Shown in pieces: positions 1-64,000 of a stretch of 64,000 nucleotides of DNA; positions within the stretch are counted from its first letter, which is position 1, and every line of letters starts with the position of its first letter. Both the position numbers and the translations under genes were made by a program. This DNA is from an uncultured Caryophanales bacterium (GTDB lineage Bacteria; Bacillota_I; Bacilli_A; RFN20; CAG-826): positions 1 to 64,000 of the forward strand of contig CAMJPB010000002.1 in assembly GCA_946407815.1 (NCBI GenBank), given 5' to 3'. The notes below the pieces were generated by a model. That model was not told where the DNA came from and made no database searches. It saw only the letters and a list, made by a program, of their open reading frames with translations.

Positions 1-74
1 ATGATTACCTGGATGTAGATGATGATTACCTGGATGTAGATGATGATTACCTGGAAGTAGATGATGATTTCTAA
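1..74 (+). CDS. 3' end of a gene with an acidic heptad-repeat tail (partial)
   Basis: Reading from base 3 gives an open frame that ends at TAA 72-74 and is already open at the window edge. The 21-bp unit is present three times in a row and encodes the heptad DYLDVDD (third copy DYLEVDD), ending in DDDF. The tail is strongly acidic and would be disordered or cation-binding. The rest of the protein lies left of the window, so its function cannot be named. A chance open frame over a tandem repeat is possible, but the in-frame 21-bp period favours a real C-terminus. Confidence 0.5.
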   Translation, partial: DYLDVDDDYLDVDDDYLEVDDDF

Positions 75-359
75 TCCTATAATTATGAATCTCATTAACA
101 ATATATGTATCCAAGGGATGCATTCTTGATCGACCGCTAGGAGTCGCTTTTTCTTCCTTGGTAATATATAAATAATAAAGATAGTCGCGAGACCTCTTAA
201 ATTTTACTACTGCTAGACGGTCTGATTTTCATACTGAGGACCGGCTTACCTATTAAGCGTTTTTTTGCAGGATGAGATATTGACCTTCTATTTTAGATAT
301 TACGTTAGGGAGGCAAAGCGAATTGCCCAAAGTAACTATCCAAAAAGGAGGTTTTATTT
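75..359 (+). other. Non-coding, structured region upstream of an IS110-type start; candidate bridge-RNA region
   Basis: There is no convincing ORF. Several short stem-loops are visible: CGAC/GTCG around 130-145, CGGTC/GACCG around 218-243 with a 16-nt loop, and GGCAA/TTGCC around 312-327. The region ends at a strong AGGAGG ribosome site (347-352) in front of an IS110-like start codon. In IS110-family elements the long non-coding left end carries the bridge RNA. Assigning that role here is inference from position and structure only. The left boundary of the element is not defined. Confidence 0.35.
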
Positions 360-404
360 ATGCCTACTTATTTTGTGGGTATCGATGTCAGCAATAGGCT
401 TTGA
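360..404 (+). pseudogene. Truncated IS110-family transposase (N-terminal 14 residues)
   Basis: The ATG at 360 follows AGGAGG by 7 nt and gives MPTYFVGIDVSNRL and then TGA. The YFVGIDVS stretch is the usual N-terminus of IS110-type DEDD transposases (RuvC-like fold), with the first catalytic Asp in GID. The frame breaks right after this, and the next gene at 475 belongs to an unrelated IS3-type element. The remnant was probably cut by insertion or deletion. The identification rests on one short motif plus the upstream layout. Confidence 0.5.
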
Positions 405-474
405 TATCTTTTTTACGCTTCACGCTTTATGTAAACACAATTAGTTAAAATTAAGAAAAGGAAGGAAAATAAAA

Positions 475-1464
475 ATGATCAAAAAAGCAACACTAATTAA
501 TGAAAACGAGAAGTTAAAAAGAGAAATTTATATATGGAGAAATATCGGAATAGGAATTAATGCTTCTGTAAAAGAAAAGGAAGAAGCAACGAAAACGTTT
601 TTGGAACAATATAATGAATATAATTATTGTGAGGTGTGTAGAGTTATTCATTTAAGCAAAGGAACATATTTCAATTTTATTAATAATAAAGTTGAGAAAA
701 CTACATATGAGATTAAAGACGAAAGTTTATTAAAAGAAATTAAAATCGTTTTTGAAGAATCGAATAAAATTTATGGAGTCGATAAAATCAATGCAGTTTT
801 AAGGAAAAAGGGAATTATTACTTCAGCACGAAAAATAAGTCAACTCATGAAATCTAATAATCTAATTAAACAAAACGTCATGAAAAGACCGAAACCACAG
901 GTAATTAGAGAAAGATGCAACTACTTTAGAAACCTTTTAAATAGACAGTTTGATCAGCAAGAACCGAACAAAGTCTGGGTGAGTGATTTACTAGAAATCA
1001 ATCTAAGCGGGGTAAAATATTATCTCTGTGTCATCCTTGATTTGTTTGCAAGGAAGGTTCTTTCATGGAGAGTATCACATAGAAAAAGCGATAACCTCAC
1101 TATTAATGCAATAAAAGAGGCTTTTGAAATAAGAAACGAACCGGTAGGATTGATGTTTCATAGCGATCAAGGCCTAGAATTTACCACTCATAATTTTATG
1201 AATACATTAAAAGTTTTAGGCATAAAACAATCATTTTCGTATCCCGGTTCACCAAATGATAATGCTGCAATGGAAGGATTCTATTCTATATTAAGAAGAG
1301 AGGAAGTTAATATTAATATTAATAAATACGTAAACTCACGAGGCATTAGAGAATATTTAACAAAATATTTTTACTTTTATAACAATAAAAGAATTCATCG
1401 ATCTCTAGATGATAGAACTCCTCAAGAAGTTGAAGATGAATGGTTCAAAAAGCACTCAAATTAG
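475..1464 (+). CDS. IS3-family transposase (OrfB-like, DDE integrase core)
   Basis: This 329-residue protein has a short coiled/basic N-terminus, an HTH_21-like segment (IYGVDKINAVLRKKG) and an rve core. The catalytic triad is visible as D in WVSDLLEI, D in MFHSDQGLEF and E in NAAMEGFYSILR. A start at 475 is supported by AAGGAAGG at 459-466. IS3 elements normally carry an OrfA in front with a frameshift; none is seen here, and the 70 bp before the gene hold only the broken IS110 remnant. I could not find paired terminal inverted repeats, so the element may be incomplete at its left end. The core residues look intact, so the enzyme may be functional if ends exist. Confidence 0.85.
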   Translation: MIKKATLINENEKLKREIYIWRNIGIGINASVKEKEEATKTFLEQYNEYNYCEVCRVIHLSKGTYFNFINNKVEKTTYEIKDESLLKEIKIVFEESNKIYGVDKINAVLRKKGIITSARKISQLMKSNNLIKQNVMKRPKPQVIRERCNYFRNLLNRQFDQQEPNKVWVSDLLEINLSGVKYYLCVILDLFARKVLSWRVSHRKSDNLTINAIKEAFEIRNEPVGLMFHSDQGLEFTTHNFMNTLKVLGIKQSFSYPGSPNDNAAMEGFYSILRREEVNININKYVNSRGIREYLTKYFYFYNNKRIHRSLDDRTPQEVEDEWFKKHSN

Positions 1465-1480
1465 GGTGCTAATTTTTTTT
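1451..1480 (+). terminator. Rho-independent terminator overlapping the end of the IS3-type transposase
   Basis: AGCAC and GTGCT pair around a small loop that contains the stop codon, followed by a run of eight T. It serves the + strand transposase. Confidence 0.6.
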
Positions 1481-1489
1481 ATTTTATTA

Positions 1490-1526
1490 ATAAAATAAAA
1501 CAAGTTTTGAAGTCTCAAAACTTGTT
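1490..1526 (-). terminator. Terminator of the gltX-tRNA-Glu transcript
   Basis: A perfect 12-bp stem (AACAAGTTTTGA with its complement, loop AGTC) is followed on the minus strand by a T-rich tract. It lies 12 nt past the tRNA CCA end. Confidence 0.8.
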
Positions 1527-1537
1527 AGTATCACGTT

Positions 1538-1612
1538 TGGTGACCCTACTGGGAATCGAACCCAGGATTCAACCTTGAGAGGGTTGCGTCTTAGCCGCTT
1601 GACCATGGGGCC
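1538..1612 (-). tRNA. tRNA-Glu (anticodon CTC)
   Basis: 75 nt including an encoded CCA. The anticodon arm CAACC-CTCTCAA-GGTTG gives CTC for GAG codons. The T arm has the standard TTCGATT loop. It begins 27 nt after the stop of gltX, so the synthetase and its tRNA substrate are likely co-transcribed. Confidence 0.93.
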
Positions 1613-1639
1613 AGGTAATAACAAACTTTTTGTTTGCTA

Positions 1640-3295
1640 TTAGTGTAATGATTTTAAGGCACGCTCAATTCTTCTGTCAACTTCTTGTTTTCCTAAAATC
1701 ACAAGAACATCGTGAAGATTTGGAGAATTCTTTCTGTTTGTAACTGCAAGTCTAATAATTTCAGCAACATCGCCAACGTGACCAACATAAGCTTCAGGAT
1801 TTTGTTTGAAGATCTTTCCCGATTCTGCGAACTTGTGACGTGCGCCAAGTTCTTTAACTGTTGAGAACCAAACATCATTTCCAAGAGAATAATCGTTTGT
1901 TTTCATGAAGTCTTCAAGAACTTCTTTAATTACACTTGGAGCAATATTTGGATTAAATGTTAAGCCAACTTCGTTGAACTCTTTTTCATTATCTTCTTTA
2001 TAAAATAAAGAAATAATTGGATAAACATCTTTATAGCAAGCATAATCTTTACGGGCTTTTTCTCCACCACGTTCAATATTTAATGCTGCAATTGATGTCT
2101 CTTTATAAGCTTCAAGTCTTTCTTTAAATGTGCCTTCTGCCCATTCGTGAACTCGGTTATAAACCTCTTCTGCGCTCATTCTTGCGATGATTTCTTTTGA
2201 AAAGAAATTAAGCTTATCTTGGTCAAATAAGACGCCGTCTAAGCTCATCTTATCAAATGAGAAGGTGAATTCATCTAAATTATATGAATTATTTTGAGCA
2301 GTCCATTCCTCAAAGTTGGAGTTTGCAATGCTCATTAAATAGACAAGTAAAGCTTCTTTTGGGAAACCTTCTTCAATAAAGTGAGAAACTGAAGCTTCTG
2401 GGTCTTTTCTTTTAGAAAGTTTACGTTTATTTCCGTTATCAAGTTTCATGATAACTGGTAAATGAGCATATTTTGGACGTTCAAATCCTAAAGTTTCGAA
2501 TAATTCAATATGAATTGGAGCACTTGAAATCCATTCTTCACCACGGATAACTGTTGTGGTGTGCATAAAGTGATCATCAACTGCGTGAGCAAAGTGATAA
2601 GTTGGAAGTCCATCACTCTTTAAAATAACGATGTCCATGTCATTTTCTGCAATTGAAATATCACCACGAACTTCATCGTGGAAAGTAATTTTATTATTAT
2701 GATTTCCCATTGATTTGAAACGGATAACATAAGGTTCTCCAGCTTCAATTCTTTCGATAGCTTCATCAGGAGTATTCGTTCTACAAATAGCATAATCTCC
2801 ATAATAGCCAGGAATTTCTTTCATGGCTTCTTGGATTTGACGAGTTTCTTCAAGTTGTTCAGCGGAGCAGAAACATGGATAAGCTCTACCTTTTTTCATG
2901 AGTTCTTTGATACAAACTTTATAAATATAAGCACGTTCACTTTGTTTATATGGTCCATAATCTCCAACATCATGTCCGAGATAGCCTTCCTTTGGATCAA
3001 TGCCAAAATACGATAATTGTCTAACAAGTTCGTCACCACTACCTTCTACTTCACGTTTGGTATCTGTGTCTTCAAGTCTAAGATAAAAAACACCTTTTGT
3101 ATCTTTAGCAACTTTATGTGCCACCAAAGAGGTAAATAAAGAGCCTAAATGAAGAAATCCAGTTGGAGATGGCGCAAAACGAGTTACTTCAGCTCCTTCT
3201 GGTAATTTTCTGGCAGGGTATTTCTTTTCTAAATCAGCTATCGTTTCACTGATTTCTGGGAATATATAATTTGCTAAATCTTCGTATGTTTTCAT
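1640..3295 (-). CDS. gltX: Glutamate-tRNA ligase
   Basis: A class I aminoacyl-tRNA synthetase that charges tRNA-Glu in the cytosol. The HIGH-type motif appears as PSPTGFLHLG near residue 43 and the KMSKS motif as KLSKRKD near residue 290. The 551-residue length is longer than the classical ~480. The N-terminal ~35 residues precede the catalytic core, as in some Clostridia-type GltX. A -10-like TATAAT lies at 3318-3323, but no Shine-Dalgarno sequence precedes the ATG. The gene is followed by tRNA-Glu and a terminator. No GatCAB genes are in view, so it cannot be told whether it also charges tRNA-Gln. Confidence 0.96.
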   Translation of the reverse strand: MKTYEDLANYIFPEISETIADLEKKYPARKLPEGAEVTRFAPSPTGFLHLGSLFTSLVAHKVAKDTKGVFYLRLEDTDTKREVEGSGDELVRQLSYFGIDPKEGYLGHDVGDYGPYKQSERAYIYKVCIKELMKKGRAYPCFCSAEQLEETRQIQEAMKEIPGYYGDYAICRTNTPDEAIERIEAGEPYVIRFKSMGNHNNKITFHDEVRGDISIAENDMDIVILKSDGLPTYHFAHAVDDHFMHTTTVIRGEEWISSAPIHIELFETLGFERPKYAHLPVIMKLDNGNKRKLSKRKDPEASVSHFIEEGFPKEALLVYLMSIANSNFEEWTAQNNSYNLDEFTFSFDKMSLDGVLFDQDKLNFFSKEIIARMSAEEVYNRVHEWAEGTFKERLEAYKETSIAALNIERGGEKARKDYACYKDVYPIISLFYKEDNEKEFNEVGLTFNPNIAPSVIKEVLEDFMKTNDYSLGNDVWFSTVKELGARHKFAESGKIFKQNPEAYVGHVGDVAEIIRLAVTNRKNSPNLHDVLVILGKQEVDRRIERALKSLH

Positions 3296-3310
3296 AATTT
3301 AAATTTTTAC

Positions 3311-3339
3311 TTGAAGTATTATATCACTTTTTATATAAT
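3311..3339 (+). promoter_or_regulatory. Promoter of tRNA-Gly(GCC)
   Basis: TTGAAG (3311-3316), a 17-bp spacer and TATAAT (3334-3339), with transcription expected to start about 8 nt before the tRNA. The same stretch also contains the minus-strand -10 candidate for gltX, so it is a divergent promoter. Confidence 0.65.
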
Positions 3340-3353
3340 AATCACGCTGAAAT

Positions 3354-3427
3354 GCAGCTGTAGTTCAGTGGTAGAACACCACCTTGCCAAGGTGGCTATA
3401 CGGGTCCGATTCCCGCCAGCTGCTCCA
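3354..3427 (+). tRNA. tRNA-Gly (anticodon GCC)
   Basis: 74 nt with encoded CCA. The anticodon arm CCACC-TTGCCAA-GGTGG gives GCC. The GCAGCTG acceptor pairs with CAGCTGC. A terminator follows 10 nt later. Confidence 0.95.
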
Positions 3428-3436
3428 TTAGAAAGT

Positions 3437-3466
3437 AAAAATCCACGGGAAATCGTGGATTTTTTT
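3437..3466. terminator. Bidirectional terminator
   Basis: ATCCACG and CGTGGAT pair around GGAAAT, with A-rich and T-rich flanks. It can end the tRNA-Gly transcript on the + strand and the minus-strand operon that finishes at 3475. Confidence 0.8.
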
Positions 3467-3474
3467 ATATTTTT

Positions 3475-4542
3475 CTATTCATTTTCCTCATCATCTGGAG
3501 GATCTATTTTATCAAGTTTATCTGTACTTAATAACTCTTCAATCTTCTTAGCATCTTCTTCAGCGATGCCGATTTTATCTTTGTATTTACTAATCATTTC
3601 AAGAGTTAATCTAGCGAAAGTCTCTTCATAATCGTTCATTAAATGGATAAAAACTAAATCCTGAACTTTGCTTATATAGTTCATAAATGGAAGAGTCACA
3701 ATAAACATCATGAATAAAGAAATAGCAATTGATTGCGAAATATTAAATTCTTTTAAGAAGAAATAACTTAAAACAATTCCACCAGCACCTGCTAAAACAA
3801 TTAATAATTGAATAAACCAGCAAGTTCTAATGTAAGTTGAAAATAAAAATTTTCTATTTTCTCTTCTTACTTGACGATCAACAAATGCGTATTGACGGAT
3901 TGGGAATGGTCTTGATGAGAAAAGATTTCTTCTCATTTTTGGTGAGTGTTTTGCGATGTGTTGAAGGAACGCTATAACTGCAAGGAACACACAAATTGTA
4001 GAGATTAAAATAAAGGCTTTTTGAAGCTCAACATTATTGTTCAAAAATGTCGTTATCTCTTCGTAAGCTGTGGCAATATCTCCAGTTGACTGCAACTTAG
4101 AAATAATCGCGTTATATTCACCATTTTTGCTTAAATAAGCAAATTCATAAATAGAAAAGATTAAAGTGTTAGATAAAGTATAAGTTAAAAGAGACTTCAA
4201 AACTCCAATTAATATGCGATATCCACCAAAGAAAAATTGGCTAAAATATGCTTTAAATAAAATGAAGAATGAAGCGTCTTCTCCATGCTTAGCACCTTTA
4301 ACTGCATTAACAGATGAAAAGGCAAAATAAGATGGAATAACAACTACTGGAATAGTAAAGATTAATGAAAATGGGGAAAGATAAGCAAGAGCAATTGAGG
4401 CAATAGTAAAAATAGCAAAATAAAACAAGTGCATTGAAAAACCATTGTGTGCTTTTTTAGTTTCAGCCCATGCACTTTTAAGCGTAATTTTGTTAGGCTC
4501 TTTCGACATTGTTTTTGTTTTCGATTGTTTTGTATTGCTCAT
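3475..4542 (-). CDS. Multi-pass membrane protein of unknown function
   Basis: The 355-residue protein has about six hydrophobic segments. The first pair lies near residues 38-80, others near 105-130 and 175-195, and the last pair near 245-300. A charged cytoplasmic tail ends in DPPDDEENE. I do not recognise the family. The start is uncertain: ATG 4542 overlaps the upstream gene by 50 bp, while an internal ATG at 4509 would shorten the overlap to 17 bp. Neither has a clear ribosome site. The overlap shows tight coupling with the upstream membrane-anchored protein, and the two may form one complex. It is the last gene of the cdaA-glmM-deoD operon. Confidence 0.7.
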   Translation of the reverse strand: MSNTKQSKTKTMSKEPNKITLKSAWAETKKAHNGFSMHLFYFAIFTIASIALAYLSPFSLIFTIPVVVIPSYFAFSSVNAVKGAKHGEDASFFILFKAYFSQFFFGGYRILIGVLKSLLTYTLSNTLIFSIYEFAYLSKNGEYNAIISKLQSTGDIATAYEEITTFLNNNVELQKAFILISTICVFLAVIAFLQHIAKHSPKMRRNLFSSRPFPIRQYAFVDRQVRRENRKFLFSTYIRTCWFIQLLIVLAGAGGIVLSYFFLKEFNISQSIAISLFMMFIVTLPFMNYISKVQDLVFIHLMNDYEETFARLTLEMISKYKDKIGIAEEDAKKIEELLSTDKLDKIDPPDDEENE

Positions 4543-5098
4543 AAATCTGTGTCTTATCTAATGATCCGATCTCCTGTTTTTCAAACTGCTTAATTTTTCT
4601 AGCAAGTGATGCGTAATGAACGATAATTTTCTTAGGATCTTCACTACTTTTTATCTTAAAATCACACTCATTTGGGATTAAACAAATTGATACGATTGGA
4701 TCGGAGGAAATTCCCAAAATCCCCGAGAAATCCCGTATATTTTTGTCAGAAAACATATTTAAATTGCTGAGATAATGCGTGGTTTTTTTAATGTTGTTAT
4801 AGTAAACCCAGGAATTATCATTTGCCTCTCCAGAAACGAAGCCCTTAAGCATAAAATCCGAGATAAGATAAATGTACTTTTTCCCGAAGATGACGTGGTT
4901 AACAAGCATCTTCTCACTTTCGTAATTACTGATGCTTAAATCAGGAATTGAAAGTAAGTCATTTCTTTTTGCAATTCTTTTAACTTTTTTTTGACAATGT
5001 TTTATAAATGTCTCTTGACTCATTCTTCTTGTCCAAATCAAAAACAAAGTGAACGCTATAATGAAAAGAACAAGTAGAATAACTAGAGCTATAAACAT
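4493..5098 (-). CDS. Membrane-anchored protein, possibly a degenerate NERD-like domain
   Basis: 201 residues: one N-terminal transmembrane helix (residues 2-23) and then a soluble domain with basic helices. The stretch VNHVIFGKKYIYLISD followed by WVYY resembles the core of NERD (nuclease-related) domains, where a hydrophobic strand precedes a Lys/Asp pair and a Trp. The match is weak and the catalytic residues are not clear, so this is a suggestion only. It starts 8 nt after the deoD stop and overlaps the next gene. A palindrome-like stretch at 4721-4744 inside the gene shares 18 bp with an intergenic site at 25151. Confidence 0.6.
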   Translation of the reverse strand: MFIALVILLVLFIIAFTLFLIWTRRMSQETFIKHCQKKVKRIAKRNDLLSIPDLSISNYESEKMLVNHVIFGKKYIYLISDFMLKGFVSGEANDNSWVYYNNIKKTTHYLSNLNMFSDKNIRDFSGILGISSDPIVSICLIPNECDFKIKSSEDPKKIIVHYASLARKIKQFEKQEIGSLDKTQIYEQYKTIENKNNVERA

Positions 5099-5106
5099 AT
5101 AAATAT

Positions 5107-5826
5107 TTATTTAACAAATCTTTCTGCGACTTCGATTGCAGAATCAACCATGTTACGAAGACCAGTTTGTCTTTGTTCAGGAGTTAGTCTACCTTCCTTA
5201 AGGAAGTGGTCAGTAACTGTAAGCATTGTCATTGCTTTTTTACCAAGGTATTCTGCGTTGATGTATAAAGCATAAGATTCCATTTCGACTGCTAATACGC
5301 CACGTTTAGCATATTCTTTCCAAATGTCTTTCTTGAAGTCATAGAAAACGTCTGCGGCAAAAACCATACCAACGTGGAATGGATAACCTTTTGCTGTTAA
5401 AACTTCTTTTGCGGCATCAACAAGTTCTTTAGAAGCTTTTGGTTCATAAGAAATTGGATGACCAAGTTGAGCTCCGTAATTGGAATCAGAGCATGTTGAT
5501 TCACCAATGATTACATCAAAGAAATCAACGTATTCTTGGTAAGAACCACAGGTTCCAATACGAATAATGACGTCAACATCATATTCTGTGAATAATTCAT
5601 AAGAATAAATACCAATTGAAGGATTTCCCATTCCATGGGACATAACAGAAATTCTCTTATTATTCTTGGTTAATCCTGTGTAGCAAAATTGACCACGAAC
5701 TTGATTAACAAGTTTATAGTCGTGTAAGAAATTTTCGACAATCCATTTTGCTCTGTTTGGATCGCCAGGCATTAATACAACCTTTGCGATTTCTCCTTTT
5801 TTGGCTTCATTATGTGGTGTTGGCAT
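5107..5826 (-). CDS. deoD: Purine-nucleoside phosphorylase, DeoD type
   Basis: Splits purine (deoxy)ribonucleosides with phosphate to the base and ribose-1-phosphate in the cytosol (purine salvage). At 239 residues it matches the hexameric bacterial family. Signatures are MPGDPNRAKW (phosphate loop), VMSHGMGNPS, the RIGTCGS block and VEMESYALY near residue 180, where Glu/Met bind the ribose. The start has a good GGAGGA site 6-8 nt upstream. It follows glmM by about 40 bp on the same strand. Confidence 0.96.
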   Translation of the reverse strand: MPTPHNEAKKGEIAKVVLMPGDPNRAKWIVENFLHDYKLVNQVRGQFCYTGLTKNNKRISVMSHGMGNPSIGIYSYELFTEYDVDVIIRIGTCGSYQEYVDFFDVIIGESTCSDSNYGAQLGHPISYEPKASKELVDAAKEVLTAKGYPFHVGMVFAADVFYDFKKDIWKEYAKRGVLAVEMESYALYINAEYLGKKAMTMLTVTDHFLKEGRLTPEQRQTGLRNMVDSAIEVAERFVK

Positions 5827-5867
5827 ATTTTTCCTCCTATTTATTATATAAATATGTCACTTATTAT

Positions 5868-7202
5868 TTATTGAGAGATGTCTTCAACATAGCTTGCTAA
5901 AGTTGAAGTAATTTCATCACATTGTTCTTGTGTAGGTGCTTCGCACATAACACGAATTTTTGGCTCTGTTCCGGATGGACGGACTAAGATTCTACCGTTG
6001 CCTTCTAAAGAAGCTTCGATTTCTTTAATCTTTTCTTTGAAACCAGCATTGGATAAGACAGCTTCCTTATTTGTAACAACAACATTCTTTAAGCTTTGTG
6101 GATAAATCTTAAGATTCTTAACGAGTTCTTGGAGTGATTTACCTTCACTTGCAACAACGTTTAAGGTGTGAATCATTGTTAATACTCCATCACCTGTATT
6201 TAAGTCATCTAAGAAAATGATGTGACCTGATTGCTCACCACCGATTGAAAGATGATTGGCTTTCATGTCCATTTGAACGTACTTATCACCGACTGCTGTT
6301 TCATGATAATCAAGGCCTTCAGCGGCTAAAGCTTTCTTAAGTCCGAGGTTGCTCATAACAGTAATAACTACGGTATTTCCCGATAATTTTCCGTTTTTGC
6401 GCATGTTCATAGCGTTCAAATAAATGAGTTGATCGCCATCAATAACAACACCTTCATTTGTCATTGCTAAACATCTATCAGCGTCACCATCGAATGCGAA
6501 TGCTAAGTCATATTTGCCTTCTTTTACAGCTTCTGCGTTGTTCTCAATTTTTGTGGAACCACAGTGATCATTAATGTTTAAACCATTTGGTTCATGAGCA
6601 ACGACTGTAAAGTTAACACCGAGTCTTTTTAAGACTTCAGGTGCAATTTTTGAAGATGAACCATTTGAGCAGTCAATGTAAACCTTAAGGTTTTTAACTC
6701 TTGAGTCAGCCTTCTTTACTAAGAAATCGATATATTCTTCAAGAAGTTCATCACATGGGACATGACGACCAATTTGGTCGTTTGTCATAAGTGGAAGATC
6801 ATCATTAGGATTATCGATATATTCTTCAATTTTGTCTTCGATTTCAGCTTCAAGTTTTTCACCTTCGGCATTAAATACTTTAATACCGTTATCATAATAT
6901 GGGTTATGTGATGCTGAAATCATAACACCATAATCAAAACCATGTTTTCTTACTAAGTAAGAAACTGATGGAGTTGTTGAAACTCCAATGTCATAGACAT
7001 CAGAACCACTTGAAACAACTCCAACACCGACTGCATCACCAAGTAATTTACCTGAGATACGAGTGTCTCTAGCGATTAAAATTTTGTTCTTCTTTCCATT
7101 CGGAAATTGGCCAATAAAACGACCGATTTTGTATGCAAGTGTGCCAGTAATTTGTTTTCCAGCAACGCCACGAGCACCATCAGTTCCAAAGTATTTGCCC
7201 AT
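5868..7202 (-). CDS. glmM: Phosphoglucosamine mutase
   Basis: Interconverts glucosamine-6-phosphate and glucosamine-1-phosphate for UDP-GlcNAc and peptidoglycan synthesis. At 444 residues it has the usual family length. MISASHNPYYDNG holds the phosphoserine, FDGDADRC binds Mg, GGEQSGH is the sugar loop and RPSGTEPKIR binds phosphate. The ATG is 2 nt after the cdaA stop, and its ribosome site GAGGAA lies inside cdaA. In Bacillota cdaA, cdaR and glmM form one operon and GlmM can bind and inhibit CdaA; here cdaR is absent. Confidence 0.97.
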   Translation of the reverse strand: MGKYFGTDGARGVAGKQITGTLAYKIGRFIGQFPNGKKNKILIARDTRISGKLLGDAVGVGVVSSGSDVYDIGVSTTPSVSYLVRKHGFDYGVMISASHNPYYDNGIKVFNAEGEKLEAEIEDKIEEYIDNPNDDLPLMTNDQIGRHVPCDELLEEYIDFLVKKADSRVKNLKVYIDCSNGSSSKIAPEVLKRLGVNFTVVAHEPNGLNINDHCGSTKIENNAEAVKEGKYDLAFAFDGDADRCLAMTNEGVVIDGDQLIYLNAMNMRKNGKLSGNTVVITVMSNLGLKKALAAEGLDYHETAVGDKYVQMDMKANHLSIGGEQSGHIIFLDDLNTGDGVLTMIHTLNVVASEGKSLQELVKNLKIYPQSLKNVVVTNKEAVLSNAGFKEKIKEIEASLEGNGRILVRPSGTEPKIRVMCEAPTQEQCDEITSTLASYVEDISQ

Positions 7203-7204
7203 AA

Positions 7205-7999
7205 TTATTTTTCCTCGTTTCCGCTTTTTTCTTCGCTAAATAAATATTCTTCAATAGTTCTTAAGAAACTATCTGGAGCCACACTAATAAGTTCGCCATG
7301 ATATGCTAAAGATACACGGCCTGTTTCTTCAGAAACAATAACTGTAACTGAATCTGTAAATTCTGAGATCCCAATAGCAGCTCTATGTCTTGAGCCAAAT
7401 TTACCTGTTAAAGGTTTTGTTGTAGGAGTGTAATAAACTGATGCTGCTAAGATTTGGTCTCTTCTAATAACAACTGCACCATCGTGAAGTCTTGTTCCTG
7501 GATAGAAAATTGTAACTAAAAGTTCAGGAGTGACAGGAGCATTTAAAAATGTACCAGTTTTACAAACATCACTAAGTGGAATATTTTTCTCAAAGGTGAT
7601 TAAAGCACCTGTTTTTGATCTAGATAAAGTTTCGACTGCAATGGCAACTTTTTGACAAACAGCGTGTCTATCGTAAACTTTTTGAGCATTTTTAGCTTGT
7701 TTCTTACTGTGAAATGGTGCTCCAAAGAACTCTTTGAGTTCGTTTTGATTTTGAATAAGTGTAACACACATATAAGCCGCCATTATCACGAGTGATAAAG
7801 CCCATAGTAAAGATAAGCCAAAGAACCAAGCAACTAAGCTTCCAATTGAAATTAGACTTGCGACAACTGAAAAACTTAAGCGTTTTGTAGCTTTAATAAC
7901 CACTACAAGCATTATGATAATAAGTACTAAAGAGATAGCAAAGTCAACCCACAATAAAATGGAGTTAAAATGCCATGAATTACTAATTGGTTCGTACAT
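7205..7999 (-). CDS. cdaA: Diadenylate cyclase CdaA (c-di-AMP synthase)
   Basis: Makes c-di-AMP from two ATP at the membrane. 264 residues: about three N-terminal transmembrane helices (residues 12-90) and then a DAC (DisA_N) domain with the catalytic DGA (LHDGAVVI) and RHR (GSRHRAA) motifs. Directly followed by glmM. The usual middle gene for the extracellular YbbR-repeat regulator CdaR is missing, so control of the cyclase must differ or sit elsewhere. A ribosome site (AAAGGAGAAA) precedes the ATG. Confidence 0.96.
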   Translation of the reverse strand: MYEPISNSWHFNSILLWVDFAISLVLIIIMLVVVIKATKRLSFSVVASLISIGSLVAWFFGLSLLWALSLVIMAAYMCVTLIQNQNELKEFFGAPFHSKKQAKNAQKVYDRHAVCQKVAIAVETLSRSKTGALITFEKNIPLSDVCKTGTFLNAPVTPELLVTIFYPGTRLHDGAVVIRRDQILAASVYYTPTTKPLTGKFGSRHRAAIGISEFTDSVTVIVSEETGRVSLAYHGELISVAPDSFLRTIEEYLFSEEKSGNEEK

Positions 8000-8093
8000 A
8001 GAGTTTTTCTCCTTTAAAAAGTCAATTGAAATTATAGCAAAAATTATTTTATAAATAAAACAGTTCTATATTCTTGAATTAATACGCTAAAAG

Positions 8094-8115
8094 AAAAAGG
8101 CCTTAAGGCCTTTCT
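8094..8115 (-). terminator. Terminator after the M3 peptidase gene
   Basis: The palindrome AAAGGCCTTAAGGCCTTT abuts the stop codon at 8116 and is followed by a minus-strand T run. Confidence 0.75.
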
Positions 8116-9834
8116 TTATTTAATCTTGGATAAATCAAATGATTTAAGGATTCCTTTGAGTGGTGTCATAACCTTGTGGATATTGCCATCTTCAAATGGA
8201 TTTCTAAGATGAGCTTTTCCAAGCAATGTAACGAATGGATAACGACCACCTAACTTACATAATTTCACGTATTTTTTCCAAGCTTTTTCTCTATTTCTGG
8301 TCATTTCAACTAAGAATTGGAATGCACAAACTTGGGCTAAAGTGTAATCGATGTAGTAGAAAGGAACTCCAAAGATATGGCTTTGTCTTAACCACCATCC
8401 ACCTTTTTCGCAGACTTTCATCTCTGGATCATACTTCTTGTGAGGTGTGTATCTTGACTCAATTTCTTTGTAAGCAGCACATCTTTCTTCATGTGTTGCA
8501 GTTGGGTGTTTATAGACCCAGTGTTGGAACTCATCGATTGTAATTCCATAAGGTAAGAATTCAATTGAATCTGCTAAGTGTGAATAGCGATACTTTTCAG
8601 CATCTTCCTCAAAGAATAAGTTCATCCATGGCCATGCAAAGAACTCCATAGACATTGAGTGAATTTCACAAGATTCAAGTGTTGGAGAACGGAAATCTCC
8701 AGGTTTAATATTTCTACTTAAATATCCTTGGAATGCGTGTCCCACTTCGTGGGTTAAGACATTCACGTCATGTTCTGTGCCATTGAAGTTAGCAAAAATG
8801 AATGGGAATTTTTGAATTGGGAGGAAGGTCATATAACCACCAGGTTGTTTGCCTGCTCTTGCTTCTAAATCGAGTAAGTGATGTTCTTTCATAAAACGGA
8901 AGAATTCACTGGATTCTGGTGACATTTCGTCATACATTTTTGTGGCTTCTTCAACTAAGTGTTTTGCATCGCCTTTTGGTGTTGGATTACCGCTTAAGAA
9001 TGACAAATTGTAGTCGTAAGATTTCATTTGAGAGAAAGGAATTCCGATTCTTGCAGCTTGCTCTTTGTAAAGCTTTTGGCAAATAGGAACGACTTCATCT
9101 GCGATTTGTTTACGATAGCCTTCAACCATCTTTGCATCATAGTCAACTCTACCAAGGCTTAAGTAGCCAAGTTCAGTGTAATCTTTGAAGCCGAGTTTCT
9201 TAGCAGCTTGATCACGTAAAAGTACCAATTTCCCGTAGATTTCGCCAATTTCTTGCTCTTTTTCTTGAAAGAATTTGTCGACAGAAATTGAAGCTTCACG
9301 ACGGGTTTCTCTATCCTTGGATTGAGCAAATTTACCCATTTGTGGAAGGTTATAAACTTCACCTCTAAACTCGATTTTGGCGCTTCCCATAATCTTGTCG
9401 TATTGAGATGAGAGTTTGTTGATTTCAATTAATTCAGGAATGATTTTTTCATCAAATGACTTGAGAGAATTGTCAATCATTTGGAAATAGTAAGGTGTTA
9501 ATTTCTCCTCTAATTCTTTTCTACATGGATGTTTAACAAGAACTTTATTGAACTTATTGATTTCATTAGAAATCATTGGTGAGATTTCATCTAAATGATC
9601 TTGGAGTTTTGTAATGTACTTGTCTGTGGTATTCAAAGAATAGCGAATGCTAATAACTGTGGAGTTGTTCGCAAACTTATCCATGTACTTCTCTAAAGCT
9701 TTAATAACTTTGAGTGCTTCTTTTGGATCCTTAGTTTTACTAAGCTCACTTGTAAAACCTTCTAATTTTTCGGTGATTTTATTAAGCGAAACCTTCTTTG
9801 GCTTAATATCTTCAAATTTTATATTTTTATCCAT
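8116..9834 (-). CDS. M3-family oligoendopeptidase (PepF-like)
   Basis: Zinc metallopeptidase that trims short peptides in the cytosol. The active site HEVGH lies near residue 360, followed by the downstream Glu in LESCEIHSMSME. The start at 9834 is chosen because TAGGAGGT lies 6 nt upstream; a longer frame from 9861 would begin before that site and overlap the preceding gene. This gives 572 residues, within the PepF/M3B range. No signal peptide. It is 20 nt downstream of the secreted C11 peptidase and ends an operon at a terminator. Confidence 0.92.
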   Translation of the reverse strand: MDKNIKFEDIKPKKVSLNKITEKLEGFTSELSKTKDPKEALKVIKALEKYMDKFANNSTVISIRYSLNTTDKYITKLQDHLDEISPMISNEINKFNKVLVKHPCRKELEEKLTPYYFQMIDNSLKSFDEKIIPELIEINKLSSQYDKIMGSAKIEFRGEVYNLPQMGKFAQSKDRETRREASISVDKFFQEKEQEIGEIYGKLVLLRDQAAKKLGFKDYTELGYLSLGRVDYDAKMVEGYRKQIADEVVPICQKLYKEQAARIGIPFSQMKSYDYNLSFLSGNPTPKGDAKHLVEEATKMYDEMSPESSEFFRFMKEHHLLDLEARAGKQPGGYMTFLPIQKFPFIFANFNGTEHDVNVLTHEVGHAFQGYLSRNIKPGDFRSPTLESCEIHSMSMEFFAWPWMNLFFEEDAEKYRYSHLADSIEFLPYGITIDEFQHWVYKHPTATHEERCAAYKEIESRYTPHKKYDPEMKVCEKGGWWLRQSHIFGVPFYYIDYTLAQVCAFQFLVEMTRNREKAWKKYVKLCKLGGRYPFVTLLGKAHLRNPFEDGNIHKVMTPLKGILKSFDLSKIK

Positions 9835-9854
9835 TTTCGTACCTCCTATATGGA

Positions 9855-11429
9855 TCACCAACCAAAGTCACCGTGAAGCACACACATTTGTTGCCAAACG
9901 GTAAACTTGGTAGATAAGACATTTGAATAATCCTCTTTACCAACCTGGAGAATGTATTCGTCATCCAAACATTCTGGGAAGAAAGCATTAACTCCACATG
10001 GCTTAACTGAATAATTACTACAACATTCGTTAGAAATTACTAACTCTGCTAAAGCAGATTCAACGGCACTAGTGTCATAAGTTAGTGCGTTTAATCTTGT
10101 TAATAATGATGAGAAATCACATAACCCATACATGTAATCTCCAAAGGCGTTATATGATGATTTGAATGCTGATTTTACAATTTCATAAGACAATTTTGTT
10201 GTTCCAATTTTTGTGCTTAACGAGTTAAATGCAGTTGTGAATCCACTCATTTTAGATAAGTCTAAAGCTGATAATGTTTGTAGACATGCTTCATCTGCAG
10301 GCTCTGCACTACTATGTTTATCTTTAAGATAAGCTTTACAAATTTGTGGTAAGAAATCATTAGGCGAAATCTTTGAATCAGCCTTAAGATAAGGCAAGTA
10401 AATATCGTGATTCCAACCAATAGCGTTTTCTAGTTCTTGAGATGCAACCATGTATTCAAAATAATCAGCATTAACGGAAGCAATATCAGCACATTGCATT
10501 AAGCAACAGTCATAGCCAATCCAAGTAAACTTCGACTTTGTCGAATTATCTAATGCACTCTTAGCGGCTTTAGCAACATCCTGAGTTCTTAAAGTGTAAG
10601 GGAAAACTTGATCTTTACCATAGGTATAAGTGTAGTTATCATCATAAGCGCAACCAGCAATTCCGCCACCGTGTCCAGAAATAATAACACCCATTTGGTC
10701 AGCTTCATAATCATCTAAGCCCCAGTTTAAGAACTCTTCAAAAGAAGATTCTTTTGCCATGTAGTTGCCTGGCAAAGTTTCAACGAGAGTTAACTTATTC
10801 GTTGAATTATTCACTTCCCATCTTTGTAAATTTGTGGAAGAAATCTTTGTAGCACCTTCTAAATATGAACTTGGCATCTGCCATTTCTTAGTACCACCAG
10901 TTTCAATAATAATTCTTATAGAATCAGGCATATCATGAACGCTTAAAATTTCTTGGATATCCTGTGTGAAAAAACCATGATCTTCAGGTCTTTTTGCGTC
11001 CGGATCATATTCTAAATCAGAACCACACATGTAAAACATGAGTGTGTAGTCATACTCGCCTGCTTCATCATTTGTGACTGTTAATTCCACTGTTGTTTTA
11101 ACGCTTGTGTCGGATTGTAATGAAACATAAATGAAACATTTACCTGGAGCAATGGCTCTAACTGTTCCATCAGTGCTCACAGTAGCAATAGCGGTATTTG
11201 AACTTGAGAAGTTGTAAGAAGGATTCTTAATCTCAGTATTTGATAAAACAGGATTAAGTTTCTTTTCTGTACGTTTTCTTAAATTTATCTTCATAGAAGA
11301 AACTAATTCAATTTTTGGTGGCGTAATAACAATTTGATCGTCTGGCAAAATTGGATCAAAAATACATCCAGACAAAGCGACCATTGCTGGAGCCAATAAA
11401 CCTAAAATGAATAATTTACTCTTTTTCAT
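9855..11429 (-). CDS. Secreted clostripain-family (C11) cysteine peptidase lipoprotein
   Basis: 524 residues. The signal peptide ends in a lipobox (ALSGC, Cys22). A Big_2-like immunoglobulin domain (about residues 40-120, with ATVSTDGTVRAIAPG) comes before the C11 peptidase domain. The catalytic dyad is visible as His in SGHGGG near residue 252 and Cys in YDCCLMQ near residue 307. Family members cut after Arg or Lys. The gene begins only 8 nt after the CCA end of tRNA-Gly(CCC) and has no Shine-Dalgarno site. The mRNA 5' end is therefore probably made by tRNA processing. It would be lipid-anchored on the outer face of the membrane. Confidence 0.92.
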   Translation of the reverse strand: MKKSKLFILGLLAPAMVALSGCIFDPILPDDQIVITPPKIELVSSMKINLRKRTEKKLNPVLSNTEIKNPSYNFSSSNTAIATVSTDGTVRAIAPGKCFIYVSLQSDTSVKTTVELTVTNDEAGEYDYTLMFYMCGSDLEYDPDAKRPEDHGFFTQDIQEILSVHDMPDSIRIIIETGGTKKWQMPSSYLEGATKISSTNLQRWEVNNSTNKLTLVETLPGNYMAKESSFEEFLNWGLDDYEADQMGVIISGHGGGIAGCAYDDNYTYTYGKDQVFPYTLRTQDVAKAAKSALDNSTKSKFTWIGYDCCLMQCADIASVNADYFEYMVASQELENAIGWNHDIYLPYLKADSKISPNDFLPQICKAYLKDKHSSAEPADEACLQTLSALDLSKMSGFTTAFNSLSTKIGTTKLSYEIVKSAFKSSYNAFGDYMYGLCDFSSLLTRLNALTYDTSAVESALAELVISNECCSNYSVKPCGVNAFFPECLDDEYILQVGKEDYSNVLSTKFTVWQQMCVLHGDFGW

Positions 11430-11437
11430 AACAACCT

Positions 11438-11511
11438 TGGAGCATCAGAGGGGAATCGAACCCCCATAACTAGCTTGGGAAGCTAGGGTTCTGCCACTAA
11501 ACTACTGATGC
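11438..11511 (-). tRNA. tRNA-Gly (anticodon CCC)
   Basis: 74 nt with encoded CCA. The anticodon arm CTAGC-TTCCCAA-GCTAG gives CCC. Its 3' end lies 8 nt from the start codon of the C11 peptidase gene on the same strand. Confidence 0.94.
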
Positions 11512-11531
11512 ATGACGTTATTATATATTAA

Positions 11532-11560
11532 AAAATAAAAAACTCCAATAGGAGTATTAT
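11532..11560 (-). terminator. Second of two tandem terminators behind tRNA-Val
   Basis: ACTCC-TATT-GGAGT followed by a minus-strand run of T. It nearly repeats the hairpin at 11595-11622. Confidence 0.65.
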
Positions 11561-11566
11561 ATTTTA

Positions 11567-11590
11567 CGAGCCCTAATAAGTAGCATCCAT
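11567..11590 (+). repeat. Inverted partial copy of the tRNA-Val 3' end
   Basis: CGAGCCCT, a 5-bp insert AATAA, then GTAGCATCCA. Without the insert this equals the T-arm/acceptor end of tRNA-Val (11629-11653, minus strand) but points the other way. It could be a rearrangement scar. It lies between the two tandem terminators. Confidence 0.5.
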
Positions 11591-11594
11591 CTAA

Positions 11595-11622
11595 AGAAAA
11601 AACTCCATTTCGGAGTATTCTT
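11595..11622 (-). terminator. First terminator behind tRNA-Thr/tRNA-Val
   Basis: ACTCC-GAAAT-GGAGT with a minus-strand T run, 7 nt past the tRNA-Val CCA. Confidence 0.7.
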
Positions 11623-11628
11623 TTTAAA

Positions 11629-11704
11629 TGGTGGATGCTACAGGGCTCGAACCTGTGACCTTCTGTACGTCAAACAGATGCTCTCCCAGCTGAGCTAAAC
11701 ATCC
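11629..11704 (-). tRNA. tRNA-Val (anticodon GAC)
   Basis: 76 nt with encoded CCA. The anticodon loop TTGACGT gives GAC. Standard D and T arms. Confidence 0.94.
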
Positions 11705-11721
11705 AAAGCTGAGGTTTTTAA

Positions 11722-11797
11722 TGGTGCCGCCGGAGAGAATCGAACTCCCGACCTACTGATTACGAGACAGTTGCTCTACCGGCTGAGCTACGACGGC
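11722..11797 (-). tRNA. tRNA-Thr (anticodon CGT)
   Basis: 76 nt with encoded CCA. The loop CTCGTAA gives CGT. The GCCGTCG acceptor pairs with CGGCGGC. It is 61 nt downstream of the 5'-nucleotidase stop on the same strand. Confidence 0.92.
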
Positions 11798-11858
11798 AAA
11801 GGGCGAACATAATATTAAAATAATCACGTCTTTATTTCAAGACTTATTTATAAAAAGT

Positions 11859-13496
11859 TTAGTTTATGTTCGAAGCGGCAAAATCACGATTAGGATTATC
11901 AAGCAAAAATTCTCTTAAAATATCTCGATATGTGATCATCGTATCATTTTGACCTTTTAACATTGTTCTAGAGCGAACAACGGAATCAGGATAATTATCA
12001 TATTCTCGATAGGAATTTTGATGTAAAGCGACATAGTCAATCGCTGCAATGTTGTAAATATCTTTATTTGGATCCACCGCTCCATACTTACTTGGGCGAT
12101 ATCCTTCATGATTCCCGTCTTTACTAACTTCCATAAGCACTATTTCATTATCAAATGGGAAACATCTATATAAATCTCGATATGTAAAAACATTGCCATA
12201 AAAACTTTCACGAGCGTTGTTGGTAACTGAATAATCTACGTCAATTCCTAAGCCTCTGACCTTTTCAAAAATCGCCTCCGACATTAGTGTGGCAAGTCTG
12301 CTAGTATTATAGTAACCACTAAAGTGAGTGCTCAATACTTCATCACCAATTGACTCGACAGTTTCTAAATAATCGTCTACCATTTTATCGATTGTTGGAT
12401 CGACATTTGTGGAGTAATAATAGTAGTCAGAACGTTCAACAATTTGGTAGTCAGTTTCTTCTTTTAAACAGTCATTTTCAAAATCATAAGTTAAGGTTGT
12501 AATTGCAGATGATTTTCCATTCGAATCACTCTGAGAGAATACGACACCATGGTCTTCATAATAATCTCTAGTGTGTTCGTGACCACCTAAAACTAAATCA
12601 ACATATCTTTTATTTGAAACAGGAGAAATACTAGTTAAATCTTTATCATAAAAATAACCAACAGCGTTGTGGGTTGATGCAATTACAATGTCACAGTTTT
12701 TCTTTACTCTTAAATAATCAGACATTTCCTTAATTTTTGATAAAGGACTTGTGAAATTGACTGTTTCAATTCGATTTGAACAAATTGATGATGTTAATTG
12801 ACCAATTACTCCAACAACACCAACTTTAATGCCGTTTTCTAAAAGAAAAGTTGCATATTCTTTGCCGAATTGACCTTGTTGAGTAGTGCCAGTTACACCA
12901 TTTTCATAGTCATAAACATTTGCAGCTAGTGCTGGAATGTAGTCTTCATCCAATCTTCTACTAGTGACTTCTTTAAGACGTTCAAGCCCCCAGTCAAAAT
13001 CATGATTGCCAACGGTCCTTAACGAAATATTTGCGAAGTTGAAAACATCTTGAATTATTTCGCCATAACAATAGTTAGATTCTAAAGAACCTTGCCAAGT
13101 GTCACCCTGGTCAAAAATTAATGTGTTATCTTCCTTACTTTTCTCTTTATAGTAAGAAGCAAAAGCTTTCAAACCTGGTTCATCATCTGTTTCGAGAATA
13201 GCACCATGAAAATCATTGAAAGAATAGATTTTAATTTCGCCTTCACCTGTAGTTGGTTTATTAATTGGTTCACTAGAAGCAGAGAACTCATATCCAGAGT
13301 GAAATTGGTCATTTACAAGACCACCATAAAACTCTCCAACTTTATTGTCATCTTCAACAATTGGAGGGTCATCGACATCCTCAGTTTTTTGGGAAGGATC
13401 AACAGTACTATGTGGTCCGAAAATATTATCTAAAAACTCACACCCGGATAATAGAAGCGAAGACACAAAAACTAGAAGAAATTTTCTCTTCTTCAT
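11859..13496 (-). CDS. 5'-nucleotidase/UDP-sugar hydrolase-type metallophosphatase lipoprotein
   Basis: 545 residues, UshA-like. The signal peptide ends in LLLSGC and is followed by an acidic linker and the calcineurin-type phosphatase domain. Metal ligands are visible in NDFHG, DQGDTWQG, VGNHDFDWG, STHNAVG and GGHEHTRD. The C-terminal 5'-nucleotidase substrate domain follows (TNNARESFYG, FPFDNEIVLMEV). It probably dephosphorylates extracellular nucleotides at the membrane surface. The start codon follows the previous gene's stop directly (TAAATG), so translation is coupled. Confidence 0.93.
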   Translation of the reverse strand: MKKRKFLLVFVSSLLLSGCEFLDNIFGPHSTVDPSQKTEDVDDPPIVEDDNKVGEFYGGLVNDQFHSGYEFSASSEPINKPTTGEGEIKIYSFNDFHGAILETDDEPGLKAFASYYKEKSKEDNTLIFDQGDTWQGSLESNYCYGEIIQDVFNFANISLRTVGNHDFDWGLERLKEVTSRRLDEDYIPALAANVYDYENGVTGTTQQGQFGKEYATFLLENGIKVGVVGVIGQLTSSICSNRIETVNFTSPLSKIKEMSDYLRVKKNCDIVIASTHNAVGYFYDKDLTSISPVSNKRYVDLVLGGHEHTRDYYEDHGVVFSQSDSNGKSSAITTLTYDFENDCLKEETDYQIVERSDYYYYSTNVDPTIDKMVDDYLETVESIGDEVLSTHFSGYYNTSRLATLMSEAIFEKVRGLGIDVDYSVTNNARESFYGNVFTYRDLYRCFPFDNEIVLMEVSKDGNHEGYRPSKYGAVDPNKDIYNIAAIDYVALHQNSYREYDNYPDSVVRSRTMLKGQNDTMITYRDILREFLLDNPNRDFAASNIN

Positions 13497-13952
13497 TTAA
13501 AGCATTCCTTTTGATTTAAGGTATTCTTCTAGGATTTCTGCGGCACCACCAATAAGCTCTGGGCAAGGTCTATTTAAAAAGAACAAATGATCACGAGGGG
13601 TAGGCTTTGGATCGTCGTGTATTTGGGAGATTTTTAGTAGTTTTCCACACGTTAAAGATCCGTATCTATTTTCAAAAATTCTCAGGATTTCCTGGGTATT
13701 TTTGTACAATTCATGCTTTTTTTCACCAGTTTCAGGTGTTTCGTATCCAATTAAATTTCCGAGCACTAAAACCATCCCTGTAACAGCACCACAAGTCTCT
13801 CTCATTCGTGATATTCCACCACCAAAAGGAGATGCGATTTTACACAACTCATTTGGATCAATTTTAAGAATATCTTTAAAAGTTAAAACAACCGCTTGAG
13901 AACAGTTATAGCCTTCTTTGAAATATTGAATTGCTTGTTCTTTTCTTGTCAT
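13497..13952 (-). CDS. C_GCAxxG_C_C family putative redox protein
   Basis: 151 residues. Conserved cysteines occur in the family order: YNCSQAV near residue 16, the FGGGISRMRETCGAVTG block near 43-60, and later Cys in LTCGKL and RPCPELIG. The family is small and soluble, its role is unknown, and a redox or metal-binding role is assumed from the cysteines. Start and stop abut both neighbours (TAAATG at each junction, the upstream one in a frame lost by a frameshift), which shows an operon. Confidence 0.88.
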   Translation of the reverse strand: MTRKEQAIQYFKEGYNCSQAVVLTFKDILKIDPNELCKIASPFGGGISRMRETCGAVTGMVLVLGNLIGYETPETGEKKHELYKNTQEILRIFENRYGSLTCGKLLKISQIHDDPKPTPRDHLFFLNRPCPELIGGAAEILEEYLKSKGML

Positions 13953-14016
13953 TTACTCGTGCTTTTGCTCTTCTTGTTGTTCGAGAAGGGCTTCTTTCTC
14001 TTCTTTATTATGTTTT

Positions 14017-14586
14017 CTACGAATTTTCTTTTAAAATTTTAGATTCAAAGTCACCCATATAAACCCAAATGACTTCGATGATAAGTTCAATTCCTAACAA
14101 AATGACGTGCGAATGTGCATGATGTTCAAGTTCATGGAAATCTTTTGCACATATAAGTTCAATTGAGAATAGGATTACAACGAAAGATTCAGCAAAGTTG
14201 ATCATAGATGTGACTGGGTGATTTTTAATACCAACGTAACCTTTATCAAAGATTTCTATGCCTTCTCTCATGATTGACCATACAGACCATAAAACACATA
14301 CGATTCTAAGTTCATCTGGATGTTTTTCTAAGAGAAAAATCATAACAATGGCAATCAAAATGTTGATTGTACCGTTGAGCATTTCGATTCTTTCTTGTTT
14401 AACTTTTCTTGTGACAATCGGAAGAATTACACCTTCTAAACCATAAATAGCAATGACAGCACCGACTAATCCATTAAGAATTGCGCCTTCATTGCTCATA
14501 ATTGCTTTATTAAAAACTAAAACTAAAACACCCATAGTGACAAAAGCCACTAACTTAACAATCTTATAAATTTTGCCCATCTTCAT
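14017..14586 (-). CDS. Four/five-helix membrane protein with a probable frameshifted C-terminus
   Basis: 189 residues with hydrophobic helices near 9-30, 35-57, 70-85, 92-107 and 125-165. A His-rich patch (HELEHHAHSHV) precedes the last helix. DUF308/HdeD-like topology is possible but not proven. The frame ends at 14017. In the next frame an open stretch runs on as a highly charged tail (KIRRKHNKEEKEALLEQ...) to a TAA at 13953-13955 that touches the ATG of the next gene. A 1-nt indel in the A/T homopolymers at about 14026-14041 would join them. This could be a real mutation, phase variation or a sequencing error. Confidence 0.7.
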   Translation of the reverse strand: MKMGKIYKIVKLVAFVTMGVLVLVFNKAIMSNEGAILNGLVGAVIAIYGLEGVILPIVTRKVKQERIEMLNGTINILIAIVMIFLLEKHPDELRIVCVLWSVWSIMREGIEIFDKGYVGIKNHPVTSMINFAESFVVILFSIELICAKDFHELEHHAHSHVILLGIELIIEVIWVYMGDFESKILKENS

Positions 14587-14657
14587 ATGTGGTCACCTAC
14601 TAATACTAAACATTATAATTATTTTTATCTTTCTTGCGAACATTAATATAAAATATT

Positions 14658-15143
14658 ATGATAGTTGACATGAAAAAGTTAGACAAAGAAACAAAATATA
14701 AATTAATTTATTCCGGCGAATTAGCATTATTTGCAGTTGTCTTTTTAGTATTCGCAATCCTTAAGTTTACTAAAGTAATGGGTTATAACGAAACCCGTAG
14801 AATTATCTTCAATTACATTACCCTTGCTGGAAGTGCTTGGGGAATTACAGACTTTGTTTGGGCAGTTTGCTCCAAGAAAAGAAGAGCAAAAGTCTCATTA
14901 CTAGACAAAGCACTTGTTCTTCCATTAGTGATTTTTATCATCACATTCGATTTAATTTCACTTATCGCAAAACCTGTTGATGAGAACTTCTACATCTACA
15001 TGATAGGCGTTGCTTTCTCTTATATTACAGTGATTTATACTTTCCAAGCTATCTATCATTTCTATCATCCAATTCCAGGATTATTAGACGATCTTGAAGA
15101 GGAAGAAAAAGACGAAAATTCCCAGGAAAAACCGGAGAATTAG
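14658..15143 (+). CDS. Small multi-pass membrane protein, unknown function
   Basis: 161 residues with four hydrophobic helices (about 18-38, 48-68, 82-102, 110-132) and an acidic tail (DDLEEEEKDENSQ). Divergent from the previous membrane protein. TATAAA lies 5 nt before the ATG and no Shine-Dalgarno site is seen, so the mRNA may be leaderless; an internal ATG at 14670 is an alternative. It ends 1 nt before the start of the PLP enzyme, so the two are coupled. Family not recognised. Confidence 0.7.
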   Translation: MIVDMKKLDKETKYKLIYSGELALFAVVFLVFAILKFTKVMGYNETRRIIFNYITLAGSAWGITDFVWAVCSKKRRAKVSLLDKALVLPLVIFIITFDLISLIAKPVDENFYIYMIGVAFSYITVIYTFQAIYHFYHPIPGLLDDLEEEEKDENSQEKPEN

Positions 15144-15144
15144 C

Positions 15145-16401
15145 ATGATTTTAGACCAAATTAACCCTGAAATTCTTGAGCTTGCAAATAAGGCCAATAT
15201 TGAGTTAAAAGCTACTTTTGATGCTATCGATAAAGTTTGTTTAGCGAACTCAAATAAAGTCTTATCTGCGTTTATCGAGAACAAGGTTTCTTATACAGAT
15301 TTTGCGGATATCAATGGTTATGGTAACTATGATACCGGAAGAGATAAACTCGAAAAAATCTTTGCCTCAGTTTTAGGCACTGAAGATGCTTTAGTCAGAC
15401 CTCAAATCATGAGTGGCACTAATGCTTTATATTTAGCATTCTCTGCATTACTTAAACACGGAGACACGATGATTTCAATCTCCGGGAAACCATATGATTC
15501 ACTCCAAGAAATGGTTGGTATTATTGGTGATTCAAGTCAATCATTAAAAGCACATGGAGTTAAATACGAACAAATTGACTTAGTCAATTCAGAATTCGAT
15601 ACAAACGCTATTGTTTCTAGACTTGCTAAGAATGATGTTAAGCTTGTTGAAATTCAACGCTCAAGAGGCTATTCAGATAGAAAATCTTTAACTATCTCTC
15701 AAATTGAGAACATCATCAAAGAAATTAGAAAGGTTAACAAAGACGTTATCATCATGGTCGATAACTGTTATGGCGAGCTTGTCGAGGACAAAGAACCAGG
15801 CGATGTCGGAGCTGATATTGTTGTTGGTTCACTTATGAAAAATTTAGGTGGAGGCGTTGCTTCTACAGGTGGTTATGTGGCAGGTAAAAAAGACCTTATT
15901 TACATGGTTGCAGAACGTTTAACCGCTCCTGGCATAGCCAAAGATCAAGGAGCGAACTTTAACCAAAATAATTCCTTTTTAAAAGGAATTTTCATGGCAC
16001 CAAACGCTGTAAGAAGTGCTCTCAAAACTGCTGTTTTCTCAGCATATATGCTTGAAAAGTTAGGCTTTGATAAAGTCTCTCCAAAATATGACGAATTTAG
16101 AACTGATATTATTCAAACAGTTGAACTTAAAACAAAAGAGAATTTAGTAGCATTTACTCAAGGTTTACAAGCTTCATCTCCAATTGATTCATTTGTAAGA
16201 GTTATGCCTGCACCAATGCCTGGTTATCCGTTTGATGAAGTTATGGCATCTGGTTCATTCACTCAAGGATCAACAATTGAATTAAGTGCTGATGCTCCAG
16301 TTATTCCGCCATATACACTTTATATGCAAGGTGGATTAACCCAAGAATATGGTCAATTAGGCATCATGCTTGCATTAAGCAAAATAAAAGAGGCAATTTA
16401 A
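15145..16401 (+). CDS. PLP-dependent enzyme of the methionine gamma-lyase/aluminium-resistance (YnbB) family
   Basis: 418 residues from ATG 15145, chosen for GGAG 7 nt upstream; the longer frame from 15094 reads through the tail of the previous gene. It has the Met_gamma_lyase (PF06838-type) layout: PQIMSGTNALYLA near residue 90, the cofactor region MVDNCYGELVEDKEPGD, and the PLP lysine in VGSLMKNLGGG. The reaction is probably C-S lyase chemistry on a sulfur amino acid, but family members are poorly characterised. A hairpin terminator overlaps the end. Confidence 0.87.
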   Translation: MILDQINPEILELANKANIELKATFDAIDKVCLANSNKVLSAFIENKVSYTDFADINGYGNYDTGRDKLEKIFASVLGTEDALVRPQIMSGTNALYLAFSALLKHGDTMISISGKPYDSLQEMVGIIGDSSQSLKAHGVKYEQIDLVNSEFDTNAIVSRLAKNDVKLVEIQRSRGYSDRKSLTISQIENIIKEIRKVNKDVIIMVDNCYGELVEDKEPGDVGADIVVGSLMKNLGGGVASTGGYVAGKKDLIYMVAERLTAPGIAKDQGANFNQNNSFLKGIFMAPNAVRSALKTAVFSAYMLEKLGFDKVSPKYDEFRTDIIQTVELKTKENLVAFTQGLQASSPIDSFVRVMPAPMPGYPFDEVMASGSFTQGSTIELSADAPVIPPYTLYMQGGLTQEYGQLGIMLALSKIKEAI

Positions 16402-16414
16402 TTTGCCTCTTTTT
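16386..16414. terminator. Bidirectional terminator between convergent genes
   Basis: AAAAGAGGCAA/TTGCCTCTTTT pair around a short AT loop. It contains the stop codon of the PLP enzyme and lies 12 bp from the end of the SDR gene. Confidence 0.85.
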
Positions 16415-16425
16415 AATACTATGTT

Positions 16426-17169
16426 TTAAGCTCCGTATTGTCCACCATCAATTCTTATTACTGAATTGTTGATGTAGCCTGCATCATCGCTCACTAAGAA
16501 ACCGACAAGTTTTGCGACTTCTTCAGGTTTTCCATATCTGCCCACAAGAATCTTTTCTTGCTCACTTTTTAAGAATTCCTCATCATAACCTTCAAGTTCT
16601 GATTCTGTTCCAATAAAGCCTGGAGCAATAGCATTTACGGTTACATAAGGAGCAAACTCAATTGATAAGTTGTGTGTTAATGAAATTAGAGCAGCTTTAG
16701 ATGCATCATATTCAAGACACATTGGGTAATAAGTATTAATTCCATTAGTAGAACTAATGTTTACAATTCTGCCCCACTTTTTATTAAGCATGTGTTTATA
16801 AACACGTCTTGCTACGTTATAAGCACCTACAACGTTCACATCTAAAGTTCTTTTGAAGTCTTCAGATTTCTTTTCGTGCCACATACTTGATAAATCAATT
16901 GCAGCATTATTAATCAAAATATCAACTCCACCGAATTCTTTTTCGATGGTTCTAACCATTTCATCAACTTGTTTTTCGTCTGAAATGTCGCATTTGCATG
17001 TTAAAACCTTAACAGAATACTTTTCTTTAACTTCTTTAGATAAAGCTAAAGCTTCTGTTTCAGAAGTTAAATAGTTGATCACTAAATCAACTTTATTATC
17101 TGCTAGTTCACGTACAATGGCTGCGCCAATACCTTTAGCACCACCAGTTACTAATGCGACTTTTCCCAT
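16426..17169 (-). CDS. Short-chain dehydrogenase (FabG/YmfI-like), next to efp
   Basis: 247 residues. NAD(P)-binding TGGAKGIG (residues 8-15), NNAA near 88, catalytic Ser in NISSTNG and YDASK near residue 155. These are hallmarks of the 3-oxoacyl-ACP-reductase subfamily. It lies 21 bp behind efp on the same strand. In Bacillus subtilis the FabG-like YmfI is needed to finish the 5-aminopentanol modification of EF-P. The neighbourhood makes that role more likely here than fatty-acid synthesis, since no fab genes are near; this is inference. No ribosome site is seen, and a terminator hairpin lies between the two genes. Confidence 0.85.
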   Translation of the reverse strand: MGKVALVTGGAKGIGAAIVRELADNKVDLVINYLTSETEALALSKEVKEKYSVKVLTCKCDISDEKQVDEMVRTIEKEFGGVDILINNAAIDLSSMWHEKKSEDFKRTLDVNVVGAYNVARRVYKHMLNKKWGRIVNISSTNGINTYYPMCLEYDASKAALISLTHNLSIEFAPYVTVNAIAPGFIGTESELEGYDEEFLKSEQEKILVGRYGKPEEVAKLVGFLVSDDAGYINNSVIRIDGGQYGA

Positions 17170-17174
17170 AATTA

Positions 17175-17200
17175 GAAAAAAGAGCTTAAACTAAGCTCTT
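17175..17200 (-). terminator. Hairpin overlapping the efp stop codon (terminator or attenuator)
   Basis: AAGAGCTTA/TAAGCTCTT (9 bp) followed by six T on the minus strand. It contains the efp stop and ends 12 nt before the SDR start. Full-length SDR mRNA would need readthrough or a promoter inside efp. Confidence 0.75.
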
Positions 17201-17748
17201 GATGAATATTTGCCGTCTGCTGTTGAGACAAGAATGTGTTCGCCTTCTTTAATGAACATTGGAACACGTAATCTAAGTCCAGTGTTTGTAACAGCATCTT
17301 TTGTTGCTGTGGCTGATGCATTTGCAACTGCTGGAGCTGTTTCTGCAACTTCCATTTCAACTTTATCTGGGAGGACTAAGTCTAAGACTTTGCCTTCAAA
17401 GAAGACAATACTGACATCCATACCATCTAATAAGAAGTATTTGTTGTCACCGATTCTGTCTTCGCCTAATTCAAATTGTTCAAATGATTCCATATCCATG
17501 AAAACATAAGTATCACCAGTGTTATATGAATATTGGACAGTCTTTCTAATGATTTCAGCTGGGTCAAATTTTGTGGATGCGTTAAAGTTTCTTTCTTGTG
17601 TTGATCCGGTTTTAAGGTTTTTCATCTTTGTTTTTAAGATAGCAGCACCTTTACCTGGTTTAACGTGCATGAAGTCTAAAACTACCCATGGATCTCCATC
17701 AATAAGGAGTGTAAGACCTGTTCTGAAATCTCCTGCTTCAATTGCCAT
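17191..17748 (-). CDS. efp: Elongation factor P
   Basis: Relieves ribosome stalling at polyproline. 185 residues with the three EF-P beta-barrels. The tip loop reads VKPGKGAA with Lys33, the residue modified in Bacillus-type EF-P (Lys32 there); an Arg-type or YjeK/PoxA-type loop is not present. An unusual Ala/Thr-rich linker (APAVANASATATK) lies near residues 138-152. The start has GAGG about 8 nt upstream. The SDR that follows may encode part of the Lys modification. Confidence 0.96.
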   Translation of the reverse strand: MAIEAGDFRTGLTLLIDGDPWVVLDFMHVKPGKGAAILKTKMKNLKTGSTQERNFNASTKFDPAEIIRKTVQYSYNTGDTYVFMDMESFEQFELGEDRIGDNKYFLLDGMDVSIVFFEGKVLDLVLPDKVEMEVAETAPAVANASATATKDAVTNTGLRLRVPMFIKEGEHILVSTADGKYSSRA

Positions 17749-17828
17749 AATAATTTCCTCGTTTCTTTCAAATTCAACTAATTTTAATAATTTTTATATA
17801 ATCGGTCAATTATTTTATAATTTATTGC

Positions 17829-18794
17829 TTATAATCCAAAAATGGCTCCCATTATAATTCCGCACATAATAATTCCAATAAAAACATTTTGAATCCAAGT
17901 AAGTTTTTCTTTTAAGAAAATGCGAGACAAAATGAGTGATGTTATGACTGTGCCCGCTCCTAATAAAACGGCAGCGATTGCGCCTCCATCTGAGAGCGCG
18001 AATAAGTAAGTTGCTTGTCCGATTGTCTCGAAAACAGCCGCTAAAATCTTCCACTTTTGATTAAGGATTTTATTGAAAAACCCCGCTTTTTCCTGGGAAT
18101 TTTCGCCTAAATCAAAGAATTTTACCTTTTTAATCTTAAGGAAAACAAGAATACCAATTGAGACTAAAAAGAATGTTAATTCATAAGCACAATTTGCTGT
18201 GTGTTCAATTGTTTCTTCAGTCACTCCAACAAGTAAAGTTGAAGCAACATCTTCAGTGTAGAAAATATCTAAGAAAGTTCCTGCTGCATCAAGAAGCATA
18301 TAACAGAAAGGCATAGCGATTGCGAGAATTGCTAATTTCTTTCCAAACTTTTGATGTCTTGCTCCTTTTCCTTTTTTATCAAAGAAACTAACAGCAACAA
18401 GTCCAATTATGATAATTACAATTGAAACTATTGCAGGTATTTCATACGTTTCATGTAAGAAAATAGCCGATAGAATCGCAACAATTGCTACAGAGGAGTT
18501 CTCAATTGGATCTGAAATTGATTCTTCAATAAAACGTACTCCAAAATAAGAGCAAACCATCGAAACGATATAGCAAAGTGCAACCGGTAAATAGATTAAA
18601 AAGTTTTTAGGAAATAACTTAAGGTCAATGCCTTGAGTAAAAAGAATAACAAGAGCATAAATGCCCATGAAAAAACCAACAAGAACTGTTGTCTTTAAGT
18701 GGGAATATTTTTCCTTCTCAAGATTACCTTTCTTGTAAAAAATCTCGGCAATGCCCCAAGCGAGTGTTGAGATTAAGATAAATGCCCATGACAT
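17829..18794 (-). CDS. EamA/DMT-superfamily transporter
   Basis: 321 residues with about ten hydrophobic helices in two halves. The EamA-type end pattern is seen in each half (IFLHETYEIPAIVSIVIII and IFLKEKLTWIQNVFIGIIM). The substrate cannot be told; relatives move metabolites, amino acids or drugs. A longer polar loop (residues ~140-150 and 190-225) separates the halves. No Shine-Dalgarno site: TATACT lies exactly 7 nt before the ATG, so the mRNA is probably leaderless. Confidence 0.85.
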   Translation of the reverse strand: MSWAFILISTLAWGIAEIFYKKGNLEKEKYSHLKTTVLVGFFMGIYALVILFTQGIDLKLFPKNFLIYLPVALCYIVSMVCSYFGVRFIEESISDPIENSSVAIVAILSAIFLHETYEIPAIVSIVIIIIGLVAVSFFDKKGKGARHQKFGKKLAILAIAMPFCYMLLDAAGTFLDIFYTEDVASTLLVGVTEETIEHTANCAYELTFFLVSIGILVFLKIKKVKFFDLGENSQEKAGFFNKILNQKWKILAAVFETIGQATYLFALSDGGAIAAVLLGAGTVITSLILSRIFLKEKLTWIQNVFIGIIMCGIIMGAIFGL

Positions 18795-18801
18795 AGCGAT
18801 A

Positions 18802-18807
18802 AGTATA
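18802..18807 (-). promoter_or_regulatory. -10 box 7 nt from the ATG (leaderless promoter of the DMT transporter)
   Basis: TATACT on the minus strand followed by TATCGCT and ATG. With the normal -10 to start distance the first transcribed base would be the A of ATG. Confidence 0.55.
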
Positions 18808-18885
18808 CACGATATCTTAATAAAAGATATACAAAATTACTAAATTTCTACTAAAAATTTGCTAAGAAATTTCGAAAAATATTAA

Positions 18886-18915
18886 AAATCCCCAGGAATT
18901 CCTGAGAATTTTTGA
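18886..18915 (-). terminator. Terminator after the GNAT-like gene
   Basis: Stem built on the palindrome CCAGGAATTCCTG with A/T-rich arms, 4 nt past the stop at 18919. The same 13-bp palindrome occurs in the hairpin at 27426-27438. Confidence 0.65.
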
Positions 18916-18918
18916 AAT

Positions 18919-20043
18919 TTAGATTGATTTTATGTATGCTTTTCTGCGCTTATGAAGTCGACAGTCAAATCTACTAAATAAAGTCTGTATATCAAGGTTT
19001 GTGACGAGTTGTAAATTGGTTTCATAATACTCGCATCTTCCTTGTTGCAACGCTTCAACTGCTTTTGTTAACAACATCGCAGGCACACCGCAGTTTTTAT
19101 AGTCTGCTCTAACACCTACAATAGCGAGATCGATGATATCTGATTTCTTTCTTGCCTTTAAGATCTTGAAGAGTGTTGGAATTGTAATTCTTCCACCAGA
19201 TGGTTGGACAGCTTTTGCGATTGATGGAAGGTAAAGACCGTAACAAACCATTTCATTTTTATCATTGTAGATAGAAATAATGTTCTCTTTTGTTAATAAA
19301 AGCTTGAATCCAGATAAAATATCATCTTCAACTTCTCTTCTAATTTTACAAGTTCCGTAAAGATCAGCATATGTTGCATCATAAAGTTTGAAGAATTCTT
19401 CTCTGTGCTTTTTAATAAAAGCACCAATGTTCTTTTCTTCAACATAATGAAGCTTGTATTTCTTCATTACAAGTGCACTAATTCTATTGATTTTATCAAT
19501 TTCTGCAGGATCCTTTGGAAGTCTAACCTGTTTTTCCACCCACTCAACTTCGGGCTCAAAACCATGATGTAAAACTAATTTTTCATAGTAATCATAGTTA
19601 TATTGTTCTTCAAAAGTAGCCAGTTCATCGAAACCTTCAACCAACAATCCTTCTCTTTCAAGGTCGTTAAAACCTAAAGGACCGCATGCTTCAGTCATAC
19701 CTTTTTCTTTACCCCATTTTTCAACAGCATTGAATAATGCTTCTGATACTTCAAAGTCATCAATTGAGTCGAAACGTGTAAAACGAACTCTTTTACGGTT
19801 CCATTTTTCGTTTGCGTCTCTTTGAATGATTCCAGAAATTCTACCAACTACTTTGCCATCTTTATAAGCAAGATAATAGACAGTGTCACAGGAAGAAGTG
19901 TATGGATTTTCCTTCTTAAAAATAACCTTTTCTGACATGTATAAAGGCGGAACAAAATAAGGATTACCCTTATACATATTAAGAGGCAATTCTATGAATT
20001 GTTTTATTTCTTTTTTGGTTTTTACTTCTCTAATTTCAACCAT
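18919..20043 (-). CDS. GNAT-fold acetyltransferase-like protein
   Basis: 374 residues. The N-terminus VEIREVKTKKEIKQFIELP, then YLAYKDGKVVGRISGI, and a C-terminal GVRADYKNCGVPAMLL look like GNAT strands and an acyl-CoA loop. The fold appears twice, with the middle carrying GPLGFNDLEREGLLVEGFDE, a signature of a conserved uncharacterised GNAT-like family. The substrate is unknown. It begins 4 nt after degV and has a GAGGAA ribosome site, so it belongs to that operon. Confidence 0.8.
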   Translation of the reverse strand: MVEIREVKTKKEIKQFIELPLNMYKGNPYFVPPLYMSEKVIFKKENPYTSSCDTVYYLAYKDGKVVGRISGIIQRDANEKWNRKRVRFTRFDSIDDFEVSEALFNAVEKWGKEKGMTEACGPLGFNDLEREGLLVEGFDELATFEEQYNYDYYEKLVLHHGFEPEVEWVEKQVRLPKDPAEIDKINRISALVMKKYKLHYVEEKNIGAFIKKHREEFFKLYDATYADLYGTCKIRREVEDDILSGFKLLLTKENIISIYNDKNEMVCYGLYLPSIAKAVQPSGGRITIPTLFKILKARKKSDIIDLAIVGVRADYKNCGVPAMLLTKAVEALQQGRCEYYETNLQLVTNLDIQTLFSRFDCRLHKRRKAYIKSI

Positions 20044-20047
20044 TGTT

Positions 20048-20938
20048 TTATTCCTCAGGAGAGGTTAATGTCATCTCTTTACCTTTTGTTACAATATGAA
20101 CAGTTTGAGGACCACATGAAATACCAATGATTGGTCCAATACGATATTGAATAACAGTAGCATGGAGTTCTTCCTCAAATCTCTTTGTGAAATATTCCAC
20201 TGCTTGAGGATAGATTCCTTGTCCTAAATAGATAACAGGATGATCTTGTCCCTCAACTGTATCTTTAACAATTTCAAATAATCTTTCAAATGCTGTTCTT
20301 GTGCCTTTAACTTTGCCAATAACATAGTTATGACCTTTTGTGTCACCGACAATAATTGGTCTAATACCAAGCATATTTGCAAAGAATGCAGCTGCACCAG
20401 AAACTCTACCTGCTCTTTTTAAGTAGGTTAATGTTTCAAGAGTTCCACATAATCTATAATGTTGTTTTTCTCTTTCAAGATATTCATGAATTTCTTCTAA
20501 TGATTTACCTTCTTGTTGCATTTTAGCAGCATCAAGAACCATTAAACCTAAAGTCATGCCTGCTCTTGTGGAGTCCATTCCAACAATTTTTCTATTAGGA
20601 TATTTTTCTTGTAATTGTTCTGCGGCAAGTCTGAAACAGTTAATTGTGCCGCTTAATACAGAAGTACAAGCAATGTATAAAACATCGATCCCTTTTTCTA
20701 ACCACGGAGTTAAGAAGTCAATAAATTGACCTACTGTAATTAAACTAGTCTTAATAACACAGTTAGGATCTCTCACCCAACCATACATTTCTTCAATAGA
20801 AAATTCTTCAAAATTTAGATCCGCTTTCTTTTCTACACCATTAACAAAAATTGTCATTGGGAAGTATTCAATATTGTTCTCTTCTCTTAGATTTCTTGGT
20901 AAATCACTTGCTGTGTCTGTAAAAATTTGAAATGCCAT
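20048..20938 (-). CDS. DegV family fatty-acid-binding protein
   Basis: 296 residues. Opening FTDTASDLP, then KTSLITVGQF, the fatty-acid headgroup region CTSVLSGT and the RAGRVSG block are typical. DegV/FakB proteins present fatty acids to the kinase FakA for phosphorylation; whether this one does so is inferred from family. AGGAGG lies before the ATG. It stands between a small lipoprotein gene and the GNAT-like gene. Confidence 0.93.
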   Translation of the reverse strand: MAFQIFTDTASDLPRNLREENNIEYFPMTIFVNGVEKKADLNFEEFSIEEMYGWVRDPNCVIKTSLITVGQFIDFLTPWLEKGIDVLYIACTSVLSGTINCFRLAAEQLQEKYPNRKIVGMDSTRAGMTLGLMVLDAAKMQQEGKSLEEIHEYLEREKQHYRLCGTLETLTYLKRAGRVSGAAAFFANMLGIRPIIVGDTKGHNYVIGKVKGTRTAFERLFEIVKDTVEGQDHPVIYLGQGIYPQAVEYFTKRFEEELHATVIQYRIGPIIGISCGPQTVHIVTKGKEMTLTSPEE

Positions 20939-20949
20939 AGTTAGCCTCC

Positions 20950-21348
20950 TTAATTAGAAAAAGTAAAATCAAACTTTCCGTCTAAACATTTTCCTTCAGT
21001 TTTTAATATGATATAAACACGATGACTGGACTCAACATAACCAAAATGGTTACTTATAATTTCGCCACCGTTAATCACAAATAAATTAGATTGGACATTA
21101 TAAATGTCGTAAGTAACAGTAACTTTTCCTTCACCTAAAGAAGCGTTAAATACAATGTCTCCTTCTCCAGGTGTTTTCTTTTTCATTTTGAAAACAAGAG
21201 TTCCTTCAAGTTCATCAAAACTAACGTATGAATGTTCATTTGTGTTTGATCTAACTAGCATAAAAGCTTTATAGCTAGACACGTATGTCGAGCAAGATGA
21301 GAGCATTAAGGGTGCTAATGTTAATAATGGAATTTTTCTAATTTTCAT
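20950..21348 (-). CDS. Small lipoprotein, unknown function
   Basis: 132 residues. The signal peptide ends in LMLSSC (Cys19), and the mature part is about 113 residues rich in beta strands. No known domain recognised. First gene of the degV operon. A TATAAT box (21361-21366, minus strand) lies 12 nt before the ATG and there is no ribosome site. Confidence 0.75.
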   Translation of the reverse strand: MKIRKIPLLTLAPLMLSSCSTYVSSYKAFMLVRSNTNEHSYVSFDELEGTLVFKMKKKTPGEGDIVFNASLGEGKVTVTYDIYNVQSNLFVINGGEIISNHFGYVESSHRVYIILKTEGKCLDGKFDFTFSN

Positions 21349-21400
21349 TTTTGAAATCGCATTATATTTTATTTATAAAATCATTGAATATCAATATTTC

Positions 21401-22255
21401 TTATTGTTTAGGAAGGCAAAATTTAATAGCCTCCTCAAAATGTTTTGACCAAGTTGACTCATTATGTTCGCCATCTAAATCAACATCGAGATAAATCTCA
21501 TTTTCGCCAAACCCACGTGATTTAAAGTAATCATAAAACTCAACAGTTCTTTTTAAGAACTTCGATTCGAAACCAACATTACCAGAGTAGAAATACATTT
21601 TGTGATTTCTTAACTTTTCAGCACATGAATTAAGATATTTTTCTTCCTCATTTTCAGGATACAAAAAGAAACCCGGGGAGAAAATTAAAGCAAATCCAAA
21701 AATATCTGGATAAGAAGAAAGAAGCGAGAATGAGAAGACTCCTCCCATTGAACTTCCACCAGCGCCTACGTCTTCTCTTTTATCAGAGATTGGGAAATGT
21801 TTTCTAACTAACGGAAGTAATTCAGTAGCGATGTATTTAAATAAAAGGTGTGATTCAAACTCTAAGTTCAACTTATTGAGTTCAGAACCTTCCTCTTTAT
21901 CATCCATTTTAATAAAAGGAAAAGAGTACTCTAAAGCTCTGTGAGAAGGATCGATTGGACAATCAATTCCAACTACGATAAATGATCTATGGCCTTTTTT
22001 AAAAAGGTTATGCTCATGAATATCAATGTCCCACGCCCCAAAAGCTGAAGTGTATTTATCAACAATATTTTGTCCATCAGACATAAATAAAACGGGATAT
22101 TTTTTCTTGTTATCAAATCCTTCTGGCAAATAAACACGAACGATTCTTTTTGGAGAATACAAAATAGGAAGTTTTGCTTCCATCGTGTAAATTTCACCAT
22201 AATTTATATCATTTGGTTTCTTTGTGTATAACTTAAATGGACCAATATTTTTCAT
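21401..22255 (-). CDS. Esterase D/Fes-like alpha/beta hydrolase
   Basis: 284 residues, Esterase (PF00756-type) fold. YPVLFMSDGQN is the family's early strand. The nucleophile elbow GGSSMGG lies near residue 168, and the final His is in GEHNESTW near residue 264. No signal peptide, so cytosolic. Substrate unknown: relatives cleave acyl esters of sugars, siderophores or S-formylglutathione. It stands alone between a terminator and the degV operon. Confidence 0.87.
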   Translation of the reverse strand: MKNIGPFKLYTKKPNDINYGEIYTMEAKLPILYSPKRIVRVYLPEGFDNKKKYPVLFMSDGQNIVDKYTSAFGAWDIDIHEHNLFKKGHRSFIVVGIDCPIDPSHRALEYSFPFIKMDDKEEGSELNKLNLEFESHLLFKYIATELLPLVRKHFPISDKREDVGAGGSSMGGVFSFSLLSSYPDIFGFALIFSPGFFLYPENEEEKYLNSCAEKLRNHKMYFYSGNVGFESKFLKRTVEFYDYFKSRGFGENEIYLDVDLDGEHNESTWSKHFEEAIKFCLPKQ

Positions 22256-22278
22256 ACAATTACTATTAATTTTAAAGA

Positions 22279-22305
22279 AAAAAGAGTTGAAATCAACTCT
22301 TATCT
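22279..22305 (-). terminator. Terminator behind the two tRNA-Leu genes
   Basis: AAGAGTTGA/TCAACTCTT with a minus-strand T run, a few nt past the tRNA CCA end. Confidence 0.8.
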
Positions 22306-22309
22306 TAAA

Positions 22310-22394
22310 TGGTGCCCAAGACCGGGATCGAACCGGTATGGATTTCTCCGACGGATTTTGAGTCCGTTGCGTCTACCAATTTCACCACTTGGGC
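22310..22394 (-). tRNA. tRNA-Leu (anticodon CAA)
   Basis: 85 nt with encoded CCA and a long variable arm. The anticodon arm ACGGA-CTCAAAA-TCCGT gives CAA. Reads TTG. Confidence 0.95.
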
Positions 22395-22437
22395 AGCGGG
22401 ATTATTTTATATAATCTTTTTTCTTTTTTCAATATTA

Positions 22438-22520
22438 TGGTGCAGCGGGAGAGACTTGAACTCTCAACCCTAAGGATAGGTTTCTGAGGCCTACGCGTTT
22501 ACCAATTTCGCCACCGCTGC
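22438..22520 (-). tRNA. tRNA-Leu (anticodon CAG)
   Basis: 83 nt with encoded CCA and a long variable arm. The loop CTCAGAA gives CAG. It begins 6 nt past the NUDIX stop codon, so gene and tRNA share a transcript. Confidence 0.92.
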
Positions 22521-22526
22521 AAAAAA

Positions 22527-22931
22527 TTACAGATACAGCTTTTTAATCTTGGCCAGAACTGGATCGTCTGCAGGTGAGAATTCTAATTTATCTAGCTCTT
22601 CTTTATCAGACCATTGCATAGCAATGTGCTCAGATAAAGTTGGAGTGCCAGAAACTAAAGTACATCTATAAGTATCGATGTGAAGAATTACATCTTCATA
22701 TTCATCGACAACAGAATAAATTAATTCATGAACATCAACATTAATGGAAAGTTCTTCAACAAGTTCTCTTGCTAAAGCTTGTTCAGGAGTCTCTCCTGGA
22801 TTAATCTTTCCACCAGGAAATTCCCATTTGAACGCAGTTTTTCCTTTAGCACCACGTTGAGCGGCGAAGACTTTTTTGTCTTTGACAATAGCTCCCGCGA
22901 CGACGAATAATTCTCTTTTCTTGCAGTCCAT
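22527..22931 (-). CDS. NUDIX hydrolase (MutT-like)
   Basis: 134 residues from ATG 22931. The full NUDIX box is present from GGKINPGETPEQA to REL-EEL near residues 38-60. Length and the opening VVAGAIVKDKKVFAAQR fit 8-oxo-dGTP-cleaning MutT enzymes. The longer frame from 23024 would overlap the divergent gene and adds a spurious hydrophobic leader. TATCAT lies exactly 7 nt before the chosen ATG with no ribosome site, suggesting a leaderless mRNA. The two tRNA-Leu follow on the same strand. Confidence 0.9.
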   Translation of the reverse strand: MDCKKRELFVVAGAIVKDKKVFAAQRGAKGKTAFKWEFPGGKINPGETPEQALARELVEELSINVDVHELIYSVVDEYEDVILHIDTYRCTLVSGTPTLSEHIAMQWSDKEELDKLEFSPADDPVLAKIKKLYL

Positions 22932-22938
22932 AGCAAAT

Positions 22939-22973
22939 ATGATATTGATTTTAATCAAAGAAGTAAATAAAAT
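22939..22973. promoter_or_regulatory. Divergent leaderless promoters between the NUDIX gene and the 3-helix membrane gene
   Basis: Minus strand: TATCAT at 22939-22944, 7 nt from ATG 22931. Plus strand: TAAAAT at 22968-22973, 7 nt from ATG 22981. Neither gene has a Shine-Dalgarno site. -35 boxes are not clear. Confidence 0.45.
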
Positions 22974-22980
22974 AATACAT

Positions 22981-23313
22981 ATGACATACGGACAAAGAAG
23001 AAGACACGCGGCAGTTTGCCTCATCTGTGCAACAATAGTTGTACTACTCGATTTACTATTTTATTTGAAGTTTTATCATGCTATGAAAGATAATGGCTTA
23101 AACTTCGTTCAAGCTTTCATGGGCAATAAGACCTACTTTGTAGCATTCTTCTTTACAACAACAGTTTGGATAATCCTCTCCATTATGGCAATTGTCAAAT
23201 ATGGAAGATTAAATAGAGACTTTGGCGTTAGTGCATGGCGTGTTATGGCAGATTTATTTATCACTGCTCAATACATTTGCTTTGTATTAATCATCATATT
23301 CTTATTTGTTTAA
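22981..23313 (+). CDS. Small three-helix membrane protein
   Basis: 110 residues from ATG 22981, with basic QRRRH at the start and helices near 14-35, 50-73 and 85-108. No known family recognised. It ends TAATG, sharing one base with the tyrosine-phosphatase start, so the two are translated in series and may work together. The longer frame from 22876 runs through the NUDIX gene and is rejected. Confidence 0.75.
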   Translation: MTYGQRRRHAAVCLICATIVVLLDLLFYLKFYHAMKDNGLNFVQAFMGNKTYFVAFFFTTTVWIILSIMAIVKYGRLNRDFGVSAWRVMADLFITAQYICFVLIIIFLFV

Positions 23314-23771
23314 TGAAAACTATTATCTTCGTTTGCCACGGGAACATCTGTAGATCTCCAGGGGCAGAGTGGATTATGAAACATCTTCTTCTAAAATATA
23401 AATTAGAGGAAGATTTTTTTGTTATTTCAAGAGCGACATCACTTGAAGAAATTGGTAATGATATTTATCCTCCTATGAAAAGAGCTTTGTATAACAAAGA
23501 AATACCGTTTTATGAACATCATGCGAAAAGAATCACTTTAGATGAACTAAATAAAGCTGATTATATTTTCTATATGGATAATTTAAACAAATCCTATTTA
23601 GAAAGATTATTTGGTCCTCTTCAAAATAAGTGCCAAATTATCACAAATTATTCAGATTCAGTTTCAATAATTGATGATCCTTGGTACACCGGGGATTTTG
23701 ATAACGTTGTAAATCAAATTGAAGAGTGCTGCGAAAACATCATCACTCGACTCTTACTTAAAAATAGATAG
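23313..23771 (+). CDS. Low-molecular-weight protein-tyrosine phosphatase
   Basis: 152 residues from ATG 23313 (TAATG overlap). The P-loop CHGNICRSP has the nucleophile Cys8 and Arg14, and the general-acid Asp is in DDPWYTG near residue 122. The family removes phosphate from protein tyrosine or arginine residues in the cytosol. The upstream 26 codons of the longer frame overlap the membrane gene and are not used. Confidence 0.92.
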   Translation: MKTIIFVCHGNICRSPGAEWIMKHLLLKYKLEEDFFVISRATSLEEIGNDIYPPMKRALYNKEIPFYEHHAKRITLDELNKADYIFYMDNLNKSYLERLFGPLQNKCQIITNYSDSVSIIDDPWYTGDFDNVVNQIEECCENIITRLLLKNR

Positions 23772-23779
23772 TTTATATA

Positions 23780-24580
23780 TTATATAACCTTGAAGTGTTT
23801 CAAGGCTTTTTTAACTCCATGCGAATCAATGTGATAAGTCACAAATGAAGCATGTTTTTTAGCTTCTTCGTTACCATTTCCCATTGCTGCAGAATATTTA
23901 CAAACTTTAAACATTGAGACATCTTGAATGTCATCTCCAAGTGCTAAAGCGTTATCCTTATTTAATTTATAATAATCAAGAACAATTTCTATACCATCTG
24001 ATTTTTGGATTTGGTGTTGTCTAATATCAATTGCGTATGGGAATAATCTAAAAACATCTAATCCAGGATAATTAATCTCTTTTTTAATGTCTTCATCTTG
24101 ATCTTTTTGGCAGAAAAGCAAGACTCCAGAAACATTTTCGTCATTATAACCACGAATTTCAGGAATCTTTTCAAAGAAAACATCAAAGTAATGTTGAGCA
24201 TCATCATTAACAGGTTGACTTATCCAACGTTCATACTCTGAAACAAACTGAATAACGATGTCTCTTTTCTTTGCAACATCACAAATGTGATGCAAAAGTT
24301 TAGGATCCATTGAATCGTGATGAATTACTTTGTCATCTACAATAATGACTGCGCCGTTAGATAAAATCATTCCATCAGGTTTAAATTCATCGAAAAATCC
24401 CGTTATTTTTAAACTTTCATGGGGTCTTGCGGTATTGACAAAAACTTTAACGCCGTTCTTCTGGGCTTTTGCCAAAGCTCTCAGACTTCTTTTATCATAA
24501 ACATGTTTCCCATGACCATGATTTAGAATAGTCCAATCGACATCAGTGAAGATAATTTTAATATCAGAATTTTTCCTCAT
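23780..24580 (-). CDS. HAD-superfamily (Cof-type) phosphatase
   Basis: 266 residues from ATG 24580. Motif I FTDVDWT carries the nucleophile Asp, motif II is NTARPHES, and the Mg site GDDIQDVSMF comes near the end. The C2B cap between is typical of Cof/YidA sugar-phosphate phosphatases; the substrate is unknown. TATAAT (24590-24595, minus strand) lies 9 nt before this ATG and no ribosome site is seen. A start at 24610 would lie upstream of that box and is less likely. Confidence 0.88.
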   Translation of the reverse strand: MRKNSDIKIIFTDVDWTILNHGHGKHVYDKRSLRALAKAQKNGVKVFVNTARPHESLKITGFFDEFKPDGMILSNGAVIIVDDKVIHHDSMDPKLLHHICDVAKKRDIVIQFVSEYERWISQPVNDDAQHYFDVFFEKIPEIRGYNDENVSGVLLFCQKDQDEDIKKEINYPGLDVFRLFPYAIDIRQHQIQKSDGIEIVLDYYKLNKDNALALGDDIQDVSMFKVCKYSAAMGNGNEEAKKHASFVTYHIDSHGVKKALKHFKVI

Positions 24581-24666
24581 ATGTTTTACATTATACAAAA
24601 ATAAATGCATTTTACTTGTTATTTTCTTTAATTTAGTAAATTATTTATGCGTAAGGAGTAAAAACT

Positions 24667-25146
24667 ATGTCGGTATATGAATTTTCAGTAAAAAATCAAA
24701 AAGGTGAAGACATTTCACTCTCTCAATATAAAGGAAAAGTTCTTTTAATTGTTAACACTGCTACAAGATGTGGTTTTACAAAACAATATACAGAACTTGA
24801 AGAACTTTATGAAAAATATAGAGGCGAAGGCTTTGAAATTTTAGACTTCCCATGCAATCAATTCTTTAAACAAGCTCCAGGTAGTGATGAAGAAATTAAT
24901 ACTTTCTGCTCACTTCATTTTGGAACAGAATTCCCACGTTTTAAGAAAATTGATGTAAACGGAAATAATGCAGATCCATTATTTGTCTATCTTTGTAAGC
25001 AAAACGATGCAGGAAAACTTAAAAAAGTTAAATGGAATTTCACTAAGTTCCTTATTAACAAAAATGGTGAGTTTGTAGGTCGATTTGAACCTACAGAAAA
25101 TCCTAAATCTTTTGAGGAAAAAATTAAGGAAGAATTAGCAAAATAA
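24667..25146 (+). CDS. Glutathione-peroxidase-family thiol peroxidase
   Basis: 159 residues. Peroxidatic Cys35 in NTATRCGFT, the Gln of FPCNQF and the Trp of KWNFTKF form the catalytic set. The bacterial Cys forms usually take electrons from thioredoxin rather than glutathione. TAAGGAG lies 8 nt before the ATG. Cytosolic, no signal peptide. It would give peroxide defence in an organism that is probably anaerobic. Confidence 0.94.
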   Translation: MSVYEFSVKNQKGEDISLSQYKGKVLLIVNTATRCGFTKQYTELEELYEKYRGEGFEILDFPCNQFFKQAPGSDEEINTFCSLHFGTEFPRFKKIDVNGNNADPLFVYLCKQNDAGKLKKVKWNFTKFLINKNGEFVGRFEPTENPKSFEEKIKEELAK

Positions 25147-25175
25147 CCGGGAAATCCCGTATATTTTTATAATTT

Positions 25176-26279
25176 ATGAATAGAGATAAGAAGATTATAC
25201 AAACCTCTATAATCGGTATTGGTGCGAACCTTTTACTTGTTGGCGCAAAAGCGACAATTGGTTTAATCGCGCACTCAATTTCCCTTATTACCGACGCAAT
25301 TAACAACTTAACGGACTCCTTAAGTAGTGCAATTACCATTATTGGAACCAAACTTGCAGGTAGAAAACCGGACAAGAAACATCCTTATGGTCATGGACGT
25401 GTTGAATATTTAGTAAGTTTAATCATCGGAATTATTATTTTAGTAGCAGGCGGTATGGCCATTTATGAATCAATAAAGGCTTTAATTGAAAAACCTGCTG
25501 TCGAATATAGTGTTGTTTCACTAGTTGTTATTGGTTTAGCAGTTTTTGTAAAACTTTTCGTTGGCCTTTACTATATGAAGGTCGGAAAATCCGTTAACTC
25601 TGAGCCACTTAAAGCAAGCGGAAAGGATGCATTATTCGATGTTTTACTTTCACTTGCAACTGTTGTTGGAATCATTACATCACTCATTTGGAAGTTTAAT
25701 ATCGAAGGTTATATCGGTATTATAATTGGTATATTCATTCTTAGAACTTCTTTAGAAGTTCTCCGTGATGGAGCTTCCTTAATTATTGGCGAAAGAGCTA
25801 GCCAAGATGAAATTGATCTAATCAAACATTTAGTAGGTTCATTCCCAGAAGTTAAAGGTGCCTACGATTTAATTATTAATAATTATGGAGCAGGTAAATC
25901 TATTGCTTCTATTCACATTGAAGTTGATGATAATTTAACTGCGACAGAAATCCACTTATTAACGCGTAATATTACCACAAAAGTTTACGCTGAAACTGGC
26001 ACCATTTTAACCGTTGGAATTTATGCTACAAATGAAGCAAATCCAAAGGTAAAAGAAATTAAAGATTTTGTTTGTTCTCTTATAGAGAAAGAAGAACAAA
26101 TTAATCAAATGCATGGCTTTTATGTTGATGAAGAAAAAATGCTTATTACATTCGATTTAATCTTTGATTTTAAGTGTGAAAAACCACAAGTTAAAATTGC
26201 CGAATTAGTTAACACATTAAAAGCAAAATATCCTGAATATTCATTCTATATTATTCAGGACACCGATTTTTCTGATTAG
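25176..26279 (+). CDS. Cation diffusion facilitator (CDF) transporter
   Basis: 367 residues. Six helices, with metal-binding Asp in TDAINNLTDS (helix II) and the HPYGHGRVEY motif. A cytoplasmic C-terminal domain of about 160 residues is longer than the usual ~90. Exports divalent metals such as Zn, Mn or Fe by proton antiport; the metal is unknown. TATATT and TATAAT lie 2-10 nt before the ATG and no ribosome site is seen. A short hairpin (CGGGAAATCCCG) stands just upstream and may end the peroxidase transcript. Confidence 0.92.
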   Translation: MNRDKKIIQTSIIGIGANLLLVGAKATIGLIAHSISLITDAINNLTDSLSSAITIIGTKLAGRKPDKKHPYGHGRVEYLVSLIIGIIILVAGGMAIYESIKALIEKPAVEYSVVSLVVIGLAVFVKLFVGLYYMKVGKSVNSEPLKASGKDALFDVLLSLATVVGIITSLIWKFNIEGYIGIIIGIFILRTSLEVLRDGASLIIGERASQDEIDLIKHLVGSFPEVKGAYDLIINNYGAGKSIASIHIEVDDNLTATEIHLLTRNITTKVYAETGTILTVGIYATNEANPKVKEIKDFVCSLIEKEEQINQMHGFYVDEEKMLITFDLIFDFKCEKPQVKIAELVNTLKAKYPEYSFYIIQDTDFSD

Positions 26280-26338
26280 ATAAAACTTGAAGTAAAAGAC
26301 ACTGTTTATTAAAATAAAGACATCAAAAGGAGAACCTT

Positions 26339-26584
26339 ATGGCAAGCGAAAAATTTGAATTAATGATTTCATATCCTGATGGACATGTCGAAGTTATTGA
26401 AGAAGCATTTTATGTTTTAGAAAAAGCTGTTGAATATGGTGAAAGTATGATGAACCAAATTGCTGCAACCGAGCAATTTCATGATAACAAAGGCCGTCGC
26501 CTTCAAAAACCTTCTTACGAAGTTTACAAGATCGAAAATGGTTCACGTAAACTTGTTTTAGAAGGAAAAGGAAAGAAGTTTTAA
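26339..26584 (+). CDS. Small conserved-looking protein, unknown function
   Basis: 81 residues, soluble, mixed charge. Good ribosome site (AAAAGGAG) before the ATG and a strong terminator right after the stop, so it is a real single-gene unit. The sequence (YPDGHVEVIEEAFYVLEKA) has no motif I recognise. It may be a small regulatory or adaptor protein, but nothing visible decides this. Confidence 0.75.
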   Translation: MASEKFELMISYPDGHVEVIEEAFYVLEKAVEYGESMMNQIAATEQFHDNKGRRLQKPSYEVYKIENGSRKLVLEGKGKKF

Positions 26585-26592
26585 TTAAAAAT

Positions 26593-26615
26593 ACCGACTT
26601 AGTCGGTTTTTTAAT
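26593..26615 (+). terminator. Terminator after the 81-residue gene
   Basis: ACCGAC-TTA-GTCGGT followed by TTTTTT. Confidence 0.85.
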
Positions 26616-26629
26616 TTTCAGTTAGTTTA

Positions 26630-27403
26630 ATGAAAATTTACGAATTATCTAAACAAAAAAACATCCGTGATTTAGGCGGATTAGTTGGTCACGAAGGAAA
26701 GACCATAAAATATGGCCGTATTTTTCGTGGCGGTTCTTTAGAAAAGGTCTCTGAAGAAGATATTGAAATTGTAAATTCTTTCCATTTAACTGACATAATT
26801 GACTTTAGAAGCAGAAGTGAATTTGTTAATCGTCCTGATTACTTCTTTGAAGGCGTGAAAGTCCATAATTTCACAACCTTTGAACACGAGCATAAAAAGG
26901 AAGAGATCGTTTATGACGACGGTAACCTATTATGGTTTATGAATCAAGGTGATACAGGATTTCAACATTTAATGAGAACTTATAACGAGCTTATCGACAC
27001 TGAAGAAGCTCAGCAAGCATACGCAAACTTGTTTAAAATATTGATGAAAGATGGAAATCCAGTTACTTATTTCCACTGCTCTCAAGGTAAAGACCGTGTT
27101 GGTATCGGCGCTTACTTGATAGAATCTGCATTAGGTGTCAGTGAAGAAGATAAAATCAAAGATTACCTTTTGTCCAATGTTGCAATGGATAAAAGAAAAG
27201 ATAATCTCATTAACTTTGTTAAAGATCGTCCGTTCTACAACGAGCAATACAAAAAAGATTTACTCGAAGTATTCTCTGCAAAAATTGAATACCTCAATGA
27301 AGCAATTAGAGTCATGAACGAGAAGTATGGAGGCGTCATAAACTACATCGAAAAGGTTCTCAAAGTTGACGTCGAAAAGTTTAGAGAAATGTATCTAGAA
27401 TAA
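26630..27403 (+). CDS. Tyrosine phosphatase (Y_phosphatase3/IphP-like)
   Basis: 257 residues. NIRDLGG near residue 12, the GRIFRGGSL block, the IDFRSRSE strand and the P-loop HCSQGKDRVG near residue 150 (nucleophile Cys, Arg). These are the features of the secreted-type IphP/Y_phosphatase3 family, which dephosphorylates proteins or phosphoinositides. No signal peptide is seen, so it is cytosolic here. No ribosome site before the ATG. Confidence 0.92.
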   Translation: MKIYELSKQKNIRDLGGLVGHEGKTIKYGRIFRGGSLEKVSEEDIEIVNSFHLTDIIDFRSRSEFVNRPDYFFEGVKVHNFTTFEHEHKKEEIVYDDGNLLWFMNQGDTGFQHLMRTYNELIDTEEAQQAYANLFKILMKDGNPVTYFHCSQGKDRVGIGAYLIESALGVSEEDKIKDYLLSNVAMDKRKDNLINFVKDRPFYNEQYKKDLLEVFSAKIEYLNEAIRVMNEKYGGVINYIEKVLKVDVEKFREMYLE

Positions 27404-27418
27404 AATTGACAAAATATG

Positions 27419-27456
27419 AAAAAACCCAGGAATTCCTGTAGATTTCTGGGTTTTTT
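27419..27456. terminator. Bidirectional terminator between convergent genes
   Basis: AACCCAG/CTGGGTT outer stem with inner CCAGGAATTCCTG, flanked by A and T runs. Serves the phosphatase (+) and lgt (-). Confidence 0.85.
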
Positions 27457-27465
27457 AGTAGATTT

Positions 27466-28218
27466 TTAGTAGTTTTTTTGTTTCGCTTTAATCGCTCTTA
27501 CTAATAGGATAATTGCGATTATAAAGATTAGAATGGACCAAATTTGAGATGGAGACAAGAACGATAATTGTCCTCTTTCATCTCCTCTAATAAATTCGAT
27601 CAAAAATCTAAAAATTGAATAGGATAATAAGTAGATAATTAGAGTCCATTTGCAATCCTTTTTAAACGCAAAATATATGAGAATTCCCGATAAAATTAGC
27701 AAAAATGCCATCTCAATTAACTGTGTTGGAATTACCTTATGAGAGTGCCCTGGAAACATCATTCCCAACCATGAATCTGTCTCTTTTCCATAGCAACATC
27801 CATTTAGGAAACAGCCGAGTCTACCAAAAGCATGTCCTAAAGAAAGGGCGCCAGGAACAATCACAAGTAGTTCGCTTAAAATTGGTTTGTTATTTCTGAG
27901 GTAGAAAAATTTATACATTAAGGCAAATACGACAACACCACCAAATAAACCGCCATAGAAAGTTAAACTCCAAGTCCATTTTTGTGGTTCACCATTAACA
28001 GCGTGCTTAATACTTTCGTACAGATTCTCGAATAGTAACGCGAAAACAAATGCTGCAACAATTGATGCAAGAACAGTTATTGATAAATCAATATAGTTAC
28101 CTTTTGTCAATTTATGTCTTCGTAAATAAAGAAAAGTTACTACCCCTCCAACTAAAAAACCAAGAACAATCATAAGGTTCATTGTGAAGCCAGAAATACC
28201 AAATAAATTAGGGTACAT
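27466..28218 (-). CDS. lgt: Prolipoprotein diacylglyceryl transferase
   Basis: Attaches diacylglycerol to the lipobox Cys of prolipoproteins in the membrane. 250 residues, about seven helices. The signature GRLGCFLNGCCYG lies near residue 130 and the conserved YGG in SLTFYGGLFGG near residue 88. It fits the many lipobox proteins in this window. TATAAT (28228-28233, minus strand) lies 9 nt before the ATG, without a ribosome site. Confidence 0.97.
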   Translation of the reverse strand: MYPNLFGISGFTMNLMIVLGFLVGGVVTFLYLRRHKLTKGNYIDLSITVLASIVAAFVFALLFENLYESIKHAVNGEPQKWTWSLTFYGGLFGGVVVFALMYKFFYLRNNKPILSELLVIVPGALSLGHAFGRLGCFLNGCCYGKETDSWLGMMFPGHSHKVIPTQLIEMAFLLILSGILIYFAFKKDCKWTLIIYLLSYSIFRFLIEFIRGDERGQLSFLSPSQIWSILIFIIAIILLVRAIKAKQKNY

Positions 28219-28391
28219 AATTTAAGTATTATAATACTAGTTTCAAAGTTTAAAGTTAACATTATTCTTATCTTTATTTTCGCGTTTGAGAGTGCTAATT
28301 TATAAATAGAGTTTTACCTGTAAACTAAGTCATGTTTATCGCAAAAAACTCAGAATTTATCAAATTTAATACATAGTATTAGGGTGTAGTT

Positions 28392-29216
28392 ATGAAACTT
28401 AATAAAGGCTCAATTTATTTACCAAAAAAAAGAAACGCAAATCCTGTTAAGTACCTTTGCATTTGCGCTCATCAAGATGATTGTGAAATCATGGCAATTC
28501 ATGGAATTTTAAAAGGCTACTATTCAAAGAAATTTTCATTTGCTTTAGTTGAAACCACCGATGGCGGAGGATCAGCACGTACTGGAAAATTTAAAGATTA
28601 TACTGACGAAGAAATGAAAGCAGTTCGTATTAAAGAACAACAAGCTGCGGCAGAAATTGGCAAATACAATTCCTTATATATGCTCAACTACACTTCAAAA
28701 GAAGTGAAAGACAGAAATAACAAAGATATCGTTGATGATTATGTCAGCATTATTAAAGAATTGAAACCACAAGTCATCTACACTCACTCAGTTTTAGATA
28801 AACATCCAACACACATAGGAGTTGTCCTAAAAGTTATCCAAGCTTTAAGAAGTCTTCCAAAGGAAGAACAACCAAAGCTCTTCTATGGTTGTGAAGTCTG
28901 GAGAGGTCTAGACTGGATCTCAGATGATAGAAAGATTGGATTTGATGTTTCTAGAAACGAGAGACTCCAAAAGAAGATTCTTGATGTATTCGAATCTCAA
29001 ATTGCAGGCGGAAAAGCCTACACCAAAGCAAGTATTGGTAGAAGATATCAAAATGCAACTTACTTCCAATCTCACTCAGTTGACTCATTCAAGATGATTA
29101 GCTACGGGATTGATTTAAGACCACTACTTAAAAATCCAAATCTATCAGTTAAGGAATTTGCATTGTCCTTCGTTGAGGATTTAAAACAAGAAATTTCAGA
29201 AGTGATTGGTGACTAA
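28392..29216 (+). CDS. PIG-L/LmbE-family deacetylase
   Basis: 274 residues. The zinc/catalytic motif AHQDD (residues 26-30) and the second metal His in DKHPTHIGV near residue 140 are present. The family removes acetyl groups from GlcNAc-type sugars. No signal peptide, so cytosolic. Substrate unknown. It precedes the glucan-use locus on the same strand but has its own terminator-like hairpin, so a link to glucan use is not shown. Confidence 0.92.
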   Translation: MKLNKGSIYLPKKRNANPVKYLCICAHQDDCEIMAIHGILKGYYSKKFSFALVETTDGGGSARTGKFKDYTDEEMKAVRIKEQQAAAEIGKYNSLYMLNYTSKEVKDRNNKDIVDDYVSIIKELKPQVIYTHSVLDKHPTHIGVVLKVIQALRSLPKEEQPKLFYGCEVWRGLDWISDDRKIGFDVSRNERLQKKILDVFESQIAGGKAYTKASIGRRYQNATYFQSHSVDSFKMISYGIDLRPLLKNPNLSVKEFALSFVEDLKQEISEVIGD

Positions 29217-29236
29217 AAACCATCACTTTTTTTACT
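29200..29236 (+). terminator. Terminator at the end of the PIG-L gene
   Basis: AGTGATTGGT pairs with ACCATCACT with one bulge, around the stop codon; T7 follows. Confidence 0.6.
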
Positions 29237-29328
29237 TTCCTAAAAATTATTAGATAAAATCTTTATTTTCTTTTGCATGGATGCTAATATATTAGTAGAG
29301 TTTTTTCGGAAAGTGAAAAAATAGAATT

Positions 29329-30786
29329 ATGAGTAAAAAAGTACAATTTGGAACAGGCGGATTTCGTGGAGTCATCGGAGACGATTTCAACAAAGAGAAT
29401 ATCCAGCTTGTCGCGCAAGCTTTAGCAAATATCGTTATTGAAAACAAACAAAAAGACAGCCCAATTATCGTAGGCTATGATAACCGCTTCTTATCAGACT
29501 TTGCAGCCAAGTGGTTCTGCGAAGTTTTAAATGCAAACGGAATTAAGACTTTATTATTTACTCATACTGTTCCTACTCCAACAGTTATGTCATCCACACG
29601 TGATATGCATAACTTCTATGGAGTTATGATTACCGCATCACATAACCCATACTATTTCAATGGTATTAAAGTATTTACATCAGAAGGATTTGACGCAGAT
29701 GTAGCATTTACTTCTCTTTTAGAGAAGAAGATTAATGAAGTTAAAGAAGTTCACATCTTGAACGAAAGACTTTCTCGTAACAAAGGACTTCTTGAAGACT
29801 ACGATAATTTAGGTAGCTATTTATCACACATCAAATCATTTATTGATCCAACAGTCGTTAAAAATAAACTTAGAGTTTTGTATAACAACATGAACGGAGT
29901 TGGCGTTATTGGAATAAAACCTTTAGCAGAAAAACTCCATATTTATCAATTCGTCATTATGAACGAAGACCACGATGCGTTCTTTGGATTTAACTTACCA
30001 AATCCTACAAAAGAAGCACTTATTGGTGAATTCTCTGAAACTGTCGTTAACCAAGGTTATGACTTAGGTATGGCGACCGACTCAGACGGCGATCGTTTAG
30101 GCATTATTGATGAAAAGGGAAACTATGTTTCCGCTAACGAAATTTTAGCATCTATTTACAATTATCTTATCACCGAAAGAGGTTATACAGGTGACATCGT
30201 TAAAAACTGTGCTACTTCAATTTTAGTTGATTTAGTAGCAGAAAAACTTGGTCTTGAATGCCACGAAGTTGATGTTGGATTTAAAAACATCACTCAAGGT
30301 ATGAGAGATTACAATGCTTTATTGGGCGGCGAATCTAGTGGTGGCTTAACAATGAAGGGTTACATTTATGGTAAAGATGCAACATTCTCTGGGGCACTTT
30401 TCCTCGAAATGGTTATTAAACTTAATAAACCCGTTAGCCAAATCATTAGTGAACTTAAAGAAAGTGTTCATTATGATTACAACTTCTCAGAAGACTTTAT
30501 TACATTAAACGTTGATGCAAATAGAGTTCTTGAATATATGAGAGACAATAAACCTAAACTTTCAGTAGATTATGACGAAGTTAAAGTCTTTGGTCGTAAC
30601 ATGAAATTCTTATTTGCTGAAAGACAATGGTTACTACTTAGATTAAGTGGTACAGAACCAGCTTTTAGAGTGTTTGCTGAATTCAAAGATCAAAACACTG
30701 CTAATAGATTGGTGGAGGAACTTAAAGACTACATTAAAACCGTCCAAGATATAGTTGCCGTTGAGATGGGCGAAAAAATTGTATAA
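29329..30786 (+). CDS. Alpha-D-phosphohexomutase (phosphoglucomutase/phosphomannomutase)
   Basis: 485 residues. GTGGFRG at the start, MITASHNPYYFNG with the phosphoserine, TDSDGDRLG for Mg, GGESSGG for sugar choice and RLSGTEPAFR for phosphate. Converts glucose-1-phosphate to glucose-6-phosphate (or the mannose pair). It directly precedes the GH16 gene and would feed the product of the nearby glucan phosphorylase into glycolysis. A short intergenic gap of 10 bp suggests co-transcription with the GH16 gene. Confidence 0.94.
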   Translation: MSKKVQFGTGGFRGVIGDDFNKENIQLVAQALANIVIENKQKDSPIIVGYDNRFLSDFAAKWFCEVLNANGIKTLLFTHTVPTPTVMSSTRDMHNFYGVMITASHNPYYFNGIKVFTSEGFDADVAFTSLLEKKINEVKEVHILNERLSRNKGLLEDYDNLGSYLSHIKSFIDPTVVKNKLRVLYNNMNGVGVIGIKPLAEKLHIYQFVIMNEDHDAFFGFNLPNPTKEALIGEFSETVVNQGYDLGMATDSDGDRLGIIDEKGNYVSANEILASIYNYLITERGYTGDIVKNCATSILVDLVAEKLGLECHEVDVGFKNITQGMRDYNALLGGESSGGLTMKGYIYGKDATFSGALFLEMVIKLNKPVSQIISELKESVHYDYNFSEDFITLNVDANRVLEYMRDNKPKLSVDYDEVKVFGRNMKFLFAERQWLLLRLSGTEPAFRVFAEFKDQNTANRLVEELKDYIKTVQDIVAVEMGEKIV

Positions 30787-30796
30787 GATTTTATTT

Positions 30797-32812
30797 ATGA
30801 AAAATAAACGATTATTATTACTAGCTATTCCTGCTGCAATGTTGATTTTCGCCGGTTTTTCTGCAGTATTTTCCCAAAATTCCACCATTTCTGCTTCTGC
30901 CGCTAATGTAGAAACAGATATGTCAAAAGTCGCACTTTTAGATAACGAATCTATCGATCAAGCCAATATCATTTATGATGATTTTTCTGGTACTTCTTTG
31001 AACACAAACTGGGTCATTTCGCATCGTAAATGGGGCGGATACGATAACAAAGGCGTTGATGCACGAAACGTCTATTTAGATACAGCAAACGACAAAGTCA
31101 TTATAAGATGTTTAGGTAACCAACACGTCCAAACTCCTACAATTGACGGAGTTGGAGGTCCTATTTCAGGTGGCGCTTTAGTTTTAAAACAAGCAGCAAG
31201 ACCTGGTAGATACGAAACCCGCTTTAAAGCCGCTTATAACGTTGGCGTTTGTAATGCTTTCTGGACCTACACTGAAGATGGTCAAGGCAACAACCACGAA
31301 ATTGATATTGAATTTCCATTTAAGGATAACTATGGGAACAACTCCTACGATGAAGTAATCTTCACCAATTATATTGGTGAGTCAAACTTCCAACAAACTC
31401 ATAAGACATTGAATTTCTTTCTTAATGATGGCGAATATCATACTTATGCATTTGATTGGTATTATTCTGAATCACATCAACAAATTCGTTATTATATCGA
31501 TTCAGTTTTACTAGCGACACACACAATAAACTCACAACTTCCATATCTTGCTTCAAGATTATGGCTCGGTTGCTGGCTTCCAAATAACCCTGGATTCGTT
31601 GGCATTCCTAATTTTGATGAATGTTTCATGGAAATTGATTATTTTAAGTATTCTCCATTTAAAAACCAACTTGCTAAATCGCAAGGTAATGCTGGAGGAT
31701 GCGGAAATACATCAACCAATTACAATATTGGTGGAAATCCATTTGATAAATATAACTGGCTAAGTAATGGTTCTTTCCACTCTATCAGTAAAACTGATAG
31801 CATGCAAGCAAGAGGCTACGAGACTACAGGCACAACGCGTTTATATAATGGATTTGATCACGCGGGTGATCCTAATAGCGGCGGTTTAAAATTAAGTACA
31901 AATTCATCTATTACTTATAACATTGACTCAACTTATAAAGATTTTAAGTATGAATACTCCACCTTCTACAAAGGCGCAGGTACAGTTTCATTCTCTTTCT
32001 ATAGCAAAAACGGTTCATTAATTAAAACTCAACCATTAGTCTTACCTCAAAAAGATTCATGGACAAATACAAAATATATTTTTGAAGTTCCAACTGGTAC
32101 TTTCTACACTGTTTACAAAGTAAACACCACTACATCTGAACTTTATTTAGATAATATGGAACTTGCATTCACAAATAACAGCCAGCCAATTGATGATGTT
32201 ATTTTAGTTTCAATCTCTTTAACAGGCCCAAATAAAACAACATACAAGATTGGCGAACCACTTGATTTAACAGGTTTAGTGGTTACCGGCACTTATAGTG
32301 ACGGCTCCAAAAAGACCATTACTGACTTTAGCGTAAGTTCAGTTGATACAAGCACACCTGGACAAAAAACAGTTACCGTTAGTGTTGGAGAAATCTCTGC
32401 GACATTTAAAATAACAGTCGACGAAGAGGGACAAAGCTCTGCAACATTAACTCAAATCGTTATTGAAGGTGAATTTAAAACTGAATACTTCGTTGGTGAA
32501 GAATTAGATTTCTCTGGAATGAGCGTAAAAGCCATGTACAGTGATAGCACCAGCAAATTAATTACAAATTACGATATTTATAAACCAAGTACCGCTACAC
32601 CTGGTATTAAAACAGTTACAGTTACCTACATTGATAAAACAGCATCATTTGATATAACTGTTAAACAAATTCCTGATCAAAAAGATGAGGAAGAAGAGGA
32701 TAAAGGTTCAACCCCAATTTGTGGCGGAAATACTAAACTAACAGGACTTATTCTCTTACTTACTTCAGTAGTTGGGTTCACAACTCTTGGAGTAGTTAGA
32801 AAAGTTGCTTAA
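30797..32812 (+). CDS. Secreted GH16 endo-beta-glucanase with two Ig-like domains and a C-terminal anchor
   Basis: 671 residues from ATG 30797; the longer frame from 30755 overlaps the mutase end. Signal peptide, then a GH16 domain with catalytic EIDIE (residues 168-172: nucleophile Glu168, acid Glu172) after NNH. A CBM-like stretch (about 320-470) follows. Two Big_3-like domains (each LTGxxKTxYxxGExLDxxG) come next, then an acidic linker. The end is a hydrophobic segment (LTGLILLLTSVVGF) with a basic tail. GH16 covers laminarinases, lichenases and others; beta-1,3-glucan is the best guess from context. Probably held at the cell surface by the C-terminal helix. Confidence 0.93.
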   Translation: MKNKRLLLLAIPAAMLIFAGFSAVFSQNSTISASAANVETDMSKVALLDNESIDQANIIYDDFSGTSLNTNWVISHRKWGGYDNKGVDARNVYLDTANDKVIIRCLGNQHVQTPTIDGVGGPISGGALVLKQAARPGRYETRFKAAYNVGVCNAFWTYTEDGQGNNHEIDIEFPFKDNYGNNSYDEVIFTNYIGESNFQQTHKTLNFFLNDGEYHTYAFDWYYSESHQQIRYYIDSVLLATHTINSQLPYLASRLWLGCWLPNNPGFVGIPNFDECFMEIDYFKYSPFKNQLAKSQGNAGGCGNTSTNYNIGGNPFDKYNWLSNGSFHSISKTDSMQARGYETTGTTRLYNGFDHAGDPNSGGLKLSTNSSITYNIDSTYKDFKYEYSTFYKGAGTVSFSFYSKNGSLIKTQPLVLPQKDSWTNTKYIFEVPTGTFYTVYKVNTTTSELYLDNMELAFTNNSQPIDDVILVSISLTGPNKTTYKIGEPLDLTGLVVTGTYSDGSKKTITDFSVSSVDTSTPGQKTVTVSVGEISATFKITVDEEGQSSATLTQIVIEGEFKTEYFVGEELDFSGMSVKAMYSDSTSKLITNYDIYKPSTATPGIKTVTVTYIDKTASFDITVKQIPDQKDEEEEDKGSTPICGGNTKLTGLILLLTSVVGFTTLGVVRKVA

Positions 32813-32820
32813 AACTACTA

Positions 32821-32848
32821 AAAAGCCCAGGAAATCCTGGACTTTTTT
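32821..32848. terminator. Bidirectional terminator between GH16 and the phosphorylase
   Basis: AAAAGCCCAGG/CCTGGACTTTT hairpin with A/T-rich flanks between convergent genes. Confidence 0.8.
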
Positions 32849-32861
32849 AATGTATTGATAA

Positions 32862-35372
32862 TTAGTAAATCACTTGAATTTCTATGGTTTTTTCAGGAAT
32901 TTCATCTAAATTTATGATCTCAGAATTTAGAGGTTTTCCGTTTACCATAATTGATAAGTTCTTATTATTTTCTTTACTAATTTGATGATATTTAATTCGT
33001 CTATTTTTAGCGCTTAATTCAAGTGAGACTTCATCCATTGGAAGCTTGTTAGGGCTAACCTTAATCTTGTTTTCAAATAAAGGTTCTACGCCGATAAATG
33101 ATTCAACAAGTCCTTTAAGAAGAGTATTAGAGCTTCCTGTGTACCAATCGTTCATGGATTGTCCATCAATTCCTAACTCTTTGTTATAACCATAAGAGTT
33201 TGGCATTACAAATGGAGAAGTTGAAATTGATTTATGAGTAATTGGAATAAGTCTAAGTAATTCTTTGTAGGCTAAATCAGATTCTTTAATCATGCTTAAT
33301 GCTTTAAAGATAAACATTGCAGCATGAATATAAGTTGCAGCATTTTCCGCTGTACCTTTTGGTAAGTTCACAATTCTTCCAACTTTTGTAGCGTTAAGAC
33401 GATCAAAGTAGACATCAAAAGTTTTATAACCATAATCGGATTTAAGACAATCAAATGCATTTAAAACATGTGGAATTAAACTTGGATCAACTTTATGGAA
33501 ATCAGAAATTATATAGAAAGAATTACTTGTGGATGAATGGCGCGAAACTCCATCAACATCATTAAATGAACCAACGTAAAATGAACGATTCTCACCCCAA
33601 CCATGGACAATTCTCTTCTCATTACCTTTGGTAACAACTGCATATTTCTTAATTCCTTCGGCAAGTTCTTCGCAAATTTGCTCGTATCTTGAAGTATCAA
33701 AACCCCTTGTTTTGGCGATTTGAATAAACTCATAAAGATTTTTATAAAGATGGAAAGATGCCATAACTGAAACACCATTTCCGTACTCAACATTAGGATT
33801 TTCACTTCTACCTAATCCATCAACTGCATCGTTCCAATCTCCAAATAGAGTTCTTAAACATTTAGTATCAGGATCAATATTGGAGCAAAGGTAATCAATA
33901 ATATTTTTTAAGTGTTCAAAAACAGATGATTTATGTTCTGATCGTTTAACTTGTCTTTCATTAACATAGGTAACGTAGCCACATTTTTCATCTAAAATCT
34001 TATAATCCTCTGTAAAACAGAGATATTTATAAAGAGTCGTAATTAACCATTGACCTTGATCAATAAATAGACGTGAATCGACTAACGCTATTCCTTCTTT
34101 ATCAAATGTGCCTGCTTGACGTGGAACTCTACCTAATTCATCTTCATAAACATAATTTAAAACATATAGAAGTTTTTCTTTTACGAATCTAGGATTCCAC
34201 ATGCACATCGCTTCAAGCATTTGAGCAACGTCTCTAACTCCAAGCATCATAACTGAAGAGTTCTTTGTTTTTGAGCAATAATCTACTTGTCTCATGACTT
34301 GGTAAACAAAATTGTTAAAAATTTCGTCACTAACTCCAGCATCATGAAGTCCTTTTAAGTTGAGAACTAGTTTATTCTTATTTTTCACAAACTCTTTTTG
34401 ATAGTCGTTTCTCAGTTCAGAAAAGTCTTGATTAACATTTTCTATAGAAAATGGTGCCTTTTCCAAATTGTGACATGATTGCTCATCAAATGCAGAAGTC
34501 ATTTTAATAGCGATACTAAAGTTTTCTTTTGGAAGAAGATGTTTCTTATTAATATCGCCATAGACAGCCATGTCAATAAATTGAGAACATTCTTTTTCGA
34601 CTTCAAACTTTCCGTTTTTTAGGCATGAAGAAGTTGAAAGCTGTCCGTTTTTATCACCCACATAAAGCATCCTGGTGCTTGTGGTATGATTTACTCCACA
34701 ACCATCTCGTTTAATTACTAAGTAATTATGAAGGTGTATTTCCCTGGAAAGATCTTCGACAGAATAAATAGTTGCACCATCTTTATTTATAGTTGATCTT
34801 CTAAACCATTTAGTTTCTTCACTCTCATAATTTGAGTGAGTTAACAAAGGATTAATGTAGTTAGATAAATAAACATCAACTTCTTTATTAGAAAGATTTA
34901 AAGCATTTAATTTTAAGATAACTTCTCTAGCTTTATTAAGGGAAATTTCTAAAGAGAACAGAACACGATTAACCACTCTTAAGTACAAAGTACTTGTCGG
35001 ATTAAAAACAATATATCTTTCTACTTTTTCTCTTCCAAATTCAGTATCACTTACGCCTGTTAGTGAAAAATAATCGTATTTTCCTTTTTTATTTAATATT
35101 CCACCAAAGAAAGCAATGTATGGTTCTTTACCTTCTAAGGTCATTGGAATTATTGAAAAATTAGAATCAACAATTGTGATATAGCCAGAAGAATAAGTCC
35201 ATAAAGTTAAGCCATCCCGTGTTTGAGGTTGTCTTGCATCTCCATAAGGATTAGGCAAGGCCAAAACAGAGTCCTTAGAAAGGAAGTAACAATTGGATGG
35301 TAATTTACCATTTTGTTCCTTCAATTGGCGCTTAATTTTGCCATATAAAAGCTTTATATCTTTATCTTCCAT
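32862..35372 (-). CDS. GH94-like inverting glucan phosphorylase (cellobiose/beta-1,3-oligoglucan phosphorylase type)
   Basis: 836 residues, cytosolic. N-terminal beta-sandwich (LFSLEISLN...), then an (alpha/alpha)6 barrel. The catalytic Asp is in FGDWNDAVDG near residue 513, and a His/Ser/Thr phosphate-site region follows (RHSSTSNSF near 615, KGTAENAATY near 675). This is the clan GH-Q pattern shared by GH94, GH149 and GH161. Cleaves beta-glucosidic bonds with phosphate to give alpha-glucose-1-phosphate. Linkage cannot be read from sequence; two GH16 neighbours favour beta-1,3-glucan (GH161 being a serious option). It is 40 bp downstream of the binding-protein gene. Confidence 0.87.
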   Translation of the reverse strand: MEDKDIKLLYGKIKRQLKEQNGKLPSNCYFLSKDSVLALPNPYGDARQPQTRDGLTLWTYSSGYITIVDSNFSIIPMTLEGKEPYIAFFGGILNKKGKYDYFSLTGVSDTEFGREKVERYIVFNPTSTLYLRVVNRVLFSLEISLNKAREVILKLNALNLSNKEVDVYLSNYINPLLTHSNYESEETKWFRRSTINKDGATIYSVEDLSREIHLHNYLVIKRDGCGVNHTTSTRMLYVGDKNGQLSTSSCLKNGKFEVEKECSQFIDMAVYGDINKKHLLPKENFSIAIKMTSAFDEQSCHNLEKAPFSIENVNQDFSELRNDYQKEFVKNKNKLVLNLKGLHDAGVSDEIFNNFVYQVMRQVDYCSKTKNSSVMMLGVRDVAQMLEAMCMWNPRFVKEKLLYVLNYVYEDELGRVPRQAGTFDKEGIALVDSRLFIDQGQWLITTLYKYLCFTEDYKILDEKCGYVTYVNERQVKRSEHKSSVFEHLKNIIDYLCSNIDPDTKCLRTLFGDWNDAVDGLGRSENPNVEYGNGVSVMASFHLYKNLYEFIQIAKTRGFDTSRYEQICEELAEGIKKYAVVTKGNEKRIVHGWGENRSFYVGSFNDVDGVSRHSSTSNSFYIISDFHKVDPSLIPHVLNAFDCLKSDYGYKTFDVYFDRLNATKVGRIVNLPKGTAENAATYIHAAMFIFKALSMIKESDLAYKELLRLIPITHKSISTSPFVMPNSYGYNKELGIDGQSMNDWYTGSSNTLLKGLVESFIGVEPLFENKIKVSPNKLPMDEVSLELSAKNRRIKYHQISKENNKNLSIMVNGKPLNSEIINLDEIPEKTIEIQVIY

Positions 35373-35412
35373 ACTTTAATAATTTTATTAATCCTTATTT
35401 AAAAATTTTAAA

Positions 35413-36834
35413 TTACATGCGGCTTTCGCTGACCCATGTGCCCCATTGTCTTTCGACATTGCTATAAATTTCGGTGAAAGCTTCATCAATATTGTGATAA
35501 GTCTTCTTGATAAGCTGAAGGAACGGTCTACCACTTGAGGCACCCCAGAAATCAACAAAGTTATTCAAGAATAAAGGTGATGATGAATAGTTTGTGAAAG
35601 TTTTAGTAAGGTGTGAACGATAATCGAGTAATGATTGCATATAAGTATTAGTTGTTTGATAAGTACCAGACGATAACTTATAAGCCATCATACCATGTGC
35701 TTTTTCAAAGAAAATCTTCAAAACTTTATCAGAAATAAGTGTTTTAATAAATGACTTAGCTAAATCAGCTTTCTTTGTGGTTGCAGGAACAGCAATGTAT
35801 TGGTCTTCACCAATGACGTATGAGCAGCTTTCAGCTGTTGGAACGATCTTTGGAGAATCCATGATTTTTAATACAAAGTTGCTTGGTAAGTTGTGATTTG
35901 TGTTGTAATTAAGCATTTCGTTATAGAGCCAGTTACCAGAAATCATCATAGCAGCTTTACCTTGCATAAAGTTCTTTTGTGCTGTGTGGTTGTCTCTTGT
36001 AACATCTTCTGGATCAGAATATGCTGCGTTACCAAAGATTTGGTACCAAACATCTGTTGCTTGTTTTAATCCAGCATAAGTTGCGTTTGTTGTTGCATTA
36101 AATTTACCAGAATCTTCTCTACCATAGTTTTTGAATTCATTAATGGCGTCTGCACCAACGATTTGGCCCCACCATGTATAAACTAAGTAATCAAAGTAGT
36201 CAGTGTTTTCGCCGGTGTATGCGAATGGATAAACTCTTGGTGAAGTTGGATCTAATGGATCAACATAAACTGGATTATCAATGATATTTTGGCATAAAGC
36301 TAAGAGTTCATCAGTTGTTGTTGGAACAGCCCAACCGTTATCTTCAAACATCTTTGCATTATAGAAAATACCACCAACGTCACTCATCCATGGAAGACGA
36401 TATGTATGTTTACCTGCGTTTGGTCTTTCAAAATAAATTGATTGAGCGTATTCAGGATTGATTTTATCAATAACCTTCATTCCATCAACTGTTTCTTGAA
36501 GTAAATCATCAAGTTCTAATAACTTACCTTGACCAGCATATCTACGCCAATCGGTACCATTAGAAATATATACGTCATCATCGCTATTGCTCTTTGACAT
36601 GGAGCTTGTAACTAAGCTACGTGCATCTGGAGAAGCGTTAAGATTAATTTTGTAATCTGGGTTTTCTTCTTCCCAAACTTTAACTGCTTCATCAATCCAC
36701 TCTCTGCCATAACCTAAATTAAGGGCAATAACGTTGAGTGTGTTCTTATTTGAACCAGCTGGGGAACATCCTGCAACTGCAAGACTTGCTAAAAGAGCTG
36801 TCATTGTAGTGAGAAGGCGATTTTTTGTTTTCAT
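35413..36834 (-). CDS. ABC transporter sugar-binding lipoprotein
   Basis: 473 residues. The signal peptide ends in LAVAGC (Cys23), followed by a family-1 solute-binding fold (ALNLGYGREWIDEAVKVWEEENPDYKI, here named only by its start; GKAAMMISGNWL near residue 290). Binds oligosaccharide outside and delivers it to the MalF/MalG-type permeases coded on the opposite strand. The start has AAAGGAGAG 8 nt upstream. First gene of a two-gene transcript with the phosphorylase. Confidence 0.94.
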   Translation of the reverse strand: MKTKNRLLTTMTALLASLAVAGCSPAGSNKNTLNVIALNLGYGREWIDEAVKVWEEENPDYKINLNASPDARSLVTSSMSKSNSDDDVYISNGTDWRRYAGQGKLLELDDLLQETVDGMKVIDKINPEYAQSIYFERPNAGKHTYRLPWMSDVGGIFYNAKMFEDNGWAVPTTTDELLALCQNIIDNPVYVDPLDPTSPRVYPFAYTGENTDYFDYLVYTWWGQIVGADAINEFKNYGREDSGKFNATTNATYAGLKQATDVWYQIFGNAAYSDPEDVTRDNHTAQKNFMQGKAAMMISGNWLYNEMLNYNTNHNLPSNFVLKIMDSPKIVPTAESCSYVIGEDQYIAVPATTKKADLAKSFIKTLISDKVLKIFFEKAHGMMAYKLSSGTYQTTNTYMQSLLDYRSHLTKTFTNYSSSPLFLNNFVDFWGASSGRPFLQLIKKTYHNIDEAFTEIYSNVERQWGTWVSESRM

Positions 36835-36876
36835 GTTTCTCTCCTTTTTTTAGAAAGTAAAATAACTTGTAAATCT

Positions 36877-37069
36877 ATTATAAACTAAAATTTCTAATTA
36901 TGGTAAAGTTTGTTTTATCTTTTTACATAAATCACCACTTCAAGCATATATACGAGCTATTAAATAAAGAAAACACGTGCGAAAACATGTAGAAAAATGT
37001 GCCAGAGATACTAATCATTTTTTCATAAAGTAAAAATTTGTTCCTTTTTGCGAAAGAAAAAAATATAAT
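36877..37069. promoter_or_regulatory. Divergent control region of the glucan locus
   Basis: The 241-bp gap between binding protein and GH16 has TATAAT on the minus strand at 36877-36882 (with TTACCA 18 bp upstream) and TATAAT on the plus strand at 37064-37069, only 6 nt from the GH16 ATG. ACACGTG...ACATGT at about 36984-37001 is an imperfect palindrome and a candidate operator for the ROK regulator of this locus. The operator call is inference. Confidence 0.5.
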
Positions 37070-37075
37070 AGTAGT

Positions 37076-38524
37076 ATGAAAAACGCATACAGAAATAATA
37101 AATATAGGTCCCTTTTGTGCCTATCCATTTTTGCTTTATCTCTAGTTTCGTGCGGAGATAAAGCTGTAGTTAAGACTTACAGTGATTATGTTGAAGGAGA
37201 TAAACCTGAAACTTTAAGCACAGTTAAGTTAGATAACGAACACGCCTTCTTTGATGACTTCACCAATGGAGTTGACTATGACGCCTGGCAAATTGGCGCA
37301 GGTGCATGGGGTTATGGTAATGGAGGTGTCGTTCCAGACAATGTCTTCTATACTGAAGATGGGCATTTAATTTTAAGAGGCAATGGTTTTTATTACGCCA
37401 AAAACGAAGTTAAAGGCTTAGGAGCCCTTAAAGATGGTAGAAATACCGGATCTTGTATTATTTCTAAATTCTTAGTAGGCCCAGGTCATTACGAAGTAAA
37501 GATGAAACCTTTAACAAGACTTGGCGCTTGCACCGCTTTCTGGACATTCACTAATAGACCATCTGAAATTTATACTGAAAACGATAACCACGAAATCGAT
37601 ATCGAACTTCCAGGTGGCAAAACTAGAAGCCAAATTTCATTTAAAAACGTTTTAAATACAAACTACGTCACAGAATCAATGAATATCTCAAAAGATATCG
37701 TTGTTAGAGACATCACAAATGGTAAAACCATTAACTTAGCTGATGGCAAATTCCATACATTTGGGTTTGACTGGTACACAGATCCATCAGTAATCATTTA
37801 TTTCTGTGATGGTCATATCACCGCTATTAATGATTTATTTGTTCCAACACTTCAATCTAAACTTTGGTTAGGTAACTGGTTCCCAAATAACGCTGCATTC
37901 GTTGGCGAATCATTATTTGAAACAGATTACATGGTTGTTGATTGGGTTAAATATATTCCTTACCTTAATCAACCATTTGAAGAATGGAATCCTAACGTCT
38001 CAGTTAACTCTGCTGAGAGAAGTCAATATCCTTCATCTCCAATAATTTTGGAGAATCCAAACATGATCGCAAATGGTGACTTTGACGCCTTAGTTAATTT
38101 AGAAGATAAAACCAATAAAGGTTGGTTCTTCAACAAATTAAACGGCTATGATGCAGTCCCAGTCGAAAATATTTGCTACATTTCTGACGACGAAGGCTTA
38201 GGCCAAACTGGTGCCCTTTACCTTAAAGAAGGTGGCTACGCTTCGGCTGTTGTTGATTCTGTTTACGAAGGTCAAACATACAACTTATCATTCTATGGCA
38301 AAACAAACGCTAACGACGCTAGAGTTATTATCAGATTCCGTGATGTAACTCAAGGAGTTATCGAAACCAAAACTATTAAAGTTAGCGGCGATACATTTAA
38401 AGAATACACAGAAGCCTTAGTTCCACCTGAAGGAACTTATTCAATCCAAATTCAAACCTACTTTAGCGATAAAGCAGATAATCATTTAGTTCTTGATGAA
38501 TTTAGTTTGGTAAGAGGATTCTAA
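37076..38524 (+). CDS. GH16 endo-beta-glucanase lipoprotein
   Basis: 482 residues. Signal peptide with lipobox LVSC (Cys26), GH16 domain with catalytic EIDIE (residues 173-177) after NDNH, then a carbohydrate-binding-like beta-sandwich (about 345-482, beginning NMIANGDFDA). Lipid-anchored at the surface. It would cut glucan into oligosaccharides for the ABC importer encoded directly after it. No ribosome site; TATAAT ends 6 nt before the ATG. The stop overlaps the next start (TAATG). Confidence 0.93.
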   Translation: MKNAYRNNKYRSLLCLSIFALSLVSCGDKAVVKTYSDYVEGDKPETLSTVKLDNEHAFFDDFTNGVDYDAWQIGAGAWGYGNGGVVPDNVFYTEDGHLILRGNGFYYAKNEVKGLGALKDGRNTGSCIISKFLVGPGHYEVKMKPLTRLGACTAFWTFTNRPSEIYTENDNHEIDIELPGGKTRSQISFKNVLNTNYVTESMNISKDIVVRDITNGKTINLADGKFHTFGFDWYTDPSVIIYFCDGHITAINDLFVPTLQSKLWLGNWFPNNAAFVGESLFETDYMVVDWVKYIPYLNQPFEEWNPNVSVNSAERSQYPSSPIILENPNMIANGDFDALVNLEDKTNKGWFFNKLNGYDAVPVENICYISDDEGLGQTGALYLKEGGYASAVVDSVYEGQTYNLSFYGKTNANDARVIIRFRDVTQGVIETKTIKVSGDTFKEYTEALVPPEGTYSIQIQTYFSDKADNHLVLDEFSLVRGF

Positions 38525-39507
38525 TGGAAAACTTGACTGAGCTTAACATTAATAAACTTTCGCGAGTCCATTCCTCCTATAAGCCACACATGTCTAGGAG
38601 GAAAAGAGATTATATTTTCATTATCCTCATGCTCGCTTACCCAGTTTTACAATTCGTTTTGACTTGGTCTTTTGTCAACATTAAGAGTATCTTAAACGCT
38701 TTCCAAGTTACCGATATTTATGGTGACGTTACTTGGGGTTTTGGAAACTTTGCATCCTACTTTGATAACTTATTCCACTCCAACTATCATAACTCTGGAG
38801 TTACTTGGATTAATGATACCGGTTTAGTATTACTAAACTCTTTAGCAATCGGCATCATTACAGTCTTTATTTCCCTACCTTTGTCACTTATTTTTTCATA
38901 TTTCCTTCACAAAAAGATGCCTATATCGAACGTGTTGAGAGCAATCTTCTTCCTTCCTAATATCATTCCTGTTGTTGCTCTTACGTTCGCATACAAGGCA
39001 TCTTTTGACGGAAATATTGGTTATTTATATAACGTCATGAGGGCGATTGGCTTCCCAGCATCATTCTTTGCGAAAGCTCCTTACACCGAATTCATGATTA
39101 TTATGTACCTTATTTGGGCTGGTCTTGGTTACAACATCATCCTTATTTCAGGTGCAATTGGAAGAATTCCAAAGGAGTTATTTGAATCCGCTGAACTTGA
39201 TCATGCTGGCTACTTTAAAGAGTTTATTCACGTTGTCATTCCATGTATTTGGCCAACAGTTGTTACTTTAGTAGTTATTGGAATGACTAACGTTTTAACT
39301 CTTTACTTACAACCACTCTTACTTACAAATGCTGATAATGCAGCGGCTTATACAATTTCTATGTCAATATTCCTTGATGCATCTGGTGATGGCTCTGCCT
39401 TTGGCAAAGCCAGTGCATTTGGTTTAATGTTATCACTTATTTGGGCTCCGGTTATTCTTATGACCCGTAAGTTCCTTTCTAAGAAATTTGATGGAGTTGA
39501 CTACTAA
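38524..39507 (+). CDS. ABC sugar permease, MalF type
   Basis: 327 residues with six helices. The EAA loop that docks the ATPase appears as ESAELDHAGYFKEFIHVVIP near residue 222. An extended periplasm-type loop (residues 50-105) holds several aromatics. Pairs with the next gene to make the channel for the oligosaccharide bound by the lipoprotein encoded on the opposite strand. Its start shares one base with the GH16 stop. Confidence 0.94.
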   Translation: MENLTELNINKLSRVHSSYKPHMSRRKRDYIFIILMLAYPVLQFVLTWSFVNIKSILNAFQVTDIYGDVTWGFGNFASYFDNLFHSNYHNSGVTWINDTGLVLLNSLAIGIITVFISLPLSLIFSYFLHKKMPISNVLRAIFFLPNIIPVVALTFAYKASFDGNIGYLYNVMRAIGFPASFFAKAPYTEFMIIMYLIWAGLGYNIILISGAIGRIPKELFESAELDHAGYFKEFIHVVIPCIWPTVVTLVVIGMTNVLTLYLQPLLLTNADNAAAYTISMSIFLDASGDGSAFGKASAFGLMLSLIWAPVILMTRKFLSKKFDGVDY

Positions 39508-39510
39508 TTT

Positions 39511-40404
39511 ATGGAAGATTTAACTAGAGCGTATCAAGGTGATCAATACATCCAAAAGAAGAAGGATGTTGGCTACCATGTCATTAAATGGGTTGTTTTC
39601 TCAGTCTTTATTATTTATGGCATTAGCCTTCTTTTTCCATTCTTATGGATGCTAGTTTCATCATTTAGAACTAGCCAAGACTTTGACTTAAATCCATTTA
39701 GACTTCCTGAAGCTTTGTATGGAAAGAACTTTATTGAAGTTATCAAGTTTGAAATTGATGGCCAAACAATCGGAAGTATGTTCCTTATGTCAGTTCTTAT
39801 GACTACTTTAGGCACTGTTATTAATTTATTCTTCTCTGCATGTGCGGCTTATATTATTTCCAAATTTAAGTTTATTGGTCGCGGCGTTATCTACGCAGTC
39901 GCCATCTTTACAATGGTTGTTCCTATTGTTGGTACACTTCCAGCTCAAGTTCAAATGATGCAAACTCTCCATCTTGATGGAGATAATGCTATTATTGGTG
40001 TTTTATTCCTATATTCAGGAGCATTTGGTTTTAACTTTATTCTCCTTTATAGCGCATTCTCAAGTGTCTCAAATTCATACCTTGAAGCTGCTTCAGTAGA
40101 TGGCTGTGGAAGATTTAAAACTTTCTTTAAAGTAGTTCTTCCACAGGTCAAAGGTTCCTTAATCGCCTGTGCTGTTTTACAGGCTATTGGTTATTGGAAC
40201 GACTATTCTACACCACGTCTATTCTTACCTAGAGGAATGACTACACTTGCTGTAGGTCTAGATATGATTCAAACAAAGAGCGGAGGCAATTATCCTCAAA
40301 TCTTTGCATCCATGATTATTTCGATTATTCCAGTTTTATTAATTTATCTTATCTTCCAAAAGAAGATTATCGAATCAACCAACGCGGGAGGTTTAAAAGG
40401 ATGA
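39511..40404 (+). CDS. ABC sugar permease, MalG type
   Basis: 297 residues with six helices. The EAA motif is EAASVDGCGRFKTFFKVVLP near residue 195. Typical C-terminus NAGGLKG, here followed by TGA, which shows TGA is a stop in this genome. Three nt after malF, and its TGA overlaps the next ATG (ATGA). Confidence 0.95.
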   Translation: MEDLTRAYQGDQYIQKKKDVGYHVIKWVVFSVFIIYGISLLFPFLWMLVSSFRTSQDFDLNPFRLPEALYGKNFIEVIKFEIDGQTIGSMFLMSVLMTTLGTVINLFFSACAAYIISKFKFIGRGVIYAVAIFTMVVPIVGTLPAQVQMMQTLHLDGDNAIIGVLFLYSGAFGFNFILLYSAFSSVSNSYLEAASVDGCGRFKTFFKVVLPQVKGSLIACAVLQAIGYWNDYSTPRLFLPRGMTTLAVGLDMIQTKSGGNYPQIFASMIISIIPVLLIYLIFQKKIIESTNAGGLKG

Positions 40405-43400
40405 GAAAATTCAAAGTTTTACTATTTTCATCACTACTTGCAGTTCCATCACTCAGTGCTTGTAACTTATTTAACAAGGACTATGTTGGACCAATTTCAT
40501 TTGAAAAAGACGAATATGAGATTCATTCAGGCGATACAGTAACAATCTCCCAAAAAGCCAAAGACGTCACTTATTCATTTGTAGATTTAGCTCTAGACGG
40601 CGTTAATTTGGACGCTAAATCAGGTAAGATTACATATTCTGCTATCCCAAATAACACTCAAGTTCTTTACACTGCTACAGCTAATGGCTACATTGCTGAT
40701 CCAGTCGTTTTAAACTTACTTAGCGAAGTTGAAGTTCCAACATTATCATTCGTTGAATTATCCGAATATATTTGTGACGGAAACATCATTTATGCTACTA
40801 GTAGCACAAACTCCGCTATCGCTTATTCATTAAAACAAAGAGTTGAAGGCGTTTCTATTAACGCAACAACTGGTCAAGTTAAATTAACTAATGCGGCAAC
40901 TGATGGCACACAATTTACAGTTGTTATTTCATCTAATGGTGCAACAAACGAAAAGACATTCAAAGTTGGTAAAAACCACTTAGTTAAAGCTCTTAACGAT
41001 AAACAAATCAGTGAACAAAGTAACAAATCAGCACTTTGCTTTAATTTAGACTTCTCTGATTCTGATATTGCAACTAAAGAGGTTAGAAATCTTATTTCTT
41101 CACGACACGTTTTAGGTAGTGAAAACTATGTTTTCGATGCTACTAAATCACGCTTAACAGTGAAGAAAGAAGCATTAGAGTCATTCTCACTTGGCGAGAA
41201 CATCTTAACAATTGTCACCAATAAGAACATGATTAACGTGACCGTTATCATTGCAAATAAGATTGTTAAGACCGTTGAAGATATCGTTGCAATTAACGAT
41301 TCAATCGAAAATCTTTCTGGTTATTATGTACTTGGTAACGACATTGATTTAACTGATTACTTATCACCAGGCGGAAAAGGCTACGAAGATGGCAAAGGTT
41401 GGACTCCAATTGGCATTTATCACGATGTTACAGATGGAACAGCCTTTAACGAAACATTTAAGGGAACATTTGACGGAAATGGTCATATCATCTCCGGTTA
41501 CCAAGTAAATAGAAAAGATACATTAGGATTTAACTCTGGTTTATTTGGTTATATTTATAACCTTGGCACAGTTAAAAACCTTGGTTTAGTTTCTTCTAAC
41601 GATAACACCACCGCATCATTTGCTGGTGCAATCGCTGGATTTAACGAAGGTAAGATCATTAACTGTTGGACAGATGTTAACGTTTCCAATGACTATGGCG
41701 GAACAAGTTATCGTATCGTTGGCGGTTTCGTTGGCAGAAACTCTGGAACAATCGAATCTTGCTACGCTTTAGGTGAAGTTAAGGGTGAATCCCAAATCGG
41801 CGCATTCGTTGGCTTAAATGAAGGTACCATTAAAAATTGCTATGCAACTAAAGAAGGTTACGAAGCATTTACAACTGGTATGGATCCAGAAAACTGCGTC
41901 TTATTTGATACAAAAGCTGACTTAATTGCTCATAAGAGCGAAATGGTTTTAGATGCAAAATACTGGGATATTTCTGGTGATTCTTATCCAGTTCTTAAGA
42001 ACGATATCGTTTTCTACTATCCATTTAACATTGACTTAGTCACAAACGACACCGAATTTGTTAAGGGTGAAGAAATTGACTACGAAGTTAAGATTTTCCC
42101 AACCGATTTACAAGCGGAATTTGAATCTAAAGTTGTCGTAACAAGCGATGATGCAAATACAGTTGTTAGCGGATCTAAGATTATATCTTCTACTTCATCA
42201 AAACCAGTCGTTAACGTTAAAGCCATTATTGATGAATCAGGATTATATTTAGAAGACAAAGTTGAACTTAAGTTCTTTGATGCAACTGAATCAATTGCAA
42301 TTAATAATAACTTTGTTAATAATCACGTTGAACCAGGTGAAAGATATAATCTTTCTGCAGTTGTTTCTCCAGCAGGAGCAAATCAAAACGTTAGATGGTC
42401 AACTTCTAAGGCACTTAAAGGCGTTTCAATTGAAGGACAACAATTAGTTCTTTCTGAAGAAGCTGCAAATAACTCTGATTTAACTTTTGATCTTATCGCT
42501 ACTAGTAGCGGAATGACTGATTCAGTTACATTAACTATCGCTGTTCCTAACTACTTATCAGCACCAGTTCAAGTCATTTATAGCGATGATACAAATAACT
42601 TAACTTATAACCTTAGTGGCATTAATTTAAGTGGCGCTAAGTTATACTTAGATGGGCAAGAAGTCCAATATTCAATAAGTGGAAGTGTTGCCACAATTAA
42701 TAAAGAATTAATTAAAGAAAAACCAAATACCACTGTTGGCTTTAAACTTGCTTTAGCAAATGGCGATGTTTACCGTTTCTATGCATGCTACATTTCACAT
42801 AATAGATACACAGTAAATAACATGCCAACAAACGCAATTGCACTTTCTAGCGCAGCTGATTTTGAAAATTACTTCAACATCGTTGATTATATGCCAACAC
42901 GTTACGCAAATAACTACGATAAGGTTTTTTACCTTACTAACGATATTGACTTTGGTGGCGCTCAAATTAACTCAATTGGTTATGAAATTGAAGAATTTGG
43001 TGAATACCGTTCATTTACAGGTAAGATTTATGGCTTTGGTCATAAGATTAAAAACGCCGTCATTACTGATAACGAAAAATATCTTACTCTCACCGCTGCT
43101 CAAAAATCTGATCCATATCGTAAGAGTAAATATGGTGTTGGTTTCTTCGGTTCATTCTCAGGTGAAGTTTATGACATTGTCTTTGACAATATTTCAGTCC
43201 ACGCTAACTCATGGAACGGCGCATTCGCTGGTATGATTGGCGCAGCTGGTGTCATTGAAAATGTTTCATTCATCAATTCTGATGTTAAGAATGCTGAAGG
43301 CACAGATTATAGCACTGCTTCATTGATTACCGGTCGTTTCTGTGGTAAGAATGATGGCAAAATGCTAGGTGTTTCATATAACGGAAGTATCTTTGGATTA

Positions 43401-43418
43401 ATAGGATTTGCAGCATAA
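40401..43418 (+). CDS. Large surface lipoprotein with GLUG-type repeats, probable glycan-contact protein
   Basis: 1005 residues. Lipobox LSAC (Cys21). The N-terminal part has Ig/cadherin-like modules (about 30-280). A middle beta-helix-like section contains GLUG-style repeats (GAIAGFNEGKI, GGFVGRNSGTI, GAFVGLNEGTI near 410-480). Further Ig-like modules follow, and a second GLUG-like section (VGFFGSFSGEV, GAFAGMIGAAG) near 910-970. No catalytic motif seen. From its place between permease and regulator it may hold glucan at the cell surface, a job like that of SusD-type proteins; this is inference. Confidence 0.8.
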   Translation: MRKFKVLLFSSLLAVPSLSACNLFNKDYVGPISFEKDEYEIHSGDTVTISQKAKDVTYSFVDLALDGVNLDAKSGKITYSAIPNNTQVLYTATANGYIADPVVLNLLSEVEVPTLSFVELSEYICDGNIIYATSSTNSAIAYSLKQRVEGVSINATTGQVKLTNAATDGTQFTVVISSNGATNEKTFKVGKNHLVKALNDKQISEQSNKSALCFNLDFSDSDIATKEVRNLISSRHVLGSENYVFDATKSRLTVKKEALESFSLGENILTIVTNKNMINVTVIIANKIVKTVEDIVAINDSIENLSGYYVLGNDIDLTDYLSPGGKGYEDGKGWTPIGIYHDVTDGTAFNETFKGTFDGNGHIISGYQVNRKDTLGFNSGLFGYIYNLGTVKNLGLVSSNDNTTASFAGAIAGFNEGKIINCWTDVNVSNDYGGTSYRIVGGFVGRNSGTIESCYALGEVKGESQIGAFVGLNEGTIKNCYATKEGYEAFTTGMDPENCVLFDTKADLIAHKSEMVLDAKYWDISGDSYPVLKNDIVFYYPFNIDLVTNDTEFVKGEEIDYEVKIFPTDLQAEFESKVVVTSDDANTVVSGSKIISSTSSKPVVNVKAIIDESGLYLEDKVELKFFDATESIAINNNFVNNHVEPGERYNLSAVVSPAGANQNVRWSTSKALKGVSIEGQQLVLSEEAANNSDLTFDLIATSSGMTDSVTLTIAVPNYLSAPVQVIYSDDTNNLTYNLSGINLSGAKLYLDGQEVQYSISGSVATINKELIKEKPNTTVGFKLALANGDVYRFYACYISHNRYTVNNMPTNAIALSSAADFENYFNIVDYMPTRYANNYDKVFYLTNDIDFGGAQINSIGYEIEEFGEYRSFTGKIYGFGHKIKNAVITDNEKYLTLTAAQKSDPYRKSKYGVGFFGSFSGEVYDIVFDNISVHANSWNGAFAGMIGAAGVIENVSFINSDVKNAEGTDYSTASLITGRFCGKNDGKMLGVSYNGSIFGLIGFAA

Positions 43419-44566
43419 TGAGTGACTTAGGAAAAAACCAAACATTTTCAAGAGAAATTAATAACGAACTCGTGTTATCTCTTTTAAGAGAGCGTCCATA
43501 TAGTGGCACCGAGCTTGCTGATAAGCTTTCTTTAAGTAATGCAACAGTATCTTCAATTATTAAAGATTTACTTGAACAAGGCGCGATTAGACAAGAAACC
43601 ACCACTTCAATAAGTGGAATTGGAAGAAAACGTATCAATTTTGAAATTAACCCTGAATATGGACTTATTCTTGGTGTTAACATTTCAAATTTACACGCTT
43701 CAGTCTCTTTAATAAACTGCAAAGAAGAAGTTATTGCAGAGAGCGATTTATTAGTTGAAAACTATAACCGCCAAGCAATGTATGAGCTTGTTTTAGAGGC
43801 TTCAAAATTACTCCTTAGTGAGAACAAAAATAACACTCCTTTAAAAGTTATAGTTATAACTTTGCCAGGACGCGTTAATTCCAAGACTGGAGACCTTACT
43901 TTATCAATTCAATTTGATCAAGAATTATTCACTGAAGAACACGTTATTCAAAGAATGTTTGATAAACAATTCCCTAACGTTCCAGTAATTCTCGCAAACG
44001 ATAATAACGTTATGAGTTTAGGCGAGCTCCATAATGGCGGGCTTAAAAACTGTAAGAATGGTTTATATTTTAATATCGACTACGGTATTGGAGGCGGTTT
44101 AATCATTGATAACGCTTTCTATGGAGGAGACGTTGGATACGCTGGTGAATTTGGTTTAATCAAATATTTTGATGGCAAAGATTTCAAAGCAATAGATGAA
44201 TTTGTTTCAATAAGAATCTTATTAGACAAGGCTTCAAAAATTCTTGGTCACAAAGCAAATAGAGATGAACTCTTTGAAGAATTTAAAAAGAACAAAGAAA
44301 TTAAGAAATTAGTCTTAGATTCTGCTGAAATTGTTGGTTCTTCTCTCCTTCAAATTACAGAAGTTTTAGATATCTCTAAAGTTATCATCTCTGGAAGAGT
44401 TGAGAACTTTGGAGAAGAATATTTAAAACGTATTAAAGAAACCTGTGTTTCTAAAGTTAGAGAGCTTGATATTTCGTATTCTGAGTTAGGAAATAAAGCA
44501 GTTATTTATGGCACTTCTTCAATAGGTGTTAAATACATATTTGATCTTGTGAAGAGTAGAAAGTAA
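43418..44566 (+). CDS. ROK-family transcriptional regulator
   Basis: 382 residues. N-terminal winged helix (TELADKLSLSNATVSSIIKD near residues 30-50), then the ROK sugar-binding/kinase-like fold (NIDYGIGGGLIIDN near 215; GYAGEFG near 240). The usual zinc cluster of ROK proteins (CxCGxxGC plus His) is missing: after GEFG the sequence runs LIKYFDGKDFKAIDEF. It likely represses the glucan genes until a sugar binds. Its start overlaps the stop of the previous gene (TAATG). Confidence 0.92.
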   Translation: MSDLGKNQTFSREINNELVLSLLRERPYSGTELADKLSLSNATVSSIIKDLLEQGAIRQETTTSISGIGRKRINFEINPEYGLILGVNISNLHASVSLINCKEEVIAESDLLVENYNRQAMYELVLEASKLLLSENKNNTPLKVIVITLPGRVNSKTGDLTLSIQFDQELFTEEHVIQRMFDKQFPNVPVILANDNNVMSLGELHNGGLKNCKNGLYFNIDYGIGGGLIIDNAFYGGDVGYAGEFGLIKYFDGKDFKAIDEFVSIRILLDKASKILGHKANRDELFEEFKKNKEIKKLVLDSAEIVGSSLLQITEVLDISKVIISGRVENFGEEYLKRIKETCVSKVRELDISYSELGNKAVIYGTSSIGVKYIFDLVKSRK

Positions 44567-44579
44567 GAGGAAGAAAATT

Positions 44580-46067
44580 ATGTCGATGTTACGATTAGAA
44601 AACGTTTATAAAGTATTCCCAGGTCATGGTAAAAAGGCAAAAGATGTTATTGCCGTTAGTGATTTCTCTTTAGACATCAAAGATAAAGAATTTATCGTCT
44701 TTATTGGTCCTTCTGGTTGTGGTAAGTCCACCACTTTAAGAATGATCGCTGGTCTAGAAGAAAATACTAAAGGCAATATTTATATTGACGACGAACTCAT
44801 GAACGGAGTCGAACCAAAATATCGTAACATTGCAATGGTCTTCCAAAACTACGCCCTTTATCCTCATATGACAGCAAGAGAAAATATGTCATTTGGTTTA
44901 AAGAACATGAAAGTTCCTACGCCACTTCTTGATAAAGAAGGTAAACAAGTTTCAGGAATTGACCACAAGCTTATTAAGGCAATTAAGGCTGAAATTGGTA
45001 GACTAAATAAGAAAATTGAGAAACTTGAGTCAATGAAATTTGAGATTGAAGAGAACAATAAGACTCTTGAAAAATCCACAGATGAAAAAGAAAAAGAAAA
45101 CCTCAAAAATAGAAACGAAAGATTATTAAATCTTTATGATGAGAATAATTTAAATACATTTAAGGCAAAACTTGAGAAGGCCAATACTGACTTAAAGCAT
45201 TACGAAACTACTGAAGTTCCTTTATTTAAATACGCTCATCTTGATAAAGAAGTTATCGATAGCCGCGTTGAAGAAGCCGCTAAAATCTTAGACATTGAAA
45301 ACTTACTCGATAGAAAACCCAAAGCTATGAGTGGCGGCCAACGTCAAAGAGTTGCGTTAGGACGTGCTATTGTTAGAACTCCAAAAATCTTCTTACTTGA
45401 TGAACCACTTTCTAACTTAGACGCTAAACTTAGAGCACAAATGCGTGTTGAGATTATCAATCTTTACGAAAAACTTAACACTCCATTTATCTATGTTACT
45501 CACGACCAAGTTGAAGCTATGTCAATGGGTACAAGAATTGTTGTTTTACGTGAAGGTGTTATTCAACAAATCGATTCTCCAACAAATTTATATGACTATC
45601 CATCGAATAGATTTGTCGCAGGGTTTTTAGGTACTCCACAAATGAACTTCTTGGAGGTTATAATAAAGAAAGTAAGTAGTAACTTAGAAATTACTATTGA
45701 TGATAACCACAAGATCAGTGCACCACTAAAAGAACTTAGACCATTACAAGAAGAATATTTAGACGGAAATGAACATCAAGCAATATTAGGAATTCGTTCA
45801 GAAGATATTGCAATTAAAGATAAAGGCGACTTCGAAATGAAAGTCGGCGTTACTGAAGTATTAGGTAGCGAAACCTTACTTCATATGGAATCTCTTAGTG
45901 AGAATCCGTTCAAACTTGTTATTAAGTCAGCAGATCGTATTAAAGTAAGCCACAATCAAGTACTATCTGTTGATATTAATAAAACAAAGATCCATCTTTT
46001 CTCAAATGACGGAAAAGAATCTAGTATTTTCAAGAAGGAGGGACAAAACATTCATGAAAATTGCTAA
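44580..46067 (+). CDS. MsmK/UgpC-type ABC ATPase with a coiled-coil insertion
   Basis: 495 residues against about 370 normally. Walker A GPSGCGKS (43-50), Q-loop Gln89, signature SGGQ (251-254), Walker B FLLDEP (271-276), switch His308, then a MalK-type regulatory domain. Residues about 112-222, between Q-loop and signature, form an inserted Lys/Glu-rich coiled coil (LNKKIEKLESMK, EKENLKNRNERLL). Similar insertions are known in mycoplasma UgpC-like proteins. It energises the two permeases. GAGGAAG precedes the ATG; 13 bp after the ROK gene. The 3' end overlaps the next gene by 14 bp. Confidence 0.94.
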   Translation: MSMLRLENVYKVFPGHGKKAKDVIAVSDFSLDIKDKEFIVFIGPSGCGKSTTLRMIAGLEENTKGNIYIDDELMNGVEPKYRNIAMVFQNYALYPHMTARENMSFGLKNMKVPTPLLDKEGKQVSGIDHKLIKAIKAEIGRLNKKIEKLESMKFEIEENNKTLEKSTDEKEKENLKNRNERLLNLYDENNLNTFKAKLEKANTDLKHYETTEVPLFKYAHLDKEVIDSRVEEAAKILDIENLLDRKPKAMSGGQRQRVALGRAIVRTPKIFLLDEPLSNLDAKLRAQMRVEIINLYEKLNTPFIYVTHDQVEAMSMGTRIVVLREGVIQQIDSPTNLYDYPSNRFVAGFLGTPQMNFLEVIIKKVSSNLEITIDDNHKISAPLKELRPLQEEYLDGNEHQAILGIRSEDIAIKDKGDFEMKVGVTEVLGSETLLHMESLSENPFKLVIKSADRIKVSHNQVLSVDINKTKIHLFSNDGKESSIFKKEGQNIHENC

Positions 46068-49000
46068 GAAAAGAAGAGGTCTATTAGCTTCTATCGCTCT
46101 CTCGGCACTTGTTTTGACCGGCTGTACTTTTGAAGAAGGACTAGCAAGCGTTAAAGATTTCTTTGACAATAACGTTATTAGTCCTATTTCAAATTTAATT
46201 AACGGCGGCGGTGAACAAAAACCTAGTGGCGAAGACACCCCTACCCCAGACCCAGAGCCAGTAGTAAAGAAAGACGTCTCTATTACTATCGCAATGGAAG
46301 ATGGCAAACAATATAACGAAGGTGAATTTGTTGCACCAGCAGTTAGCGTTAACCCATCATCATTAACTCCTGTTATTTCTTACTATAAGGGCCAACAAGA
46401 ACTCGGATCTGAGGCACCTCAATCTGTTGGCGATTATAAGATAGTCGCAAAAACAAGTGAGACAGAAGAATACAAAGCAGGTCTTGCTTCTAAGAGTTTC
46501 TTAATTAGAAAAGTTCCTACCATTTCATTCTTCTATGGCGAAGACAATCCACTCGAAGTTGATCATCAATTTGATTTAGCAAATGGTGATTACAATATTT
46601 ATGCAAAATCATCAGTCGAGGGCGCAAACTTCACCTACTCATACTTAGACGCTCAAGGCGCACGTTTAAGCGCAAAACCACAACAAGAAGGTACATATTA
46701 CTTTGTTGCTGATGTCGCAAGAACAAGCACCATTGGTAGCGCATCCAAATCAATAAGATTTGAAGTAGTCGATTCATCATCTGGCGTTGTTACAGTCGAT
46801 CCAGTAATTAAGTTCTTCTACAAAGGTGAACAAGCATGTTTAGAATCCAATTGGCTTATTGGTGGATATGCAGCTTCACACTTTGATGCAGCAGACTTTG
46901 ATATTACTCAACTTACATATACAGTTGATCCAGCTAATGCAACATATGCTGAAACTTGGTCCTTAAAAGCCCTTGATGCTCCTGAGGAAGCAGAAGGCGA
47001 ACCAATCGCAAAACCAACAGCAAACCCACTTGCTCCTGGTATCTACGCTGTTACTATTACAGTCAGCGAAACAAAAGTTGCACATTCAGCAGTTAAATGG
47101 GCCGGATTTGTAATTAATGATAATGGCGAAACTCCACCAACACCTGGTGAAAAAGTTAAACCTACAATTACTTACTTCTACAATGGCGAAGAAGCATGTT
47201 TAGAATCCAACTGGTTAATCGGTGGCTATGCAGCTTCTCACTTTGATGCAGCTGATTTCGATATCAATAAACTTACCTATACAGTTGCTCCTCAAGGTTC
47301 ACCATATACTGAATCCTGGACACTTAAGGCATTAGACGCACCTGAAGAAGCTGAAGGTAGCCCAATTGCTAAACCAACAGCTAATCCACTTGCTCCTGGT
47401 ATCTACACCATTACCGTCAATGTCACCGAAGGTGAACACAACCTTGCTGGTTTCAGATGGGCTGGTTTCGTAATTAATGACAACGGTCAAACTCCACCAT
47501 CACCTGGTGAAAAGGTTGCACCTACAATTACTTACTTCTACAATGGCGAAGAAGCATGTTTAGAATCCAACTGGTTAAACGGTGGCTTTGCAGCTTCTCA
47601 CTTTGATGCAGCTGATTTCGATATCAATAAACTTACTTATACAGTTTCTCCAGCAGATTCTCCATATACTGAATCCTGGACACTTAAGGCACTTGATGCT
47701 CCTGAAGAAGCAGAAGGTAGCCCAATTGCAAAACCATCAAACCCACTTGCTCCTGGTATCTACACCATTACAGTTAACGTTACTGAAGGTGCACACAACC
47801 TCGAAGGCTTCAGATGGGCTGGTTTCGTAATTAATGACAACGGTCAAACTGGTCAAAAAGTTGATCCAGCAATCCGTTTCTTCTATGATGGCGAAGAAAA
47901 ATGTATCTCCGGTAGTAACTGGTTAAACGAAGGTTATGGCGATACACAATACTTACCATCTGAATTTGATATTTCCAAATTAACTTACACAGTTACTCCT
48001 GAAGCAACTGCAACAGCTTCATGGACACTTAACGATCAACCAATCGCAGCACCATCAAACCCACTCGCATCTGGTACATATGCTTTAACAATTTCTGTCG
48101 AAGCATCTGATACAGTCAATGCAGCAGTTAAATGGGCATTATTCTTCATTAAAGAAGCTCCAGCTGGTAAAGTTGATCCAGCAATCCATTTCTTCTATGA
48201 CGGCGCAGAAAAATGTATTTCTGGCACCAATTGGTTAAATGAAGGTTATGGCGATTCACAATTTGATGCATCAGAATTTGATGTAAGCAAATTAACATAC
48301 ACCGTTACACCTGAAGCAAGTGCAACAGCAACTTGGACTCTTAATGATCAACCAATCGAAGCACCATCAAACCCACTTGCAGCAGGTACATATGCTTTAA
48401 CAATTTCTGTCGAAGCAAGTGATACAGTTAACGCAGCAGTCAAATGGGCTCTCTTTGCAATCAAAGAATCAGCACCTGAAAAACAAGATCCAACAATCAA
48501 GTTTTTCTATGACGGCGCAGAAAAATGTATTTCTGGCACACGTTGGTTAAACGAAGGTTATGGCGATACACAATTCTATCCAAATGAATTTGATGTTTCA
48601 AAATTAACTTACACAGTTACTCCAGAAGCAACCGTTTCAGTCTCATGGACACTTAACGAGCAACCAATCGAAGCACCATCAAACCCACTCGCAGCAGGTA
48701 CATACGCTTTAACAGTTTCAGTCGCAGCAAGCGATACAGTTAATGCGGGTTCAGCTTATGCATTATTCGCAATTAAAGAGGCTCCAACAGCACAAGATCC
48801 TGTAATCAAGTTCTTCTATGATGGACAAGAAAAATGTATTTCTGGCACACGTTGGTTAAATGAAGGCTTTGGCGATTCACAATTTGAAGCATCCGAATTT
48901 GATGTTTCCAAATTAACTTACACAGTTTCTCCAGAAGCAACCGTTTCAGTTTCATGGACACTTGATGAAAAACCAATCGCAGCACCATCAAACCCACTTG

Positions 49001-50118
49001 CAGCAGGTACATACGCTTTAACAGTTGCAGTTGAAGCAAGTGCTACTGTCAATGCCGGTTCAGCTTATGCATTATTCGCAATTAAAGAGGCTCCAACAGC
49101 ACAAGATCCTGTAATCAAGTTCTTCTATGATGGACAAGAAAAATGTATTTCTGGCACACGTTGGTTAAATGAAGGCTTTGGCGATTCACAATTTGAAGCA
49201 TCCGAATTTGATGTTTCCAAATTAACTTACACAGTTTCTCCAGAAGCAACCGTTTCAGTTTCATGGACACTTGATGAAAAACCAATCGCAGCACCATCAA
49301 ACCCACTTGCAGCAGGTACATACGCTTTAACAGTTGCAGTTGAAGCAAGTGCTACTGTCAATGCCGGTTCAGCTTATGCATTATTCGCAATTAAAGCTCC
49401 TGCAGAAAAAGTTGATCCAACAATCCGCTTCTTCTATGATGGCGTTGAAAAATGTATTTCTGGCTCACATTGGTTAAACGAAGGTTATGGCGATTCACAA
49501 TTTGAATCATCCGAATTTGATGTTTCCAAATTAACATTCACCGTTTCTCCTCAATTAGATGCAATCGTTACTTGGACTCTTAATGATCAACCAATCGCAG
49601 CGCCATCAAACCCACTCGCAGCAGGTACATACGCTTTAACAGTTTTAGTTGATGAAGGCGAAAACAATAATCAAGCAGTTCACTGGGCATTATTTGCTAT
49701 TAAAGAATCCACGCCAGCACCATCCTATAAGGATGCAACAATGACAGCAGGAACAAACGGTTCAACATGTACAGTCAATAATATCGATGGTATTAAAGTT
49801 GGCACCAGCAAAGCTGACGGAAACATGACAATCACTGTTCCAAAAGGCGCAACTGAAGTCAAATTCTATGCAGTCGCATGGAAAGGCGGAGCAGGAAATG
49901 TTAACGTTGCAATTTCAAACGGCACCGTTTCCGCTTCTTCAATTGATTTAACAGCTGATGATGGATTATCAAACAATTCACCATTTACATTAGTAGCAAC
50001 AGACTTAGAAACTTTTGTTCAAACAGTTACTTTAAGTGGCGTTGAATCTGAAGCAACAATTACTATTTCTTCAGGTACAGCGAGAAGATTCGCAGTCTGG
50101 GGCGCACAATATAAATAA
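46054..50118 (+). CDS. Giant repeat lipoprotein of the glucan locus
   Basis: 1354 residues from ATG 46054, chosen for AAGGAGGG 11 nt upstream. Lipobox LVLTGC (Cys22). An N-terminal region (about 75-245) has Ig-like modules and is followed by nine tandem repeats (about 250-1224). A final 130-residue beta-sandwich domain follows (MTAGTNGSTCTV to FAVWGAQYK). Each repeat opens with FFYxGxExC, then W-L and a G-D-Q/ASHF stretch, and closes with NPLAxGxYALT and WALFxIK. No enzyme motif seen. A glucan-binding or adhesin role is inferred from its place at the end of the operon and its surface anchor. Confidence 0.85.
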   Translation: MKIAKKRRGLLASIALSALVLTGCTFEEGLASVKDFFDNNVISPISNLINGGGEQKPSGEDTPTPDPEPVVKKDVSITIAMEDGKQYNEGEFVAPAVSVNPSSLTPVISYYKGQQELGSEAPQSVGDYKIVAKTSETEEYKAGLASKSFLIRKVPTISFFYGEDNPLEVDHQFDLANGDYNIYAKSSVEGANFTYSYLDAQGARLSAKPQQEGTYYFVADVARTSTIGSASKSIRFEVVDSSSGVVTVDPVIKFFYKGEQACLESNWLIGGYAASHFDAADFDITQLTYTVDPANATYAETWSLKALDAPEEAEGEPIAKPTANPLAPGIYAVTITVSETKVAHSAVKWAGFVINDNGETPPTPGEKVKPTITYFYNGEEACLESNWLIGGYAASHFDAADFDINKLTYTVAPQGSPYTESWTLKALDAPEEAEGSPIAKPTANPLAPGIYTITVNVTEGEHNLAGFRWAGFVINDNGQTPPSPGEKVAPTITYFYNGEEACLESNWLNGGFAASHFDAADFDINKLTYTVSPADSPYTESWTLKALDAPEEAEGSPIAKPSNPLAPGIYTITVNVTEGAHNLEGFRWAGFVINDNGQTGQKVDPAIRFFYDGEEKCISGSNWLNEGYGDTQYLPSEFDISKLTYTVTPEATATASWTLNDQPIAAPSNPLASGTYALTISVEASDTVNAAVKWALFFIKEAPAGKVDPAIHFFYDGAEKCISGTNWLNEGYGDSQFDASEFDVSKLTYTVTPEASATATWTLNDQPIEAPSNPLAAGTYALTISVEASDTVNAAVKWALFAIKESAPEKQDPTIKFFYDGAEKCISGTRWLNEGYGDTQFYPNEFDVSKLTYTVTPEATVSVSWTLNEQPIEAPSNPLAAGTYALTVSVAASDTVNAGSAYALFAIKEAPTAQDPVIKFFYDGQEKCISGTRWLNEGFGDSQFEASEFDVSKLTYTVSPEATVSVSWTLDEKPIAAPSNPLAAGTYALTVAVEASATVNAGSAYALFAIKEAPTAQDPVIKFFYDGQEKCISGTRWLNEGFGDSQFEASEFDVSKLTYTVSPEATVSVSWTLDEKPIAAPSNPLAAGTYALTVAVEASATVNAGSAYALFAIKAPAEKVDPTIRFFYDGVEKCISGSHWLNEGYGDSQFESSEFDVSKLTFTVSPQLDAIVTWTLNDQPIAAPSNPLAAGTYALTVLVDEGENNNQAVHWALFAIKESTPAPSYKDATMTAGTNGSTCTVNNIDGIKVGTSKADGNMTITVPKGATEVKFYAVAWKGGAGNVNVAISNGTVSASSIDLTADDGLSNNSPFTLVATDLETFVQTVTLSGVESEATITISSGTARRFAVWGAQYK
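46795..49726 (+). repeat. Nine in-frame tandem repeats (3 long, 6 short)
   Basis: Unit starts (the codon after V/Q-D) are at 46801, 47161, 47521, 47866, 48178, 48490, 48799, 49108 and 49417. Spacings are 360, 360, 345, 312, 312, 309, 309 and 309 bp. Units 5 and 6 of the short type (48799 and 49108) are identical at the DNA level over the whole 309-bp period. Confidence 0.92.
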
Positions 50119-50136
50119 TTGAATTAAATCCCAAAC

Positions 50137-50174
50137 AAAGACCCCAAATCCTCGGATGAGGGGTCTTTCTTTTG
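50137..50174 (+). terminator. Terminator of the glucan operon
   Basis: AAAGACCCC/GGGGTCTTT, 9-bp stem, followed by CTTTT. Confidence 0.85.
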
Positions 50175-50241
50175 CGTATATAATCGCCACTCTTTTATAG
50201 CGATAAAATTGAGAAAAGTTATTAATCTTTATTTCTCACGG

Positions 50242-50267
50242 AAAAACCGGCAATCTAGCCGGTTTTT
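50242..50267. terminator. Bidirectional hairpin beyond the toxin remnant
   Basis: AAAAACCGGC/GCCGGTTTTT around AATCTA. It can end the minus-strand toxin-antitoxin transcript. Confidence 0.8.
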
Positions 50268-50269
50268 CA

Positions 50270-50437
50270 TCATTTCAGATTCAAGTAATTTTCATCGGAT
50301 GACGTTATTATTTCGCAAATAACTTGTTTCTTTGTTTCATCGATTTTATAAAAGACAATATTTTTATCCCTGATCAATATCCTATGATTGCTAAATTGTT
50401 TTCTTTGATCATATGGCCACGCGAACAACTGAGTATT
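50270..50437 (-). pseudogene. C-terminal half of a RelE/ParE-family toxin
   Basis: The frame directly after the antitoxin stop codes 55 residues up to a TGA at 50270-50272. It reads FAWPYDQRKQF, HRILIRDKNIVFYKIDE and CEIITSSDENY. This is the usual C-terminal half of a RelE/ParE toxin (SxHRxL-x-YxxYR-like core). The first ~45 residues are missing, and the fragment is in the same frame as the antitoxin with only the stop between. A TTG at residue 4 could start a very short product, but the fold would be incomplete, so it is probably inactive. Confidence 0.7.
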
Positions 50438-50701
50438 TCACTTAAGATTTAATTCTTTTCTAATTTTCTCAAATGACTCTTCGATAGACATAACTCGCCC
50501 GCTTTTAACATCTTCCTCAGACTCTGCTAATAAGTTAAGCAAGTAGACTTCTTTCATCTTGTTATATGTATCAAGATCAAGATAAACACCATCGCCTCTT
50601 CCATTAACAGTAATGAAAAATGGAATATGTGTTTCTTTAGAAAGTCTAGAAATTTCAGGATATCTATTTCTTAAATCTGATGAAGGTATAATGTTTTCCA
50701 T
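50438..50701 (-). CDS. Phd/YefM-family antitoxin (orphaned)
   Basis: 87 residues. Opening IIPSSDLRNRYPEI and the VNGRGDGVYLDLDTYNKM block are typical for Phd/YefM DNA-binding antitoxins, which also repress their own promoter. The C-terminal helix would wrap the toxin. AGGAGGT precedes the ATG. Its partner gene downstream is truncated, so it may now act only as a repressor or as an anti-addiction factor. Confidence 0.88.
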   Translation of the reverse strand: MENIIPSSDLRNRYPEISRLSKETHIPFFITVNGRGDGVYLDLDTYNKMKEVYLLNLLAESEEDVKSGRVMSIEESFEKIRKELNLK

Positions 50702-50800
50702 AATTCACCTCCTATCAATATTATATCAATTAAACGATATATAGCAACTAATTTAAAACCCTTATCTATTTGTCCAATAAATGGGGGTAATTTCATCAAA

Positions 50801-51029
50801 ATGGTGGACCTGAAGGGTTCCGATAATAACACGCTACCACTTTTATTTTCGGGTCAATAGAAGTCAATGTCCCGTTTTTATTTCGGTTGGATATATCACT
50901 CGCGCTTCACCAGTAATCATAAGATGAAGTCTGGAACATATTATGAAAGTAATTTGCATTAAAAATATAGGTTCTTAGATGGTTTTACCATTTTTACTCA
51001 TTTTTCAACACTTTATACAAAAAGGGGCA
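50801..51029 (-). repeat. R1: 229-bp repeat starting with a tRNA-Ala 3'-end copy (candidate attachment/recombination site)
   Basis: The first 39 bp match R2 (53082) exactly, beginning ATGGTGGACCTGA, which is the 3' end of tRNA-Ala(GGC) with its CCA. Positions 40-85 and the last ~40 bp are also similar to R2 (TTTTTACT, TTTTCAACAC, ACAAAAxxGGGxCA), while the middle ~100 bp differs although total length is equal. An inverted TGTCCCG / CGGG-CA motif frames the variable part (50868-51029). It lies 57 bp past the end of the zinc-ribbon gene. Confidence 0.7.
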
Positions 51030-51085
51030 CCACACTTCGATTACCATTATCATAAATGCAATACAAATTAATTCTTAAAATGAGA

Positions 51086-52324
51086 TTAAATGACACTCAG
51101 CATCGTAATAAATGAGAATTTTTTTAATTTGACGATGTTATTTTCAATTTTTGAGATTTTTTCATCAATATGAGATAGAGAAGATTGGACATTATCAAAT
51201 TGGTTAATAAGAGTATCAAAACCCACAACAAGTGTTTGCTGAATTATATCCAATTTGTTTGTTATAACGTCAAGTTTTTCATAAACATCTTTTCGATATT
51301 GTTGGGTGTCATAAAGATTTATCAGATCTTCCCAAGTGTTTGCTTTTCCGTCTTTTATAATATCAATTAAAGAAAGTAAAGTTTTAAGACTCCTATATTT
51401 ATAAGGCACAAAGAGTTGCTTTTCTAATTCCTTACAACAATCATTTACATCCTTGTACGCAGAACAAAGCTCATTGTAAGAGCTTTGATATTCACTCATA
51501 AGAGCTTTATGTGTTTCGATAAAGTTATAAATAACTTTAAAACAATAATCAGAATACTTTATATCTGCGTTTACTAAATCGCTCGGTGCAATGACATATT
51601 TATCGCCAAAGTACCCTGATTTCTTAACATAAAACAATCTATCAACTTCAACATCATGATTTATGTGCAAGTCTTTTGCAATCCGTGTTATTAAAATGTT
51701 CTTGCTAATACTATATTGTGTATTAAATGTTAAATAACCAGTTATTTCTTTTGTGAAAAGGTCACGATTTAAATAAAACTTTGAAATTTTCTCATACAAA
51801 TCTGGAACATTTTTCTTAACTAAAGTTTCAATATACTCACCAAGAGTTCCGTTAAAGGAATAAAATCTTTTGCAAATAGCTATACTTTCTTTAATACTAT
51901 TTTTGTAAGATTCATTTCCGTTTTCCACCTTTAAGTATGAGGATTGCGTGTTTAAATTATCCCAAGTAATTGACGATGATTTAAACTCTAAAGAATTCGC
52001 AATTAAACGCGGCATTGTTGAAAGCCAGAATTCATCAGTACCAATTAAATCAGGTTCAACATCTAACCAAGAATAGATGTCCCCAAATTTAGAGATAGCC
52101 GCTACCCACAAATATAGTGCTGATAATAGTTTGTCTTTGCCTGTAACATCAGTATTTTGTTTTTGCACAATCTCACCTTTTTTATCATCACAATTTTTGA
52201 CTTCTACTAAAAGTTTTTTTGCCTCTTCAATAGAGTATTCTGTCCCGCACTCTTGACAAACGAAAACACCATTTTCTTTTCTTATTGACTGAGACCCGCA
52301 AATTTCACAAAGCATTTTTTTCAT
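51086..52324 (-). CDS. Zinc-ribbon protein with C-terminal coiled coil (accessory, unknown)
   Basis: 412 residues. N-terminal TFIIB-like zinc ribbon (Cys6-x2-Cys9 and Cys23-x2-Cys26). A long mostly helical middle has no known motif. The C-terminal coiled coil (about 345-405, KLDVITNKLDIIQQ, LSHIDEKISKIENNIV) ends in a short hydrophobic stretch. The ATG overlaps the stop of the GIY-YIG-like gene (ATGA), so the two proteins are made together. The cassette setting and the nuclease-like partner suggest a defence or mobile-element role; this is inference. Confidence 0.75.
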   Translation of the reverse strand: MKKMLCEICGSQSIRKENGVFVCQECGTEYSIEEAKKLLVEVKNCDDKKGEIVQKQNTDVTGKDKLLSALYLWVAAISKFGDIYSWLDVEPDLIGTDEFWLSTMPRLIANSLEFKSSSITWDNLNTQSSYLKVENGNESYKNSIKESIAICKRFYSFNGTLGEYIETLVKKNVPDLYEKISKFYLNRDLFTKEITGYLTFNTQYSISKNILITRIAKDLHINHDVEVDRLFYVKKSGYFGDKYVIAPSDLVNADIKYSDYCFKVIYNFIETHKALMSEYQSSYNELCSAYKDVNDCCKELEKQLFVPYKYRSLKTLLSLIDIIKDGKANTWEDLINLYDTQQYRKDVYEKLDVITNKLDIIQQTLVVGFDTLINQFDNVQSSLSHIDEKISKIENNIVKLKKFSFITMLSVI

Positions 52325-52902
52325 AACTGCTCCCCAAAATGAAAATTATTATTATTTCCTAATATTACATCAGATTCTTGAAGCATCTTTTCAACCAAAT
52401 TAACTACAAGAGATCTATAATTTTCAAATTCTTTTTTTAACAAAAATGCTACGAGAACAAGAGAATTTCTAAATTCTTCATTATTAGCTAACCGTAAAGA
52501 TGATGAAATTCCTTTGTAATGATTATTTATACGTGTGATTATCGAATCGCCCTCAGCTTTTCCAATATAAACAATATCATCTTTGTGTACTATTCGCATA
52601 GAATTTTGATTCTTGTTTTTTGAAATACCATTTGGAATTTTGCATTCCTTAATGGCTTTGAACATATAAACTCCGTGTTTAGATTTTGCAATCTTATACA
52701 AATTCATTTTACGACTAATCTGCCCACTAAGAACTATGCAGGTTTCAAAGAAGAAGGAGCTAAAATCATAACAATTGCCTACTGAAAAGTTTGTCTTTAT
52801 AAAGGCACTAATTGCAAGACTATCGTCTTTTGCTAACGCAATTATATTTCGGAAAGAGTCTTTAATTATCTCTTTTTTCATTTTATTTTTTTGAAAATTC
52901 AT
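52321..52902 (-). CDS. GIY-YIG-like nuclease domain protein (accessory)
   Basis: 193 residues from ATG 52902; a TTG 4 codons earlier is less likely. An N-terminal helical part of ~70 residues precedes a GIY-YIG-type fold: GVY (77-79), VYIG (111-114), Arg124 with His128 in RINNH, and Glu171 or Glu175 in VEKMLQE. That is the order of catalytic residues in the superfamily. The spacing between GVY and YIG (about 32) is longer than the common ~11-20, so a diverged member. TATAAT (52929-52934, minus strand) lies upstream. Overlaps the zinc-ribbon gene by 4 bp. Confidence 0.7.
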   Translation of the reverse strand: MNFQKNKMKKEIIKDSFRNIIALAKDDSLAISAFIKTNFSVGNCYDFSSFFFETCIVLSGQISRKMNLYKIAKSKHGVYMFKAIKECKIPNGISKNKNQNSMRIVHKDDIVYIGKAEGDSIITRINNHYKGISSSLRLANNEEFRNSLVLVAFLLKKEFENYRSLVVNLVEKMLQESDVILGNNNNFHFGEQL

Positions 52903-52934
52903 AAACAAGAACAAAATCTATAGATTTAATTATA

Positions 52935-53081
52935 TAACAGAAAACAAAGTCATGAAATAAAAAGCCCTGAATTTTCAGAGCTTCATTCCTTTTTGACTGA
53001 AATTCCAGTGATTTTCGTGGTTTTTCACCTATATTTGGACCCTTTTTCCTTGTCGCCAAGGATTATGGGTAGCGGGTATTC
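52935..53081. other. Non-coding stretch between the GIY-YIG unit and R2
   Basis: It contains a weak hairpin (AAGCCCTGA/TCAGAGCTT, about 52963-52985) and CCTTG-TCG-CCAAGG (about 53048-53061). It ends in GGGTATTCATGG, which extends the tRNA-Ala 3'-flank match. No coding frame seen. Confidence 0.5.
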
Positions 53082-53310
53082 ATGGTGGACCTGAAGGGTT
53101 CCGATAATAACACGCTACCAATTTGTTAACGGGACAATACAACTCAATGTCACGTTTTTATTTCGAACTTGGCTATTGTTGGTTTTCTAGTATCACTTGC
53201 ATTTTGCCTAAAAACGCCAATGTAATCAATAAAAATTGATTAAAATCAATAATTTATGATGTTTTTGTGTTTTTTACTAGGTTTTCAACACCACTTACAA
53301 AATCGGGACA
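53082..53310 (-). repeat. R2: second 229-bp repeat starting with a tRNA-Ala 3'-end copy
   Basis: Same length and orientation as R1, with the first 39 bp identical. Together with its left flank it shares 19 bp (gtattcatggtggacctga) with the 3' end and flank of the real tRNA-Ala at 56251-56269. TGTCACG (53148) and CGGGACA (end 53310) frame a 163-bp part that differs from R1. It stands downstream of the 396-residue gene; the 163 bp between them (53311-53473) hold nothing I can name. Confidence 0.7.
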
Positions 53311-53473
53311 GTGAACTTTGCTTGACTATATCGTAGAGTTCAATTCGTTATACACAACAGAATTACGTTCCCTGTCAACACAATTAAATATAACTAGGCT
53401 TTAATAAGTATTTATTCTCAAAGATATATTTATTATCCTAAAACCCATCAAGTCATTAAAAATCTCAAATAAA

Positions 53474-54664
53474 TTATTTATTAGATTTTAAATACCCTTT
53501 TAAAAAATTGTAATTGTTGCTTCTATCATTTATATAAAATTTATCAAAATACATCTTCTCGTATGGTCCAAAGCAAAACACCATTTCAAATGCAGAAATA
53601 TCAGTACCTGTAGTGAAACCTTCTGCGCTCTCAAGCGCGCTGCCAACCGCATACATTGGATGAATAAATTCTGCCTTCAAGGCTAAATCAAAGCCGTTTA
53701 CCGGTTTGTGATATGTATATGATGAAATTGCTTTTATAAACTTAATACTTTCAATAGCATTAACTGAATAAAATAATTTTTTAAATTTTTGTACAGACGC
53801 AGTCTTTATTGAATCTATATAACTACCACATTCTTCAAGTTCTGGCCTTGAAATAAACAGCAATTTTTCCTCAGCTGATAAAAACGTTATTGATTTAACT
53901 AAATTGTCTGAATAAAGACCCATTTTACAGACAGCAATTTTTTTTAATCTACCATCATATACCAACGCCATTTTTCTTATTGGCAAGCCACTATTTAACA
54001 TTTGATCAAACCCAGAAATAAGAACTAAATTCTTTTTAAACTGATCTAGAGTACAGCCATACTCACGAATAAAATCTTTAGAGAATACTGAATTCTCTAT
54101 TTCTTCAGCATTGTGTTTTTCCTCTAAGTAATCTGTAGAGTTCTCTTTATTCGCTAGTGCATTATCAATAGCTTCTTTTATATTCTTAACTTTATTCTGC
54201 ATTTGTTCGAAATCCGAAGAATGAAATTTTAAAAATATTTTTGATGAATAATAATTCGAAGACTTCCAAGTAGCTTTGTTAAGATCATCAAAAGTCTGAT
54301 CAATAATGTTTTTAGAATTAATGTCTATTGATAAAGCGGCAAGCCCTTGCTTTAAATTTTGTGTATAAAATTGATAACTGATTTTAGATAAATCAAAAAT
54401 TTTTATCCTTTCACAAGAAGTATACAGGCTGCTTTCTCTTTTAATAATTACACAATCTTCGTAAAGATAAATGGATGTTCTTTTATCATCTCCTGGGCCT
54501 AATAAATCAGATGGGGTCACAAAAGAAACCTCAAAAATTTTTGTTTTTTCAATGCCTTTTTTCGTATATGTATTTTGTTTTTTCTTTTTTGATACAGTTA
54601 TTATTGCCATAGAAATGCAAAAACCAACTCCTATAGCACAAAAAATAATAAAAGCCACTAGCAT
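53474..54664 (-). CDS. Membrane-anchored protein of unknown function (accessory cassette gene)
   Basis: 396 residues. One N-terminal transmembrane helix (residues 2-24) and a basic KKKK stop-transfer. A cytoplasmic part follows with a PH/GRAM-like beta-rich segment (about 45-130, SIYLYEDCVIIKRESS, KIFDLSKISYQF), a charged helix (about 150-190) and a second alpha/beta part (about 200-396). No catalytic motif recognised. Codons are AT-rich like the other cassette genes. It lies between R2 and the IS3 element and reads away from tRNA-Ala. Confidence 0.7.
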   Translation of the reverse strand: MLVAFIIFCAIGVGFCISMAIITVSKKKKQNTYTKKGIEKTKIFEVSFVTPSDLLGPGDDKRTSIYLYEDCVIIKRESSLYTSCERIKIFDLSKISYQFYTQNLKQGLAALSIDINSKNIIDQTFDDLNKATWKSSNYYSSKIFLKFHSSDFEQMQNKVKNIKEAIDNALANKENSTDYLEEKHNAEEIENSVFSKDFIREYGCTLDQFKKNLVLISGFDQMLNSGLPIRKMALVYDGRLKKIAVCKMGLYSDNLVKSITFLSAEEKLLFISRPELEECGSYIDSIKTASVQKFKKLFYSVNAIESIKFIKAISSYTYHKPVNGFDLALKAEFIHPMYAVGSALESAEGFTTGTDISAFEMVFCFGPYEKMYFDKFYINDRSNNYNFLKGYLKSNK

Positions 54665-54840
54665 AGATTCGGAAATTAACTCTGTTAAATTATATCATTA
54701 TTTTCCTGAACAACAATATATCTAATTGAGAAATAATAAAAAACCCAGGATTTTCTGAGTTTTTCGTATTTTAACCATTACTGGTAGTGGGTATGATCTT
54801 GTCCCATAATTTGGACTTTTTGTCTATAAACCCGCCACCA

Positions 54841-55743
54841 TTATACATTTAAATAGAATGATTCTCTATACTTTGTAGGTGGTTTTTGAATTTTCCAAAC
54901 AAGTCGCTCATTATTGTAATAATCTATGTAACGGATTATTTCTTGCTCTACTTCTTCAAGCGAATCAAAGTCATACTCTTTAGGATAGTACATTTCTGTC
55001 TTCATCCTACCGAAGAAGTTTTCTGTAGGTGAGTTGTCTAAGCAATTTCCTTTTCTAGACATACTTTGCACCATGCCTAAATCCGTAACCATTTTTCTAT
55101 AAAGTGGATGCTGATATTGATATCCTTGATCACTATGAATGATGGCACCTAAGAGTTTGTCGCCGTGCTTTTCCTCAAGCTTTCTCATCATGCGTTTAAT
55201 CTGATGCATATCAGGATTCTTTGATAAATCAAAGGCAAGAATCTCTCTAGTGTGAAAATCAATTATTGGCGATAAATATAATTTTCCGAAAGGCGTTATA
55301 AATTGGGTTATATCAGTACCAAGTTTCTGGTATGGACCTGTTGTTCCAAAATCTCTCGCTAAAACATTTGGTGCAATTCTTCCAACATCACCATGATAGG
55401 AGTTATATTTCCTTCTTTTTGGAGTTGCCTTTATACCCATTTTAGTCATTAGTTTTTGTACTTTTTTATGATTTACATTGAAACCTCTTTTCTGAAGTTC
55501 GAGGGTAATTCTTGGCCTGCCATAATGACGATAGTTTTCTTCAAAAATCTCAAGAATTTCATGTTCCAACTCTTGATTGTCTTTTTCTTTCTTATCAAAA
55601 TGCTTGTCAGCGTAGTAATAAGTTGATTTATTTAACTTTAATATCTTTAGAAGAATATCCAGAGAATATTTTTCCCTAAATTCACGGATCAGTATTATTT
55701 TTTCTCGGATGAGCCGTTTCTCTGGAGAATTAGGGAATACCAT
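54841..55743 (-). CDS. IS3-family transposase OrfB
   Basis: 300 residues. HTH_21-like YRHYGRPRITLELQKRG, then the rve core with Asp in LGTDITQF, Asp in IIHSDQGYQYQ and Glu in DNSPTENFFGRMK. The DDE triad is intact. Overlaps orfA by 49 bp in the -1 frame. A stretch of seven A at the start of orfB is the likely slippery site for an OrfAB fusion. Confidence 0.94.
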   Translation of the reverse strand: MVFPNSPEKRLIREKIILIREFREKYSLDILLKILKLNKSTYYYADKHFDKKEKDNQELEHEILEIFEENYRHYGRPRITLELQKRGFNVNHKKVQKLMTKMGIKATPKRRKYNSYHGDVGRIAPNVLARDFGTTGPYQKLGTDITQFITPFGKLYLSPIIDFHTREILAFDLSKNPDMHQIKRMMRKLEEKHGDKLLGAIIHSDQGYQYQHPLYRKMVTDLGMVQSMSRKGNCLDNSPTENFFGRMKTEMYYPKEYDFDSLEEVEQEIIRYIDYYNNERLVWKIQKPPTKYRESFYLNV

Positions 55744-56183
55744 TTTTTTAAAACTTCGTTCTCCGCTTCAAGGTATTCATTTCGCTTTAATATCTTTTTG
55801 TGAGCTCTTAAATGATCTCGTTCATTTTTCAGTAAATATTTCTTTCTTCTAGCAGTTGTTTGTATTGCAGATTCACCTTTTGCTTTATACAAAGCAACCC
55901 ATTCAGAAACAACCTTCCTATCAGTTGAACCGAGTTCCAAGCACAACGAATATGCTGCCTCACCTGCCAGGCATCTTTTAATCATGTTAAGCTTTAACTC
56001 TCGAGTATAAGTTAATCTTTCAGCACCTTGAAATGGTTTTTCTCCATGCAGGCGGTAAAGTGAACTGTAATATTTAATTCTTGAACGATCAATATGATAC
56101 TTTTCTGACACATCTTTTATTGTCATTTTGTTATCAACATGATCTTTCGCCGCTTTTAATTTAGTTTCTAGTTTTAAAATCAT
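55695..56183 (-). CDS. IS3-family OrfA (DNA-binding subunit)
   Basis: 162 residues with two helix-turn-helix segments (KMTIKDVSEKYHIDRSRIKYY near 20-40 and ELGSTDRKVVSEWVALYKAKG near 85-103). A C-terminal leucine-zipper-like part (KRNEYLEAENEVLKKW) follows. IS150 type. It binds the element ends and is joined to OrfB by frameshifting. Confidence 0.92.
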   Translation of the reverse strand: MILKLETKLKAAKDHVDNKMTIKDVSEKYHIDRSRIKYYSSLYRLHGEKPFQGAERLTYTRELKLNMIKRCLAGEAAYSLCLELGSTDRKVVSEWVALYKAKGESAIQTTARRKKYLLKNERDHLRAHKKILKRNEYLEAENEVLKKWYSLILQRNGSSEKK

Positions 56184-56257
56184 GAAAAAAGCCCCCTAAT
56201 TTAGTCTACAAACTTTAGTTTATAGAGTCCAAATTTTGGGGACAATTTCAGTATTCA

Positions 56258-56333
56258 TGGTGGACCTGACCGGGATCGAACCGGCTACCTCCTCCATGCC
56301 ATGGAGGCGCTCTCCCAGGTGAGCTACAGGCCC
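56258..56333 (-). tRNA. tRNA-Ala (anticodon GGC), anchor of the cassette array
   Basis: 76 nt with encoded CCA. The anticodon arm CCTCC-ATGGCAT-GGAGG gives GGC. Its 3' end and flank are copied at R1 and R2. Confidence 0.94.
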
Positions 56334-56383
56334 GTTAGCGAATAATATGATACCTACTATTAAGTAGGATTTCAAGATATTTG

Positions 56384-56460
56384 TGGCGCGCCAGAGACGA
56401 ATCGAACGTCCAACCTTCTTCTTAGGAGGAAGATGCTCTATCCAATTGAGCTACTGGCGC
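56384..56460 (-). tRNA. tRNA-Arg (anticodon CCT)
   Basis: 77 nt with encoded CCA. The anticodon arm TCTTC-CTCCTAA-GAAGA gives CCT. Reads AGG. Confidence 0.94.
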
Positions 56461-56464
56461 GTAA

Positions 56465-56540
56465 TGGTCGAGGCAGCGGGGCTCGAACTCGCGACCCCTA
56501 CGTCCCGAACGTAGTGCGCTACCAACTGCGCTATGCCTCG
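56465..56540 (-). tRNA. tRNA-Pro (anticodon CGG)
   Basis: 76 nt with encoded CCA. The anticodon arm CTACG-TTCGGGA-CGTAG gives CGG. Its first base is one nt after the polC stop codon; 4 nt separate it from tRNA-Arg. Confidence 0.95.
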
Positions 56541-56541
56541 A

Positions 56542-59500
56542 TTATAAGTCTAAGCCAAATTCAAATAATGACATTTGGTCAGATTCTCCTAATCCTTTTA
56601 AGACACCTAGTCTATCTAAATCTTCAACGTTAGTGCCATTTAGTTTGGTGCGTTTAAGTAAGTCTTCTTTAGACTTAAACTCACCATTATTTCTTGCTTC
56701 CACCACTGAGTTCGCAGCAGCTTCGCCTAAACCATCGATAACGATAAATGGAGGGATTAGAGCACCATTTTCCTTATCGCATATAAATTTAGTTGCATCC
56801 GATTTATATAAATCGATGTTTCCGAATTTAAATCCTCTTTCAAACATTTCGATACACACTTCAAGCATATCGTGAATGTCTTGGTCTTTTTTAACAACCT
56901 TTTGGGTACGGTCATTTAAAAGTCTAGATAATTGTTCATATCTTTCCTTGGTTTTTTGAAAACCACCAAGCATTGTATAAATATCATAAGCATCACAACG
57001 AGCAGAGAACCAAACAGCGTAGAATTCAAGTGGATAATAAACTTTAAAATATCCAACACGAACAGCCATTGTAGCGTATGCAACAGCGTGAGCTTTTGGG
57101 TAAAGATATTTAATCTTGTTACAGGCATCAATGTAGTACTGTGGAATACCTGCTTCTTTCAAAATTGGTATATATTTCTCAGGAATTTTCTTTCCTTTAC
57201 GTACTTTTTCCATTGTGTCAAATGCTACTTCAGATGCGACTTTGTGAGCGATTAAATAACGCATAATATCGTCACGAGCAGCGACACAGTTATGTAAGTC
57301 CATTGTGCCGTTTCTAATAAGGTCTTCTTGGTTATGTTGCCAGACGTTAGTACCGTGCGCTAAACCTGCAACAGCGACAACTTCTGCGAATGTTTTTGGT
57401 TTGGCTTTAAGTAAAATATCACGACAGGTTTCTGTACCATATTCTGGTAAACCAGAAGAACCAATCTTTGTCTTAAGGTAATTCTCACTTAAGTTAAGTG
57501 CTTTAGTGGATGTGAAAAGTGAGATAACTTTCTTATCGTTTAAAGGAATTGTCTTAACATCCACCCCTGTCATTAATGACATTAAACGTAAGGCAAGTGG
57601 GTCAACGTGACCTAAAAGGTCAAGTTTAAGTAACTGAGCATCAAGAGCAGCGTGATAATCTAAGTGAGTTGTAAACCAATCTGCTTCTTTATCATCTGCT
57701 GGGTATTGAATTGGAGTAAACTCATAAATACTTCTTCCTTTAGGAAGAACAACGATACCACCAGGGTGTTGACCAGTTGTACGCTTAACTTCGGTACAGT
57801 GAGATGCCATATAGGCCACTCGCTCACCAGGAATTGAACTTGGGTCCACTCCTTTAGCTTCAAAATAGTTACGAACGTAACCAAAGGCGGTCTTATCAGC
57901 AACTGTGGAAATAGTTCCAGCTCTAAAGACGTTATGTTCACCAAAGATATCTTTGGTTAAGTTATGAGCTTTAGCTTGATAATCACTTGGGAAGTTAAGG
58001 TCAATATCAGGAACCTTTTCAGCGTGGAAACCTAAGAATGTTTCAAATGGAATTTCTTGTCCATCATGAATCATCTTTTCACCACAAACTGGACATTTCT
58101 TTTCAGGTAAGTCTGATCCAGAATAGCAATTTGGATCATCGGAGTACTCAAAATGTCTACACTTTGGACATCTATAGTGAGGTGCAAGTGGGTTAACTTC
58201 AGTAACATCATATAAGAAAGCTGCTAAAGAAGAACCGACAGATCCACGTGAGCCAACCATGTAGCCATCTTCGTTCGCTCTACGAATAATTTCGTGAGCA
58301 ATGTAATAGGTAACGGAGTAACCGTTTCCGTTAATACCTTCAAGCTCTTTGTTAAGTCTATCAACAATGTCTTGAGGGATTTCATCACCATATAGTTGTC
58401 TTGCTTTATTGAAGCATGCTTCATTAAGCATATTGTCTGAATTTGGAATTTCTGGTTTTTCAAGTTTATTGTGAATTGGTTCCATAAACTCTACTGAATC
58501 AGCAATTTTGTTAGTGTTAACAACAACAATTTCTTTAGCTTTAGCTGGACTTAAGAAATAGAAAGCATCGAGCATTTCTCTTGTTGTTCTGAAGTGTTGA
58601 TCTGGGTTTGGTAAAGATGCATCTCTAAGATGAAGTGGATGGAATTTACCACCGACAGCTTTAGCTGCGATATAAATATCACGAGAAACTTTATCTTCTG
58701 GGTTAGCGTAGTGAACATCCCCGGTCGCCACCACCATTTTGCCTAAAGAATCAGCACATTCAACAATGTCTGCGATGTAAGCTTTGACTTGTTCAATGTT
58801 AGAAACTTGGCCTCTATTGATTAAGTTAATGTAGTTATCAGCAGGTTGGACTTCAATGAAGTCATACCACTTCATAGCATCTAACAAATCATCTTTTGAT
58901 CTAGTTCTTTCAATCTCAAAGATCTCACCATTTTGACAGGCTGATCCAATTATTAAATTGGAACGAAGTCTTTCGATTTCTCTTTTTGGAATCTTTGGAA
59001 CGTCCGCTAAGTAATCAATATGTGACAATGAAACAAGCTCAAAAAGATCTTTAACACCAGCCTCGTTTTTGGCTAATGCAGTAACATGAGCAGGTCTCAT
59101 ATGCTTGAGCATAGCGTTTGTGGATTTAATCTTAGATAAATCGCTATGAAGCATTGCTTCACCATGAACTTTTTGAAGTCTATGGAGCATTGCTAACCAG
59201 ACTTCATTTAAAATACGAGCATCGTAATCAGCACGGTGAGCTTCTTCATCGTTATAATCATCCATGCCAAGGTTTCTAGATAAGTTGCCTAATCTATGAG
59301 CACTGGCATCTGGGAATAAGTAACGCGATAAGGAAAGTGTATCAATTGCAGGTTTAACAAATGGTTCTCTACCCATTTTCTTTAAAGTCTCTGCAATAAA
59401 TCCGTAGTCGAATGTGATGTTATGCGATACAAGTATCGCACCATCCATAAACTCTAAGATTTGATCAATACATTGCTCGATTGTTGGTTTATCTTTAACC

Positions 59501-60876
59501 ATTTCATCGGTAATGTGAGTTTTTTCTTGAACTGCTTGTGGAATCTTTCTTTCTGGGTTCACAAGAAGTTGTAATGTTTTAACTATTTGCCCATTTTCAA
59601 AACGAATACCACCAAACTCGGTAATCTTGTCATATCTAGTTGAAAGACCAGTTGTTTCTAAGTCGAATACAACGTAAGTGGCCTTATTTAGCGGAATATC
59701 GACTGGATTAAGCGCGAAAGGTAGTTCGTCGTTTACCATGTAGAACTCAACGCCATAAATGGCTTTAACGCCGGTTTTGCTTTGTGCCTTTTGTGCATCA
59801 GGGAATGATTGGACAACACCGTGGTCAGTAATAGCGATTGCTTTATGACCCATGTTTTTAGCAAGTTTAAAGTAATTATCGACTGAAGTTACACCATCCA
59901 TTGCACTCATCTTAGTGTGTAAATGTAGTTCAACACGTTTTTCGTCTTCGTTATCTGTTCTTAAAGAAGGTCCATCAATTACTTCAAGACTTCTAACATC
60001 AATGTTTAAGTTATTTCTGTAGTCTTTAGAAACATAACCTCTAACTCTAGCCCAACTCTCATTTTTAAGAGATTCAAGGAAATCTGGAGTTAAATTTTCA
60101 TTTTCCATGAGCTTAAGCGAAATAGCATTATCGCCTTTACCAAGACCACAAGTTAACATGGTTTTACCAGTTCTTATGATTTTTGGTTTATCAATGCCAT
60201 AAAGTTGGCCTTCAATTTCAACATTTGTGGAATCTTCGTTAAGTGATGAAATATCATCAACTTTTTTGTATGGAATGCGGTCTTTCCAAGACTGACTTGC
60301 ATAAGGATTTTTCTCAAGTTCATGTCTCATTTCAGTGACTGAAGATTGGAAAGCTTTTAAGGTTCTTTCCTCATCTTCGGACATTTCTTTTTCGACAGGT
60401 TTTTCCTCAATAATTTTTGGAATTTCCTGGTTTTTCTCGAGAATTTTGTGTTCAATCTTGAAATTGTAGTTTAAAAATTCAAGGAAAGAAGCGAAGTCTT
60501 TAAAGGTCTGTTCGTTCTTTTGTTTTTCCTCTTCACTATCGTAATAAACAGTGATGACATTGCTTATTCCAATGAGCTTTAAGTTTGAGTTAAAGCGGCA
60601 ATGTGAATAGTGCCAATCTCCGAATAATTTGGTGGCATCACTGGCGTTTGGTTTCTTTGTGTATGAAAACTTAATTGTGTAAGGATATTTGACTGTTTCT
60701 AAATGATTTTGGAATTCTTCCAAGTGTTCGTAAGTCCATGGCGTATCTTTAACGATAAGCATGTCAATTTGATTACGGTTATATGCGTTACGAGTAACAA
60801 TATCAAAATCCATGTCAAAACGATCGACATTTTCAATGCCGATAGATGATAAAAATCTACGCATCTTATCGTTCAT
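56542..60876 (-). CDS. polC: DNA polymerase III PolC-type alpha subunit
   Basis: Replicative polymerase with built-in proofreading. 1444 residues from ATG 60876; an upstream TTG at 60888 is possible. N-terminal helical part, OB fold (about 225-310), PHP domain (ELHLHTKMSAMDG near 328), DnaQ-like exonuclease inserted in PHP (VVFDLETTG near 405; AHRADYDA near 555), zinc-type CPKCRH...CPVCGEK near 925-950, then palm with PDIDLNFPSDYQ near 965 and HTH/fingers to the end. Usual PolC length. The start is 1 nt after the rseP stop. The gene is followed at once by three tRNAs. Confidence 0.97.
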   Translation of the reverse strand: MNDKMRRFLSSIGIENVDRFDMDFDIVTRNAYNRNQIDMLIVKDTPWTYEHLEEFQNHLETVKYPYTIKFSYTKKPNASDATKLFGDWHYSHCRFNSNLKLIGISNVITVYYDSEEEKQKNEQTFKDFASFLEFLNYNFKIEHKILEKNQEIPKIIEEKPVEKEMSEDEERTLKAFQSSVTEMRHELEKNPYASQSWKDRIPYKKVDDISSLNEDSTNVEIEGQLYGIDKPKIIRTGKTMLTCGLGKGDNAISLKLMENENLTPDFLESLKNESWARVRGYVSKDYRNNLNIDVRSLEVIDGPSLRTDNEDEKRVELHLHTKMSAMDGVTSVDNYFKLAKNMGHKAIAITDHGVVQSFPDAQKAQSKTGVKAIYGVEFYMVNDELPFALNPVDIPLNKATYVVFDLETTGLSTRYDKITEFGGIRFENGQIVKTLQLLVNPERKIPQAVQEKTHITDEMVKDKPTIEQCIDQILEFMDGAILVSHNITFDYGFIAETLKKMGREPFVKPAIDTLSLSRYLFPDASAHRLGNLSRNLGMDDYNDEEAHRADYDARILNEVWLAMLHRLQKVHGEAMLHSDLSKIKSTNAMLKHMRPAHVTALAKNEAGVKDLFELVSLSHIDYLADVPKIPKREIERLRSNLIIGSACQNGEIFEIERTRSKDDLLDAMKWYDFIEVQPADNYINLINRGQVSNIEQVKAYIADIVECADSLGKMVVATGDVHYANPEDKVSRDIYIAAKAVGGKFHPLHLRDASLPNPDQHFRTTREMLDAFYFLSPAKAKEIVVVNTNKIADSVEFMEPIHNKLEKPEIPNSDNMLNEACFNKARQLYGDEIPQDIVDRLNKELEGINGNGYSVTYYIAHEIIRRANEDGYMVGSRGSVGSSLAAFLYDVTEVNPLAPHYRCPKCRHFEYSDDPNCYSGSDLPEKKCPVCGEKMIHDGQEIPFETFLGFHAEKVPDIDLNFPSDYQAKAHNLTKDIFGEHNVFRAGTISTVADKTAFGYVRNYFEAKGVDPSSIPGERVAYMASHCTEVKRTTGQHPGGIVVLPKGRSIYEFTPIQYPADDKEADWFTTHLDYHAALDAQLLKLDLLGHVDPLALRLMSLMTGVDVKTIPLNDKKVISLFTSTKALNLSENYLKTKIGSSGLPEYGTETCRDILLKAKPKTFAEVVAVAGLAHGTNVWQHNQEDLIRNGTMDLHNCVAARDDIMRYLIAHKVASEVAFDTMEKVRKGKKIPEKYIPILKEAGIPQYYIDACNKIKYLYPKAHAVAYATMAVRVGYFKVYYPLEFYAVWFSARCDAYDIYTMLGGFQKTKERYEQLSRLLNDRTQKVVKKDQDIHDMLEVCIEMFERGFKFGNIDLYKSDATKFICDKENGALIPPFIVIDGLGEAAANSVVEARNNGEFKSKEDLLKRTKLNGTNVEDLDRLGVLKGLGESDQMSLFEFGLDL

Positions 60877-60877
60877 A

Positions 60878-62236
60878 TTAAATACCAACCAGTCTCAATA
60901 TATCTAGAACAACTATCGCTATCATTAAGCCGAAAAGTAAAACTAATCCGATAATAGACATGATCGTTTTAAACTTAGCAGGAAGTTTTTTGCGGGTAAT
61001 GCCTTCAATTGCAGTTACAAGTAGCTGCCAGCCATCGAGCCCAGGGAAAGGCAACAAGTTGAAGATTGCCAAGTTAATTGAGATTAAACCCCAGAAGTAG
61101 AGATAAGTTGAGAAAGCATAGTTTGCATATAAAGATGCAGAAGTGTCAAAAATTCCGACTATGCCAGACATATTTCTAATTCCGCCAGTAAAGAGAATCT
61201 TTAATCCTTTAAATACAGCACCAGCAGCATTCCCAAAATCTGAAAAAGTATTTCGCATTCTACTTCCAAAAGATGGCCACATTTTTTCTTTAGCAAACGA
61301 AAGCCCTATATCACTATATTCGATAATTGTTTTTGCACCCTCTTTTTTAAGTACGCCGTTGATTTCTACAAGATTTAGTTCCTCACGCGCTGAAAACTTA
61401 AGGTGAGCAGTAAAATTAACATCTGTTTCAGGAACATATTCTTCCGCTTCAAAATTAGGATAATAATTAGGAGAACCATCTTCAAGTGCCCATTTTTTTA
61501 AATCTGTTGCTAACTGGGTATCATATGTGAATGCGTCTTTGACTTCTTCGCGAGATACTGCTTTATAGAGTAATATTCCGTCACTAAATTTTTGTTCGTT
61601 TTTATTACCGTTAAATCTCAATGCTAATACATAATGAGATGAATCGGCCAAAGTGACATTTGGATCAACGATATAAAAATAACTGCTATGGAAAATTTTA
61701 TCATTATCCATGAACTCATAAACAAATGCACTATTTCCTTCTTCTTCATAAAAAGAAGGGACGTAAAATTCTAAGCGATCACCAGTATTTACGCCTGCAT
61801 CATGAATTAGCGAACTCTCCTCAACAATAACTTTATTTGAACTGTAAATAAGAGGAAATGCGACATTAGAAATAAAAATTAGCAAAAATGCTAAAAGAGC
61901 ATTTAAGATTACACCAGCACTTAAAATGATGGCTTTCTTCCATTTCTTAATGCCTTCAATTGATCTTTCAGGTGGAAGATCTTTGAATTCTGGATCATCT
62001 TCTCCGCCTTCACCATACATTGAAACGTAACCGCCTAAAGGAACGACTCTAATAGAGAATTTTGTCTCACCACCTTTTCTCTTTTTAGAGAAGATAGCAG
62101 GACCAAACCCAATTGAATACTCTTTACAATAAACTTTAAAAAGTTTAGCCATTGAAAGATGGCCTAATTCGTGAATGATAATAAGCGCGCTGAAAGAAAG
62201 AATGAAGAGAATAATTGAAACTATACTATCCCACAT
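60878..62236 (-). CDS. rseP: Site-2 protease RseP/RasP-like zinc metalloprotease
   Basis: 452 residues from ATG 62236, chosen for AAAGGAG 8 nt upstream; the longer frame from 62266 runs inside dxr. Active-site HELGH (residues 22-26) in the first helix, and the LDG motif in NLLPFPGLDG near residue 395. Between them a long extracytosolic insert (about 130-340) with no clear PDZ signature is larger than usual. Cuts membrane-bound regulators or signal-peptide remnants within the membrane. Overlaps dxr by 11 bp. Confidence 0.93.
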   Translation of the reverse strand: MWDSIVSIILFILSFSALIIIHELGHLSMAKLFKVYCKEYSIGFGPAIFSKKRKGGETKFSIRVVPLGGYVSMYGEGGEDDPEFKDLPPERSIEGIKKWKKAIILSAGVILNALLAFLLIFISNVAFPLIYSSNKVIVEESSLIHDAGVNTGDRLEFYVPSFYEEEGNSAFVYEFMDNDKIFHSSYFYIVDPNVTLADSSHYVLALRFNGNKNEQKFSDGILLYKAVSREEVKDAFTYDTQLATDLKKWALEDGSPNYYPNFEAEEYVPETDVNFTAHLKFSAREELNLVEINGVLKKEGAKTIIEYSDIGLSFAKEKMWPSFGSRMRNTFSDFGNAAGAVFKGLKILFTGGIRNMSGIVGIFDTSASLYANYAFSTYLYFWGLISINLAIFNLLPFPGLDGWQLLVTAIEGITRKKLPAKFKTIMSIIGLVLLFGLMIAIVVLDILRLVGI

Positions 62237-63380
62237 GTTCAGTCTCCTTTCTGACGTATTTATCAAACATTTTTATAAATGGAAGTGACATATAAGAAGT
62301 CACAGGCATTAAGTCGACTACTTGTTTTAAGAAGTCGGCAATATCGCTAAATTTAATCTTGTCTTGTAAATATTTATTTACGAGTACTTCATTAGCAGCG
62401 TTAAGAGCAACAAGTTTAGCAACACCACCTTCAAGTGCTGTTTTGGCAATCTCGCAGCACGGATATCTACTTGGATCATACTCGTGGAAATGACAATCCT
62501 TGAGTTCCTCAAGAGACTTCACTTTTAACACTTCATAATCAACATTTCCTTCATACATCGCCCACTTAATTGGGTTATGCATATCAGGTTTTCCATAGTC
62601 CACTAAAAAGGTTCCATCATTAAGCTCAACTGCGGAGTGAACAAGTGATTCGTCATGCATAATAACTTTAATTTTATCCAAAGGATAACCATAAAGATAA
62701 AATGCTTCAATAATCTCAAAACCTTTGTTCATCATTGTCGCGCAGTCAATGGTAATTTTATTACCCATTTTCCAGGTCGGATGCTGTAAGGCACGCTCCG
62801 CCTTTACGCTTCCAAGCTCTTCAATAGGAACATTACGAAGCGCTCCACCAGACGCTGTAATAATTAACTGTTTAACATCCTCAGGTTTACACTTAGATAA
62901 GCATTTTGCTAAAGCAACATGCTCAGAATCGATCGGATAAAGCTTCCCTTTGCCGCGGATTAATAAATTATTAATAATTGTTCCGCCGGTAACTAAAGCT
63001 TCTTTATTCGCTAAGCAAAGAATTTTATTCTTTTTAAGGGCAATAATAGCGGGCTCAAGTCCAGAAAAACCAACTAAAGCATCAACGCACATGTCGTAAT
63101 CAGCTTTCTTTGTTAACTTGGCTAACCCTTTCTTCCCTGAGTAGACTTTAACTTTTGGAAACTTCGCCTTAATATCTTTCGCGTGTTCCTCATCAATCAC
63201 ATAGACGTGTTTGATTGTATCAAAAGCTTCTAATATTTCGATTGCTTTCTCGTATTTATGGCCTACTGAAAAAGAAGTAAGAATAAACTTATCTTTTGCT
63301 TCATTGATTATATCAATGGTTTGCCCGCCGATAGAACCAGAAGCGCCTAACAAAAGAACTTTTTTAGAAGCTGATTCCAT
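62226..63380 (-). CDS. dxr: 1-deoxy-D-xylulose-5-phosphate reductoisomerase
   Basis: Second step of the MEP isoprenoid path (DXP to MEP with NADPH). 384 residues from ATG 63380; a TTG at 63395 is less likely. GASGSIGGQT binds NADPH, NKEALVTGG and PIDSEHVA carry metal ligands, ITASGGALRN and the HPTWKMG flap bind substrate. Overlaps cdsA by 17 bp and rseP by 11 bp, a tightly packed operon. Confidence 0.97.
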   Translation of the reverse strand: MESASKKVLLLGASGSIGGQTIDIINEAKDKFILTSFSVGHKYEKAIEILEAFDTIKHVYVIDEEHAKDIKAKFPKVKVYSGKKGLAKLTKKADYDMCVDALVGFSGLEPAIIALKKNKILCLANKEALVTGGTIINNLLIRGKGKLYPIDSEHVALAKCLSKCKPEDVKQLIITASGGALRNVPIEELGSVKAERALQHPTWKMGNKITIDCATMMNKGFEIIEAFYLYGYPLDKIKVIMHDESLVHSAVELNDGTFLVDYGKPDMHNPIKWAMYEGNVDYEVLKVKSLEELKDCHFHEYDPSRYPCCEIAKTALEGGVAKLVALNAANEVLVNKYLQDKIKFSDIADFLKQVVDLMPVTSYMSLPFIKMFDKYVRKETEHVG

Positions 63381-64000
63381 CGATACCCATTCCAAGAATT
63401 AAATTAATAAATATTATTAAACATGACACTAAAGCGGAGGCGAAGATGAGTGAGTCGATACGATCAAGTACTCCACCGTGTCCTGGTAGTAAGTTAGAGA
63501 AATCTTTAACTCCAAATGTTCTTTTAACTGCAGAGAAAACGAAGTCTCCAACGTCGGAAATTAAAGGAATTAAAATGGAAATGATAATTGGATAATAAAG
63601 ATGAGCTAAATCAAATATTGGAAGAATTGGTTTTCCTTTAGCGGCTACTATAATCGCAAATGTTGATGAAACAACAATTGAGAAAACAACACCACCGATG
63701 AAACCTTCCCAAGTTTTCTTAGGAGAAATTCTTTCGTTCATCTTGTGTTTACCAAATAATAAGCCAATGAAATATGCACCCATGTCATTAAAAATGACAC
63801 CTAAAATAACGTAAATAATTAAGAACATTGATTGTCCATACTTAAATGACGTGGATTTATAAAGTGTGTTAAAAACAACATATTCATTCTCGCCGTTCGA
63901 GACTAAATACTTTTCAAAGTAATAAAATGGCGAATAACGAAGGAACAATAATGACTGCACTCCAATGGCAATAACTAAAATCATCGTGGAGAAGTAGAAA
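63364..64000 (-). CDS. cdsA: Phosphatidate cytidylyltransferase (5' end beyond the window)
   Basis: Makes CDP-diacylglycerol for phospholipid synthesis. The frame stays open to base 64000, so the start lies outside; at least 211 residues are seen. The family signature SDVGDFVFSAVKRTFGVKD and LLPGHGGVLDRIDSL is near the C-terminus, with hydrophobic helices before it. First visible gene of cdsA-dxr-rseP-polC. Confidence 0.96.
   Translation of the reverse strand, partial: FYFSTMILVIAIGVQSLLFLRYSPFYYFEKYLVSNGENEYVVFNTLYKSTSFKYGQSMFLIIYVILGVIFNDMGAYFIGLLFGKHKMNERISPKKTWEGFIGGVVFSIVVSSTFAIIVAAKGKPILPIFDLAHLYYPIIISILIPLISDVGDFVFSAVKRTFGVKDFSNLLPGHGGVLDRIDSLIFASALVSCLIIFINLILGMGIDGISF

What the first reader, a model, noticed from the sequence alone, without database searches (positions are those of the whole stretch)
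75..474. IS110 5' end with a possible bridge-RNA region, cut by other DNA
AGGAGG, ATG and MPTYFVGIDVS mark an IS110-type transposase start, preceded by ~280 bp of non-coding, hairpin-rich DNA as expected for the bridge RNA of this family. The reading frame stops after 14 codons. Such a fossil can preserve a bridge RNA whose loops show the former target.
Basis: partly seen in the sequence, partly recalled or inferred. Interest (0 to 1): 0.5.

Follow-up and report, generated by a model that had tools for sequence, protein, structure and literature searches.

The report
IS110 fossil with promoter-reading bridge RNA
A broken jumping gene here still carries its guide-RNA region, and intact relatives show that such guides steer the element to the spot between a gene's promoter and its start codon; the fossil itself is inactive, but it led to an unusual targeting habit.

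Summary
Window 89-394 is the left end, bridge-RNA (bRNA) region and first codons of an IS110 element. It is 87-90% identical over about 300 bp to copies in 8 other genomes of the bacterial family, 5 of them with a complete transposase frame. The frame stops after 14 codons and is joined to an IS3-family transposase unit. The same fossil recurs in G021, G121 and (3' part only) G071, beside a tRNA-Glu gene.

The idea that the loops show the former target is supported, mainly through relatives. Intact copies insert just after a -10 box (36 of 42 left flanks, 24 exact TATAAT) and just before a start codon (19 of 19 right flanks). The left guide matches each copy's own flank (p = 1e-5 and 4e-4 in two subgroups) and an empty rimM site in a relative (10 of 12). 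The fossil's flank and right guide fit. Its own left guide has decayed to TTAAAT, while two sister fossils keep TATAAT.

The fossil is dead. The new part is an IS110 group programmed onto leaderless-type promoters, whose right end supplies a replacement -10 box.

The parts
78..83 (+). TATAAT, -10 box left of the insertion; left half of the former target
   Evidence: 36 of 42 distinct left flanks of related copies have such a box 5-8 nt before the core
89..90 (+). AT, presumed core at the left junction (first two bases of ATG in the former target)
   Evidence: Left flanks of other copies end here; A or G in first place
89..359 (+). IS110 left end with bridge-RNA region
   Evidence: 87-90% identity to 8 non-fossil copies over 89-394; alignment A2
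183..246 (+). Target-binding loop: stem arms 183-189/193-196 and 236-239/240-246; one base of the 3' arm lost in this copy
197..208 (+). Left target guide TTAAATTTTACT (TATAATTTTACT in sister fossils of G021 and G121)
   Evidence: Only stretch that carries own-flank information in relatives (columns 117-122 of 250)
225..232 (+). Right target guide ATTTTCAT, complementary to ATGAAAAT
   Evidence: Position in loop; right guide variants agree with own right flank in relatives (read by eye)
265..278 (+). Presumed donor guides: TTGCAGG (compare right end TTGTAGG) and ATGAGAT (reverse complement of left end ATCTCAT)
   Evidence: Comparison with the right ends; inference
360..404 (+). Truncated IS110 transposase frame, 14 aa; IS110 similarity ends at 394
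475..1464 (+). IS3-family OrfB-type transposase, 329 aa, the DNA joined to the fossil
   Evidence: PF00665 E = 2e-22; NF033516 E = 2e-74
1538..1612 (-). tRNA-Glu (CTC), neighbour of the carrier unit

Best explanation
Window 89-394 is the 5' remnant of an IS110 element that had inserted directly behind a -10 box (TATAAT, 78-83). Its transposase is gone, so it no longer moves by itself and is carried along in a LysR-MATE-IS3 unit beside tRNA-Glu. In intact relatives the bridge RNA's left guide copies the -10/spacer region of the target and the right guide is complementary to the start codon and the next bases. The element inserts at the junction between -10 box and start codon of a leaderless-type gene. 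The target's -10 box then reads into the element's left end, and the element's right end (GATAATTGTAGGT or GATAATAGTTGT) gives the target gene a new -10 box at similar spacing. Shown by sequence: ends, flanks, guide-flank agreement, an empty site, the loop stem. Inferred: RNA expression, recombination by the bridge-RNA mechanism, transcription starting at the core and at the ATG.
For: Shared 5' region and intact relatives. Left flanks with -10 box 28 of 34 (subgroup A, four being copies of the fossil) and 8 of 8 (B), slid controls 2-7 of 34 and 0 of 8; right flanks ATG 19 of 19. Left guide agrees with own flank, p = 1e-5 (A, 19 rows, 13 guides) and 4e-4 to 1e-3 (B, 8 rows); signal confined to columns 117-122 of 250 tested. 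Empty rimM site in G177, TTAATATAGAAAT|ATGGAATACG, against G167 guide TAATATAGATTT. Stem pairing 94.9% of cells, 7 double changes against 3.0 shuffled. Recurrence of the fossil at 94-98% in three further genomes. No close recombinase found in G000, G021, G071, G121.
Against: The window copy's own left guide fits its flank poorly (rank 11 or 7 of 15). Registers slide from -5 to +1, unlike the fixed register described for IS621; for subgroup B no single register is significant (best p about 0.10). L080's left guide, L081's right guide and one G114 right flank do not fit. Several copies are broken at contig ends, so their guide was assigned at genome level. Folds of single sequences are weak (z -1.5 and -0.82). 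No RNA or activity data.
Confidence: 0.82

Rival explanations
1. An ordinary IS110 fossil. Relatives are found between promoter and start codon only because insertions elsewhere were lost by selection, and the guide resemblance reflects shared AT-richness and the common TATAAT.
For: The hosts are AT-rich and most guides and flanks share TATAAT; registers slide.
Against: Guide-flank agreement survives removal of the hexamer (A p = 5e-5 to 2e-4, B p = 0.02 to 0.04); rare variants agree (TAAAAT in G089 guide and flanks, TAATATAGA in G167); 19 of 19 right flanks are ATG, which loss by selection alone would not give for intergenic insertions.
Confidence: 0.12
2. The fossil is a deletion derivative that kept both ends (395-474 being a diverged right end) and could be moved by a recombinase acting in trans.
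For: CTTTGATAT near 399 and the following bases resemble the right end of intact copies (score 35, z about 3 against shuffles).
Against: 37 of 3190 other 81-base pieces of the window align as well; such a right end would be far more diverged than the left part; no separate copies of such a derivative appeared in the search of 224 genomes.
Confidence: 0.1
3. The remnant was kept because it serves the IS3-type unit, as promoter or leader of its transposase.
For: The junction is kept at 94-98% in four genomes of three genera.
Against: The whole unit is equally conserved, so common recent descent explains it; in G177 the island keeps only about 46 bp of the IS110 end and no such transposase; the IS3-type gene has its own ribosome-binding site and relatives without the IS110 piece.
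Confidence: 0.07

Closest known systems
IS110/IS621 bridge-RNA recombinases (Durrant et al. 2024, PMC11208160; term-search passages and section 5 read)
   Same: DEDD plus Tnp_20 transposase, long left end with an RNA of two guide loops, left guide like the top strand and right guide like the bottom strand of the target, core included, promoter formed across the joined ends of the circle
   Different: Described targets such as REP elements; here the target is a -10 box plus start codon, the right end brings a -10 box for the target gene, and the guide-to-core distance varies
seekRNA-guided IS1111/IS110 elements (Siddiquee et al. 2024, PMC11187229; term-search passages and section 13 read)
   Same: Each IS selects its own site through the RNA; natural reprogramming between related IS was reported (ISEc11 and ISXne4)
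   Different: No promoter-start codon class in the parts I read; here near-identical copies differ in guide but stay on one class of site
IS900 of Mycobacterium (recalled, no call supports the detail)
   Same: Recalled to insert between a ribosome-binding site and a start codon
   Different: Left half here is a -10 promoter box, not a Shine-Dalgarno sequence

Membership tests
IS110 family (IS110 group) | Transposase with PF01548 and PF02371 | tested here: met
   Met by the intact relatives (L010); the fossil itself keeps only 14 codons, so it is a remnant
IS110 family (IS110 group) | Long left end before the gene, short right end | tested here: met
   271 bp before the ATG (window); about 95 bp after the stop in relatives
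IS110 family (IS110 group) | Bridge RNA with target loop whose guides agree with the target | tested here: met
   Met for relatives; fossil copy partly decayed
IS110 family (IS110 group) | Donor loop whose guides agree with the element's own ends | tested here: inconclusive
   TTGCAGG and ATGAGAT resemble right and left end; read by eye, no statistics
IS110 family (IS110 group) | Circle intermediate and RNA-guided recombination | not testable with these tools
   Needs an experiment
Rfam families | Match above gathering score in window 1-480 | tested here: not met
   only sub-threshold matches outside the tRNA genes
Non-autonomous IS110 derivative with both ends | Recognisable right end at 395-474 | tested here: inconclusive
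   37 of 3190 background pieces score as high

The most novel reading that the evidence does not exclude
A clade of IS110 elements in gut Bacilli practises promoter exchange. Its bridge RNA reads the -10 hexamer and spacer with the left guide and the start codon with the right guide, so donor junction and target are both 'minus-10 plus start point'. After insertion the host promoter drives the element, and the element's right end drives the host gene as a leaderless mRNA. Guides are rewritten often but stay on this class of site, with a sliding distance between guide match and crossover.
Probability: 0.5. Interest if true: 0.75.

Novelty: new variant of a known kind. Interest (0 to 1): 0.6.

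Why it matters
If right, bridge RNAs in nature have been tuned to a functional class of site (leaderless promoters) rather than to a repeat sequence, and the element repairs what it breaks by lending its own -10 box. That would give a natural set of recombinases for insertion exactly in front of start codons, a natural record of how bridge-RNA guides change, and a sequence-only sign of leaderless genes in uncultured gut bacteria. The fossil also shows that a dead IS110 can keep a readable, if fading, record of its target.

Tried and rejected
Rejected or left open: (1) the spacer 395-474 as an IS110 right end (37 of 3190 background pieces score as high); (2) the fossil as a working guide in trans (no close recombinase found in G000, G021, G071 or G121); (3) Rfam and plasmid DNA searches found nothing useful; (4) the search for the L010 target gene in its genus found no orthologous site; (5) L136 was considered for an empty site, but its left flank lies inside another IS110 on the opposite strand (seen by eye); (6) the G177 version of the island keeps only about 46 bp of the IS110 left end, and the 325 bp beside it match nothing else held.

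Counts and dropped rows: one search used 15 subgroup A rows (L015 left out as a copy of the same fossil; L001 = window and L003 kept) and 6 subgroup B rows. One search used 19 subgroup A rows (L001 and L015 left out) and 8 subgroup B rows. One search used 8 sites (W and L015 left out; two alignment rows without a usable flank dropped). Copies whose contig ends before the guide were not usable. Right-guide agreement was read by eye: the base after ATG agrees in 7 of 8 subgroup A and 6 of 7 subgroup B cases.

Literature: no paper describing IS110 elements aimed at leaderless promoters was found, on the strength of searches only; of the papers listed I opened two. For the tRNA-associated IS3 group, searches listed nothing to the point (listings only). 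IS900 is from recall.

Full report
What is in the window. The window is the start of contig C2 of a 737-kb genome, 45.5% complete. Bases 1-74 are the end of a reading frame of an island gene (its relatives are 103 and 118 aa). Then comes TATAAT at 78-83, and from 89 the left end of an IS110 element. At 360 an ATG behind AAGGAGG opens MPTYFVGIDVSNRL, which stops at 404. Similarity to other IS110 copies ends at 394. From 475 an IS3-family OrfB-type gene follows, then a tRNA-Glu gene on the other strand.

Relatives of the fossil. A search of 224 genomes of the bacterial family with window 85-405 gave matches in 24. Besides the window itself, 10 genomes match over most of the stretch: two sister fossils (G021 at 93%, G121 at 86%) and eight others at 87-90%. 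Of those eight, five hold a complete transposase frame (G089, G085, G167, G123, G147), two a frame cut by a contig end (G114, G160) and one a frame with a stop (G067). The product is a 403-416 aa transposase with both IS110 domains. Named hosts of the closest loci are Bacilli, Bacillales and Erysipelotrichaceae metagenome-assembled genomes.

The carrier. The junction of IS110 fragment, IS3-type gene and tRNA-Glu recurs at 94-98% identity in G021, G121 and G071, which with G000 belong to three genera. In G071 the contig begins at window position 313, so only the 3' part is seen. In G021 and G121 the shared unit is about 4.5 kb and includes a LysR regulator and a MATE-like transporter; its left end carries repeated CTAACA motifs. 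The tRNA is Glu-CTC in G000, G121 and G071 and Glu-TTC in G021.

Where intact relatives insert. Across 34 distinct left flanks of subgroup A (the fossil's group; four are copies of the fossil) and 8 of subgroup B (about 52% identical transposase), a hexamer agreeing with TATAAT at 5 of 6 or better ends 5-8 nt before the core in 28 and 8, and exactly in 21 and 3. The same test slid upstream finds 2-7 of 34 and 0 of 8. All 19 distinct right flanks begin with ATG, and many are starts of recognisable genes such as rimM, dnaD, a response regulator, Sir2, an acyltransferase and lipoproteins (names given by eye from the translations). The joined site is therefore TATAAT, a short spacer and ATG, the layout of a leaderless gene. 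Such genes exist in a host: 13 of 217 frames on 300 kb of G089 have an exact TATAAT 4-9 nt before ATG or GTG; a distance control with fixed first starts gives 12 in that window and 0-9 in the others. The right ends finish in GATAATTGTAGGT (A) or GATAATAGTTGT (B), so the target gene receives a -10 box at a similar distance. More distant IS110 copies (L082-L084, L089, L090) end likewise.

The guides. In the alignment of 12 subgroup A 5' regions most columns are nearly constant, but a 12-nt stretch, 197-208 in the window, varies. It lies on the 5' side of an internal loop in the consensus fold. Two helices of that loop are paired in 94.9% of cells across subgroups A and B, with 7 cells changed on both sides against 3.0 in shuffles (eight sequences typed from earlier outputs; the apical stem was left out because the aligner shifts it by one column). 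Within subgroup A alone covariation is slight (2 of 67 pairs). The 12-nt stretch resembles each copy's own left flank more than other flanks: subgroup A p = 1e-5, subgroup B p = 5e-4 to 1e-3, by guide group 1e-5 and 4e-4. With the hexamer removed p = 5e-5 to 2e-4 (A) and 0.02 to 0.04 (B). A scan of 250 columns on 8 sites finds the strong signal only at columns 117-122. Examples: L011 guide TATAATATTTTT and flank TATAATATTTTTGT; two G089 flanks with TAAAAT and a TAAAAT guide. The right guide ends in CAT, and the base before it agrees with the base after ATG in 13 of 15 cases (by eye), for example ATTTACAT with ATGTATAAC and ATTTCCAT with ATGGAATAC.

An empty site. The G167 copy sits before rimM. 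Its guide is TAATATAGATTT and its left flank TTAATATAGAAAT. The rimM gene of G177, same genus, has TTAATATAGAAAT directly before ATGGAATACG and no insertion; G159 has TTATTATAGAAAT. More distant orthologues in the same list of 14 lack a clear -10 box. A second G167 flank, AAATAAATATAGAT, also contains AATATAGA.

The fossil read in this light. Its left flank is TATAAT TATGA|AT, and its right guide TTTTCAT would pair with ATGAAAA, so it probably once sat before a start codon of that type; that half is lost. The window copy's left guide is TTAAATTTTACT, while G021 and G121 have TATAATTTTACT. The window copy has also lost one base of the loop stem. No close recombinase was found in G000, G021, G071 or G121, with the caution that G000 is incomplete. 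It is a decaying record, not a working guide.

What speaks against or limits this. No expression or activity data exist here. The guide-target register slides, which departs from the fixed register of IS621; for subgroup B no single register is significant. L080's left guide and L081's right guide do not fit, nor does one G114 right flank. Copies broken at contig ends were paired at genome level. The 395-474 spacer has no proven origin. Single-sequence folding is weak.

Mechanism proposed. Durrant et al. (PMC11208160, section 5) report that the IS110 circle forms a promoter across the joined ends. Here the right end places a -10 box before the core, so donor junction and target share one layout. 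A crossover at the core would leave a promoter on both sides: the host's -10 box reading into the bridge RNA and transposase, and the element's -10 box reading into the host gene. This is inference from sequence.

Noticed in passing
window 475-1612; L036, L037, L039, L049, L099-L113: The IS3-type transposase belongs to a group whose gene ends beside, and convergent with, the 3' end of a tRNA gene: 13 of 21 loci by ARAGORN (Glu, Thr, Leu, Met, Ser, Trp, His), with the element apparently ending in CA or CG, then 2 nt, then TGG, the complement of CCA. It looks like a tRNA-end-targeting IS3-type element.
   Followed up: partly
L065 12472-16984, L066 7258-11794: About 4.5-kb unit with LysR, MATE-like transporter, a small unknown protein and the IS3-type gene, 94% identical between two genera and beside different tRNA-Glu genes.
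   Followed up: partly
L002 (G000:C1, about 402298-403443): The window's own genome holds one intact IS110-family gene of a distant group (395 aa).
   Followed up: no
L136: A subgroup B IS110 copy has its left flank inside a subgroup A transposase gene on the opposite strand and its right flank at a Sir2-type gene start, suggesting recombination between two IS110 sites.
   Followed up: no
L068 13530-14370 (G177): A version of the island beside tRNA-His keeps the small gene and only about 46 bp of the IS110 left end, without the IS3-type gene.
   Followed up: partly

Follow-up and report, generated by a model that had tools for sequence, protein, structure and literature searches.

We identified two gene units between a tRNA-Ala(GGC) gene and two displaced fragments of its 3' end, R2 and R1, in a 64,000-nucleotide stretch (hereafter the window) of the genome of an uncultured Caryophanales bacterium. 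In our view, this region likely consists of two arrayed integrative cassettes, non-autonomous and anchored at the tRNA, that are moved by a trans-acting recombinase. The textbook case of bacteria gathering individual genes at a single locus is the integron, and a gut and rumen family of small-genome Bacilli here appears to accumulate genes likewise at a tRNA gene that is essential, and to keep the enzyme that moves them elsewhere. If confirmed, this would be another way, besides integrons, of capturing genes as modules, would account for the genes next to tRNA-Ala that differ among strains of these bacteria, and would define a concrete target, i.e., the recombinase recognizing R. Because their ends are precise, the cassettes could easily be collected from metagenomes, which would yield an inventory of mobile cargo whose functions are unknown.

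All features of the array are on the (-) strand. The anchor gene, tRNA-Ala(GGC) (56258–56333, identified with ARAGORN and Rfam), provides the attachment site at its 3' end. The sequence ATGGTGGACCTGA is present in exactly three copies in the window, at 50801, 53082, and 56257 and in a single orientation, and the 19-mer GTATTCATGGTGGACCTGA in two, at 53076 and 56251; dinucleotide shuffles give an expectation of 0.00 copies for each. The earlier note had reported that the 3' end and flank of the tRNA recur at R2 and its core at R1 in one orientation, which these exact matches bear out, with the start of R2 corrected to 53076. The first core copy (56251–56269) extends from the tRNA 3' end into the start of the proximal end of cassette 1, the junction core (53076–53094) is the tRNA 3' fragment common to the distal end of cassette 1 and the proximal end of cassette 2, and a displaced tRNA-Ala 3' fragment (50801–50813) marks the far end of the array. 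The adjacent segment (50755–50800, CCCCC...GGGTTTT) is inferred to be the probable original 3' flank and terminator of the tRNA, displaced by the array. Flanks resembling this segment come after R in G061, G207, and G212.

R1 and R2 reach beyond the tRNA fragment as a longer imperfect repeat, the limits of which were set by comparison with relatives. The tRNA 3' fragment from which R had originally been defined is present, but R is a full distal attachment domain of ~258 bp, located at 53083–53340 in cassette 1 (R2, ending in GGTAGCGTGTTATTATCGGAACCCTTCAGGTCCACCA) and at 50802–51059 in cassette 2 (R1), both supported by alignments and covariance-model hits. The genes of both units are directed away from the tRNA, as had been claimed. 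Cassette 1 encodes a 396-aa protein with a hydrophobic stretch at the N terminus and no family match (53474–54664), with an intrinsic terminator between this gene and the tRNA (54738–54765). Cassette 2 starts with the proximal end TGAATACCCGCTACC (53068–53082), followed by a hairpin (ACCC...GGGT with inner CCTTG/CAAGG, 53039–53070) and an intrinsic terminator (52961–52984). It carries a 197-aa GIY-YIG-type protein (PF20815, above the Pfam cut-off; 52321–52914) and a 412-aa protein with an N-terminal zinc-ribbon-like motif and a C-terminal coiled coil, for which all matches were below the Pfam cut-off (51086–52324).

The ~1.46-kb insert that adjoins the tRNA is an IS3-type insertion sequence (54794–56250), as identified by Pfam matches (HTH_21, rve, HTH_28), its ends (TGATCTTGTCCC.../TGAAATTGTCCC...), and a 3-bp target site duplication, GTA. 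It splits the tRNA-side proximal end of cassette 1, the presumed newest unit. The flank left of the element resumes as ATACCCACTACC, which is the same proximal end found after R2; this remainder (54783–54793) reads across the insertion junction. The tRNA and R2 have only 6 bp of common 3' flank because the IS3-type element inserted there.

When 224 genomes of the family were scanned with a covariance model built on R, 18 convincing sites were recovered in 14 genomes from seven genera (E-values of 9e-11 to 3e-22). In 11 of the 14 carrier genomes, a tRNA-Ala gene (GGC or CGC) is located upstream of R on the same contig and oriented as expected; a tRNA is missing from the available stretch in G209, in G212, and at one site of G214, and G197 is irregular, since ~8 kb separate its R site from a tRNA-Ala that appears empty. 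Sites were found only in this family, and a pattern search for reversed R gave no match. Model matches in G002 and G464, both weak, and an IMG/VR match to the R core inside a phage coding region (L084) were dismissed as chance. The tRNA-derived suffix of R equals the tRNA haplotype of the host (CAGGTCC, CAGATCC, or CGGATCC) in most cases, with exceptions in G116 and G216.

The tRNA-Ala locus is not invariant among relatives, as the earlier note had asked to be checked, and of the two outcomes that would have refuted the note, an unchanged region in all relatives and R repeats widespread away from tRNA-Ala, neither was observed. Seven genomes have an empty tRNA-Ala(GGC) site (G012, G003, G022, G010, G018, G007, G013), others have different cassettes there, and in the carrier G027 the site at tRNA-Ala(CGC) is occupied and that at its second tRNA-Ala, GGC, is empty. 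An excised circle or an empty site within the same species was not seen. Homologous recombination between conserved flanks of a tRNA-Ala hot spot could in principle swap segments without any site-specific recombinase, as the conserved distal and proximal segments could act as homology and the cargo is mosaic in two pairs of units (G111/G209a, G212/G214b). We give hardly any weight to this explanation. Against it speak the junctions, which across species coincide exactly with the CCACCA at the 3' end of the tRNA, with the tRNA rebuilt each time, and the empty sites, which lack both conserved cassette ends.

Units in relatives share one anatomy. They start on the tRNA side with TAAATACCCGCTACC, a structured hairpin, and usually a terminator, and they end in the ~258-bp distal domain. 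They range from 0.9 to 9 kb; the description of the cassettes as small does not always hold, as some reach ~9 kb with several genes. Their cargo is unrelated across units and includes a fucosidase, the GIY-YIG protein, an acyltransferase, ABC transporters, and a clostripain-type protease; PADLOC assigned none of ten cargo proteins to known defence families. Stacking at tRNA-Ala, proposed from the window alone, recurs in G209 (contig 24), G083, and G116. Cassette DNA of G111 and G209 is 89.5% identical over 1512 bp, compared to 72% for their XerD loci. Such recent interspecies transfer argues against pure decay, i.e., against the units being leftovers (cis-mobilizable elements, CIMEs) of integrase-bearing islands or prophages at tRNA-Ala that were stacked by accretion without a dedicated system. 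This remains an unlikely origin, even though both CIMEs and accretion in tandem are known from the literature (PMC5704250), the integration module is missing in 15 of 31 Dehalococcoides ssrA islands (PMC3146451), and the G027 array contains decayed junctions. The units are compact and uniform at both ends, without recognisable phage or conjugation genes, and searches of the 224 family genomes, IMG/VR, and plasmid and phage records gave no element that combines these ends with an integrase.

The absence of a local integrase in the window was likewise confirmed, as no unit examined, in the window or in relatives, contains a recombinase ORF. XerC and XerD were the sole tyrosine recombinases seen, and none was of the IntI type, in G027, G061, G091, G209, and the assembled half of G000; these counts are limited in that most carriers are incomplete MAGs. 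Movement by host XerC/XerD, as in pdif modules or dif-using integrative elements, would fit this inventory and the short inverted repeat GGGTTA-6 nt-TAACCC within R. It is nevertheless very unlikely: neither R1, R2, nor the tRNA end matches a Bacillota dif consensus better than shuffled DNA does (the dif of this lineage itself not having been located), Xer is universal yet carriers are a small minority, and Xer is not known to target tRNA 3' ends. Serine recombinases are absent from some carriers, with the same limit of incomplete assemblies, and their presence does not track with carriage. An orphan Xer-like integrase of G111 was rejected as candidate since it is present in 11 genomes, of which G111 alone belongs to the 14 R carriers. 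Additional tyrosine recombinases were rejected as well; those of G214 lie within a type I restriction locus, and those of G116 and G083 resemble general transposon integrases. The best reading is that the cassette-moving recombinase acts in trans, with its identity not found among the candidates examined.

For the trans-mobilized cassettes, we propose a cycle that is inferred from the anatomy of the units. An excised unit would form a circle in which the distal R end is joined to the proximal CCCGCTACC end, and the joined ends would form the attachment site GGTAGCGnGTTATTATCGnAACCCTTCAGRTCCACCATAAATACCCGCTACC, in which a 12–13-nt copy of the tRNA-Ala 3' end is flanked by the arms of an imperfect inverted repeat. 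In the GGTAGCG inverted repeat, changes at position 8 of the left arm have no counterpart in the right arm, and the repeat therefore looks like one bound by protein and not like a hairpin. Covariation of the R inner hairpin is only modest, and one strand of the R junction folds better than shuffles (z -2.9), the other not. A site-specific recombinase supplied in trans would join the circle site to the 3' end of tRNA-Ala, GGC or CGC. The arriving unit would rebuild the tRNA 3' end, bring with it another 3' trailer, usually together with a terminator, and push the older unit and the original flank outward, so that units stack, each ending in R. The inferred arrival order, with the newest unit next to the tRNA as the earlier note had suggested, fits the displaced flank beside R1 but lacks independent dating. 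A more specific possibility, which we hold only tentatively, is a dedicated cassette system, convergent with integrons, in which one chromosomal or helper-borne recombinase of unknown type serves all units in trans across the family, the tRNA gene is the anchor, and each unit has a complete composite attachment region (~258-bp distal domain plus proximal end with a hairpin whose stem keeps its structure but not its sequence).

Among known systems, the array resembles tDNA genomic islands in having a regenerated tRNA at one end and a displaced 3' fragment at the other, and departs from them in that no integrase gene is inside the units. By analogy only, SCC and pseudo-SCC arrays at rlmH also line up cassettes serially at the 3' end of a single gene, and some of these lack recombinase genes; the target differs here, no ccr-bearing member was found, and units are much smaller. 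Similarity of the sites to the Bacillota dif consensus equals that of shuffles, so they do not qualify as the dif-like XerC/XerD site of pdif modules. Phage satellites (PICIs, tycheposons) do not fit either, as no phage-derived genes, including those for packaging or replication, were seen in the cargo and viral and phage collections gave no match. Integron cassettes and CALINs (PMC11389934) share the order of gene then recombination site and unrelated co-oriented genes, and CALINs also lack a local integrase. The integron-like layout holds as a resemblance, but the cassettes are not integrons: no IntI was seen in the incomplete carrier genomes and there is no attI, insertion occurs at the tRNA-Ala 3' end and not at an attI beside intI, R is longer than attC, and units are set apart by terminators, so that transcription of the cargo from a single promoter is not obvious. 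As for the R/L boxes of attC (RYYYAAC...GTTRRRY), inspection by eye alone showed no GTTRRRY core in R.

The closest precedents are CIMEs and the integrase-less half of the Dehalococcoides ssrA islands. Like CIMEs (PMC5704250), the cassettes have att sites at both ends, lack integration and transfer genes, and stack at a single site, whereas CIMEs are decayed relatives of known ICEs or IMEs and the cassettes have no recognisable parent with the same att sites in the collections searched and uniform ends over seven genera. The Dehalococcoides islands (McMurdie 2011, PMC3146451) lie in tandem behind a tRNA-type gene and are bounded by its 3' fragment, with diverse cargo, no duplicate islands within a strain, and half of them without integrase. 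The cassettes described here are alike in tandem tRNA-type anchoring, 3'-fragment bounds, diverse cargo, lack of duplicates within a strain, and missing integrase. Some Dehalococcoides islands have sisters with a serine integrase module, whereas no integrase-bearing sister was found here, and in place of a ~20-bp repeat with a short flanking motif only, each of the mostly smaller units here has a conserved ~258-bp domain.

Two displaced copies of the tRNA-Ala(GGC) 3' end (tRNA at 56258-56333, minus strand) lie in the same orientation as the tRNA: R2 (19 bp, 53076-53094) and R1 (13 bp, 50801-50813). No copies of these repeats occurred in shuffled sequence. They delimit cassette 1, between the tRNA and R2 (3175 bp; ~1715 bp without the insertion sequence and one TSD copy), and cassette 2, between R2 and R1 (2281 bp). 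Along the tRNA strand, the tRNA is followed by the start of the tRNA-side (proximal) end of cassette 1, an IS3-type insertion sequence lying inside that end (54794-56250, 1457 bp, TSD GTA), the remainder of the proximal end, and then a terminator (54765-54738), a 396-aa gene and R2. Cassette 2 has its own proximal end, a terminator (52984-52961) and two genes, a GIY-YIG-type one of 197 aa and one of 412 aa, before R1. Beyond R1, a CCCCC...GGGTTTT flank is probably the original flank of tRNA-Ala. The earlier note had read the region as serial insertions at the tRNA; in the host assembly, a MAG with an estimated completeness of 45.5%, the R element matched only at R1 and R2, the tRNA end itself aside. 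Just past R1 and outside the array is a Phd/YefM-type antitoxin gene (PF02604, 50438-50701), beside which no intact toxin ORF of at least 70 aa was listed. A 1382-aa predicted lipoprotein (45970-50118) has about nine tandem ~100-120-aa repeats, and in its gene the DNA repeats measure 309-312 and 357-360 bp.

Tracing of the locus through the family via the tRNA-Pro/Arg/Ala cluster supported this reading, and both empty and occupied sites were seen. Empty tRNA-Ala(GGC) sites were found in the same-genus genomes G012, G003, G022, G010, G018, G007 and G013, where the tRNA runs directly into an unremarkable flank, in many cases a clear terminator, and neither cassette end is present; in G027, the GGC site is empty and the CGC site occupied. 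With three mismatches allowed, a pattern search detected the R core in 9 of the 224 family genomes; the reversed pattern gave no match. A covariance model of 104 positions detected 18 R sites in 14 of the 224 genomes and seven genera, one further weak match being left out, with no additional site in 55 order genomes outside the family and only one doubtful match in 395 class genomes. In eleven genomes, R has tRNA-Ala (GGC or CGC) upstream of it, in the expected orientation and on the same contig; in the irregular case of G197, ~8 kb separate R from a tRNA-Ala that appears to have an empty immediate flank. Where the motif occurs in named GenBank records, these are MAGs with the label Erysipelotrichaceae, Bacilli or Bacillales, and RUG/RUI/SIG isolate names suggest a rumen origin.

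The unit ends are conserved. The distal domain (~258 bp) opens right after the last gene with the conserved ACCTCTATGATAnnGGCAAGCAAAGTTTnCTGCCCCGTTTTTG, which can fold as a predicted terminator, runs on to a second inverted repeat and terminates in GGTAGCGnGTTATTATCGnAACnCTTCAGRTCCACCA. The proximal end, TAAATACCCGCTACC, repeats the distal GGTAGCGGGT arm in inverted orientation. Next come a hairpin, which starts with ACC/GGU and then has differing but complementary pairs between species (pairing versus shuffles, Fisher combined chi-square 100, 36 df), the stretch (A)AUAUAG and usually a terminator. In most cases the tRNA suffix within R matches the host's own tRNA haplotype, as integration at that tRNA would predict. 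The suffix is CAGGTCC in the genome of the window, CAGATCC in G027, G061, G083, G111 and G214, and CGGATCC in G091, G205 and G207; G116 and G216 depart from this match. A structured RNA-like segment (~120-200 nt, ending in a terminator) adjoins the proximal end in L072 of G116 (844-1062 and 9831-10050), L040 of G027 (617-850), L055 of G076 and L201 of G131. Its hairpin loop AAUYCUACGGGAA is conserved, its stems are variable but complementary, and two cases fold better than all 200 shuffles (z -2.7 and -3.3). No Rfam family matched, and it is possibly a new small RNA from the tRNA-Ala trailer. A 236-bp mini-unit (L072, 9831-10072) consists only of proximal end, RNA-like segment and tRNA 3' fragment, without cargo or distal domain.

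The distance between tRNA and R is 0.9 kb in G205, 1.3 kb in G214, 1.6 kb in G091, 1.8 kb in G083, 2.0 kb in G207 and G216, 2.1 kb in G061, 7.0 kb in G027, 8.4 kb in G111 and 9.0 kb in G116. Stacks of at least two units occur in G209 (contig 24), G083 and G116, and internal junctions have decayed in the G027 array. Most units carry unrelated cargo, including alpha-L-fucosidase; an HTH regulator with a P-loop kinase-like protein; a WYL regulator; an acyltransferase; a clostripain-type protease accompanied by large surface proteins; two ABC transporters alongside an ATC hydrolase-family protein and a methyltransferase; and GIY-YIG-like (in G091 called by eye, without a Pfam match), DUF559 and DUF3800 proteins. 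Nearly all cargo genes point away from the tRNA, apart from one gene each in G205 and G207 and, in G111, an IS66-like element. The P-loop kinase-like cargo is homologous in two genera (L172, G209 contig 24, and L071, G083; 66% protein identity, tblastx), and in G209 it adjoins an apparent toxin-antitoxin gene pair (by eye).

Cassette DNA of G111 and G209 is 89.5% identical over 1512 bp and 89.0% over 765 bp, each cassette having genes absent from the other; their chromosomal XerD loci share 72% identity over 3.3 kb. G211 and one G214 unit share 94.5% over 1186 bp, G113 and G205 91.7% over 545 bp, and the distal domains of G116 and G209, from two genera, 81% over 282 bp. Judged from sequence, these identities across species are the strongest signs of interspecies transfer. 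Shared DNA by itself does not show site-specific recombination as its cause; the base-exact junctions at the tRNA suggest it.

Apart from transposases of inserted IS elements, no recombinase genes are encoded inside the units. In carriers G000 (the host), G027, G061, G091 and G209, the only tyrosine recombinases found are XerC and XerD; their identification rests on similarity and, in the host, also on gene neighbours. Serine recombinases are absent from several carriers. Since every carrier is a draft genome, and MAGs often lack mobile helpers, the missing recombinase is weak evidence. The best additional candidate, a tyrosine recombinase of G111, was rejected because it does not track with carriers, and the similarity of the R region to the dif consensus is no greater than that of shuffled DNA. 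The G111 candidate belongs to an orphan Xer-like family (L113 of G111, 3820-4731; L117 of G079) that occurs in 11 of the 224 family genomes, with an in-frame TAG in three of the 11. Viral, phage and plasmid records gave no matches.

By architecture, the units are integrase-less tDNA islands. The integron-like layout described in the earlier note holds in so far as the units resemble integron cassettes and CALINs, but they do not show the tested defining features of integrons, IntI and attI. We found no description of this cassette system in the literature, most subscription journals being outside coverage. The closest precedents are CIMEs (PMC5704250) and the Dehalococcoides ssrA islands without an integration module (15 of 31; PMC3146451). 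The tRNA-Ala units differ from both in that no integrase-bearing relative was found, in usually carrying one to a few genes, and in having ends that are uniform over seven genera.
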